Source: Acidimicrobiales bacterium (GTDB taxonomy: Bacteria; Actinomycetota; Acidimicrobiia; Acidimicrobiales; SKKL01). From it: a stretch of DNA of 40,914 nucleotides. The stretch is from contig SKKL01000138.1 of the NCBI GenBank assembly GCA_007121465.1, forward strand, positions 1 through 40,914, in the 5' to 3' direction. A program made the position numbers and the translations under genes. The notes under the pieces were generated by a model. It searched no databases. It was not told where the DNA came from and worked only from the letters and a program-made list of their open reading frames with translations. Positions 1 through 40,914 of the stretch are shown one piece after another; within the stretch, counting starts at the first letter, position 1, and each line of letters begins with the position of its first letter.

Positions 1-1
1 C

Positions 2-856
2 ACCAGGTACGAGGACCATCTCCGGGCCTGGTTCCTCGCCTACGCACGGGAAGTATCGGATCAGTACGCACGGGAAGGATCGGATCAGCCGGCGACCGAG
101 CCACCGCCCGACGCGGACCGCGATGAGAAGAACGGCGCCGAGCCTTCGTACACGCAGTCATCGCGCAAGGCCCGCTCTCGACGCCACTCCGGCCCCCTCG
201 TCGGCGTTGCCCTGCTCCTGTCCCTTGCACTTGTCGGCGCAGTGCTAGCCCAGCAAGGAAGCAGAACACAGGAACTGATGGAAGGTCCGACCGATCTGAG
301 CGAGATTCCCGCCCAGTGTCCCGAGGAGTTCCGTGGCCTCGACGGGCCGAGGACCCATGAGCTTTTCGCTCTGACCCAGGTCTGGGTGCTTGTCTCAGCC
401 GCCGATTTCGCCCATCCCGATGAGGTGGACGGACTGACTGACGAGGAACGAGAGATGGCGGCCTACTACGAGGCCGATCCGGCACACGTGATCCAGTCTC
501 TACAAGGTGAGACGGTCCGAGGTAGCGAAGTTCCCGAGCGCGCCTTCCTCGGGCGGCAAATGGCTGCCGACACCTTGCGAAGCCTCGAGGCGGGAGACCC
601 GGTTCTGCTTGGCTTCGGCTCCTTCGGCGTCAGCACTGCGATCTCGATCGGCGACAGCGACGTCCGGTTCCTGGGCATGTGCGCCGAGGAGAACTTCGGG
701 CCGCGCCTGGCCGAGATCAACGACTATCTCGAGGCAAATCGCAGCGAGGAGATCGGCAGCAGGTCCGAGCGAGTCATCGAGTTCGCAGCCGACCCCGACG
801 GGATGTTGCTGGAGGCAACCGAATTGATCTACGGGCCCGTCGAACCGGTCGAGTGA
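2..856 (+). CDS. Partial single-pass membrane protein with C-terminal extracytoplasmic domain, 3' part of gene
   Basis: The ORF track starts at the GTG at 242, but the same frame is open back to the window edge, so this is the 3' part (284 codons) of a longer gene. The visible chain has a charged, probably cytoplasmic part with a duplicated octapeptide (YAREVSDQ/YAREGSDQ, residues 14-29). A Ser/Arg-rich stretch follows, then one hydrophobic helix at about residues 64-83 (GPLVGVALLLSLALVGAVLA), then an acidic C-terminal domain of about 200 residues with two cysteines. This suggests an N-in, C-out single-span protein. I do not recognise the C-terminal domain. Codons such as AGA, ACA and CAA just after the membrane helix are rarer in the rest of the window. 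A hairpin follows the stop and is shared with the convergent acyl-CoA dehydrogenase gene. The start and full function are unknown. Confidence 0.7.
   Translation, partial: TRYEDHLRAWFLAYAREVSDQYAREGSDQPATEPPPDADRDEKNGAEPSYTQSSRKARSRRHSGPLVGVALLLSLALVGAVLAQQGSRTQELMEGPTDLSEIPAQCPEEFRGLDGPRTHELFALTQVWVLVSAADFAHPDEVDGLTDEEREMAAYYEADPAHVIQSLQGETVRGSEVPERAFLGRQMAADTLRSLEAGDPVLLGFGSFGVSTAISIGDSDVRFLGMCAEENFGPRLAEINDYLEANRSEEIGSRSERVIEFAADPDGMLLEATELIYGPVEPVE
41..88 (+). repeat. In-frame 24-bp tandem duplication (2 copies)
   Basis: Two adjacent 24-bp units, 41-64 and 65-88, differ at one base (gta versus gga). They encode YAREVSDQ and YAREGSDQ in the partial membrane protein. The near identity suggests a recent slippage duplication. 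Confidence 0.9.
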
Positions 857-866
857 TCCGATCGGA

Positions 867-885
867 TAGCCCGCCGAGCGGGCTA
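867..885. terminator. Bidirectional hairpin between convergent genes
   Basis: A perfect 8-bp stem, TAGCCCGC-CGA-GCGGGCTA, follows the stop of the membrane protein (856) and overlaps the TAG stop of the convergent acyl-CoA dehydrogenase (883-885). There is no T-tract, which is common in high-GC actinobacteria. Confidence 0.65.
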
Positions 886-2097
886 CTCGATGCGGAGGCC
901 GGAGATGGCCCGGGCGATCACCAGCTGCTGGATCTGCTCGGTCCCCTCGAAGATGTCGTAGATCTTGGCGTCGCGGTGGAAGCGCTCGACCGGGTAGTCG
1001 GTGACATAGCCGTAGCCGCCGAGGATCTGCATCGCCCGCTCGGTGGTCCACACCGCGACACGACCGGCCTTGAGCTTGGCCATCGAGCCCTCGGCGTGCT
1101 TGAACTGGCGCTGCTTGCCGAGCCAGGCCGCCCGCCACACGAGCATGCGGGCGGCGTCGATCTCGGTGGCCATGTCGGCGAGCATGAAGGCGATCGACTG
1201 GTTCTGGATGATCGGCCGGCCGAACTGCACGCGCTCCTTGGCGTAGTCGAGCGAGTACTCATAGGCGGCCCGGGCGATGCCGATGGCCTGGGCGCCGACC
1301 GCGGGCCGGGTGGCCTCGAAGGTCTGCATGGCGGCCTGGGAGTTGCCCGGCTTGCCCTCACGCACTCGGGCGAGGCGCTCGTCGAGCTTCTCTTTTCCGC
1401 CGAGCAGACACGCGCCGGGGATCCGCACATCCTCGAGGATCACCTCGGCGGTGTGGCTGGCCCGGATGCCGTGCTTCTGGAACTTCTGGCCCTGGGACAG
1501 ACCCTTGATGCCGGGCGGAACGACGAAGCTGGCGTGACCCTTCGATCCGAGCTCGGGATCGACGACTGCGACCACGACGTGGATGTCGGCGATGCCACCG
1601 TTGGTGATCCAGGTCTTGGTGCCGTTGAGGACCCACTCGTCGGTGGCCTCGTCATAGACAGCCCGGGTGCGCATGGCGGCAACGTCGGAGCCTGCGTCGG
1701 GCTCGGAGGAGCAGAACGCGCCGAGCTTCACGTCGTCGGCGTCGCCGTAGCACTGGGGCACCCACTCCATGACCTGGTCGGAGGTGCCCGAGGCGGCGAT
1801 TCCCGCGGCGGCGAGGGCGCTGCCCATGATCGACAGGCCGATACCGGCGTCGCCCCAGAACATCTCCTCGAGAGCCACCGGCATGGTGAGCCCCGTGGGG
1901 TCGCCCATCATCGCCTGAGCCATGAAGTCCCAGCCGTAGAGGCCGATCTTGGCCGCCTCCTGCACGACCGGCCACGGGAACTCCTCGCGCTCGTCCCACT
2001 CCTGAGCTGCGGGGCGGATCACGTCACGGGCGAAGTCGTGGACCCACTGCTGGATCTGCTGCTGGTCGTCGTTCAGGGCGAAGGAGGGGTCAGACAC
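883..2097 (-). CDS. Acyl-CoA dehydrogenase
   Basis: FAD-dependent alpha,beta-dehydrogenation of an acyl-CoA, the first step of beta-oxidation or of branched-chain acyl-CoA catabolism, with electrons passed to ETF. The 404-residue length is typical. Family signature 1 is present as CSSEPDAGSD, and the second signature as QILGGYGYVTDYPVER followed by RDAKI. The usual catalytic base is kept: E384 in IFEGTEQIQ. The GTG start (MSDPSFALNDDQQ) fits the family's N-terminal helix. A TAACCT -10-like box lies about 40 nt upstream on this strand. The gene stands alone, downstream of cysS on the same strand but separated from it by hairpins. Substrate chain length cannot be read from the sequence. Confidence 0.93.
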   Translation of the reverse strand: MSDPSFALNDDQQQIQQWVHDFARDVIRPAAQEWDEREEFPWPVVQEAAKIGLYGWDFMAQAMMGDPTGLTMPVALEEMFWGDAGIGLSIMGSALAAAGIAASGTSDQVMEWVPQCYGDADDVKLGAFCSSEPDAGSDVAAMRTRAVYDEATDEWVLNGTKTWITNGGIADIHVVVAVVDPELGSKGHASFVVPPGIKGLSQGQKFQKHGIRASHTAEVILEDVRIPGACLLGGKEKLDERLARVREGKPGNSQAAMQTFEATRPAVGAQAIGIARAAYEYSLDYAKERVQFGRPIIQNQSIAFMLADMATEIDAARMLVWRAAWLGKQRQFKHAEGSMAKLKAGRVAVWTTERAMQILGGYGYVTDYPVERFHRDAKIYDIFEGTEQIQQLVIARAISGLRIE

Positions 2098-2158
2098 GAC
2101 GGGACTCTTTCATCGGGAGGGGTGGGGGGGGCACGGGCGAGGTTACCAAGTGGTAGGC

Positions 2159-2185
2159 CCGTCGGCCCAGCCTACCGACGGTAGG
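2159..2185 (-). terminator. Hairpins after cysS
   Basis: Two overlapping inverted repeats lie just past the cysS stop on the minus strand: CCTACC-GAC-GGTAGG (2171-2185) and CCGTCGG-9 nt-CCGACGG (2159-2181). They could be alternative stems and form a plausible intrinsic terminator between cysS and the downstream acyl-CoA dehydrogenase. Confidence 0.5.
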
Positions 2186-2187
2186 GC

Positions 2188-3543
2188 TCAGTTTCCCCGT
2201 CGGACGGTGGTGCCCGACGGACCGTCGTCGAGCACCCACCCGGCCGCCTGGATCTCGTCACGCAGCCGGTCGGCGGTGGCGAAGTCCTTCGCCGCCCGCG
2301 CGTCCTCTCGGGCCTGGGCCTTGGCGACGATCTCCTCGGGGACCTCGTCGGGCTCCTCGGACAGCTCGAGTCCGACCGCTCCACACATCGACCGCACCGC
2401 AGCCGAGAGCGGCTCGGCCGACTCGTCGTCGTCCATGTCGAGCGCCTGATGGGCGGCGCGCACCGCTCGGAACACCACGTCGAGCGCGCCGGCGGTGTTG
2501 AGATCCTCGTCCATGAGGGCACGGAACTGCTCGATCACCTCGGGAGCCGGGTCGACGTCGGGCAGATCGGCGGTACGGCGGGCGAACGCGTCGAGGCGCG
2601 CCACCGCCTGGCGGGCGTCGGCGATGGAGTCCTTGGTGACCTCCATCGGCGACCGGTAGTGCGAGCGCAGCACCAGCATCCGGTAGGCACGGGGATCGGT
2701 GTTGGCGACCAGGTCGGGGAGGTTCACGAAGTTGCCGAGCGACTTCGACATCTTCTCGCCCTCGACCTCGACGAAGCCGTTGTGCATCCAGAGCCGGGCG
2801 AAGGGCCGACCGATGCCGATGGCCTGGGCCCGCTCGTTCTCGTGGTGGGGGAAGCGCAGGTCGATGCCACCCCCGTGGAGGTCGAAATCGTCGCCGAGCA
2901 GCCCGAGGGACATGACGACGCACTCGGTGTGCCACCCGGGCCGGCCGCCACCCCACGGCGACGGCCACGACGGCTCGCCCTCCTTGGACTTCTTCCAGAG
3001 CACGAAGTCGACCGGCGAGCGCTTCTCGGCGTTGGCCTCGATGCGGGCACCGGCCTGCAACGACTCGACGTCCTGGCGGGCGAGCTGCCCGTAGCCCTCG
3101 ATGGTGGACACCTCGAGGTAGACACCGTCGGACAGCTCGTAGGCGTGGCCCCGCTCGATCAGGTCAGCGATGAGATCGACCATCTGGTCGACCCACTCGG
3201 TGGCGCGGGGGCTGTGGGTCGGGCGGGCCACCCCGATGGCCTCCATGGCGTCGAACCACTCGGCCTCGTACTGCTCGGCCACGGCGGTGGTCGACCGACC
3301 CTCGGCGTTGGCCTTCTCGATGATCTTGTCGTCGATGTCGGTCACGTTCGACACGAAGAAGACCTCGAGCCCGGACCACTCGAGGTAGCGGCGCACCACG
3401 TCGAACACGAGCGCCATGCGCCCGTGCCCCACGTGGGGAGGCCCGTAGACCGTGGGGCCACACACGTACATCGAGACCTTTCCCGGGTCGCGAGGTTCGA
3501 GGGGCACCGTGGTGCCAGTGGCGGTGTCGTGGAGACGGATCAC
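2188..3543 (-). CDS. cysS: Cysteinyl-tRNA synthetase
   Basis: Charges tRNA-Cys with cysteine in the cytoplasm (class I synthetase). The HIGH motif is HVGH at residues 37-40 and KMSKS is at 264-268. The four zinc-site positions of the family are visible: C28 in YVCGPTVY, Cys in HTECVVMS, and His and Glu in PHHENE. The track ORF runs to 3777, but homology begins at IRLHDTATG. The GTG at 3543 sits 7 nt after a TAGCGT box, so I place the start there, giving 451 aa. Length and the full C-terminal helical part (to about residue 450) favour CysS over the shorter paralogue MshC of mycothiol synthesis. It is divergent from valS across a 79-bp shared promoter region. Confidence 0.95.
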   Translation of the reverse strand: MIRLHDTATGTTVPLEPRDPGKVSMYVCGPTVYGPPHVGHGRMALVFDVVRRYLEWSGLEVFFVSNVTDIDDKIIEKANAEGRSTTAVAEQYEAEWFDAMEAIGVARPTHSPRATEWVDQMVDLIADLIERGHAYELSDGVYLEVSTIEGYGQLARQDVESLQAGARIEANAEKRSPVDFVLWKKSKEGEPSWPSPWGGGRPGWHTECVVMSLGLLGDDFDLHGGGIDLRFPHHENERAQAIGIGRPFARLWMHNGFVEVEGEKMSKSLGNFVNLPDLVANTDPRAYRMLVLRSHYRSPMEVTKDSIADARQAVARLDAFARRTADLPDVDPAPEVIEQFRALMDEDLNTAGALDVVFRAVRAAHQALDMDDDESAEPLSAAVRSMCGAVGLELSEEPDEVPEEIVAKAQAREDARAAKDFATADRLRDEIQAAGWVLDDGPSGTTVRRGN

Positions 3544-3550
3544 GGCGACC

Positions 3551-3556
3551 ACGCTA
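3551..3556 (-). promoter_or_regulatory. -10 box of cysS, probable leaderless transcript
   Basis: On the minus strand TAGCGT lies 7 nt before the GTG start of cysS. This is the spacing expected when transcription starts on the start codon, and no Shine-Dalgarno sequence precedes the start. Confidence 0.55.
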
Positions 3557-3608
3557 GCCACGGGGGAGACACCGTCGGTTCGCTTTCCGGCGGGCGAGAC
3601 CCGGCTTG

Positions 3609-3614
3609 TAGCCT
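3609..3614 (+). promoter_or_regulatory. -10 box of valS, probable leaderless transcript
   Basis: TAGCCT lies 8 nt before the GTG at 3623. No Shine-Dalgarno sequence is visible. It supports 3623 rather than the track start 3452, which would run antisense into cysS. Confidence 0.5.
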
Positions 3615-3622
3615 GTGGCACC

Positions 3623-6199
3623 GTGACTGCCCGGACCGAACGACGCATCCCCGACAAGCCCGCCCTCGACGGACTCGAGGACAAGTGGGATGCCGTATGG
3701 GACTCCGAGCACATCTTCCGCTTCGATCGGACCAAGACCCGCGACGAGATCTTCTCGATCGACACGCCGCCGCCCACGGTCAGCGGATCGCTCCACGTCG
3801 GGCACGTGTTCAGCTACACCCACACCGACGCCGTGGCCCGCTACCAGCGCATGCGGGGCCGCGAGGTCTTCTACCCGATGGGATGGGACGACAACGGCCT
3901 GCCCACCGAGCGACGCGTGCAGAACTACTTCGGGGTCCGGTGCGATCCGTCGTTGCACCACGACCCCGACTTCGAACCACCGGAGAAGCCGGGCAAGGAC
4001 CAGATCCCCATCTCACGCCCCAACTTCATCGAGCTGTGCCACCGGCTCACCGCCGACGACGAGAAGGCCTTCGAGAACCTGTGGCGCCACCTCGGCCTGT
4101 CGGTCGACTGGACCCTCACCTACGCCACCATCGACGACCGCTCCCAGCGGGCCGCCCAGCGGGCGTTCCTCCGCAACCTCGAGCGGGGCGAGGCCTACCA
4201 GACCGAGGCGCCGTGCCTGTGGGACGTCACGTTCCGCACCGCCGTCGCCCAGGCCGAGCTCGAAGACCGTGAGCGGCCCGGCGCCTACCACGCCCTCGCC
4301 TTCACTCGCAGCGACGGACAGGGCGATGTCGTCATCGAGACGACCCGGCCGGAGCTGTTGCCTGCCTGTGTCGCCCTCGTCGCTCACCCCGACGACGAGC
4401 GCTACCAGCCGCTGTTCGGCACGACGGTCACCACTCCCCTCTTCGGGGTCGAGGTGCCAGTGCGGGCCCATGAGCTCGCCGACCCGGAGAAGGGGTCGGG
4501 CATCGCCATGATCTGCACCTTCGGCGACACCACCGACGTCACCTGGTGGCGCGAGCTCGACCTCCCGGTGCGGGCGGTGATCGGCTGGGACGGACGCTTC
4601 ACCCCCGATCCGCCTCCCGGCATCGAGGGACCCGGTGTCGAGGCCTACGCCGAGCTGGCCGGCAAGCCCGTGTTCTCGGCCCAGAAGCGGATCGTCGAGC
4701 TGCTGGGCGAGTCGGGAGCGCTCCTCGGCGAGCCCCGCCCCATCTCCCATGCGGTGAAGTTCTTCGAGAAGGGCGACAAGCCCCTCGAGATCGTCACGAC
4801 CCGCCAGTGGTACATCCGCAACGGCGGTCGCGACGCCGACCTCCGAGAGGCCCTGTTGCGCCGGGGCGACCAGATCGACTGGCACCCCGCCTACATGCGA
4901 TCTCGGTACGAGTCGTGGGTCAACGGGCTCAACGGCGACTGGCTGATCAGTCGCCAGCGCTTCTTCGGCGTGCCCCTCCCGGTCTGGTACCGCCTCGACG
5001 AGCACGGCCAGCCGGTCTACGACTCCCCCCTCGTGCCCGACCAGGCCGCGCTGCCCATCGACCCGTCCGACGACGTGCCGCCCGGCTACACCGAGGAGCA
5101 GCGCGGCGCCCCGGGTGGGTTCATCGGCGACCCCGACGTGATGGACACCTGGGCCACCTCCTCGCTCACCCCCCAGATCGCGTGCGGGTGGGAGGAGGAC
5201 CCCGACCTCTTCGAGCGCACCTACCCGATGGACCTGCGCCCCCAGGCCCACGACATCATCCGCACCTGGCTGTTCTCGACGGTGGTCCGCTCCCACCTCG
5301 ACCTCGACCAGGTTCCGTGGGCCCACGCAGCCATCTCGGGCTGGGTCCTCGATCCCGACCGCAAGAAGATGTCGAAGTCCAAGGGCAATGTCGTCACCCC
5401 TCTCGACCTGCTGGAGCAGTACGGCTCCGACGCCGTCCGCTACTGGGCCGCCTCGGGCCGGCCCGGCACCGACACCGCCTTCGACGACGGGCAGATGAAG
5501 ATCGGGCGTCGCCTCGCCATCAAGATCCTCAACGCCAGCCGGTTCGCTCTCGGCCTCGGCGGCGACGGCAGCGCTGACCCCGCAGCGATCACCGAGCCAC
5601 TCGACCGAGCAATGCTCGCCCGCCTCGCCACCCTGGTCGACGAGGCGACACGAGCCTTCGACGACTTCGACTACGCCCGGGCCCTCGAACGCACCGAGTC
5701 GTTCTTCTGGAGCTTCTGCGACGACTACCTCGAGCTGGTGAAGGGCCGGGCCTACGGAGCGTTCGGCGACGAGGCCGCTCGCTCGGCCCAGAGCTCCCTC
5801 GAGATCGCTCTGTCGACCATGCTCCGGCTGTTCGCCCCGTTCCTGCCCTTCGTGACCGAGGAGGTCTGGTCGTGGTGGCAGGAGGGGTCGGTGCACCGCT
5901 CGGACTGGCCGACCGCCGACGCCTTCGGCGACCTTTCCCAGGCTCAGCCCTACCTGCTCGACTTCGCCGGCGAGGCCCTGCGCGAGATCCGCAAGGCCAA
6001 GACCGATGCCAAGCGCTCTCTGCGCACCCCGGTCGATCGAGTCGACGTTCGGGCGACGAGCGAGCACCTGGGGATCCTCGACTTGGTGAAACGCGACGTC
6101 ATGGAAGCCGGCGTCGTCGCCGAGGTGTTCGGCCACGGGGACCCCTCGGCGATCCCACCGAAGGTCACGGTCACGTTGGAACCGGTACCCGAGGACTGA
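3623..6199 (+). CDS. valS: Valyl-tRNA synthetase (type 2-like subfamily)
   Basis: Charges tRNA-Val with valine, with editing by the CP1 domain (class I). HIGH is HVGH at 58-61 and KMSKS is at 582-586 (KMSKS then KGN). The N-terminal block GWDDNGLPTERRVQNYFGV is, from memory, the signature of the archaeal-like type 2 ValS and unlike the common bacterial ValS of mycobacteria, which reads GTDHAGIATQ at this place. The anticodon-binding domain runs from about 650 to 800. The chain stops at 858 aa soon after it, so the long C-terminal coiled coil of classical bacterial ValS is missing, as expected for type 2. Start chosen from the leaderless-type promoter. The stop is 9 bp from the convergent mscS stop. 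Confidence 0.95.
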   Translation: MTARTERRIPDKPALDGLEDKWDAVWDSEHIFRFDRTKTRDEIFSIDTPPPTVSGSLHVGHVFSYTHTDAVARYQRMRGREVFYPMGWDDNGLPTERRVQNYFGVRCDPSLHHDPDFEPPEKPGKDQIPISRPNFIELCHRLTADDEKAFENLWRHLGLSVDWTLTYATIDDRSQRAAQRAFLRNLERGEAYQTEAPCLWDVTFRTAVAQAELEDRERPGAYHALAFTRSDGQGDVVIETTRPELLPACVALVAHPDDERYQPLFGTTVTTPLFGVEVPVRAHELADPEKGSGIAMICTFGDTTDVTWWRELDLPVRAVIGWDGRFTPDPPPGIEGPGVEAYAELAGKPVFSAQKRIVELLGESGALLGEPRPISHAVKFFEKGDKPLEIVTTRQWYIRNGGRDADLREALLRRGDQIDWHPAYMRSRYESWVNGLNGDWLISRQRFFGVPLPVWYRLDEHGQPVYDSPLVPDQAALPIDPSDDVPPGYTEEQRGAPGGFIGDPDVMDTWATSSLTPQIACGWEEDPDLFERTYPMDLRPQAHDIIRTWLFSTVVRSHLDLDQVPWAHAAISGWVLDPDRKKMSKSKGNVVTPLDLLEQYGSDAVRYWAASGRPGTDTAFDDGQMKIGRRLAIKILNASRFALGLGGDGSADPAAITEPLDRAMLARLATLVDEATRAFDDFDYARALERTESFFWSFCDDYLELVKGRAYGAFGDEAARSAQSSLEIALSTMLRLFAPFLPFVTEEVWSWWQEGSVHRSDWPTADAFGDLSQAQPYLLDFAGEALREIRKAKTDAKRSLRTPVDRVDVRATSEHLGILDLVKRDVMEAGVVAEVFGHGDPSAIPPKVTVTLEPVPED

Positions 6200-6208
6200 C
6201 GCCGCCGG

Positions 6209-7357
6209 TCAGGTCGGGTCGCTGTCCCCGGACGTTCCCTCGGACTCGGCACGGTCGCCCTTGGCGCGGTGGATGTCGGGGTCGGTGATCTCCGGTTCCG
6301 TCGAGGTGTCGCTCCCGAGCACCGGAGCCGGTGGCGGTGCCGGATCGCCGGTGACCGCGGTCGTCTCGGCGACATCGTTGCGGAGCCACACGGCCCGCTG
6401 GGGGAAGGGGATCTCGATGCCCTCGGCGTCGAACCTGTCCTTGATCCGGGCTCGGAGCTCGCGCTGGAGGCCCCACTGCTTCCCGGGTTGGGTGGCGATG
6501 ACGAGTCGGATGGCGATGCCGTCGGCCCCGAGCGACTCGACGCCCCACACCTCGGGTGGTGCCAGGATGATCCGAGCCCAGGCCGGCTCCTCGTGAACCT
6601 CACGGGCGACCGCCATGATCGTCTCGCGGGCGTGGTGCAGATCGGTGCTGTAGCCCACCTCGACGTCGAGCAGCGCCCGGGACCAACCCTGAGAGAGGTT
6701 GCCGACCCGGGCGATCTCGCCGTTGGGAACGTGCCACGCCGACCCGTCGAGGGCCCGCAGCTTCGTCGTCCGCAGAGTGACCGCCTCGACCTCTCCCACA
6801 GCCTCACCGACGTCGATGATGTCGCCGACCCCGTACTGGTCCTCGATGAGCATGAAGATGCCGGTGAGGAAGTCCTTCACCAGGCTCTGGGCACCGAAGC
6901 CGAGAGCAACGCCGGCGATGCCCGCACCGGCGATCAGCGGCCCCAGGTTGATCTCGAACTCGCCGAGGATCATCAGGATGGCGAGGCTCCAGATCATCAC
7001 CGTGGCCAGGCTCCGCAACACACTCGAGAGCGTCTCGGCCCGAGCTGCCGCCCGGAGGTTCACCTCCTGGGTGGCCGCCAGCATCGCCGGCCTGAACTTG
7101 GAGATGGCGCCCAGGGTGTTGACCTCGGGGTTGGCCACCCGGGCCGAGAACTTGCGGATGGCCCGACGCACCAGCCGGTTGAACAACCACGCGAGGACCA
7201 CGATGAGCAGGATTCGCGCCGGGCGGGCGAGCAAGAACTCGGACGCGGCCGCGAGGTTCGTGCTCTCGGTGTTCTCGATCACCAGTCGGCAGATCCAGCT
7301 CGGCTCCTCCCCGCAGGCTTCGAAGAGTTGAGTGTCGGAGATCTCGGCGAGCATCAC
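6209..7357 (-). CDS. MscS-family mechanosensitive ion channel
   Basis: A small-conductance mechanosensitive channel of the inner membrane, which releases solutes on hypo-osmotic shock. Membrane helices lie near residues 40-60 and 110-130. The pore helix TM3 is AGVALGFGAQSLVKDFLTG, rich in Gly and Ala, followed by the family's beta domain (YGVGDIIDVGEAVGEVEAV and WHVPNGEIARVGNLS). The alpha/beta domain leads to a disordered, charged tail (PAPPPAPVLGSD onward). The extracytoplasmic N-terminus has two cysteines (ACGEEPSWIC). Candidate starts are TTG 7366, GTG 7357 and ATG 7354. I chose GTG because TAGGGT sits 8 nt upstream of it. The protein is 382 aa with that start. Confidence 0.88.
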   Translation of the reverse strand: MMLAEISDTQLFEACGEEPSWICRLVIENTESTNLAAASEFLLARPARILLIVVLAWLFNRLVRRAIRKFSARVANPEVNTLGAISKFRPAMLAATQEVNLRAAARAETLSSVLRSLATVMIWSLAILMILGEFEINLGPLIAGAGIAGVALGFGAQSLVKDFLTGIFMLIEDQYGVGDIIDVGEAVGEVEAVTLRTTKLRALDGSAWHVPNGEIARVGNLSQGWSRALLDVEVGYSTDLHHARETIMAVAREVHEEPAWARIILAPPEVWGVESLGADGIAIRLVIATQPGKQWGLQRELRARIKDRFDAEGIEIPFPQRAVWLRNDVAETTAVTGDPAPPPAPVLGSDTSTEPEITDPDIHRAKGDRAESEGTSGDSDPT

Positions 7358-7365
7358 GGGACCCA

Positions 7366-7371
7366 ACCCTA
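7366..7371 (-). promoter_or_regulatory. -10-like box of mscS
   Basis: TAGGGT on the minus strand, 8 nt before GTG 7357 and 11 nt before ATG 7354. It fits the leaderless pattern seen at cysS, valS, the UPF0104 gene and the thiolase gene. Confidence 0.4.
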
Positions 7372-7397
7372 GCGACGCGATCAGCGGTCCCCGCCGG

Positions 7398-7403
7398 TAC
7401 CGT
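7398..7403 (+). promoter_or_regulatory. -10-like box of the encapsulin operon
   Basis: TACCGT lies about 38 nt before the EncFtn start. It predicts a leader of about 30 nt that carries a strong AAGGAGG ribosome binding site at 7426-7432. No clear -35 or iron-box palindrome is visible. Confidence 0.35.
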
Positions 7404-7440
7404 GCGAGGATCCAGGGACTGCCTGAAGGAGGAGATGCCC

Positions 7441-7842
7441 GTGGCCAACGAGGGCTACCACGAACCGGTCGATCGGTTGAGCGAGAGAACGATGGACCAT
7501 CACCGGGCGATCATCTCGCTGATGGAGGAGCTCGAAGCGGTCGATTGGTACGACCAGCGGGTCGACTCCACCGCCGACGACGAACTCAAGGCAATCCTCG
7601 CCCACAACCGCGACGAGGAGAAGGAGCATGCGGCGATGACCCTCGAGTGGCTCCGTCGGCGCGATCCCAAACTCGACGAGGAACTTCGGACCTACCTGTT
7701 CACCGACGGTCCCGTCGTCGAGGTCGAAGCCGAGGCCATGGGCCGCAACGACGCCCTGGGTGGGCCGACCGACGTCCCGCCCTCCCCCACCGCCGACGGG
7801 TCGCTGGGGATCGGAAGCCTGCGAGGAGAGGAACTTCGATGA
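7441..7842 (+). CDS. Encapsulated ferritin (EncFtn), encapsulin cargo
   Basis: A ferroxidase that oxidises Fe2+ and delivers it for storage inside an encapsulin shell. It closely resembles the two-helix EncFtn of Rhodospirillum rubrum, which forms an annular decamer and builds its metal site at a dimer interface. The iron ligands correspond to E30, E60 and H63, with E29 and E32 as likely entry-site residues, and the conserved W36 follows (EELEAVDWY; NRDEEKEHAAM). The C-terminal tail is a Pro/Asp-rich linker ending in DGSLGIGSLRGE, a typical cargo-loading peptide. AAGGAGG is only 2 nt from ATG 7435 but 8 nt from GTG 7441, so the GTG is the better start (133 aa). The stop overlaps the shell gene start as ATGA, so cargo and shell are translationally coupled. 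Confidence 0.93.
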   Translation: MANEGYHEPVDRLSERTMDHHRAIISLMEELEAVDWYDQRVDSTADDELKAILAHNRDEEKEHAAMTLEWLRRRDPKLDEELRTYLFTDGPVVEVEAEAMGRNDALGGPTDVPPSPTADGSLGIGSLRGEELR

Positions 7843-8645
7843 ACCACCTGATGCGTGACCTGGCCCCGGTGGCCGACGACGCCTGGAACGAGATCACCGA
7901 GGAGGCGACCTCGGTGCTTCGCCAGTTCCTGGCAGCACGCAAGCTCGTCGAGTTCTCCGGACCGAAGGGATGGGCCCACGCGGCCGAGGTATCCGGTCGG
8001 GTCGACCGCCTGAATGGGTCGGCCCACGACGGAGTGAGCGGCGCCCTGCGCCAAGTTCATCCCCTCGTGGAGCTGCGCTCGGACTTCGAGCTCGACCGAT
8101 CCGAACTCGACGCGGTCGAACGTGGCTGTCCCGATCCCGACCTCGAGGCTGCCGCGGAGGCCGCTCGTCGACTCGCCCTGGCCGAGGACACCGCGGTGTT
8201 CGAGGGATACCCCGCCGCGGGGATCAAGGGCATCGCCGAAGCCTCCCCCCACGAGCCGATCACTCTCACCACCGACTACGAGGCCTACCCGAGCTCGGTG
8301 GCCAAAGCCGTCTCCCGGTTGCGTCTCGAAGGCGTCGAGGGACCCTACGGGATCGCCCTCGGGCCACGGTGCTACCAGGGCGTCATGGAGACCACCCAGC
8401 GGGGTGGCTACCCCGTCCTCCAGCACGTCCGCGACATCCTCGGTGGCCCCATCGTGTGGGCGCCCGCGGTGCACGGAGCGATCGTCGTCAGCCTCCGCGG
8501 CGGCGACTTCGAGATGGTCGTCGGCCAGGACGTCTCGATCGGCTACCGGTCCCACACCGAGTCGACGGTGGCGCTGTACCTCGAAGAGAGCATGACCTTC
8601 CGGGCGGTCGGTCCCGAGGCGGGCATCGCTCTCCGCTACGAGTGA
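7839..8645 (+). CDS. Encapsulin shell protein, family 1
   Basis: An HK97-fold protein that self-assembles into a hollow nanocompartment and packages the EncFtn encoded just upstream. At 268 aa it has the usual length for a family 1 encapsulin (T=1 shell of 60 subunits). The N-terminal arm MNHLMRDLAPVADDAWNEI, which forms the cargo-binding groove, is clear. So are the central GFEGYPAAGIKGI-like segment (here VFEGYPAAGIKGI), the E-loop/P-domain region, and the C-terminal DVSIGYRSHTESTVALYLEES. A GAGGAGAGG ribosome binding site lies inside the end of the cargo gene. The 437-aa track ORF starting at 7332 is an artefact: it runs through the cargo gene out of frame. No ferredoxin or second cargo gene adjoins the pair. 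Confidence 0.94.
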   Translation: MNHLMRDLAPVADDAWNEITEEATSVLRQFLAARKLVEFSGPKGWAHAAEVSGRVDRLNGSAHDGVSGALRQVHPLVELRSDFELDRSELDAVERGCPDPDLEAAAEAARRLALAEDTAVFEGYPAAGIKGIAEASPHEPITLTTDYEAYPSSVAKAVSRLRLEGVEGPYGIALGPRCYQGVMETTQRGGYPVLQHVRDILGGPIVWAPAVHGAIVVSLRGGDFEMVVGQDVSIGYRSHTESTVALYLEESMTFRAVGPEAGIALRYE

Positions 8646-8647
8646 GC

Positions 8648-8669
8648 GACTGACAGGTCCCTGGCAGTC
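8648..8669. terminator. Bidirectional hairpin after the encapsulin gene
   Basis: GACTG-a-CAGG-tc-CCTG-g-CAGTC forms a 9-bp stem with one A.G mismatch. It fills the whole gap between the convergent encapsulin and CorC-type genes. Confidence 0.65.
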
Positions 8670-9995
8670 TCAGGTGTGGTCCGTCGGGGCCGGGTCGTTC
8701 GATCCGGCCCCGATGTGTATCCGCACCTCGGCGACTGCGACGCCGTCCATGGCGACGACCTCGAGTCGATCGTCGTCGGCGGCAATGATGTCGCCCTCCT
8801 GGGGCACGCGACCGAGTCGGGCGGTGAGGAAGCCGGCCACGGTGTCCCAGGACCCCTCCGGCAGGTGGACGCCGGTGCGGGACGCGAGTTCGTCGGGGCG
8901 CAACGACCCTTCGACGAGATAGGTGCCGTACTCGTCGGGCCGCACCCGTTCACCGGAGCTGTCCGACTCGTCCTCGAACTCGCCGATCAGCTCCTCGAGC
9001 ACGTCCTCCATGGTGATCAGCCCGAGCACCACACCGTGCTCGTCGACGACCAGGGCGAGGTGCCGGCGCTCGTCGCGCATGCGGAGGAAGAGGTCCTCGA
9101 GAGCGAGATGGTCGGGCGTGACCATCACCGGCGAGGCGAGGTCGCCGGCGACCTCCTCGACCACCGGCCGACGAAGGAGCAGGTCCCGCGCATGGACGAC
9201 CCCGACCGGATGATCGAGATCGCCGTCATAGACGACGATGCGGGAGCGACCGGTCTCGACGGCGAGGGACTCCACGTCGACCAGCGGGGTCGAGGCATCG
9301 ACCGCGACGACCGAGGGACGAGGGGTCATCGCCGCGGTGGCGACGAGCCCCGACATCTCGATCGACCGGGCGAGCAGCTCGTGCTCATGGTGCTCGATCG
9401 AGCCTTCGTCGGCCGCTTCGTTGAGCAGGAGGATCAGATCCGCTGACGAGTGGGCCATGGCCAGCTCATCCTGGGGCTGGACGCCCACCGCCCGCACAAC
9501 CAGGTTCGCCAAGCGGTTCAGCAGCCAGATCACCGGGCGGAACACCACCGCGAAGGCACGAAAGGGACGGGCCAGGGTCAGGGCGCTGGATTCGGGATGG
9601 GAGATCGCCCAGGACTTGGGCGCCATCTCGCCGACGACCATGTGGAGGAACACCACGATCGACAAGGCGATCACGAAGGCGATGGCGTGGCTGGTGCCCG
9701 ACGGCAGGTCGATGCCCACCCCCGCGATCGCCGACTCGAGCAGACGGGCCACCGCCGGCTCGGCGATGATGCCGAGACCGAGCGAGCACATGGTGATACC
9801 GAGCTGGGCACCGGCGAGCATCAGCGAGAGCTCCCGCAAGCCGGCCCGGGCGTGGCGGGCCCGCCGGTCGCCCTCCGCCGCGAGCTGTTCGATGCGGGAC
9901 CGGCGCGAGGCCAGCAGGGCGAACTCCGCCGCGACGAAGAACCCGTTGGCGCCCAGCAGGGCGATGGCGATGCCGATGGCGAGGAGCGGGCTCAC
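8670..9995 (-). CDS. CNNM/CorC (DUF21-CBS-CorC_HlyC) membrane protein, second of pair
   Basis: A 441-aa member of the hemolysin C/CorC/CNNM family, now regarded as Mg2+ (and possibly Co2+) transporters or their regulators. An N-terminal DUF21 domain with about 3-4 membrane segments (residues 1-200, GANGFFVAAEFALLASRR) is followed by two CBS motifs (about 215-340, VVDEHGVVLGLITMEDVLEE). A CorC_HlyC domain (about 355-435) ends the chain. The GTG start overlaps the stop of the upstream paralogue (GTGA), so the two are translated together and may form a heteromer. The DNA-haemolysis names in databases are historical. Confidence 0.9.
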   Translation of the reverse strand: MSPLLAIGIAIALLGANGFFVAAEFALLASRRSRIEQLAAEGDRRARHARAGLRELSLMLAGAQLGITMCSLGLGIIAEPAVARLLESAIAGVGIDLPSGTSHAIAFVIALSIVVFLHMVVGEMAPKSWAISHPESSALTLARPFRAFAVVFRPVIWLLNRLANLVVRAVGVQPQDELAMAHSSADLILLLNEAADEGSIEHHEHELLARSIEMSGLVATAAMTPRPSVVAVDASTPLVDVESLAVETGRSRIVVYDGDLDHPVGVVHARDLLLRRPVVEEVAGDLASPVMVTPDHLALEDLFLRMRDERRHLALVVDEHGVVLGLITMEDVLEELIGEFEDESDSSGERVRPDEYGTYLVEGSLRPDELASRTGVHLPEGSWDTVAGFLTARLGRVPQEGDIIAADDDRLEVVAMDGVAVAEVRIHIGAGSNDPAPTDHT

Positions 9996-11359
9996 TTCTC
10001 GTCGCTCCCGTCGTCGACGGGACGCTCGTGGATCTGCAGTTCGACCCTGACCACCCGTCGCCGATCCATGGCCACCACCCTCAGCTCGACTCCCGCGACG
10101 AGCACGGCGTCGCCCACCTCGGGAATTCGGCCGAGCCGTTCCATGACCACTCCGGCCACGGTGTCGTAGGGGCCCTCGGGAAGAAGCAGGTCGGTCTCCC
10201 GTTCGATCTCGTGCAATCGAAGATCTCCGGCGACCAGCCAGCGGTCATGGCCGAGGTCGACGACCGCCTCGGGCTCCTCGGAGTCGAACTCGTCCTCGAT
10301 CTCTCCGACGAGCTCCTCGAGCAGATCCTCGATGGTGAGAACGCCGACGGTCCCACCGTGTTCGTCGACGACGATGGCCAGCGGACTCGACCCCGAGCGC
10401 AGCTCGGCGAGGACACGGTGCAGGCCAGCCGACTCGGGCACCGCCAACGCCGGGCGACCGAGGTCACGGACGCGTGCGTTCGCCCTCCGGTCGGGGGGCA
10501 CCCCGAGCAGATCCTTCGCGTGGACCATGCCGACCACTTCGTCCCACTCGTCCACGATCGGAAAGCGGGTGTGGCGACTCGATGCCGTCAGCTCGACGAG
10601 GTCCTCCCCGGTGGCGTCGACCGGGATCGACTCGACGCGGTTCCAGGGAACCATGACCTCAGCGGCGTCGCGCTCCCTGAACTCCAACGCCCGTCGGAGC
10701 AGCTCGGCTTGGGAGCCGGAGAGAGAGCCGGCCTCCGACGATGCCTCGACGATGTGCCCGAGCTCGTCGGCTTCGACCCCGCCGGTCACCTCCCCGACCG
10801 GTTCGATACCGAGCGCCCGCAAGAGGCGGTTGGCAGCGCCGTCGAAGAGGCTGATCACCGGTCCGGCCAGGCGCAGGTACCAGAGCGTCGACCGAGCCAG
10901 CCACCGCGCCACCGGCTCCGGTCGGGCGATGGCGAGGTTCTTCGGGGCCAACTCCCCGAAGATCATCTGGGCGCCGGTGGCGAGGACGAATCCCACCGAC
11001 AGCGCCACCCCGGCAACGGCGCCGTCGGGCACACCGAGCAGGCTCATCACCGGTTGCAGGGCGCGACCGAGGGTGGGCTCGGCGATGAACCCCACGAGCA
11101 GCGAGGTGACCGTGATGCCGAGTTGGGCGCCCGACAACATGAACGAGAGACGTCCGAGCACGTCCAGCGCCCGCCCCGAGGCGTCGTCACCTCCCTGGTG
11201 GGAGTCGGCGAGGCGGGTCCGGCGCGCGGCGACGAAGCTGAACTCCGCGGCCACGAAGTAGCCATTCGCCGCGATGAGCAGGACCACGACCGCCAGGCCG
11301 GCGAGGACCGATGCGCTCAAGCGGGCGCCTCGCGCCGCGAACGGGTGGGTGGTCGACAC
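9992..11359 (-). CDS. CNNM/CorC (DUF21-CBS-CorC_HlyC) membrane protein, first of pair
   Basis: A paralogue of the next gene with the same domain order: DUF21 (about residues 17-215, NGYFVAAEFSFVAARRTR), two CBS motifs (about 230-350, VVDEHGGTVGVLTIEDLLEE) and CorC_HlyC (about 365-450). Probable divalent cation transport or its control at the inner membrane. The 694-aa track ORF extends antisense through the divergent gene and is not real upstream. Two starts are possible: GTG 11359 (455 aa, chosen) and TTG 11320, which would begin right at the first membrane helix. A TACCGT box about 20 nt upstream of 11359 supports the longer form. This gene is transcribed first and overlaps its partner by 4 bp. 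Confidence 0.87.
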   Translation of the reverse strand: MSTTHPFAARGARLSASVLAGLAVVVLLIAANGYFVAAEFSFVAARRTRLADSHQGGDDASGRALDVLGRLSFMLSGAQLGITVTSLLVGFIAEPTLGRALQPVMSLLGVPDGAVAGVALSVGFVLATGAQMIFGELAPKNLAIARPEPVARWLARSTLWYLRLAGPVISLFDGAANRLLRALGIEPVGEVTGGVEADELGHIVEASSEAGSLSGSQAELLRRALEFRERDAAEVMVPWNRVESIPVDATGEDLVELTASSRHTRFPIVDEWDEVVGMVHAKDLLGVPPDRRANARVRDLGRPALAVPESAGLHRVLAELRSGSSPLAIVVDEHGGTVGVLTIEDLLEELVGEIEDEFDSEEPEAVVDLGHDRWLVAGDLRLHEIERETDLLLPEGPYDTVAGVVMERLGRIPEVGDAVLVAGVELRVVAMDRRRVVRVELQIHERPVDDGSDEK

Positions 11360-11415
11360 GACCGGTGTGGCACGGGTGTCACGGTAGCCGAGCCGTGACC
11401 CCGTCACGCCCCGGG

Positions 11416-11421
11416 TAGCGT
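11416..11421 (+). promoter_or_regulatory. -10 box, probable leaderless transcript
   Basis: TAGCGT lies exactly 7 nt before ATG 11429, with no Shine-Dalgarno sequence between. It is the same box and spacing as at cysS on the other strand. Confidence 0.55.
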
Positions 11422-11428
11422 CATAGCG

Positions 11429-12490
11429 ATGGACGAGGCCGACCACGACCGGAGACGGCTGCCCGACGGCGTTGTCCCCGAGGTCCCTCCCACCGATCGT
11501 CGCGGGGTGGCCGGGCGGGTCGCCATCATCCTGGTGGCGGGAATCTGTCTCTACGTCTTCGCTCCGAGCCTCGTCGACGTGTACGGCTCCTGGGACGAGG
11601 TGGTCACCCTCCAACCCCTGTGGATCATCGCCATCGTGGGGTTCCAGGTCCTCAGCTTCGCGTGCCTGTGGCACCTCCAACGGCTGGCGCTGCGCACCGA
11701 CGAGTGGTTCGGTGTCGTGACCTCCCAGCTGGCGGGCAACGCCTTCAGCCGGGTCGTCCCCGGAGGAGCCGCGGCCGGGGTGGCGATGCAGATGCGGATA
11801 CTCACCCGGGCCGGGGTCGACACCGCCACCGCGGCCTCGTCGCTCACCGCGGTCTCCCTGCTCACCACCGGGATCGTCTTCGCCCTCCCCGTGCTCGCGA
11901 TACCCGCCATGGTGGCCGGCACGCCGGTCCGGGGTCCGCTGCTCACCGCGGTGGTGCTCGGCTTCGGTGTGTTCGTGCTCCTCGTCGCCGCCGGGGCGTG
12001 GCTCTACCGGTCCGACCGCCCGCTGGTCGCAATCGGCCGGGCGGTCCAGGCGATCCGCAACCGGGTGCGTCGCCATGAGGAGCCCGTCACCGACCTCCCC
12101 GACCGCCTCGTCCTCGAAAGGGTCCTGGTGCGACGCACGATCGGCGAGCGCGGCTCAGAGGCGCTGCTCGCCGCCGTCGGACGCTCGATGTTCGACTACC
12201 TCTCGCTGCTCGCCGCCCTCGCGGCGGTGGGGGTCAACCCGAACCCGTCCCTCGTCCTGCTTGCCTTCGTGACCGCAATGGTGCTCGGGATGATCCCCAT
12301 CACCCCAGGGGGCATCGGCTTCGTCGAGGCGGGCCTCACCGCCACCCTCACCCTGGCCGGGGTGAGCGCCGCCGACGCGGTGGTCGCCACCGCGGCCTAC
12401 CGGTTCGCCGCCTTCTGGTTGCCCCTGCCGGCCGGACTGGCCGGGTACGTCGCCTTCCGCATCCGCCTCGGTCGCCTCGTCTCGACCTGA
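11429..12490 (+). CDS. UPF0104/lysylphosphatidylglycerol synthase-like multi-pass membrane protein
   Basis: A 353-aa integral membrane protein with about 8 hydrophobic segments, matching the LPG synthase transmembrane family (flippase part of MprF, AglD C-terminus). Typical blocks are visible: NAFSRVVPGGAAAGVAMQMR after the second or third helix, and ITPGGIGFVEAGLTA near the C-terminus. There is no soluble aminoacyltransferase domain, so this is not a full MprF. Members of this family are thought to flip or handle lipid-linked substrates. The substrate here is unknown. It is divergent from the CorC pair, across a 69-bp promoter region, and no neighbour suggests a glycolipid pathway. Confidence 0.82.
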   Translation: MDEADHDRRRLPDGVVPEVPPTDRRGVAGRVAIILVAGICLYVFAPSLVDVYGSWDEVVTLQPLWIIAIVGFQVLSFACLWHLQRLALRTDEWFGVVTSQLAGNAFSRVVPGGAAAGVAMQMRILTRAGVDTATAASSLTAVSLLTTGIVFALPVLAIPAMVAGTPVRGPLLTAVVLGFGVFVLLVAAGAWLYRSDRPLVAIGRAVQAIRNRVRRHEEPVTDLPDRLVLERVLVRRTIGERGSEALLAAVGRSMFDYLSLLAALAAVGVNPNPSLVLLAFVTAMVLGMIPITPGGIGFVEAGLTATLTLAGVSAADAVVATAAYRFAAFWLPLPAGLAGYVAFRIRLGRLVST

Positions 12491-12537
12491 CCACGCCGCG
12501 ATCGCTCGCCGGTTCGATCCGAGGACCGGGCCCCCTC

Positions 12538-12562
12538 TACCATCCCTGAGTCCTGTTGACTC
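12538..12562 (+). promoter_or_regulatory. Promoter and small inverted repeat before the acyl-CoA synthetase
   Basis: A TACCAT -10-like box (12538-12543) precedes a perfect 5-bp inverted repeat GAGTC-ctgtt-GACTC (12548-12562). This repeat covers the expected transcription start and abuts the ribosome binding site AAGGGGGA. It could be a small operator or an initiation hairpin. Confidence 0.35.
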
Positions 12563-12575
12563 GAAGGGGGAGCTC

Positions 12576-14270
12576 ATGTCCGGTCTGACCTGGGAAGAGG
12601 CATCCGCGCAGATCTGTGGGCCCGAGGGTCCGTTCGCCGTGCACGACGAAGAGATCCGCGGCATCTCGACCAAGGTGGTGAACACCGCTCCTCCGCTGCT
12701 CAAGAACCTCTTCGACCTGGGTCGCGTGCGGGGCGACGAGCTCTACATCGTCTACGAGGACGAGCACTACACCTGGGCCGACACCATGGCTCGGGCCGAC
12801 GCCATCGGATCGATGCTGGTCAACCGCTACGGCATCCAAAAGGGCGACCGCGTCGCCATCGCCATGCGCAACTACCCCGAGTGGATCTTCTCGTTCGTGG
12901 GCATCACCTCGATCGGCGCGGTGGCCGTCCCCCTCAACGCGTGGTGGACCGGCGAGGAGCTGGAGTTCGGCCTGACCGACTCGGGCACCAAGGTGCTCAT
13001 CGCCGACCAGGAGCGCCTCGACCGGATCGAGCCGGTCCTCGGCGACCTCGACGTGACGGCGGTGGGCGTGCGCCTCGACCGTGACATCGACGGCGTCGCC
13101 CGCTTCGAGGACGTTCTCCCTCTCGGCGATCCGCTCCCCGAGGTCGACGTCGACACCGACGACGACGTCACGATCCTCTACACCTCGGGCACCACCGGCA
13201 AGCCCAAGGGCGCCGTGTCGACCAACCGAGCCGTCGTCCACGCCATGATGGCCTACGCCTGCAAGGCCATCATCGACCGCACCCGCCAAGGCGACGATCC
13301 TCAGCCCAAGAGCGGCGGCCCCGAGTACCCCCCGTGCTCGATCCTCACGGTCCCGCTCTTCCACGTCACCGGTTGCGTGCCGGTCATGATCGGCTCGTTC
13401 CTGTCGGGCTCGAAGCTGGTGATCATGTACAAGTGGGATCCGGGCCGGGCGCTCCAGCTCGTCGAGCGCGAGCGGGTCACCCAGTTCGTCGGGGTGCCCA
13501 CCATGTCGTGGGACATGCTCGAGCACCCGGACTTCGAGAAGTACGACACATCGAGCCTCCAGGTGGTCGGAGGTGGCGGTGCTCCCGCGCCCGCCGAGCT
13601 GGTCAAGCGCATCGAAGGCAACTTCAAGCGAGGCCGGCCCACGATCGGCTACGGCATGACCGAGACCAACGCCTACGGGCCGGGGAACTCCGGCGACGAC
13701 TATGTGAGCCATCCCACCAGCGCCGGGCGAACCGTGCCCTTCGTGGAGCTGCGTGTCACCAACGCCGACGACGAGGTGCTCCCCGCCGGCGAGGTGGGCG
13801 AGATCTGGTTCAAGGGGCCCCACCTCATCCGCGGCTACTGGAACCGCCCCGAGGAGACCGCCGAGACCATCGTCGACGGGTGGCTGCGTAGCGGCGACAT
13901 CGGCTACGTCGACGAGGACGGCTTCGTCTACGTGGTCGACCGCGCCAAGGACATGGTCTTGAGGGGTGGCGAGAACGTCTACTGCGCCGAGGTCGAGTCG
14001 GCCATCTACGAACACCCCGCCATCCACGAGGCTGCGGTCTTCGGCATCCCCCACGAGCGACTCGGTGAGGAAGTCGCGGCCGCGGTGCTCCCCAAGCCGG
14101 GCGAGTCGATCGACGTCGACGAACTCACTGCCCACCTGAAGGATCGACTGTCCGGCTTCAAGGTCCCGACCCAGATCTTCGTCCACGACACCGAGCTCCC
14201 CCGCAACGCGGCGGGCAAGATCCTCAAGCGCGAGCTGCGTGATGCCGTGGTGGCCGACAGCCAGAGCTGA
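12576..14270 (+). CDS. Acyl-CoA synthetase (class I adenylate-forming, FadD-like)
   Basis: Activates a carboxylic acid to acyl-CoA through an acyl-AMP. The 564-aa chain carries all family signatures: the P-loop-like LYTSGTTGKPKG (about 199-210), YGMTETNA (about 359), the hinge region GWLRSGDIGYVDEDGF (about 435) with DRAKDMVLRGGENVY, and the catalytic lysine K548 in AAGKILKRE. The start ATG has a good AAGGGGGA site 4-5 nt upstream. It is monocistronic, followed by a hairpin and a convergent hypothetical gene. Acid chain length cannot be deduced. Given the esterases and monooxygenases 5-15 kb downstream, it may activate the acids they release (inference). Confidence 0.92.
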   Translation: MSGLTWEEASAQICGPEGPFAVHDEEIRGISTKVVNTAPPLLKNLFDLGRVRGDELYIVYEDEHYTWADTMARADAIGSMLVNRYGIQKGDRVAIAMRNYPEWIFSFVGITSIGAVAVPLNAWWTGEELEFGLTDSGTKVLIADQERLDRIEPVLGDLDVTAVGVRLDRDIDGVARFEDVLPLGDPLPEVDVDTDDDVTILYTSGTTGKPKGAVSTNRAVVHAMMAYACKAIIDRTRQGDDPQPKSGGPEYPPCSILTVPLFHVTGCVPVMIGSFLSGSKLVIMYKWDPGRALQLVERERVTQFVGVPTMSWDMLEHPDFEKYDTSSLQVVGGGGAPAPAELVKRIEGNFKRGRPTIGYGMTETNAYGPGNSGDDYVSHPTSAGRTVPFVELRVTNADDEVLPAGEVGEIWFKGPHLIRGYWNRPEETAETIVDGWLRSGDIGYVDEDGFVYVVDRAKDMVLRGGENVYCAEVESAIYEHPAIHEAAVFGIPHERLGEEVAAAVLPKPGESIDVDELTAHLKDRLSGFKVPTQIFVHDTELPRNAAGKILKRELRDAVVADSQS

Positions 14271-14286
14271 CCGCGGAAGCCCGCGG
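14271..14286. terminator. Hairpin between convergent genes
   Basis: CCGCGG-AAGC-CCGCGG, a 6-bp GC stem with a 4-nt loop, lies directly after the acyl-CoA synthetase stop and before the convergent gene's stop. Confidence 0.45.
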
Positions 14287-14299
14287 GCGGGCCGACGCG

Positions 14300-14992
14300 T
14301 CAGTGTGCTCCGAGCACTCGCGGCGCTTCGGCCGCCAGCGGGCTGATCGTGCTCATCAGGTCGTCGAGTTGGTCTCGGCCGACGAGCAGCACCAACCGGA
14401 TCGCCGGCACCCGCGTCTCACAGGTACGGCCGCGGTAGGTGTTGGTCCGACACAACTCGGTGGCCTCCCGCTCGATGCACCGAGCGAGGCCATCGACCGC
14501 GGCGACGAGCGCGGGCTCTCGGTGCGCGTCGACGCACACCGCGACCTCGACGTCGCCCCGGGAGCCACGGTTCCCATCGACACGGTTCGTCTCGACGCGG
14601 TTCCCCTCGACCCGGTCGCCGTCGACACGGCTCCCCGGCGCCGGTGAGGCCAGGTCGCCGACGACCCGCACCCCCGAGTCCGAGGCGAGCGTCGCCGCTC
14701 GGGCCGCCATGCTCCCGCCCTCAGCGGCCGAGAGAGGAAGATGGGCCGTCGCGACGTACGAAGCGATGGTGTAGCGGGTTCCCCGTCGAGGGTCGGGGGT
14801 CGTCCAGTCGATCGCCGAGCGGGGCGGCGGCTCGGCCACGACGTGCCCACAGCCGAGAGCTTCCAGGGCCGCGAAGAGATCCGTGGGCGGCTCCGTGCCG
14901 TCGTATCGGATCACCAACTCGGGCCCGCTACCGGCCCGAGCCGGAACGAAGCTCAACTCGGCGTCGATGGTCGACGAGGGCTGGTTGTCCAT
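14300..14992 (-). CDS. Hypothetical protein with internal pentapeptide repeat
   Basis: Not recognised. ATG 14992 is preceded by a GATGGGGGT ribosome binding site, giving 230 aa; the track start at 15034 is less likely. The sequence has no signal peptide or membrane helix. An N-terminal alpha/beta-looking half (ELVIRYDG, YTIASYVATAHLPLSA) and a C-terminal half with four cysteines (C153, C172, C181, C191) flank a low-complexity stretch at residues 121-145 of five-residue units such as DRVEG and NRVDG. The paired cysteines could bind metal or form disulfides. The gene is convergent with the acyl-CoA synthetase and co-oriented with the PLDc_N gene. GC-rich third positions support real coding. Confidence 0.6.
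   Translation of the reverse strand: MDNQPSSTIDAELSFVPARAGSGPELVIRYDGTEPPTDLFAALEALGCGHVVAEPPPRSAIDWTTPDPRRGTRYTIASYVATAHLPLSAAEGGSMAARAATLASDSGVRVVGDLASPAPGSRVDGDRVEGNRVETNRVDGNRGSRGDVEVAVCVDAHREPALVAAVDGLARCIEREATELCRTNTYRGRTCETRVPAIRLVLLVGRDQLDDLMSTISPLAAEAPRVLGAH
14563..14637 (-). repeat. 15-bp minisatellite, about 5 units, inside a coding region
   Basis: Imperfect 15-bp units of the type CGACACGGTTCGTCT repeat about five times in frame. On the coding (minus) strand they give five-residue units (NRVDG, NRVET, DRVEG). The length is a multiple of three, so copy-number change would not break the frame. Confidence 0.75.
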
Positions 14993-15067
14993 ACCCCCAT
15001 CATCGGTGGTGAACCTGCAGGTAGCGACGTCCACCCGGTCACGGTCCAGTGACCATCACCTGACGCG

Positions 15068-15364
15068 TTACTGACCGTCCGATCGCGACGAACGGCCGGG
15101 CCAGTCGGGGCGGTCCTCGGGCGGGACGAAACCGCTGCCGCCATAGCGCGTCGCGCCACCCACCGGAGCTCCCGGCAGGGGGCGTCCCACCAGCAGCCAG
15201 GCAACGGCTCCGAGCACGGGCACGATGAGCACGATCGTCACCCACAGCGCCTTGGGGAGGCGCCGGGCCGCCGCTTCATCGGTGCGCACCACGTCGGAGA
15301 GCGCGTAGATCCACACGCCCAGGGCGAGGGCGACTCCGAGAACGGGGAGGAGGATACGGATCAT
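15068..15364 (-). CDS. Small membrane protein with PLDc_N domain
   Basis: A 98-aa protein with two hydrophobic helices (about residues 3-25 and 40-62) separated by a short charged loop, IYALSDVVRTDEAAARRLPK, and then W-VTIVLIVPVLGAVAWLLVGRP. This is the pattern of the phospholipase D-nuclease N-terminal (PLDc_N) family. That family name comes from its place in some cardiolipin synthases, and stand-alone copies are common in actinobacteria with no known function. The C-terminal tail is Gly/Pro-rich and hydrophilic. An AGGAG site lies 5 nt before the ATG, and a TAAGCT -10-like box about 35 nt upstream. It is divergent from the SDR gene. Confidence 0.8.
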   Translation of the reverse strand: MIRILLPVLGVALALGVWIYALSDVVRTDEAAARRLPKALWVTIVLIVPVLGAVAWLLVGRPLPGAPVGGATRYGGSGFVPPEDRPDWPGRSSRSDGQ

Positions 15365-15498
15365 GACGGCTCCTGCGGCGGACGGGGGACCGTCCTGAGC
15401 TTAGCGACGCCGACCTCTCGTACCTGCGCGCCGACGCCCCACTACCCTCGGAGACGACACGCCCGACCGGGCCGTGTTCGAACGATGAGGGGGGACTC

Positions 15499-16293
15499 AT
15501 GGGGACGATGGAGGGACGGGTCGCGCTGGTCACCGGCGCCAGCCGAGGCATCGGAGAAGCCATCGCGGCGCGCTTCGCCGCCGAAGGGGCCGCGGTGGCG
15601 GTCACCGCCCGCACCGTCGAGGAGGGTGATCACCCGCTGCCGGGCAGCATCTCCGGCACGGTCGCCGCCATCCGCGACGCCGGTGGGGTGGCGATCGCCG
15701 TCGCCGCCGACCTCGGCCGGAGCGAGGATCGAGGTCGTCTCGTCGAGGAGGTCACCAACGAGCTCGGACCGATCGACGTGTTGGTCAACAACGCGGCCAT
15801 CACGTGGTTCGAGCCGGTGGTGGACTTCGACGAGGGTCACTGGCGCATGATGTTCGAGGTGCAGGTGCGGGCACCGTTCGAGCTCGCCCAGCTCGTGCTC
15901 CCCGGCATGCGCGAGCGAGGCTCGGGATGGATCCTCAACATCTCCTCGGGAGCGGGACGCCATCCCGAGGGCCCGCCGTACGGGCCGGCCGGGGGAGGCA
16001 CGGTCTATGGCATGTGCAAGGCCGCACTCGAGCGCTTCACCACCGGGCTGGCCTCGGAGGTCCACAGCGACGGGATCGCGGTCAACGTCGTCTCCCCCTC
16101 GGGACTGGTGGTGACCCCCGGCGTTCGCCACCATCGCCTACACGAACGGGTGCCCGAGTCCCGCCATGAGCCGGTCTCCTACATGTCCGAGGCGGCCCAC
16201 GCGTTGTGCACGGGTGATCCGGCCACGGTGACCGGAATGGTCACCTACGCTCAGCCGTGCCTCGAGGAGCTCGGTGTTCCGCTGCCCGAGTAG
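15499..16293 (+). CDS. SDR family oxidoreductase
   Basis: An NAD(P)-dependent classical short-chain dehydrogenase/reductase, 264 aa. The nucleotide-binding motif is TGASRGIG (12-19), NNAA is at 97-100, and the catalytic residues are Ser149/150 and Y170-x3-K174 (YGMCK). It oxidises an alcohol or reduces a ketone, and the substrate is unknown. An ATG after a GAGGGGGGAC ribosome binding site defines the start, and a TACCCT -10-like box lies about 55 nt upstream. The C-terminal part has a longer loop than usual (HHRLHERVPESRHEP). A strong 12-bp hairpin ends the transcript before a convergent acyl-CoA dehydrogenase. Confidence 0.9.
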   Translation: MGTMEGRVALVTGASRGIGEAIAARFAAEGAAVAVTARTVEEGDHPLPGSISGTVAAIRDAGGVAIAVAADLGRSEDRGRLVEEVTNELGPIDVLVNNAAITWFEPVVDFDEGHWRMMFEVQVRAPFELAQLVLPGMRERGSGWILNISSGAGRHPEGPPYGPAGGGTVYGMCKAALERFTTGLASEVHSDGIAVNVVSPSGLVVTPGVRHHRLHERVPESRHEPVSYMSEAAHALCTGDPATVTGMVTYAQPCLEELGVPLPE

Positions 16294-16319
16294 GCAAGAC
16301 GCCGCCCACCCCGGACGCG

Positions 16320-16347
16320 CCGGAGCCGGCCCGCAGGCCGGCTCCGG
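16320..16347. terminator. Strong 12-bp bidirectional hairpin
   Basis: CCGGAGCCGGCC-CGCA-GGCCGGCTCCGG is a perfect 12-bp stem with a 4-nt loop between the convergent SDR and acyl-CoA dehydrogenase genes. It has no T-tract. Confidence 0.75.
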
Positions 16348-16368
16348 TCAGGTTCGACAGCGTCGAGA

Positions 16369-17700
16369 TCAGCCGTTCTTGGGAAGATCCTTGAACGCCT
16401 TGACGCGATCCTCGTTGGGCTCCTTGGGGAGGCCGAGGACCCGCTCGCCGATGATGTTCTTCTGGATCTGGTCGGTGCCGCCGTAGATGGGCGGACCCTG
16501 GGCGAACAGAGCCGACTCGGTGATGAAGCCGAGGAAGGGATCGCCGGTGGCCTCGTCGAGCTTCTTCTTGTCGTCGGCGTTGTAGGCGTGAAGCGTGCCG
16601 TGCATGCCGAGGATGGCGAGCCCGACGTCGCGCTGGGTACGGACGAGGTCGCTCATCGTGAGCTTGGCGATGTTCGGGAGACCGGGGATGTCCTTGCCGA
16701 CGGCCCGGCCGGCCTTGGCCCGCAGGTTGTTGTACTTGGCGATCTCGTTGAGGATGTGCAGCTTGATGATGCCGTCGCGCACCGACGGGACGGTGTGCTT
16801 GCCACGGGCCTTGGCCATGTCGACGTACATGTTGCCGCGGTTGGACCGGGTGGTCCCTCCGGGGGTGGAGGAGGACCGACGGCCAGTCCCACCCTCACGG
16901 ACGAAGTCCCCGCAACGCTTCTCGAGGTCACCGGCCACGGTTCCGGGCGTCGCAGCGCCACCGGCTCCGCCGCCACCGCCGGCACCGAGGCCGGCGCGCT
17001 CGAACATCAGGGTGGTGTTGGCGACGGCCCAGCCGTTGTTCAGGTCACCGATGCGAGCAGAGTCGGGCACCCGCGCCTCGGTCATGAAGACCTCGTTGAA
17101 CATGGCCCGACCGGTCATCTCGGTGAGGGGACGGATCTCGATCTCGGCCTGATGCATGTCGATGCCGAAGTAGGTGATGCCCTGGTGCTTGGGCACGTCC
17201 CAGTCGGTGCGAGCCATGAGCATGCCGAGGTCGGCGATCTGGCCGCCGGAGGTCCACACCTTCTGGCCGGTGACGATCCACTCGTCGCCGTCCTTGATGG
17301 CGCGACTGGTGATGCCGGCGAGGTCGGACCCGGCGCCCGGCTCGCTGAAGAGCTGACACCAGGCCTTCTGGCCGGTGACGATCGGGCGGATGAACTCCTC
17401 GACCTGCTCGGGGCTGCCGTGGGTCGCGATGGTCGGGGCGGCGAGGAGGAGACCCAAGCCACCGGGGGCGCCGAGGGCGCCGAAGTCGGCGATGGCTTGC
17501 TGGACCCGGACGGTGTCGCCTCGGGTCAAGCCCTTGCCGTAGGCGTTCTCGGGCAGGCTCGGCGCCGACCAACCGGCGGTTCCGAGCCGTTCCCACCACT
17601 CGGCGACGGTGAGGTCGGGATCCCAGTTCTCTTCGAGCCAGGCATTGACCTCATCGACCGGATCGTCGGTGCTCTGGTTGCGGTCTGCAACATCGGTCAT
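16369..17700 (-). CDS. Acyl-CoA dehydrogenase with shifted catalytic base
   Basis: An FAD-dependent acyl-CoA dehydrogenase, 443 aa from ATG 17700 (GGGGGAA site upstream; the track start adds 17 unlikely residues). Signature 1 is FSEPGAGSD (119-126). At the position of the usual catalytic Glu the sequence is IYGGTDQIQ, with G407 instead of Glu. A Glu exists at E234 in LMFERAGLG, the place used as base by isovaleryl-CoA and long-chain enzymes, so the protein is probably active with a relocated base. Residues 238-290 form a Gly/Ser/Arg-rich insertion (AGGGGGAGGAA, RRSSSTPGG). It is divergent from the SDR-esterase operon across a region with two inverted repeats, which suggests co-control. Confidence 0.9.
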   Translation of the reverse strand: MTDVADRNQSTDDPVDEVNAWLEENWDPDLTVAEWWERLGTAGWSAPSLPENAYGKGLTRGDTVRVQQAIADFGALGAPGGLGLLLAAPTIATHGSPEQVEEFIRPIVTGQKAWCQLFSEPGAGSDLAGITSRAIKDGDEWIVTGQKVWTSGGQIADLGMLMARTDWDVPKHQGITYFGIDMHQAEIEIRPLTEMTGRAMFNEVFMTEARVPDSARIGDLNNGWAVANTTLMFERAGLGAGGGGGAGGAATPGTVAGDLEKRCGDFVREGGTGRRSSSTPGGTTRSNRGNMYVDMAKARGKHTVPSVRDGIIKLHILNEIAKYNNLRAKAGRAVGKDIPGLPNIAKLTMSDLVRTQRDVGLAILGMHGTLHAYNADDKKKLDEATGDPFLGFITESALFAQGPPIYGGTDQIQKNIIGERVLGLPKEPNEDRVKAFKDLPKNG

Positions 17701-17726
17701 CGCGGAATTCCCCCTGATTGGGCGGC

Positions 17727-17761
17727 GTGGAGCACAGAACTCCACCGGCACTGTTAGACAG
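17727..17761. promoter_or_regulatory. Two inverted repeats in the divergent acyl-CoA dehydrogenase/SDR promoter region
   Basis: GTGGAG-7 nt-CTCCAC (17727-17745) and CTGT-TAG-ACAG (17751-17761) lie in the 193-bp gap between two divergent genes. The gap is also the most AT-rich stretch nearby (ttagacagattgttcac). They are candidate operators. The remainder of the gap up to 17880 shows no gene. Confidence 0.35.
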
Positions 17762-17893
17762 ATTGTTCACTACGGGGGCCCCGGTACTCAAGACGGGCGG
17801 CGGTGCCTCATGTCACCGCTGCTCCCGTGACGCCTCTCCGGCTACGGTTCCCCACGACGTAGACGACCGACGTGGGAACCGGGGGGAAGGTCG

Positions 17894-18781
17894 ATGCAGG
17901 ACTTCGCGGGACGGGTGGCCGTGGTGACGGGGGCGGCGAGCGGAATCGGGCGTGGCCTGGCCGAACGCTTCGTGGCCGAGCAGATGAGGGTGGTGCTGGC
18001 CGACGTCGAGGCCGGACCCCTCGGGGAGACGGCCACGGCGTTGACCGAAGCGGGCGGTGAGGTCATCGCCGTCGAGACCGACGTCTCCGATCCCGAATCG
18101 GTCGACGAGTTGGCCGCCCGGACCGTCGAGGCGTTCGGACCCCCACAGGTGGTGTGCAACAACGCCGGGGTGTCGGGGCCCTTCGGACCCCTGTGGGAGA
18201 CCACGCCCGAGGACTGGGAGTGGGTGATCGGGGTGAACCTGCTCGGGGTCGTCCACGGGATCCGTTCCTTCGTTCCGCTGATGATCGACTCCGGCCAGGA
18301 CGGGCACGTGGTGAACACCTCGTCGTTGCTCGGGCTGTCCACCGGAGGGGGATCGATCTACGGCGCCACCAAGCACGCCGTGACCCGGCTCAGCGAGGGC
18401 CTCTGGCACGACTTGGCGGCAGCGGGCAGCCCCATCGGTGTCTCGGTACTGTGCCCCGGTCTGATCGCCACCCGGATCGTCTCGGCCGGACGGAACCGGC
18501 CCGCCCACCTCTCCACCACACCCCCGGCAGGCGCCGGCGCCTCGGCCGACCTCGACGCCGCCGAGCGCTTCTTCCTCGATCACGGAATGGCCCCGTCCGA
18601 GGTCGCCGACCTGGTCGTGGCCGGCATCCGGGAGAACCGCTTCTACCTGCTCACCCACCCCGAACAGACCCTCGACACCGTCCGGGCGCGGACCGAGGGG
18701 ATCCTCGCCGGCCAGCCGCCGGCCCCGGAATCGGCAGGCGGTTCCCTCCTCGACCGCATCGCCAAGGGAGCCCGCCCATGA
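17894..18781 (+). CDS. SDR family oxidoreductase, first gene of esterase operon
   Basis: A classical short-chain dehydrogenase/reductase, 295 aa. The cofactor motif is TGAASGIG (12-19), NNAG is at 89-92, and catalysis uses the serine in NTSS (about 143) and Y156-x3-K160 (YGATK). The acidic residue after beta-2 (LADVE, D37) suggests preference for NAD(H). A GGGGGGAAGG ribosome binding site precedes the ATG. The stop overlaps the carboxylesterase start as ATGA, so translation is coupled. In context it may make the ketone that a Baeyer-Villiger enzyme oxidises, or oxidise the alcohol that the esterases release (inference). Confidence 0.92.
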   Translation: MQDFAGRVAVVTGAASGIGRGLAERFVAEQMRVVLADVEAGPLGETATALTEAGGEVIAVETDVSDPESVDELAARTVEAFGPPQVVCNNAGVSGPFGPLWETTPEDWEWVIGVNLLGVVHGIRSFVPLMIDSGQDGHVVNTSSLLGLSTGGGSIYGATKHAVTRLSEGLWHDLAAAGSPIGVSVLCPGLIATRIVSAGRNRPAHLSTTPPAGAGASADLDAAERFFLDHGMAPSEVADLVVAGIRENRFYLLTHPEQTLDTVRARTEGILAGQPPAPESAGGSLLDRIAKGARP

Positions 18782-20310
18782 CCGTGTTCGACGGTCTCGT
18801 CGCCGAGGCCGACACCGCCGCCGGACGCCTCTCGGGCGAGGTCGACGATGCGCTCGGGCTCTGCATCTTTCGCGGGATCCCCTACGCCGACCCACCGGTG
18901 GGGCCCGCCCGCTTCGGGCCGCCGCCCCCGCTCACCGCGTGGTCCGGAACACGATCGGCGCAGCGATTCGGGCCCGCGGCGATCCAGGCCACTCGGGTTC
19001 CGGGCGGACCACTGGCCGCGGCGTTCGGGGTGCCCGACGGGGAGGAGAGCGAGGACTGCCTCACCCTCAACGTGTGGACCCCGGGGTGCGACGAGGGATC
19101 CCGACCGGTGCTCGTGTGGGTCCACGGTGGGGCGTTCCGGATGGGCAGCAGCTCGGCGCCCGCCTACGACGGTTCGCTCCTCGCCGAGCGGGGGGACGCG
19201 GTGGTCGTCACCCTCAACTACCGCCTGGGGATCCTCGGGTTCTTGGCCTGCGAGGAGCTCGGCACGGCCAACGCGGGACTCGCCGACCAGATCGCCGCTC
19301 TCGAATGGGTGCAGCGGGAGATCCGAGCGTTCGGCGGCGACCCCGAGCGGGTCACGGTCCTCGGGGAGTCGGCCGGGGCCAAGAGCATCGAATGCCTCCT
19401 CGCCGCGCCATCGGCCCGGGGACTGTTCCACGGCGCCATCCTCCAGAGCACCTACGACACCCCGATGGAGCCCGAGGACGGGTACGACCATGCCCGTCGC
19501 CTCGCCGCTCACCTCGGCTTCGGACCCGACGAGATGCACCGCCTGAAGGAGGTGCCCGCCGAGCGCCTGATGGCCGCCGACGCCGAGGTGGTCGCCGCGG
19601 CGGGACCCCCGCAGATCGGCTCGGGCGGTAGTGGTCCGGTCATCGACGGACAGCTCCTCCCCACCTCACCGGTGCACGCGATCCGCCAGGGGGCAGCCGT
19701 ATCGGTTCCGACCATCATCGGGACGACCCTCGACGAGGCCCGCCTGTTCGCGGCGCTCGACCCGAGCGGTTCGGGACTCGACGAGGCGGCCGCGTCCCGG
19801 CGTCTCCTCGAGCTGCTCGACGCACACCCCGACGACAACGCACTCGCTGAGCAAGCGGCCGAGGCCTATCGGGCCGAGCGAGAGGCGCGTGGACGCGACA
19901 CCTCGCCCGACGACCTCGTCGTCGATGCGATGACCGACCGGATGTTCCGCCAGCACTCGATCCGCCTGGCCGAGGCGTTGTCCGGGCATTCGACCGACAC
20001 CTGGATGTACCTCTTCACCTGGGAGTCGCCGGCTGCCGGGGGGCGCCTCGGCGCCTGCCACGCCATCGACATCGCCTTCGCGTTCGGAACCGCGTCGGCC
20101 ATGGGCGAACTCGTCGGCGACGGCACCGAGGGCCTCACCGAGACCGTGCAGGACCTCTGGCTCACCCTCGCCCACGACGGGGCTCCCTCGAGTCCCACCA
20201 TCGGCGAATGGCCGCCGTACCAAACCACGGGGCGCGCCACCCTGGAGCTCGGGGAATCCCCCACCGTGCTCGACGCTCCCGCCGACGCAGTGAGGATGAT
20301 CTGGCAATGA
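18778..20310 (+). CDS. Type B carboxylesterase
   Basis: An alpha/beta-hydrolase that cleaves carboxylic esters, 510 aa. The carboxylesterase signature SEDCLTLNVW (91-100), oxyanion HGGAF (116-120), nucleophile elbow GESAG with S198, and the probable Glu and His of the triad, E320 (TLDEAR) and H428 (GACHAID), are all visible. No signal peptide is present, so it should act in the cytoplasm. The 718-aa track ORF extends upstream in a wrong frame. The true start is the ATG in the ATGA overlap with the SDR gene. Its own stop again overlaps the next hydrolase start (ATGA). Two coupled hydrolases in one operon point to an ester or lactone substrate. Confidence 0.93.
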   Translation: MTVFDGLVAEADTAAGRLSGEVDDALGLCIFRGIPYADPPVGPARFGPPPPLTAWSGTRSAQRFGPAAIQATRVPGGPLAAAFGVPDGEESEDCLTLNVWTPGCDEGSRPVLVWVHGGAFRMGSSSAPAYDGSLLAERGDAVVVTLNYRLGILGFLACEELGTANAGLADQIAALEWVQREIRAFGGDPERVTVLGESAGAKSIECLLAAPSARGLFHGAILQSTYDTPMEPEDGYDHARRLAAHLGFGPDEMHRLKEVPAERLMAADAEVVAAAGPPQIGSGGSGPVIDGQLLPTSPVHAIRQGAAVSVPTIIGTTLDEARLFAALDPSGSGLDEAAASRRLLELLDAHPDDNALAEQAAEAYRAEREARGRDTSPDDLVVDAMTDRMFRQHSIRLAEALSGHSTDTWMYLFTWESPAAGGRLGACHAIDIAFAFGTASAMGELVGDGTEGLTETVQDLWLTLAHDGAPSSPTIGEWPPYQTTGRATLELGESPTVLDAPADAVRMIWQ

Positions 20311-21107
20311 GCAACGACGACCGACAGGTCACCATCGAATCCGACGTCGTCTTCGGAACCGGTGGCGGCCGCGAGCTCCGCTGCGACATCTACACCCCTC
20401 CCGGTCTCGTCGAGGCCGCCCCTGCGGTGATCCTCGTGCACGGGGGCGGATGGCAGTCGGGGGACCGCACCCAACTCCGCGGCTACGGGATCCTCCTCGG
20501 TCGACTGGGCTATGTGTGCGTCGCCCCCGAGTACCGGTTGACCCCCGAGTCACCCTGGCCAGCACAGATCCACGACGTGAAGGCCGCCATCCGATGGGTC
20601 CGGGCCCAGTCCGATCGCCTGGGCATCGACCCCGACCGCATCGCCCTGGAAGGCAACTCGGCCGGAGCCCACCTGGCCCTCCTCGCCGCGACCACTCCGG
20701 GCGACGACCGCTTCGAAGGCGACGGAGGCAGCCCTGGGGTCGACACCTCGGTTCGGGCGGTGATGGCGGTCTACCCCCCGACCACGTTCAGCCACGGCCC
20801 CCGCACTCCGGGAGCGGTGCCTCTCGCCGCCCTGACCGACAGCGGCGACGACGAGACCGCCCACGCCGCGAGTCCGCTCTCCTATGTCAGTCCGCACCAT
20901 CCGCCGACGCTGCTCATCCACGGGACCGCCGACACGACCGTGCCACCGAAGGCCAGCCTGCTGCTGTACCAAGCCCTCGTCGAGGCGGGTGTTCCGGTGG
21001 ATCTCCACTTCTACGCCGAACAGCCCCACGCCTTCGACGCGCTCCCGGCCTTCGGACGTCAGTGCGCGGCCGAGATGGGTCTGTTCCTCTCCCGATACCT
21101 CGCCTGA
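20307..21107 (+). CDS. Alpha/beta hydrolase (HSL/BD-FAE-like esterase)
   Basis: A 266-aa esterase of the hormone-sensitive lipase/acetyl-esterase type. The oxyanion motif is HGGG (45-48), the nucleophile is S118 in GNSAG, and the acid and base are D209 (IHGTAD) and H241 (QPHAFD). It lacks a signal peptide. As the third gene of a coupled SDR-carboxylesterase-hydrolase operon, it probably hydrolyses a small or cyclic ester made nearby. The start is fixed by the ATGA overlap with the upstream stop. A hairpin follows the stop. Confidence 0.9.
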   Translation: MSNDDRQVTIESDVVFGTGGGRELRCDIYTPPGLVEAAPAVILVHGGGWQSGDRTQLRGYGILLGRLGYVCVAPEYRLTPESPWPAQIHDVKAAIRWVRAQSDRLGIDPDRIALEGNSAGAHLALLAATTPGDDRFEGDGGSPGVDTSVRAVMAVYPPTTFSHGPRTPGAVPLAALTDSGDDETAHAASPLSYVSPHHPPTLLIHGTADTTVPPKASLLLYQALVEAGVPVDLHFYAEQPHAFDALPAFGRQCAAEMGLFLSRYLA

Positions 21108-21117
21108 TCGCGCCCCA

Positions 21118-21145
21118 CCCACCGGAGCGCGAACCCACCGGTGGG
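21118..21145 (+). terminator. Hairpin after the esterase operon
   Basis: CCCACCGG-12 nt-CCGGTGGG gives an 8-bp stem. The distal arm is also part of a 12-bp palindrome, CCCACCGGTGGG. It lies 11 nt after the operon's last stop. Confidence 0.45.
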
Positions 21146-21180
21146 CGACGGTTTCGCTACTGGCCCGGCATGCTGGAGGA

Positions 21181-22029
21181 GTGACCGGATCCTCGTTCCT
21201 CTCCGAGCGCCAGGTTCGCTGCGCGCTCGGTTTTCGTGCCCTGGAGCCCTCGACACTGGCGCTGGTCGTCGCGGTGGCATCGAGCTACCAACGACAGGGC
21301 GAGCGACTGGTGGTGACCGACGACAACGGCGCCCACCGTCCCATCGAGGAGCTCGTCGGCGTCGACGGCACTCGCACCCACATCGTGCGCCTCGAGCCGG
21401 GACCATTCCACGTCGCCTACGAGGCGACCGTGCCCGCGGGCCCGTCGGGTGCCACCCACAGCGACGACCCGCGTTCGAACCCCGCCGATGAAGCGACCCT
21501 CGTCGCACTGCGCCAGAGCAGGTACTGCCCCTCGGACCGGGTGGAGGGCTTCGCCCGGTCGATCGGTGAGCTCGACCGACCCCTGTCGGAGACCGCCCAC
21601 CTCCTCGCCGACTGGGTGTTCGAGCACTTGGCCTACGAGCCGGGCTGGTCGGGGCCGGCCGACGGTGCCCTCGAGACCCTCAGCAGCCTGCGGGGGGTGT
21701 GTCGCGACTTCGCCCACCTCACCATCTCGATGTGTCGCGCCCGAGGCATCCCCGCGCGAATGGTGTCGGCGTACGCCCCGGGTCTGACCCCCATGGACTT
21801 CCACGCCGTGGTCGAGGTCCGCACCGAGAACGGGTGGGAGATCCTCGACCCCTCCCGGCTCGCTCCCCGCTCCTCGCTGGTCCGCATCGCCATCGGACGC
21901 GATGCCGCCGACACCGCCTTCGCCACGACCTTGTGGGGCGACGTGGCGCTCGACAGCGCCGAGGTCGTCGCCGTCATCGATGGCGATCTACCCGCCGACG
22001 ACCACGTGACGCCGGTCCACCTGCACTGA
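21181..22029 (+). CDS. Transglutaminase-like (TgpA/SCP-type) protein
   Basis: A 282-aa protein with a transglutaminase-like cysteine protease core. The triad is C174 (RGVCRDFAHL), H208 (MDFHAVVEV) and D223 (ILDPSRLAP). The N-terminal about 130 residues form a beta-rich domain common in this family. No signal peptide is seen, so it is likely cytoplasmic. The function is unknown; relatives cleave or ligate peptides. Start choice is uncertain: GTG 21181 directly abuts GGAGGA, which is too close for a normal ribosome binding site, and an out-of-frame ATG with a five-codon ORF (ATGCTGGAGGAGTGA) overlaps it. The track's 381-aa version reads antisense-like sequence at its N-terminus. It is convergent with the diiron gene. 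Confidence 0.82.
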   Translation: MTGSSFLSERQVRCALGFRALEPSTLALVVAVASSYQRQGERLVVTDDNGAHRPIEELVGVDGTRTHIVRLEPGPFHVAYEATVPAGPSGATHSDDPRSNPADEATLVALRQSRYCPSDRVEGFARSIGELDRPLSETAHLLADWVFEHLAYEPGWSGPADGALETLSSLRGVCRDFAHLTISMCRARGIPARMVSAYAPGLTPMDFHAVVEVRTENGWEILDPSRLAPRSSLVRIAIGRDAADTAFATTLWGDVALDSAEVVAVIDGDLPADDHVTPVHLH

Positions 22030-22046
22030 TTCTGGCGGCGAGCTCT

Positions 22047-22076
22047 TCCCGTCCCGGTCAGCCCACCGGGTCGGGA
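22047..22076. terminator. Bidirectional hairpin between transglutaminase and diiron genes
   Basis: TCCCG-t-CCCGGT-cagccc-ACCGGG-t-CGGGA gives 11 paired bases with one T.T mismatch. It overlaps the last codons of the convergent diiron gene. Confidence 0.55.
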
Positions 22077-23110
22077 TCGGCCAGGGAGTGGAACTCCTCG
22101 AGGATGTCGTGGCCATCGGGTCGCGTCCCGCACCAGTGCTCGACCTCGGCGAGCACACCGGCGCGGTTGGATGCACGGTTCGGCCCGAGCGACTGAGCGA
22201 GGGCGGCGTCCCACAGCCGGGAGATCATCTCGGTGCCGGGGTAGGTGCGCCCGGACTCACCCCGCCAGGCGCGGTCCCGCATCTCGGTGAGCGCCACCTG
22301 GAGATAGCCCACGTGTGGGGTCTCGTCGGCTCGGATGTAGGTCACGAGGCGTCCGGCTCCGCCGTCGCCGGCCACCAGGTCGGGGTCGGACAGCCACTGC
22401 TCGGCCCAGGCGAAGGTGTGGAACGCCGAGATCTCGATCAGCAGCACACGAATCATCAGACCGGCGATCTGCTCGATCTCGAGCGGGATGTCGTCGGGGA
22501 GCAACCGGGCGGGAGCCGCCTGGCCACCGCCGGTGGCAGCACCGAACCCGAGACGGGCCAGCATGGCGTCGATGTCGACCTCGGCGCTGCGTCCCTCGAA
22601 CGCGACGTCGCGAGCGGCGAACCACATGTCGCGGTGACCGGCCTCGACCTCCCATCCCGCCTCGTCGCGTCCGTGGGCCTCGAACAGACCCGAACCGAGG
22701 TGGGCGATGGCCGTGCCGTCGACGGAGTCGTCGAAGAACCGCTGGACGTCGGTCGGGGACAGGAGCCGGATGTTGGCCCCATAACCCTCGACCGTGCCGA
22801 TGCGGGTGAGCGTGGCGATGAGCGGTTCGGGCACCCCGTGGGCGATGAGGTGCCGCGCCTGGGCGACGTTGGGCATGTGGGGTGGCCAGGTGTCGAGCGG
22901 CACGTCGAGCAGCTCGGTGCCGAAGTGCTCGTGGTGCTGTTCGCGCCAGGCCTCGATGGCCGGGACCCGGTGGAGGGTGCGAGGCGAGACATAGGTGCCG
23001 TCGTCGCGGAATCCGCCGTGACAGCGAACGCCTCCCACGACGAGCGGCTCGGCCACCTCGTCGTCAGCCAAGAGCTCCTCGGCGCTGTAGTGGATCTGCG
23101 CGGTGGTCAT
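22058..23110 (-). CDS. Ferritin-like diiron protein of unknown function
   Basis: A 350-aa protein from ATG 23110, with a GAGAGGGG ribosome binding site. Two ExxH motifs are spaced as in ferritin-like diiron carboxylate proteins: E156-A-G-H159 (VEAGHRDMW) and E263-T-P-H266 (ADETPHVGYL). E226 (LLIEISAF) and E144 (GLFEAHGRDE) are candidate further ligands. This suggests an oxygen-activating diiron enzyme (oxygenase, desaturase or oxidase-like) rather than an iron store. I cannot name a family with confidence. Residues 191-205 form a Gly/Ala-rich linker. The gene is divergent from tetR, and its probable -10 (TACAGT) lies inside a perfect palindrome, so it is probably the regulator's main target. 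Confidence 0.7.
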   Translation of the reverse strand: MTTAQIHYSAEELLADDEVAEPLVVGGVRCHGGFRDDGTYVSPRTLHRVPAIEAWREQHHEHFGTELLDVPLDTWPPHMPNVAQARHLIAHGVPEPLIATLTRIGTVEGYGANIRLLSPTDVQRFFDDSVDGTAIAHLGSGLFEAHGRDEAGWEVEAGHRDMWFAARDVAFEGRSAEVDIDAMLARLGFGAATGGGQAAPARLLPDDIPLEIEQIAGLMIRVLLIEISAFHTFAWAEQWLSDPDLVAGDGGAGRLVTYIRADETPHVGYLQVALTEMRDRAWRGESGRTYPGTEMISRLWDAALAQSLGPNRASNRAGVLAEVEHWCGTRPDGHDILEEFHSLADPDPVG

Positions 23111-23143
23111 CGGTCCCCTCTCCCGGTCCCCATCGGGTTCTCC

Positions 23144-23179
23144 CCCGTGAGTCCCCCACTGTAAACTCACGGGTTTACA
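23144..23179. promoter_or_regulatory. Overlapping palindromes: probable TetR operator
   Basis: TGTAAAC-TCACGG-GTTTACA (23160-23179) is a perfect 7-bp-arm palindrome. It overlaps a second perfect inverted repeat, CCCGTGAGT-12 nt-ACTCACGGG (23144-23173, 9-bp arms). Both lie in the 98-bp gap between the diiron gene and tetR and cover the likely -10 of the diiron gene (TACAGT on the minus strand). Confidence 0.75.
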
Positions 23180-23208
23180 CCGGCAAGGGCTCTCGACGGG
23201 GAGGTTCG

Positions 23209-23826
23209 GTGAGCTCGCTCGACCACACGACCATCGAGGGACCGGACGAGGCGACCTCGCCACGTCGGCTGCTGTCGCGCGACGAACGTCGGGCGGCGAT
23301 CATCGACTGCGCCGCCGCCGCGTTCGTACGGGCCGGCTACACCGGCACCTCGATGGACGACGTGGCCCGGGCCTCGGGGGTCACCAAGCTCATCATCTAC
23401 CGCAACTTCGACTCGAAGGAGGCGGTCTACCGGGGTGTGCTCGAGGCCGTGTCGGGACGCCTCGCCGAGGTGTTCGCCGGCGAGATCGAGGCGGGACGCC
23501 GACCCGCGGGAGCGCGGGCGCTGCTCACCGTGGCCCGCGAAGACCCCGACGCCTTCGTGCTCCTCTGGCGTCACGCCGTGCGCGAACCGCGCTTCGCCGC
23601 CTACGCCGAGGAGTTCCGCGGGGCAGCAACGGCGATCACGCGCGAGCTCATCGACGACCAGGTGCAACCCGAGCTTCTCGATTGGGCGGCCCAGACCCTC
23701 GTCGATTGGAACGTCCAGGCCGTGCTGGCCTGGCTCACCCACGGTTCTCCCGAGGGAGACGAGGAGTTCATCGAACGGGCCCGGCGCACCGTGCGAGCCA
23801 TGTTGAGCGCTTGGGCCGAGTTCTGA
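23209..23826 (+). CDS. TetR family transcriptional regulator
   Basis: A 205-aa repressor-type protein. The TetR N-terminal helix-turn-helix is clear at residues 47-68 (TSMDDVARASGVTKLIIYRNF, followed by DSKEAVY). The ligand-binding C-terminal half is divergent, as usual. GTG 23209 is chosen for its GGGGAGG site 4-5 nt upstream; the 314-aa track ORF extends antisense into the diiron gene. It probably binds the palindromes in its own promoter and represses itself and the divergent diiron gene. The HAPMO-like monooxygenase lies downstream, behind a terminator and a different palindrome. The ligand is probably the pathway substrate or its CoA ester (inference). Confidence 0.9.
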   Translation: MSSLDHTTIEGPDEATSPRRLLSRDERRAAIIDCAAAAFVRAGYTGTSMDDVARASGVTKLIIYRNFDSKEAVYRGVLEAVSGRLAEVFAGEIEAGRRPAGARALLTVAREDPDAFVLLWRHAVREPRFAAYAEEFRGAATAITRELIDDQVQPELLDWAAQTLVDWNVQAVLAWLTHGSPEGDEEFIERARRTVRAMLSAWAEF

Positions 23827-23837
23827 TCCGGGCCTGA

Positions 23838-23856
23838 GTTCCCGCCGGGCGGGAAC
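23838..23856 (+). terminator. Hairpin after tetR
   Basis: GTTCCCGCC-G-GGCGGGAAC has 9-bp complementary arms; in practice it forms a 7-bp stem with a CCGGG loop. It lies 12 nt after the tetR stop and separates it from the monooxygenase gene. Confidence 0.65.
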
Positions 23857-23927
23857 CGGTCAGGGTGGGCCCGGCCACTCGGGTGCTCGATGGCACGATC
23901 CGAATGGCAGGCGGCCGGAGGCTGCCC

Positions 23928-23944
23928 TACCGTACGGCGTACGG
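23928..23944 (+). promoter_or_regulatory. -10 box overlapped by a perfect palindrome (operator)
   Basis: TACCGT (23928-23933) is a likely -10 for the HAPMO-like gene. It is overlapped by CCGTAC-GGC-GTACGG (23930-23944), a perfect palindrome with 6-bp arms. A repressor bound here would block the promoter directly. Confidence 0.6.
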
Positions 23945-23970
23945 GGACCACAGGGGAGGACGATTCAGCC

Positions 23971-25893
23971 ATGGCTGACTTCACGAGCGATCTGCTCCAC
24001 GCCGACGACGAGACGATCGTCGCTGCGGTCGAGGCCGCCGAGATACCGGCCCTGTTGCCGGCGCTTGCCGCCATCACCGGGGACCACTCGCTGATCCCGG
24101 ACCACCTGCAGCCGTCGGCGACGGGCCTGATGGACCCCACCGGCGGACTCTCCCCGGATCAGCAGGCCGACGCCCGACGCCTGGCGACCGACGCCCTCAC
24201 GCGCCTGCGCGACGAGGCGACGGTCCCCGAGCCCGAGGTCGACATCGACACCCTGCGGACCCTCCTCGAGTTCGCCTCCGGGGGAGCGAACGTCGACGAC
24301 TACCTCGAGTTGCTCCGCGAGGAGCTCAACCTCGGCGAGGACCTGCGAACCCCCGACTGGACCAAGGACCAGATCGCTCCGGACCGGCCGTTCCGCGTCG
24401 CCATCATCGGCGCCGGCATGTCGGGGCTCGTCGCTGCCTTCCGTCTGCACCAGGCCGGCATCGAGGTGGTCGTCCTCGAGAAGAACGACGACGTGGGCGG
24501 CACCTGGTACGAGAACCGCTATCCCGGTTGCCGGGTCGACGTCTCCAACCTCTTCTACTCGTACTCCTTCGCCCAGCGCGACGACTGGCCCGAGCACTAC
24601 TCCTCCCAGTCCGTGCTCCTCGACTACTTCCGCCAGGTCGCCGAGGACACGGGAGTTCGCGATCTCATCCGGTTCGAGACCGAGGTGTCGTCGATGTCCT
24701 TCGACGACGACACCGCCATCTGGACCCTCGACGTCGTGGGGCCCGGCGGGGTCGAGGAGCGCGTCGAGGCCAACGCAGTGATCTCCGCGGTCGGTCAGCT
24801 CAACCGGCCCCAGCTCCCCGACATCCCCGGGGTCGAACGGTTCACCGGTCCAGCCTTCCACTCGGCGCGCTGGGACCACGACGTGGACCTCGCCGACAAG
24901 CGGGTGGCGGTCATCGGCACCGGCGCCAGCGCCGCCCAGTTCATCCCGCGCGTGGCCGAGGCGGCCGGGCACCTCACCGTGTTCCAGCGGACCCCCGCCT
25001 GGTTCATCCCCTCGCCTCAGTACACCGACTCCATCTCTCCCGAGGTGATGTGGCTGCGCCGGAACATCCCGGGCTACGCCAACTGGAACCGCTTCTGGGT
25101 GTTCTGGCGCAACGTGGAGGGGATGCTGCCGGCCGCCCGGGTCGATCCCGACTGGGATGGCGAGGGCCGCTCGGTCAGCGAGACCAACGAACTGATGCGC
25201 ACACTGCTCACCGGGTACATCGAGAGTCAGTTCGCCGAACGACCCGACCTGCTCAAGTCCGCCGTTCCCGACTACCCGCCCTTCGCCAAGCGGTTCATCC
25301 TCGACGACGGGGCATGGGCCGGAGCGCTCACCCGAGACGACGTGCGCCTCGTCACCCAGCCCATCGCCGAGATCACCGAGGCGGGGGTGTGCACCACCGA
25401 CGACGAGCTGCACGAGGCCGACGTGATCATCTACGGCACCGGGTTCGCCGCCTCGGACTTCCTCACCCCCATGAAGGTCACCGGACGCGGCGGCGTCGAC
25501 CTGCACGAACGGTGGGGTGGCGACGCCCGCGCCTACCTCGGCATCACCATGCCGGAGTTCCCCAACTTCTTCATGCTCTATGGCCCCAACACCAACATCG
25601 TGGCCAACGGCAGCATCATCTACTTCTCCGAGTGCGAGGTGCACTACATCCTCGGCTGCCTGCACGAGATGCTCTCCCACGATCTTGCCGCCATCGAACC
25701 CACCGTCGATGCCCACGACACCTACAACGCCGAGGTCGACGCCCAGAACCTGCGCATGGCGTGGGGCGTGTCCGACGTGAGCAGCTGGTACAAGAACGCG
25801 ACCGGCCGCACCGCCCAGAACTGGCCGTTCACGTTGCTCGACTTCTGGCAGCGCACCCGCCGCCCCGACCTCGAGCACTACGAGGTTCGCTGA
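23971..25893 (+). CDS. Baeyer-Villiger monooxygenase, 4-hydroxyacetophenone monooxygenase-like
   Basis: A type I flavin Baeyer-Villiger monooxygenase, which uses NADPH and O2 to insert oxygen next to a carbonyl and gives an ester or lactone. The FAD site is GAGMSG (147-152), the family fingerprint is F291-TGPAF-H297-SAR-W301, and the NADPH site is IGTGAS (315-320). An N-terminal helical extension of about 140 residues and the total of 640 aa match the HAPMO subgroup, which acts on aryl and some aliphatic ketones. The start is ATG 23971 with AGGGGAGGA 10 nt upstream; the track start at 23890 lies upstream of the promoter box. The stop is 7 bp from the convergent BVMO stop. Confidence 0.93.
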   Translation: MADFTSDLLHADDETIVAAVEAAEIPALLPALAAITGDHSLIPDHLQPSATGLMDPTGGLSPDQQADARRLATDALTRLRDEATVPEPEVDIDTLRTLLEFASGGANVDDYLELLREELNLGEDLRTPDWTKDQIAPDRPFRVAIIGAGMSGLVAAFRLHQAGIEVVVLEKNDDVGGTWYENRYPGCRVDVSNLFYSYSFAQRDDWPEHYSSQSVLLDYFRQVAEDTGVRDLIRFETEVSSMSFDDDTAIWTLDVVGPGGVEERVEANAVISAVGQLNRPQLPDIPGVERFTGPAFHSARWDHDVDLADKRVAVIGTGASAAQFIPRVAEAAGHLTVFQRTPAWFIPSPQYTDSISPEVMWLRRNIPGYANWNRFWVFWRNVEGMLPAARVDPDWDGEGRSVSETNELMRTLLTGYIESQFAERPDLLKSAVPDYPPFAKRFILDDGAWAGALTRDDVRLVTQPIAEITEAGVCTTDDELHEADVIIYGTGFAASDFLTPMKVTGRGGVDLHERWGGDARAYLGITMPEFPNFFMLYGPNTNIVANGSIIYFSECEVHYILGCLHEMLSHDLAAIEPTVDAHDTYNAEVDAQNLRMAWGVSDVSSWYKNATGRTAQNWPFTLLDFWQRTRRPDLEHYEVR

Positions 25894-25900
25894 GGTTCCC

Positions 25901-27703
25901 TCACGTCACCCAGCGGAACTCGAGGCCATCGAACGCGCCGGACCGACGCCACTCGTCGAGGTAGCGGAAGTAGGCCATCGCCCCGTGGGGGTAGCCGACG
26001 TTGAGGCGTTGGTGCGGGAGCGGCGGCCGACCCTCGTTGTTGTAGTAGCCCGGCGTGCAGTCGGGTGAGCCGAGCATGCGCCCGGCACCCGAGCCGAGCA
26101 GGTCGAGCCACGCCTCCTCCGCGTCGGCGGTGACCTCCACCTCGGCGGCGCCCTCGTCGATCGCGTGCTGGATGACGGCCGCGATGGTTGTGCCCGACTC
26201 GGTGAGGTTGTGCGGCACGTTGGAGATGAGGTTGGCTCCCTGGGTCGGCTGCACCACGAACAGGTTGGGGAACCCGTTCACGTGGATGCCGTGCAGGGTG
26301 CGCATGCCGTCGGCCCAGTAGTCCGACAGACGAACGCCGTCGCGCCCGACCGGGTCGTAGCCCGCTCGCTCGGTATATGCGCTGCCCACCTCGAACCCCG
26401 ACGCGTAGATGATGCAGTCGAGCTCGTACTCCACCCCGGCGACGACGACTCCCCGCTCGGTGATGCGCTCGACGCCCTGACCGCCGGTGTCGACGAGGGT
26501 CACCCCCGGCTCGTTGTAGGCCTGCAGGTACTCGTCGTGGAAGCACGGACGCTTGCACAGCTGGCGGTACCAGGCCTTGAGCTTCTCGGCGGTGGCGGAA
26601 TCGGACACGACCGAGTCGACCCGGGCCCGAATCTCCTCCATCTTCTCGAAGTCGGCGTCCTCGAACGCGGCGAGCATCCCGGCTGGCGTGCGCTCATCGG
26701 GCGGCAGCTCGGCGATCTTGGACCGGATTCGCCGAGCCAGGTCGGTCCACCCGTCCTGGACGAGGTCCTCTTCGGCCATGCCGCCGGTCTGGTTGGCACA
26801 GAAGTTCTCGAGCCACCGCTTCTGCCACCCGGGGGTGGAGATGGTGGCGAACCACTCGGGGTCGATCGGATGGTTGGCGCGCACGTCGACCGACGACGGG
26901 GTGCGCTGGAACACGTAGAGCTCGCGGCAGGCCCGCGCCAGGTGCGGCACGCACTGCACCGATGTGGCACCGGTGCCGATGAGGCCCACCCGCTTGTCAC
27001 CCAGCCGGTCGAGCGGAGCCCCGGTCGGGTCGCCGCCGGTGTAGTCGTAGTCCCAGCGGCTCGTGTGGAAGGAGTGCCCGGCGAAACTCTCGAGGCCGGG
27101 GATTCCGGGCAGCTTCGGCACGTGCAGCGGTCCGGTGCCCATGGCGAGGAAGGCGGCGGTGAACTCGTCGCCCCGGTCGGTCCGAACAACCCACACCGAT
27201 CGCTCGCCGTCCCACACCAGCCCGGTGACCTCGGTGTGGAACAACGCCTGCTCGTAGAGGCCGTACTGGCTGGCGATGCGCTGGCAGTGACCGAGGATCT
27301 CGGGCGCGTGGGCGTACTTCTCGCTCGGCATGTGACCGGTCTCTTCGAGCAGCGGCATGTACACCATCGACGCGGTGTCGCACTGGGCGCCCGGATAACG
27401 GTTCCAGTACCAGGTGCCGCCGACGTCGCCCGCCTTGTCGATGAGCCGAACGTCGGTGATACCCGCCTCGACCAGTCGGGCTCCGGTGACCAGCCCGGCG
27501 AAGCCCGCGCCGATGAAGGCGACGGTCACGTGGTCGGTGACGGGCTCTCGCTCCGCTCTGGGGGTGTACGGGTCCTCGAGGTAATAGGACAACTGCCCCT
27601 TGAGGCGCAGGTACTGGGCGTTGCCCTCCGGTCGCAGACGCTTGTCGCGCTCGGCGCGGTACTTCTCGAGCAGCGCCGCCTTGGTATCGGCGTCGATCCC
27701 CAT
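25901..27703 (-). CDS. Baeyer-Villiger monooxygenase, cyclopentadecanone/steroid monooxygenase-like
   Basis: A second type I BVMO from a different subgroup. From ATG 27703 (GGGGGAC site) it is 600 aa, like cyclopentadecanone monooxygenase, which takes large cyclic ketones, and close to steroid monooxygenases. The FAD site is GAGFAG (65-70), the fingerprint is F207-AGHSF-H213-TSR-W217, and the NADPH site is IGTGAT (242-247). The N-terminal extension is short (about 58 residues), and the C-terminal tail after residue 540 carries the PGYYNNEGRP block typical of the group. The 839-aa track ORF runs into the upstream hydrolase in a wrong frame. It lies 35 bp downstream of the MBL-fold gene on the same strand, so they are probably co-transcribed. 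Confidence 0.93.
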   Translation of the reverse strand: MGIDADTKAALLEKYRAERDKRLRPEGNAQYLRLKGQLSYYLEDPYTPRAEREPVTDHVTVAFIGAGFAGLVTGARLVEAGITDVRLIDKAGDVGGTWYWNRYPGAQCDTASMVYMPLLEETGHMPSEKYAHAPEILGHCQRIASQYGLYEQALFHTEVTGLVWDGERSVWVVRTDRGDEFTAAFLAMGTGPLHVPKLPGIPGLESFAGHSFHTSRWDYDYTGGDPTGAPLDRLGDKRVGLIGTGATSVQCVPHLARACRELYVFQRTPSSVDVRANHPIDPEWFATISTPGWQKRWLENFCANQTGGMAEEDLVQDGWTDLARRIRSKIAELPPDERTPAGMLAAFEDADFEKMEEIRARVDSVVSDSATAEKLKAWYRQLCKRPCFHDEYLQAYNEPGVTLVDTGGQGVERITERGVVVAGVEYELDCIIYASGFEVGSAYTERAGYDPVGRDGVRLSDYWADGMRTLHGIHVNGFPNLFVVQPTQGANLISNVPHNLTESGTTIAAVIQHAIDEGAAEVEVTADAEEAWLDLLGSGAGRMLGSPDCTPGYYNNEGRPPLPHQRLNVGYPHGAMAYFRYLDEWRRSGAFDGLEFRWVT

Positions 27704-27738
27704 GGACGTGTCCCCCCGTTCCCCTTGGTGATCGAGTC

Positions 27739-28476
27739 CTATCCCAGGCCGAGGCGGTCGAGCAAGATCGGAGGGGGCGAGGCATCGTCGTCGGCGAGCA
27801 TCGCCGCCCGCTGGACGTTGACCGGCGTCCACTCCTGACCCGGCCATGCATCCCACGGACCGGACTCGACCCGAGTGGGATCGCCCTCGGCATCGACGCA
27901 CGCGCGGAGGTAGGCCTGGAGGGTCCGCACCTCCTCCTCGCCGCCGATGGGGCCGTGACCGGGAACCACGATCGGGGCCAGTTCGACGATCTGGTCGAGC
28001 GCGTTCGCCCAGGTCGCGGGATCGCCGTCGTAGGCGGCGGGGATCACCCCGAAGCTGCACATCGCTCCGGCGAAGACGATGTCGGCCCCCGGCACGACCG
28101 CGACGAGGTTCTCGAGCATCTGCCCCGCGGTGGGGACGACCACCACCGCCGGGGTGAGCTGGGCTGCTTCGGCCACCACGTGGGTGACGGTGCGGGTGCG
28201 GAAGTCGTCGCCGAACTGGGATGCCGAGTCCGGGAACAGGTGCCGGAACACCTCGACGTTGGCCGGCTGGTCGAGCAGCGCGCTGGCCTGGCGGGTCCCG
28301 TAGACGCCGGCGAGGCGGAACCGGGTGGATCCGCCGGCGAACTCGACGTGGCTGCTGGTGAGGACCAGGCGAGGGATCGGAACCCCCCAGGCCTCGACCG
28401 CTCCCGCGAAGGCCTCCCACTGGGAGGCCACCATGAGGCTGTCGACCACCGTGAGCCCGTCGTCCTCGACCACCAC
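27739..28476 (-). CDS. Metallo-beta-lactamase-fold hydrolase with degenerate metal site (start uncertain)
   Basis: The MBL-fold protein is 245 aa from the first standard start, GTG 28476. The order of elements fits: the strand pair VVVEDDGLTVVDSLMV, the loop LTSSHVEFAGG where HxHxDHxGG is expected, the FAGAM region where FAGD is usual, and a preserved PGHGPIGG. At least three metal ligands are therefore replaced (H to S, H to F, D to G/A), so normal zinc hydrolysis is doubtful. The same frame continues upstream through LVPLAPGVHAWLASEAAHGRTNAG, which is the normal MBL N-terminus, back to CTG 28563, with no ATG, GTG or TTG. The real start may be that CTG. The gene lies between the BAX-inhibitor gene (13 bp if CTG is used) and the CPDMO-like gene. 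Confidence 0.75.
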   Translation of the reverse strand: MVVEDDGLTVVDSLMVASQWEAFAGAVEAWGVPIPRLVLTSSHVEFAGGSTRFRLAGVYGTRQASALLDQPANVEVFRHLFPDSASQFGDDFRTRTVTHVVAEAAQLTPAVVVVPTAGQMLENLVAVVPGADIVFAGAMCSFGVIPAAYDGDPATWANALDQIVELAPIVVPGHGPIGGEEEVRTLQAYLRACVDAEGDPTRVESGPWDAWPGQEWTPVNVQRAAMLADDDASPPPILLDRLGLG

Positions 28477-28576
28477 TCCGGCGTTGGTGCGCCCATGGGC
28501 AGCCTCGGACGCCAGCCAGGCGTGGACGCCCGGCGCGAGCGGAACGAGGTCGGGGGGTGTCAGAACGCCCGGCCGA

Positions 28577-29287
28577 TCAGTTGCGAGCGGAGAGCAGGCG
28601 CAGCACGTACCAGAACATCGTCATGATCGAGGCGAACAGACCGGCCGCAGCCGCGACGTACGCCTCCTCGGGGAACGTCCGCTGAGCCGACTGGGTCTGG
28701 TAGAGGATGGCGGCCCCGGCAACACCGATCATGGCGACCGAGAACCAGGTTCCGAGGTTGAAGCCGAAGAGCACGGCCCCGATGATGGCGACCAGGGCGA
28801 GTCCGAATCCCCACATGACGATGGGTCGCAGGAAGCTCAAATCGGTGGCGGTGGTGAGAGCGATGACCGTGAGCACGGCGAACCCGATGGCGGTGATGAC
28901 CGCGGCACTGACGACCGTGCCCGCGCCTTGGTAGTTGAAGACGTAGAACAGGAACGGGGCGAAGATCACCGAGTACGCAGCGGCGATGGCGAACAGGCCG
29001 GCGTACTGCTTGGACGGGTTGTCGAGTGCCGCCGTGGCCTGACCGGCGAACCAGTTCACGACCATGAAGGCACCGAGGAGCAGCAGCCAGGAACCGCCGC
29101 CTCCGTCGATGAAGAACATCTCGAACAGGCGCTCGGCGATCCCGCCGTTGAACAGCGCGACCTCGAGGCCGACGAACACCGCGAAAGCGAGCGCGATGTG
29201 CTGGTACACCTTGACCATGAAGGCACGGCGACGATCGTCGGCGAGGCCGATGACCGGGGTGGTGGGGCTGGGAGCACTGGCGTACAC
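28577..29287 (-). CDS. BAX inhibitor-1 family (YbhL/YccA-like) membrane protein
   Basis: A 236-aa multi-pass membrane protein with seven hydrophobic segments after a cytoplasmic start (DRRRAFMVKVYQHIALAFAVF). It matches the BI-1/TMBIM family, including the FNYQG loop and a C-terminal YVLRLLSARN end. Bacterial members are pH-sensitive Ca2+ leak channels or act in membrane protein quality control. The GTG start has GGAGG 11 nt upstream. It is downstream of the antiporter and upstream of the MBL-fold gene on the same strand. Confidence 0.87.
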   Translation of the reverse strand: MYASAPSPTTPVIGLADDRRRAFMVKVYQHIALAFAVFVGLEVALFNGGIAERLFEMFFIDGGGGSWLLLLGAFMVVNWFAGQATAALDNPSKQYAGLFAIAAAYSVIFAPFLFYVFNYQGAGTVVSAAVITAIGFAVLTVIALTTATDLSFLRPIVMWGFGLALVAIIGAVLFGFNLGTWFSVAMIGVAGAAILYQTQSAQRTFPEEAYVAAAAGLFASIMTMFWYVLRLLSARN

Positions 29288-29444
29288 GTTTGCTGAGACC
29301 TCCGCCTCATTCCTCTAGAACGCCCTATTTCTACCAGCATTCGCCCCCGAAGTGGCACCGCTGACGGGCGTTTCCCCCGCCAGGACCCGCAGATCCCGAT
29401 CAACCCGTTGCGCCCCGCACATGGCGCAGTCGTCCCTCGCCCGA
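29288..29444. other. 157-bp gap between antiporter and BAX-inhibitor genes
   Basis: No gene is seen. The part next to 29287 is relatively AT-rich (ttctagaacgccctatttctacc) and probably holds the BAX-inhibitor promoter on the minus strand. The part near 29445 should hold the antiporter terminator, but no long stem is visible. Confidence 0.4.
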
Positions 29445-30899
29445 TCAGTGGAGCCCGATGATTCCCCGGACCTGCGGGAGGGTCTCCTCGTCGGCCATGA
29501 CGAGCAGTCGGTCGCCGGCGAACAGCTCGGTACGGCCCTGGGGCACGACGACCTCGTCACCACGCTGGATGAGCACGATGAGTGAGTCCTCCGGGAAGTG
29601 CAACCCGAGGATGGCCACGCCGTCGGCGGGCGAGTCCCCCGGCACCACCAGCTCGTGGAGATCGTGACCCGAGTCGCCTTCGAGCGCAGCCTCGATCCAG
29701 TAGCCCCTCCGACCCCGGTCGGTCTCGGCCACGCCGAGCCACCGCGCCACGATGGGGATGGTCGATCCCTGGACCGCGACCGAGATCAACACGACGAAGA
29801 AGACGATGTCGAAGATCCGATCCGCTCCGTCGATGCCCTCGACCACCGGGAGGGTGGCGAGGATGACCGGCGTCGCTCCTCGGAGGCCCACCCAGGAGGT
29901 CATGGCCAGATGGCGCCAGGGGAGACGGAACGGCAGCCCGGTGACGAACACGGCCACCGGGCGGGCCACGAAGGTCAGCAGTGCGGCGACGACCACCCCA
30001 TCGACGACGACCGCACCCAGGTCACTCGGGAACACCAGGAGTCCGAGGAGCACGAACATCGTGATCTGCATCAGCCAGGCGATGGCGTCGAAGAAGTGGG
30101 ACAGGCTGCGCTTGTGGAGCAGTTCGCGGTTGGCGAAGACGAGTCCGGCGACGTAGGCGGCGAGGAACCCCGACCCTCCGAGCCAGGTGACCCCCTCGAA
30201 CACGAGGATCACGAAGGCGATGGTCATCGGCGGATAGAGGCCGTCGTAGTCGAGGCGCACCTCGTTGATCACCCACACCGCTATCCGACCGAGGATCCAG
30301 CCAGCAGCCGCGCCGAGCGCCATCTGGACCACGAAGCTCCCCGCGAGTCCGGCGAGACCACTGCCCTCACCGGTGACCACGGTGATGACCGCGACGGTGA
30401 GGAACACCGCGGCGGGGTCGTTGCTGCCCGACTCCAGCTCGAGGAGGGGACGGAGGCGGCCCTGGAGTCCCAGCCCCTTGGACCGCAGGATCGAGAAGAC
30501 CGCCGCCGCGTCGGTCGAGGCGATGATCGCCCCGAGCAGCAGGCCGTACTGGAGATCGAAACCGAGGACGAACGCCGCGGTCACGCCCAGGACTCCGGCG
30601 CTGAGCATCACGCCGACCGACGCGAGGGTCACCCCAAGGCCGAGCACCGGACGGACGTCGGACCACCGAGTGGAGAAGCCACCGCTGAAGAGGATGAACG
30701 CGAGGGCGATGACACCGACTCGGCTGGCCACCTCGAAGTCGTCGAACTCGATGCCGAGCAGACCTTCGGAGCCCGCAACCATGCCGAGGAAGAGGAAGAG
30801 CAGGAGGCTGGGAACGCCAAAGCGCGAGGACGTCTTGCTCAACAGAGCGCCGCAGAGGAGCAGAGCACCGGCGAGGATCATCGTCGGATCGGCGTTCAC
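29445..30899 (-). CDS. Potassium/proton antiporter (CPA1, NhaP2/CvrA-like) with TrkA_C domain
   Basis: A monovalent cation/H+ antiporter of the inner membrane, 484 aa. The exchanger domain (about residues 8-385, about 12 helices) carries ASTDAAAVF (about 127-135) and ESGSNDPAAVF with N160-D161, the ion-binding pair of the CPA1 family. A cytoplasmic TrkA_C regulatory domain (about 400-484, HELVVPGDSPADGVAI to GDRLLVMADEE) fits the NhaP2/CvrA type, which extrudes K+ or Na+ in exchange for H+. GTG 30899 (MNADPTMILAG) is the start. The 1130-aa track ORF runs antisense through the trehalose gene. It is divergent from that gene, which would fit osmotic control of both (inference). Confidence 0.9.
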   Translation of the reverse strand: MNADPTMILAGALLLCGALLSKTSSRFGVPSLLLFLFLGMVAGSEGLLGIEFDDFEVASRVGVIALAFILFSGGFSTRWSDVRPVLGLGVTLASVGVMLSAGVLGVTAAFVLGFDLQYGLLLGAIIASTDAAAVFSILRSKGLGLQGRLRPLLELESGSNDPAAVFLTVAVITVVTGEGSGLAGLAGSFVVQMALGAAAGWILGRIAVWVINEVRLDYDGLYPPMTIAFVILVFEGVTWLGGSGFLAAYVAGLVFANRELLHKRSLSHFFDAIAWLMQITMFVLLGLLVFPSDLGAVVVDGVVVAALLTFVARPVAVFVTGLPFRLPWRHLAMTSWVGLRGATPVILATLPVVEGIDGADRIFDIVFFVVLISVAVQGSTIPIVARWLGVAETDRGRRGYWIEAALEGDSGHDLHELVVPGDSPADGVAILGLHFPEDSLIVLIQRGDEVVVPQGRTELFAGDRLLVMADEETLPQVRGIIGLH

Positions 30900-30995
30900 C
30901 GCTACAGAGTGCCTGATGCCCGCCAACGGCACGAACCACCTCTGGGACGGCGCAGTACCAACGCAGCACCGACGGCCCACTGGCATGATGGTCCG

Positions 30996-33900
30996 GTGAT
31001 CGACTTCGGCGACCTGGACGCAGTGATCCTCGACACCGATGGCGTGATCACCGACACCGCCTCGGTGCACGCCGCGGCCTGGAAGGAACTGTTCGACAGG
31101 TTCCTGCGGCACCGCAACGGAGGTGAGGGCTACGACCCGTTCACCGACGATGACTACCGGCGCCACGTCGACGGCAAACCCCGCCTCGACGGTGTGCGCA
31201 GCTTCCTCACCTCGCGGAGCATCGAGATGCCCGACGGCTCCCCCGACGACCCACCCGGCGACGAGTCGGTCGCCGCTCTCGGCAACGCCAAGAACGAGCG
31301 GTTCCTGTCGCGCCTCGATCGCGAACCGCCCCGACCCTTCCCGGGCACTGTGGCGTTCCTGCGGGAGGCCCGAGCGGCCGGCATCGCGACCGCCGCCATC
31401 TCGGCCAGCCGCAACGCGGGCGCGGTGCTCGACGCGGCAGGGGTGGCGGACCTGTTCGACCACATCGTGGACGGCAACGACGCCGACCAGCTCGGGCTGG
31501 CCGGGAAACCCGACCCGGCGATCTTCCTCGAGGCCGCCCGCCGGCTGGACGTCGAGCCCGACCGGGCTGCGGTCGTCGAGGATGCGCTGTCGGGAGTGGA
31601 GGCGGGTCGAGCGGGGCGTTTCGCCCTGGTCGTCGGCGTCGACCGCACCGGTCACCCCGAGGACCTCGCCGGCCATGGCGCCGATGTCGTCGTCGGCGAT
31701 CTGTCCGAGATCCGCATCGCGACGCCCGACCGGCCCCTCACCTCGCTCCCCCACGGCCTCCTCGACCCTACGCTCCTCGCCGAACACATCGGCGAGCGAC
31801 GCCCGGCGGTGTTCCTCGACTACGACGGAACGCTCACCCCCATCGTCGACGATCCCGATGCAGCGACGCTGCCCGACGCCACCCGCCGGGCGATCCGGCG
31901 TCTGGCGAAGCTGTGCCCGGTGGCGATCGTCAGCGGACGCGACCGGGCCGACGTCGCCACCCTCGTGGGCATCGAAGACATGGTCGTCGCGGGTAGCCAC
32001 GGCTTCGACATCACCGGCCCCGGGTGGGAGCACCAGTTCCCACCCGGTGCCGACGCGCAACCCTCGCTCGCCGCCGCTGCCGACCAGCTCGACGCCGAGA
32101 TCGGCGACATCCCGGGCGCCTTGGTCGAACGGAAGCGCTACGCGGTGGCGATCCACTTCCGCAGGGTCGATCCCGACCGTGTCGACGAGATCGACATTGC
32201 CGTCGAACGAGCCGTCTCCGACCATGACGGGCTGCGCCGCACGGCGGGGAAGATGATCTTCGAGCTGCGGCCCGACCTCGACTGGGACAAAGGGCGCGCC
32301 CTCGAGTTCCTGCTCGAGCAGCTCCACCTCGACCATCCCGGCATCGTCCCGGTCTACGTGGGCGACGACGACACCGACGAAGACGCCCTCCAGGTCGTGC
32401 GGCACGGCGGCCTGGGGGTCATCGTCGGCGACGAGAACCGACCCACGGCCGCCCACCTCCGTCTCGACGACCCGGGCGAGACGATGACGTTCCTCCACCG
32501 ACTCGCCGACCTGCTCGAAGCCCGTACCCACACCGACCGATGGGTGCTCCGCTACGACGGGTTCGACCCCGATACCGAAGGCCACCGCGAGGCTCTCTGC
32601 ACGCTCGGCAACGGTTATGTCGCCACCCGGGGTGCGCTGCCGGAGAACGACGCCGGGGGGCCCAGCTACCCCGGCACCTACCTCGCTGGCGTGTTCAACC
32701 GCCTCACCACCGAGATCTCGGGGCGTCCGGTCGAGAACGAAGACATGGTCAACGCCCCGAATTGGCTCTGCCAGACCTGGCGCCCCGAAGGGGGCCAGTG
32801 GTTCGACCTCCGCGTCGTCGACGTGCTCGACCACCATGTCGAGCTCGACATGCGCCGGGGGGTGTTCACCCGGTCGTCACGCATCCGCGACGCCGACGGC
32901 CGGACGACCCGGGTCACCCAGCGTCGGCTCGTGTCAATGGCCGATCCGCACGTGCTCGCGATGGAGACCACGCTGTTGCCCGAGGACTGGTCGGGCCGGG
33001 TGGAGGTGCGCTCGGGCATCGACGGCCGCGTGACCAACAGCGGCGTGGCTCGGTACAGCCAGCTGGCGAACCAGCACCTCGACGTGATCGATGCCGCGGC
33101 CGACGACTCGGCGGCCCAGATCACCGTCGAGACCACCCAGTCGCGAGTACGGATCGCCATGGCCTCGCGAACCGAACTCACCGACGACCGGTCCGTCGAC
33201 ACGGCACCGGTCGAGCGAGGGGCCTTGGTCGGTCACCGACTGGTGTTCGCCGTGGAGGAAGGCGAGCCGGTCACCGTCGACAAGGTGGTCGCCGTGCACA
33301 CCTCCCGTGATCACGCGGTCACCGAGATCGGTCTCGACGCCCGCACACGGATCGAGCGAGCGGGGCGCTTCGACGATCTCCTCACCCCCCACGTCACCGC
33401 GTGGTCACACGTGTGGAATCGGCTGCGCATCGACGCCGACGTCGACGAGTCGACCGCCATGATCATCGACCTCCACCTGTTCCACCTCGCCACGGTGGTG
33501 AGCCGTCACTCGGGCGAGATCGACGCAGGCATCCCGGCCCGTGGGCTGCACGGCGAGGCCTACCGGGGCCACATCTTCTGGGACGAGATGTTCATCGTTC
33601 CCCTGCTCGCGGTCCGACTCCCGGGCCTCGCCCGTGGACACCTGCTCTATCGGTACCGACGTCTGCCCGAGGCTCGCCACGCCGCCGCCGCGGAGGGCTA
33701 CCGCGGCGCGATGTTCCCGTGGCAGAGCGGGTCGAACGGGCGGGAGGAGACCCAGACACTTCACCTGAACCCGAGATCGGGGCGGTGGTTGCCCGACGGC
33801 TCCCACCTGCAGCGCCACATCAACGCCGCGGTCGTCTATGACGTGTGGAAGTACCACGAGGCCACCGGAGACATCGATTTCCTCGCCTTCCACGGGGCCG

Positions 33901-34910
33901 AGCTGATCCTCGACATCGCCCGGTTCTGGGACAGCGCCACCACCTACGACAAGGCCCTCGACCGCTACGAGATCCACGGGGTCATGGGGCCCGACGAGTA
34001 CCACGAGCGCTATCCCGACGCCGACGAGCCGGGCCTGTCGAACAACGCCTACACCAACGTGATGGCGGTGTGGTGCCTCCGCCGGGCCCTCGACGTGCTC
34101 GACGTCCTCCCACCGCGACGGGCCCGGGAGCTGACCGAGACGCTGGATCTCGGCCCGATCGAACTCGACCGCTGGCGCGACATCTGTCGCAAGATGCGGG
34201 TCTGCTTCCACGACGACGGCATCATCAGCCAGTTCGAGGGCTACGGCGATCTGGCCGAGCTCGACTGGGCCGGTTATCGCTCGCGCTACGGCGACATCCA
34301 TCGACTCGACCGGATCCTCGAAGCAGAGGGCGACAGCCCAAACCACTACAAGCTGTCGAAGCAGGCCGACGCGCTGATGCTGTTCTTCCTGTTGTCCCCC
34401 ACCGAGCTCCATGAGATCTTCGACCAGCTCGGCTATCCCCTCGACGCCGACGGCATCGCCCGCAACGTCGACTACTACCTCGCCCGCACCGCGCACGGAT
34501 CCACGCTCTCGGGCGTCGTGCACGCCTGGGTCCTCGCCCGCACCGACCGTCGACGGTCCTGGAACATGTTCGTCGAGGCGCTGCGCTCCGACGTGTTCGA
34601 CGTCCAGGGAGGAACCACCGCCGAGGGGGTCCACCTCGGGGCGATGGCCGGCACCGTCGACATGATCCAGCACTGCTACACCGGCATCGAGACCCGCGAC
34701 GGCGTGCTGTGGCTCGATCCCGCGCTACCGCCCGAGCTGGGTCACCTCATCATCGAGGTGCGTTACCAGGGGCACTGGATCGAGCTCGAGTTCGTCGGCG
34801 AGCAGGTCCGGGTCAGCGTCGTCCCCGGTCGGGACGGGACGATCCGCGTCGGCTTCGATGGCGAAGTGCGCGACATGGCCCCCGGCGAGGCGCTCACCTT
34901 CGGCGCCTGA
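30996..34910 (+). CDS. otsB1: Three-domain trehalose protein: beta-PGM-like HAD, trehalose-6-phosphate phosphatase, GH65
   Basis: A 1304-aa fusion with the same domain order as mycobacterial OtsB1 (Rv2006). Residues 1-245 are a HAD subfamily I domain like beta-phosphoglucomutase, with the aspartate pair D13/D15 (LDTDGVITD). Residues 265-510 are a trehalose-6-phosphate phosphatase with D275/D277 (FLDYDGTLTP) and GDDDTDEDA. Residues 515-1304 are a GH65 enzyme (maltose/trehalose phosphorylase family) with the general acid E1001 in MGPDEYHE and the HGSTLS segment of the phosphate/sugar pocket. GTG 30996 begins exactly at the first domain, with CATGAT 6 nt upstream, so it is probably leaderless. 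The 1770-aa track ORF adds antisense antiporter sequence. The chain could dephosphorylate T6P and also break trehalose or T6P to beta-glucose-1-P and then glucose-6-P. Which activities are real is unknown. Confidence 0.9.
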   Translation: MIDFGDLDAVILDTDGVITDTASVHAAAWKELFDRFLRHRNGGEGYDPFTDDDYRRHVDGKPRLDGVRSFLTSRSIEMPDGSPDDPPGDESVAALGNAKNERFLSRLDREPPRPFPGTVAFLREARAAGIATAAISASRNAGAVLDAAGVADLFDHIVDGNDADQLGLAGKPDPAIFLEAARRLDVEPDRAAVVEDALSGVEAGRAGRFALVVGVDRTGHPEDLAGHGADVVVGDLSEIRIATPDRPLTSLPHGLLDPTLLAEHIGERRPAVFLDYDGTLTPIVDDPDAATLPDATRRAIRRLAKLCPVAIVSGRDRADVATLVGIEDMVVAGSHGFDITGPGWEHQFPPGADAQPSLAAAADQLDAEIGDIPGALVERKRYAVAIHFRRVDPDRVDEIDIAVERAVSDHDGLRRTAGKMIFELRPDLDWDKGRALEFLLEQLHLDHPGIVPVYVGDDDTDEDALQVVRHGGLGVIVGDENRPTAAHLRLDDPGETMTFLHRLADLLEARTHTDRWVLRYDGFDPDTEGHREALCTLGNGYVATRGALPENDAGGPSYPGTYLAGVFNRLTTEISGRPVENEDMVNAPNWLCQTWRPEGGQWFDLRVVDVLDHHVELDMRRGVFTRSSRIRDADGRTTRVTQRRLVSMADPHVLAMETTLLPEDWSGRVEVRSGIDGRVTNSGVARYSQLANQHLDVIDAAADDSAAQITVETTQSRVRIAMASRTELTDDRSVDTAPVERGALVGHRLVFAVEEGEPVTVDKVVAVHTSRDHAVTEIGLDARTRIERAGRFDDLLTPHVTAWSHVWNRLRIDADVDESTAMIIDLHLFHLATVVSRHSGEIDAGIPARGLHGEAYRGHIFWDEMFIVPLLAVRLPGLARGHLLYRYRRLPEARHAAAAEGYRGAMFPWQSGSNGREETQTLHLNPRSGRWLPDGSHLQRHINAAVVYDVWKYHEATGDIDFLAFHGAELILDIARFWDSATTYDKALDRYEIHGVMGPDEYHERYPDADEPGLSNNAYTNVMAVWCLRRALDVLDVLPPRRARELTETLDLGPIELDRWRDICRKMRVCFHDDGIISQFEGYGDLAELDWAGYRSRYGDIHRLDRILEAEGDSPNHYKLSKQADALMLFFLLSPTELHEIFDQLGYPLDADGIARNVDYYLARTAHGSTLSGVVHAWVLARTDRRRSWNMFVEALRSDVFDVQGGTTAEGVHLGAMAGTVDMIQHCYTGIETRDGVLWLDPALPPELGHLIIEVRYQGHWIELEFVGEQVRVSVVPGRDGTIRVGFDGEVRDMAPGEALTFGA

Positions 34911-34940
34911 CCGGGGGCCAGTGTTCACAGAACCGGGGGA

Positions 34941-36143
34941 TCAGAAGATCTCGAAGAGACCTGCGGCACCCATGCCACCGCCGACGCACATGGTGACCAC
35001 GCCGTACTTCGCGCCACGACGCTTGCCCTCGTGGAGGACGTGGCCGGTGCAGCGAGCACCGGTCATCCCGTAGGGGTGCCCGACCGAGATGGCTCCGCCG
35101 GACACGTTGAGCAGCTCGTTGGGGATACCGAGGGTGTCGCGGCAGTAGAGCAGCTGGCTGGCGAACGCCTCGTTGAGCTCCCAGATGCCGATGTCGTCGA
35201 CGGAGAGACCGTGCTGCTCGAGGAGCTTCGGCACGGCGAAGACCGGGCCGATGCCCATCTCCTCGGGAGCACACCCGGCGACGGCCATCCCTCGGTAGGC
35301 ACCGAGGGGCTCGAGGCCGCGACGCTCGGCTTCGGCGGCCTCCATGACGACCACCGCAGCGGCACCGTCGGAGAGCTGGGAGGCGTTGCCGGCGGTGACG
35401 CACTTGCCTTCCTTGGCGAACTGGCCACCTCGCCACACCGGGTTGAGCTTCTGGAGGTCCTCGATGGTGGTGGTCGGCCGGTTGCCCTCGTCCTTGGTGA
35501 GGGTGACCTCCTCCTCGGAGGTCTCGCCCGTCTCCTTGTTGAACAGGGTCTTGATCGTGGTCATGGGAACGATCTCGGGCTCGAAGCGGCCCTCTTCCTG
35601 GGCCTGGGCGGTGCGCTGCTGGGACTGCAGGGCGTACTCGTCCTGAGCCTCGCGGGAGATGCCGTAGCGCTCGGCGACAACCTCGGCGGTCTCGATCATG
35701 GCGGCGTAGATGCCGGGCACCTCGGCGACGAGGTCCTTGTCGACCAGGCGGAACACGTTCTGGTGCTCGTTCTGGACCAGCGAGATCGACTCGACACCGG
35801 CACCGACGGCGACCTGCTGGCCGTCGACGATGATCTGCTTGGCGGCGGTGGCGATGGCCATGAGCCCCGACGAGCACTGCCGGTCGATGCTCTGACCGGC
35901 GACGCTCTCGGGCAGCCCGGCCCGCAGGGCGGCCTGGCGACCGATGTTCATGCCCTGGCTGCCCTGCTGGAGAGCGGCCCCCATGACCACGTCGTCGACC
36001 TCGGGGCCTTCGAGGCCGGCTCGCTCGACGGCGTGGCGAATGGCGTGGCCCCCGAGGGCCTGGGCCTGGGTGTTGTTGAACGCACCCCGGTAGGCCTTGC
36101 CGATGGGGGTGCGGGCGGTGGAGACAATGACGGCTTCGCGCAT
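34941..36143 (-). CDS. Acetyl-CoA C-acyltransferase (thiolase)
   Basis: Cleaves 3-ketoacyl-CoA to acetyl-CoA and a shortened acyl-CoA, or the reverse; the last step of beta-oxidation. The 400-aa chain has the nucleophile C90 ([10 protein letters not shown]), the catalytic histidine H356 ([11 protein letters not shown]) and the second cysteine C386 ([11 protein letters not shown]). The insert around residues 190-225 ([20 protein letters not shown]) is usual in the FadA/AtoB-type subgroup. Start: ATG 36143, 7 nt after a TAGCCT box and without a Shine-Dalgarno sequence, so it is probably leaderless. It is convergent with the trehalose gene. It could finish the oxidation of acyl-CoAs from the 12-28 kb region. 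Confidence 0.94.
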
Positions 36144-36150
36144 GGCGCGG

Positions 36151-36156
36151 AGGCTA
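36151..36156 (-). promoter_or_regulatory. -10 box of thiolase, probable leaderless transcript
   Basis: TAGCCT on the minus strand, 7 nt before the ATG at 36143. It repeats the box and spacing seen at cysS and valS. Confidence 0.55.
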
Positions 36157-36220
36157 CCGGCCGGTCACGTCCGGCGTCGACCCCACCGCCGTCGCGACCA
36201 GCACCGCCGTCGAGATCAGC

Positions 36221-36802
36221 TCACCGCTCGGGCGCGGAGAACTGGAGCCACTCGTAGAACTCGTCGACGTCTCCATCGAGCGCGTAGAACACCCGGTCGA
36301 CCTCGGCGAACTCCTCGACGGTCTGGTCGAGTTGTGCCAGCAGGCCTGCTGAGCCGCACGAGGTAGAGGCGTTGGGAATCGTCGACCGCAGCTCGGCATC
36401 GAACGACACGTCAGCGGTGCCGTCGGCGACCGTCGCCGACTGGAGCATCCCATCGGTGTCGTCGGAGAACCATCCACCGAGCCCCTCGGCCGCTTCCTCG
36501 TCGGTGGGGCCGGCCAACAACGCCCGCAGGGCTGCCTCGAGAGTCGCCTCTCCCTCGACGGATCGGGTGACCGCCTCGGTCTCGTCGCACTCGTCGCCCT
36601 CGACCAGCAGGTAGATCACCACATCGGCGGTCTCGGGCTCGGTGGTCTCGGGTGGATCGGTCGCCGCTGGCGCCTCGGTGGTGTCGGGCGCCTGGGTCTC
36701 GTCGGTGACGTCGTCGTCGTTGCCGCAGGCGACCAGCAGACCGACCATCAGGGCGAGCACCGCGAGCAGCGGGACCACCCGGGGGTGTCGTCGAGTGCGC
36801 AT
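36221..36802 (-). CDS. GerMN-domain lipoprotein
   Basis: An exported lipoprotein of 193 aa. From ATG 36802 (perfect AAGGAGG 5 nt upstream) it has an RTRR n-region, a hydrophobic core and the lipobox LLVAC with C26 as the lipidation site. A Thr/Pro/Glu-rich linker follows (about 28-58). A GerMN domain (about 60-185) then has the typical VIYLLVEGD, the RSVEGEATLEAALRALLAGPT helix, and DGTADVSFDAEL. GerMN is found in sporulation GerM and in actinobacterial lipoproteins beside two-component systems, probably as a cell-envelope ligand-binding module. The track start at 36961 lies before the ribosome binding site and would hide the signal peptide. No sensor kinase adjoins this copy. Confidence 0.87.
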   Translation of the reverse strand: MRTRRHPRVVPLLAVLALMVGLLVACGNDDDVTDETQAPDTTEAPAATDPPETTEPETADVVIYLLVEGDECDETEAVTRSVEGEATLEAALRALLAGPTDEEAAEGLGGWFSDDTDGMLQSATVADGTADVSFDAELRSTIPNASTSCGSAGLLAQLDQTVEEFAEVDRVFYALDGDVDEFYEWLQFSAPER

Positions 36803-36883
36803 CCTGTCCTCCTTCGTTCGTCCGGTGCCGCGTGTCGCAACCAACCGGCACATCCAGTAGATCGCGTCGGGCGGACTCGCCCT

Positions 36884-36899
36884 AGGGCCGAAGGACCCT
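36884..36899. promoter_or_regulatory. DosR-box-like palindrome
   Basis: AGGGCCGAAGGACCCT is an imperfect 16-bp palindrome whose shape (GGGnC...GnCCC around an A/T-containing core) resembles mycobacterial DosR/DevR sites. It lies 82 nt upstream of the GerMN start and about 204 nt upstream of the hibernation factor start, so it could serve either divergent gene. Confidence 0.4.
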
Positions 36900-36978
36900 T
36901 GGCATCGGACGAGATCCGGGGCACCCTGAGGGGGCAATGCCGATCCGTCCACACACCGCACAGGTGGAGAACCCCCAG

Positions 36979-37068
36979 CCGGAACGGCCCGTACGACGGG
37001 CCGATCGGTTCCGGGGTGGCGGCTCGGCGAACCCCGTCCCCTCCCGGTCGCCGGACGTGCGCGTCCGG
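36979..37068 (+). promoter_or_regulatory. Structured region upstream of the hibernation factor
   Basis: A nested inverted repeat has outer arms CCGGAAC/GTTCCGG (36979-36985, 37008-37014) and inner arms CGGCCCGT-ACG-ACGGGCCG (36985-37003). It is followed by a hairpin CCGGACG-TGCG-CGTCCGG (37051-37068) that ends about 22 nt before the AAGGGA ribosome binding site. If transcribed, this would be a stably folded leader. The rest of the 300-bp gap 36803-37102 shows no gene. Confidence 0.5.
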
Positions 37069-37102
37069 ACGAGGGTGAGGACCCGACTTGAAGGGATCAG
37101 CC

Positions 37103-37918
37103 ATGGTTGATCGTGTGTTGGACGACCTGACCGTCGAAGTCGCGCTCTCCGGAGAGATCACCGACGCCGACCGGCAACTGGCACTCGACAAGATCGAGAA
37201 GGTGCTGCACCTGGTCGACCAACCGATCCTCCACGTGGATCTCCGCCTGGAGATGGCACCGGATCCGGCTCGGGAGCGTCCCGCGCTGGCCCGGGCCACC
37301 CTCGACCTCAATGGCGAGAAGGTGCGGGCCCACGTGTCGGGGATCGCCATGACCGAAGCCATCGACCTGCTCGAGCAACGGCTTCGGCGTCGCCTCGAGC
37401 AGATCCAGGAGCACCGGCTCGCTCTGCGCAAGCGGGGAACGACCAGTGGCCCCGGCGAGTGGCGTCACGGAGACCTGCCCGCCGAGCGTCCGCCATGGTT
37501 CGACCGTCCGGTCGCCGAACGGGAGATCGTTCAGCACAAGACGTTCGCGACCCCGGCGGCGACCGTCGACGAGGCCGTGTTCGACCTCGAGTCGATGGAC
37601 TACGACTTCTACCTGTTCGTCGACGCCGACTCGGATCGTGATGCCATCGTCCACCGACGCGACGACGGTGCCTACGGCCTCCGGTTCGACGATGGGCGCG
37701 ACAGCACCGGCCTGAACGGTGCCGCCCCGGCTGCCGCGGTGGTCGTCGAGAGCCTGCCCGCACCGCACCTCGACGTCGACGAGGCCCGGGAACTGCTCGA
37801 CAACAGCCAGGAGCCGTGGGTCTTCTACATCGACGCGGCCCATGACCGGGCCCGGGTGCTCTACCGGCGCTACGACGGTCACTACGGGCTCATCACCCCC
37901 GTCGACGACGGCGACTGA
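37103..37918 (+). CDS. hpf: Ribosome hibernation promoting factor with duplicated C-terminal domain
   Basis: A long-form HPF/RaiA-type protein, which binds the 30S subunit and stores or silences ribosomes in stress. The 271-aa chain has an N-terminal S30AE domain (about residues 5-110, SGEITDADRQLALDKIEKVL). A first dimerisation domain follows (about 135-195, REIVQHKTFATPAATVDEAV, then DDGAYGLRF), and then a second, diverged copy (about 217-267, HLDVDEARELLDNSQEPWVF, then YDGHYGLI). The doubled tail and size resemble actinobacterial Rv0079-like proteins of the DosR regulon. ATG 37103 lies 6 nt after AAGGGA; the track TTG at 37088 precedes that site. A 14-bp hairpin follows the stop. It is divergent from the GerMN lipoprotein. 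Confidence 0.88.
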   Translation: MVDRVLDDLTVEVALSGEITDADRQLALDKIEKVLHLVDQPILHVDLRLEMAPDPARERPALARATLDLNGEKVRAHVSGIAMTEAIDLLEQRLRRRLEQIQEHRLALRKRGTTSGPGEWRHGDLPAERPPWFDRPVAEREIVQHKTFATPAATVDEAVFDLESMDYDFYLFVDADSDRDAIVHRRDDGAYGLRFDDGRDSTGLNGAAPAAAVVVESLPAPHLDVDEARELLDNSQEPWVFYIDAAHDRARVLYRRYDGHYGLITPVDDGD

Positions 37919-38165
37919 GACTCCGCGCTGAGCTGGCTGCGTTCACCAGCTCAGCGCGGGAACCGTCCGTGCCAGCGCTCACGGCAGCCGCGCGGGCCAC
38001 GGCTCGGCGGAAGACGGCGATCACGCCGATCCCGCCGGTGATCGCGGCTGCCGGTGTCGCGAGGGCGGCGGCGAGCATTCGAGGTCCGGTGATCCCGCCA
38101 CGGAGGCCCAGACCGGCGATCCCGCGTCCGGGAACGATGGGGTGCGCAGCGTCGTGGGTGGTCAT
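37893..38165 (-). CDS. Small hydrophobic hypothetical protein
   Basis: Not recognised. ATG 38165 has a GAGAGGA site 7 nt upstream and gives a 90-aa protein. A Gly/Ala/Ile-rich hydrophobic middle (about residues 28-56, MLAAALATPAAAITGGIGVIAVF) leads into a basic Ser/Arg tail (SLSRRRRRG). It may be one membrane helix or hairpin. Third codon positions are GC-rich. Against it: the 3' end overlaps the hibernation factor by 26 bp and contains the whole 14-bp terminator stem. The alternative ORF on the plus strand (37969-38616) looks like shadow sequence. Confidence 0.4.
   Translation of the reverse strand: MTTHDAAHPIVPGRGIAGLGLRGGITGPRMLAAALATPAAAITGGIGVIAVFRRAVARAAAVSAGTDGSRAELVNAASSARSLSRRRRRG
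37923..37959 (+). terminator. Strong 14-bp hairpin after the hibernation factor
   Basis: CCGCGCTGAGCTGG-9 nt-CCAGCTCAGCGCGG is a perfect 14-bp stem directly after the stop codon and the longest in the window. There is no T-tract. Confidence 0.8.
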
Positions 38166-38260
38166 GTCGAGGTCCTCTCGGTCGTCGTCCACCCGTCACC
38201 ATCCTGCGGCGACGCGCTCACTCTCCAGACCGTTTCGCGCTCATTCGCGCCGGGTCGTCC

Positions 38261-40351
38261 TCATCTCGCGGACCCGTAGACCTCCTGGTCCCAGAGCCAG
38301 GCGACGATGCGGTCGAGACCTTGACTCAGATGTCTCCGGTAGGTACTCGACGGCAGGCCGAGGACCTCGGCGGCCACTTCCTGCGATGGTGTCTCCGCCA
38401 GGTAGGTCTGCTCGATGGCCCGAAGTCGCTTGGCGTCGCGAGGGTCACGTCGCAGCGAGTCGACGCCATCGACCAGGAGCGACTCGACGATCGAGGCATC
38501 GGGGTGGGCCTCGTATCCGGCTGCCTCCTTCACCAGCCGCGTCCGACCCAGCACATTGCGCCCGAGCTGTTCAGGCCGGCGCAGGTCCTGCAACCCCTGG
38601 CGCACCGCTTCCTTGAACTCCGTGTGTGACAGTACGAGGACATCGGTGGCCTCGGTGGCGGGAGGCTGGCCGACGAGGTCGTCCTGTGCGAGGGCGCGCT
38701 CGGTCCAGAGCGTGATGAGGGCGCCGACGGGGACGGCCCGGAAGTCGTGGGCGAACAGCCCGAACCGATGCTCACCGACGTGGAAGTCGCCCTCGGCGAC
38801 GCGGGGAAGATCGGCGATGGCGAAGTACTCGTCCCACTGGTCCGGATCGGCGAGCGTCAAGAAGTCCCAGGCGAGCTCGGGCATCTGGAGGTAGCGCTGC
38901 AGGGTCAGGACGGGAACGAGGTTGAGCGTGGCCGAGGGCCGCTGATGCTCGGCCCGGTCGACGATGATCCGGGTTTGGGTCACTCGCTCTCCGGGCCGAG
39001 GCGGGGCGGCACGGCGGGCGTGTTCCCACGCCGACCGGGCACCAGGGTCGGCGTCACGCACCGCGGGCGGCGCCTCGGTCAGGTCGATCAGGGCGATCAC
39101 CCCGCTGATGGTGGTGCCCTCGCGGATCACGGTGAAGGCGGCCGGTTGGACATCCCACCAGCTGGCGGCGATGCGGGCGGCCTCATCACCCTCGTGCAGA
39201 GCGACCAGGTCGAGCACGGCGTCGCGGTCGCCCGGCTCCGCTCGTTCGGGTTGACCCGATCCCCAGCTCTCCCAATCGACCGGAGACAGCACACCCGGGA
39301 TCACCCGGAAGAGGTACTTGAGATCGTGGATCGCCCGGCGCTGCTCGGCTCCGCGGCGAGACGTCACCGCCCGGCAGATGTGGTCGCGCACACCGCGGAA
39401 CACCTCGCGGTAGGTAGCCGGATCTCGCCAGCGCAGATCGGCCTCCAGCACGTCGCGAGCGAGGTCGTGGAGCGAGAGGCCCTCGGCCAGGGGCTCGACG
39501 AAGGACAGACCGCAGAGCCACTCGAACGCCTGATGTGCATCGTCGCCGACCACGTCTCGAAGTACGGGTTCGGTCGTCACCCTGGTCAGCGCGGCGGCGC
39601 CGAGTACACGCCTCTGAGCGTCGTCGGGCACCGAATCGAAGAACCGCTCGAGCAAGGTGCGCACCAGGTCGGGCCCGAGCGGATCGGCCTCGAGTGCTCC
39701 GCCACGCACGGCGGCGTCGGTCATGAGAGCGAGGGCGAGCGGGTGACCGTGCGAGACCTCGACGACACGCTCGCGGTCGTGTCCGCTGACACCGAAGCGG
39801 TCGAGGTAGTCGACACACTCGGACGGCTCGAGGTTCCGGAGGGTGACGACACGCAGCAGGTCGCGCCACCCAGGGTCGGCCCGCCACGCCGGATCGAGCG
39901 GTTCACGACTGGCCAGCACGACCAGCGACGAGGCTGGAAGCCGGGGCAGCCACTCGTCGCGCAGCCACGCATCCACGGGAGTCAAGCGCTCGTATCCATC
40001 CACCAACAGGAGCAACCGACGACCATCGTTGCCGCTGGTCGCACCGTGATCGGGAAGCTCGATGTGGCGATCGAGAGCGGCCTGTACCTCGTCGATCCGA
40101 GGGGGGACCTGTTGGCCGTCGAGGTGGACGACATGGGCATCGCAGTCGCGGCCGCGATCGGCCATCCGGGCGAGGAGCGACGACTTGCCGATTCCGGCCG
40201 GCCCATGGACCGACAGCAACGCGAGACGTGGCCCGGCGCCGTCGAGCACCGACTGCACGAGCTCGAGTTCGGCCTCACGACCGACGAATGACGCTCGTCG
40301 CCGTCGCTCGAGAACGCCGCCGAGCGAATCCTCGGTGGTGTCGCCCCACAT
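38261..40351 (-). CDS. STAND-like P-loop ATPase with C-terminal helix-turn-helix
   Basis: A 696-aa NTPase from ATG 40351. An FVGREAEL entry motif (about 22-29), Walker A GPAGIGKSS (50-58) and Walker B LLLLVDGYE (113-121) mark an AAA/STAND-type ATPase module, followed by the ASREPLD sensor region and a winged-helix-like part. A middle region of about 250 residues (from about 380) is not recognised. The last 48 residues (ETPSQEVAAEVLGLPSSTYRRHL) look like a sigma-region-4 or LuxR-like HTH, so DNA binding is plausible. The role is probably signal-dependent transcription control, or less likely defence. TATCGT lies 9 nt and GAGAGG 1-2 nt before the ATG; the track's 45 extra residues run over that region. 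It is divergent from a small helical ORF. Confidence 0.75.
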   Translation of the reverse strand: MWGDTTEDSLGGVLERRRRASFVGREAELELVQSVLDGAGPRLALLSVHGPAGIGKSSLLARMADRGRDCDAHVVHLDGQQVPPRIDEVQAALDRHIELPDHGATSGNDGRRLLLLVDGYERLTPVDAWLRDEWLPRLPASSLVVLASREPLDPAWRADPGWRDLLRVVTLRNLEPSECVDYLDRFGVSGHDRERVVEVSHGHPLALALMTDAAVRGGALEADPLGPDLVRTLLERFFDSVPDDAQRRVLGAAALTRVTTEPVLRDVVGDDAHQAFEWLCGLSFVEPLAEGLSLHDLARDVLEADLRWRDPATYREVFRGVRDHICRAVTSRRGAEQRRAIHDLKYLFRVIPGVLSPVDWESWGSGQPERAEPGDRDAVLDLVALHEGDEAARIAASWWDVQPAAFTVIREGTTISGVIALIDLTEAPPAVRDADPGARSAWEHARRAAPPRPGERVTQTRIIVDRAEHQRPSATLNLVPVLTLQRYLQMPELAWDFLTLADPDQWDEYFAIADLPRVAEGDFHVGEHRFGLFAHDFRAVPVGALITLWTERALAQDDLVGQPPATEATDVLVLSHTEFKEAVRQGLQDLRRPEQLGRNVLGRTRLVKEAAGYEAHPDASIVESLLVDGVDSLRRDPRDAKRLRAIEQTYLAETPSQEVAAEVLGLPSSTYRRHLSQGLDRIVAWLWDQEVYGSAR

Positions 40352-40440
40352 GCCTCTCTCACGATACACAGATCCGAGTGTCGCGGGTTTGGGACCTTCG
40401 CCCCTGTCGGGAATCCTCCCCGGTCGCGACGATGGCACCG

Positions 40441-40770
40441 ATGAGGGATCCATCGACCGACCGGGGCCCCGAGGGGGTCGGGACACTCGTAGAGCGAGAC
40501 GTCCAGGTGTTGATCGCTCAGGCCCTCATGCTCGCCCTCGACCATGAGGCTCCGGTGACCCAGGCGGGCGAGGAGCTGGCCCGGCACTCCCATGGGTCGA
40601 TCGATGCTCTCGACGCGACGGCGGCGAGGGTCGAAGCGTTGGCTCACCGCAATCCGGGGCCCGACGCTCGGCGGCTTCTCGCCATCGTGGAGGAGGCCCG
40701 TCGACGCATCGAGTCGCGCGAGCGGCACCCCAGCCGCACCGAGCGTCGACGCTTACGCCTGGTGTCCTGA
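40441..40770 (+). CDS. Small helical hypothetical protein
   Basis: Not recognised. From ATG 40441 it is 109 aa (ATG 40432 would add three residues), mostly helical with a leucine- and alanine-rich pattern (LVERDVQVLIAQALMLAL, then DALDATAARVEALA) and a very basic tail (SRTERRRLRLVS). It has no signal peptide, cysteines or known motif. No ribosome binding site is visible. It is divergent from the STAND-like ATPase (89 bp), so it could be a small partner or regulator. The track's 180-aa version extends antisense into the ATPase gene. Coding is likely but not certain. Confidence 0.5.
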   Translation: MRDPSTDRGPEGVGTLVERDVQVLIAQALMLALDHEAPVTQAGEELARHSHGSIDALDATAARVEALAHRNPGPDARRLLAIVEEARRRIESRERHPSRTERRRLRLVS

Positions 40771-40914
40771 CCCGGCGCTCACACCTCCCGGGTGTTCTAC
40801 GAGCAGCTCCTCGGCGTGAGCGCCGACGACACCGTGCGGTCGATGTCGGTCACCGGCACGGCAAGGCGGAAGGCTCGCATGCCTCCCCGTTGCAGCAAAG
40901 GATGGTCAGCCCGA
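40771..40914 (+). other. Window end, no supported gene
   Basis: A frame opening with GTG 40792 (VFYEQLLGVSADD) stays open to the end of the window. The first residues recall a J-domain or VOC start, but the following residues (TVRSMSVTGTARRKAR) fit neither. It may be the 5' end of a gene cut by the window, or noise. Confidence 0.2.

Follow-up and report, generated by a model that had tools for sequence, protein, structure and literature searches.

The 98 bases between a tetR gene and a divergently transcribed gene for a diiron-like protein contain a palindrome that is predicted, from its conservation among related genomes, to be the operator of a TetR-type repressor. Both genes lie in the stretch of Acidimicrobiales DNA analysed here (40,914 nucleotides, hereafter the window). 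The palindrome is very probably bound by the product of the adjacent tetR gene, which would repress its own transcription and that of the diiron gene until released by a ligand, a second inverted repeat overlapping it being coincidental. Judged from sequence comparison, the locus is an ordinary arrangement of a TetR autorepressor and a divergent gene sharing one conserved operator.

The intergenic region extends from the start codon of the diiron gene (22058-23110, minus strand, 350 aa) to that of tetR (23209-23826, plus strand, 205 aa), which is most probably the GTG at 23209, preceded by GGGGAGG. As described in the initial annotation, it holds two perfect inverted repeats: an inner one, TGTAAAC (23160-23166) and GTTTACA (23173-23179) with a spacer of 6, and an outer one with 9 bp arms, CCCGTGAGT (23144-23152) and ACTCACGGG (23165-23173), with a spacer of 12, their spans overlapping at 23160-23173. 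The inner repeat forms the perfect 20 bp core (23160-23179) of the candidate operator, CTGTAAACTCACGGGTTTACAC (23159-23180).

The TetR protein has an N-terminal helix-turn-helix (Pfam PF00440, TetR_N, 45.3 bits against a cut-off of 24, E = 7e-12), and its AlphaFold model (pLDDT 94.8) is an all-helical fold with a C-terminal ligand domain. Its best match in the PDB by both sequence (E ~1e-26) and fold (TM ~0.7) is FasR of M. tuberculosis, although the two are only ~25% identical. FasR controls fatty-acid synthesis genes and is an activator, and this kinship therefore counts against the repressor reading. Neither Pfam nor NCBIfam contained a profile significantly matching the diiron-like protein, although it has conserved relatives throughout many families of the order. 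Its assignment as a diiron (ferritin-like) protein is considered likely, rather than proven, given this lack of a profile match, the seven residues E108, E144, H146, H159, E226, E263 and H266 that are invariant in 29 orthologues, the helical model (pLDDT 91.4), and the weak PDB matches of that model (E ~0.5) to AurF and R2-like (ligand-binding) oxidases.

Orthologues for comparison were taken from a search of related genomes, a scan of genome contigs having turned up remote relatives only; the orthologues of TetR (44-65% identity) come from many families of the order, and those of the diiron-like protein share 50-76% identity with it. In the promoter regions of the 59 diiron loci having upstream sequence, a site was called where at least 12 of the 16 fixed positions of GTGTAWAC-6-GTWTACAC were matched. 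A site is present in the divergent promoter region, as would be anticipated for a TetR-family regulator, in 22 of the 23 loci with a related divergent tetR, against 3 of the 36 in which no related tetR was found, a group where its absence is not always certain because some loci lie on short contigs (Fisher p = 5e-12). The 22 include one locus, L053, that really has a variant with a spacer of 8, and L102 is a tetR/diiron locus without a clear operator; among site-bearing loci where no related tetR was found, L083 sits at a contig end and L062 fits a motif of the paralogue type discussed below. The consensus is GTGTAWACTCnnnnGTWTACAC. Both the operator and the diiron -10 are kept across many families of the order, which bears out the earlier proposal that the inner repeat is a TetR-size operator lying over the diiron -10 (TACAGT).

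A weight matrix built without the window scores the window's site at 32.3 bits, the training sites spanning 17-36, and the second-highest score in the 40.9 kb window is 8.4 bits. The exact pattern occurs once in the genome; allowing two mismatches adds a single further site, GTGTAGAC-6-GTCTACAC, upstream of a paralogous tetR. Scanning 18 related genomes revealed the motif in 16, sitting at the tetR locus in most, while controls with the reversed pattern were almost all zero.

Shuffle and tile frequencies likewise mark the inner repeat as special and the outer one as not. Dinucleotide shuffling of the intergenic sequence yields a repeat with 7 bp arms and a spacer of 6 in ~1% of cases, but no example among 5000 shuffles had five or more A/T in each arm; of the 11 such 7-6-7 repeats in the window, which is 69% G+C, the inner repeat alone has arms this rich in A/T. 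By contrast, repeats with arms of at least 9 bp and a spacer of 3-20 are at chance level: they turn up in 1.8% of the shuffles, and when the window is cut into 98-base tiles, 2.8% of these include one. The window has 14 in total.

The promoters surrounding the operator can be delimited through the alignment of orthologous loci. On the diiron side, the putative -10 (TACAGT, 23158-23163, minus strand), which falls within the left operator half-site, is TACACT, TACAGT or TACACC in 18 of 20 aligned promoters; the putative -35 (TTGCCG, 23181-23186, minus strand) is 17 nt upstream, and most of the aligned loci have TTGnnn at a spacing of 17 or 18. Hence the operator overlaps a conserved pattern, TTGnnn-N17/18-TACASY, from which the transcript is predicted to start at ~23149-23151 on the minus strand. 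In six orthologues (L050, L064, L065, L072, L079 and L084) 6-8 nt separate the end of the -10 from the diiron start codon, a geometry suggesting leaderless mRNAs, which supports the assignment of this element; such a layout is known from mycobacteria (PMC4633059). The probable tetR -10 (TAAACT, 23162-23167, plus strand) overlaps that of the diiron promoter by 2 bp; it corresponds to TAWACT in most loci, and position 9 of the operator is T in 15 of 21. The predicted tetR transcript start is at ~23174-23177 on the plus strand. The tetR -10 call is weaker, as the aligned orthologues share no conserved -35 on the tetR side. A generic sigma-70 scan found no site above threshold, since its consensus is that of E. 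coli, to which TACAGT and TTGCCG are a weak match.

The regulation proposed is that a TetR dimer would bind the 20 bp palindrome beside its own gene. With the operator overlapping the -10 elements of two divergent promoters, and these elements sharing two bases, a single bound dimer would cover both and keep RNA polymerase from transcribing either the diiron gene or tetR itself, until a small-molecule ligand released the protein.

The outer repeat behaves differently from the operator. It is absent from the orthologous loci compared, including that of the same genus, and is unique in its own genome. Its right arm consists of the operator spacer and three flanking bases, and this spacer is mostly variable among orthologues; a 9 nt arm complementary to it is found at 9/9 only in the window, with the same-genus orthologue matching at 5/9 and the best matches elsewhere not exceeding 6/9, save for L064, which has 8/9 at a different spacing. 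Being at chance level and unconserved, with one arm merely lying on the variable operator spacer, it looks like a coincidence, leaving a slight possibility of some function specific to this lineage. The earlier suggestion that it might be a second operator does not agree with the matrix score at its centre, -59.6 compared with 32.3 at the operator, nor with its lack of half-sites. A switch between two operators or two states of the region, also raised in the initial annotation, was rejected as a candidate and is not supported, because the two repeats are not both conserved and the outer one does not resemble the operator. Lack of conservation in orthologous loci, which the initial annotation named as refuting its reading, was observed for the outer repeat but not for the inner one.

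It is nevertheless conceivable, albeit unlikely, that the outer repeat is a lineage-specific site, bound by another regulator or by a second TetR dimer and so providing cooperative or competitive control. Its arms are perfect and it has no second copy in the genome, its dyad is 11 bp, or about one helical turn, from that of the operator, and its probability in a region of 98 bases is P ~0.02-0.03; yet the window holds 14 repeats of equal or greater size, and the poor operator score and the unconserved spacer arm argue against a site of this kind. More speculative still is the idea that a recently arisen, genome-specific repeat pairs the operator spacer with the upstream arm, as a cruciform or a second protein site, and tunes the choice between the promoters with overlapping -10 elements; this is very improbable.

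A comparably slight chance attaches to a different regulator, and not the adjacent TetR, binding the conserved palindrome. The pairing of protein and palindrome is itself predicted, but the motif tracks this tetR subfamily at the significance given above, and it is present in G016, where the tetR gene has no diiron gene beside it. Furthermore, the paralogous tetR of the same genome has its own related but shifted operator. Shifted operators of this GTGTAGAC type accompany the paralogous tetR in both the window's own genome (L042, G000:C200:12433-12454) and the same-genus genome (L043), and similar palindromes, of the GTGTAGAC/CTGTAG type, lie upstream of diiron genes in G002 and G100 (L062 and L068). 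A different palindrome, GTGTAAGCGTATACGCTTACAC, with a near copy, was observed at G017:C41:6702-6723 and G001:C2:1600-1621, and is possibly the site of another regulator.

Least probable of all is that the outer repeat, as the initial annotation also considered, folds into a hairpin in the leader RNA of the diiron gene, where it would serve as an attenuator or stability element: a transcript spanning both arms could form the 9 bp stem, which appears in the minus-strand centroid fold, but by the promoter geometry neither transcript would hold both, as the arm at 23165-23173 is upstream of the predicted diiron start and the entire repeat is upstream of that predicted for tetR, while several orthologues appear leaderless, the predicted folds do not stand out (z = -1.2 and -1.6) and an Rfam search of the region gave no match.

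Beyond the tetR locus, the motif was found at three other places in the 18 relatives (G017:C34, G070:C106 and G010:C3), each preceding a gene for a luciferase-like monooxygenase (PF00296), with an alpha/beta hydrolase gene diverging on the other side of the motif at two of the three. The extra operator copies upstream of luciferase-like monooxygenases are at L123 3129-3150, L124 3009-3030 and L125 2966-2987. In at least six relatives (G001, G048, G049, G092, G096 and G211), the next gene after the diiron gene, in the same orientation and 8-85 bases beyond the aligned diiron region, encodes a close homologue of this monooxygenase, suggesting that the two form an operon there, and in G016 tetR faces a luciferase-like monooxygenase gene instead of the diiron gene. 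No homologue was detected at E <= 1e-60 in the window's genome, the assembly of which is 91% complete; where relatives have the monooxygenase, the diiron gene of the window faces a convergent transglutaminase-like gene (22058 and leftward).

The arrangement resembles divergent pairs of the tetR/tetA type (PMC3511530, PMC4482099) in having a TetR gene divergent to an enzyme gene, here 98 bp away, and a palindromic operator over the promoters; it differs in having one operator rather than two, and a diiron-like oxygenase rather than a pump as the target. TetR regulators of Streptomyces act as repressors of a divergent neighbour when the gap between the two is less than 200 bp (PMC3511530). EthR of Mycobacterium is similarly divergent to an oxygenase gene, that of the monooxygenase EthA, but its motif is larger and outside the classical palindrome form (PMC4482099), unlike the classical 20-22 bp palindrome found here, and EthA is a flavin monooxygenase, whereas the target here is diiron-like. 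A literature search found nothing relevant on the operator sequence or on this gene set.

Comparison with relatives can thus dismiss one of two perfect, overlapping repeats. It also yields a testable operator consensus for a TetR subfamily that occurs in numerous families of this order, and a small candidate regulon comprising the diiron-like oxygenase, the luciferase-like monooxygenase and, probably, the alpha/beta hydrolase.
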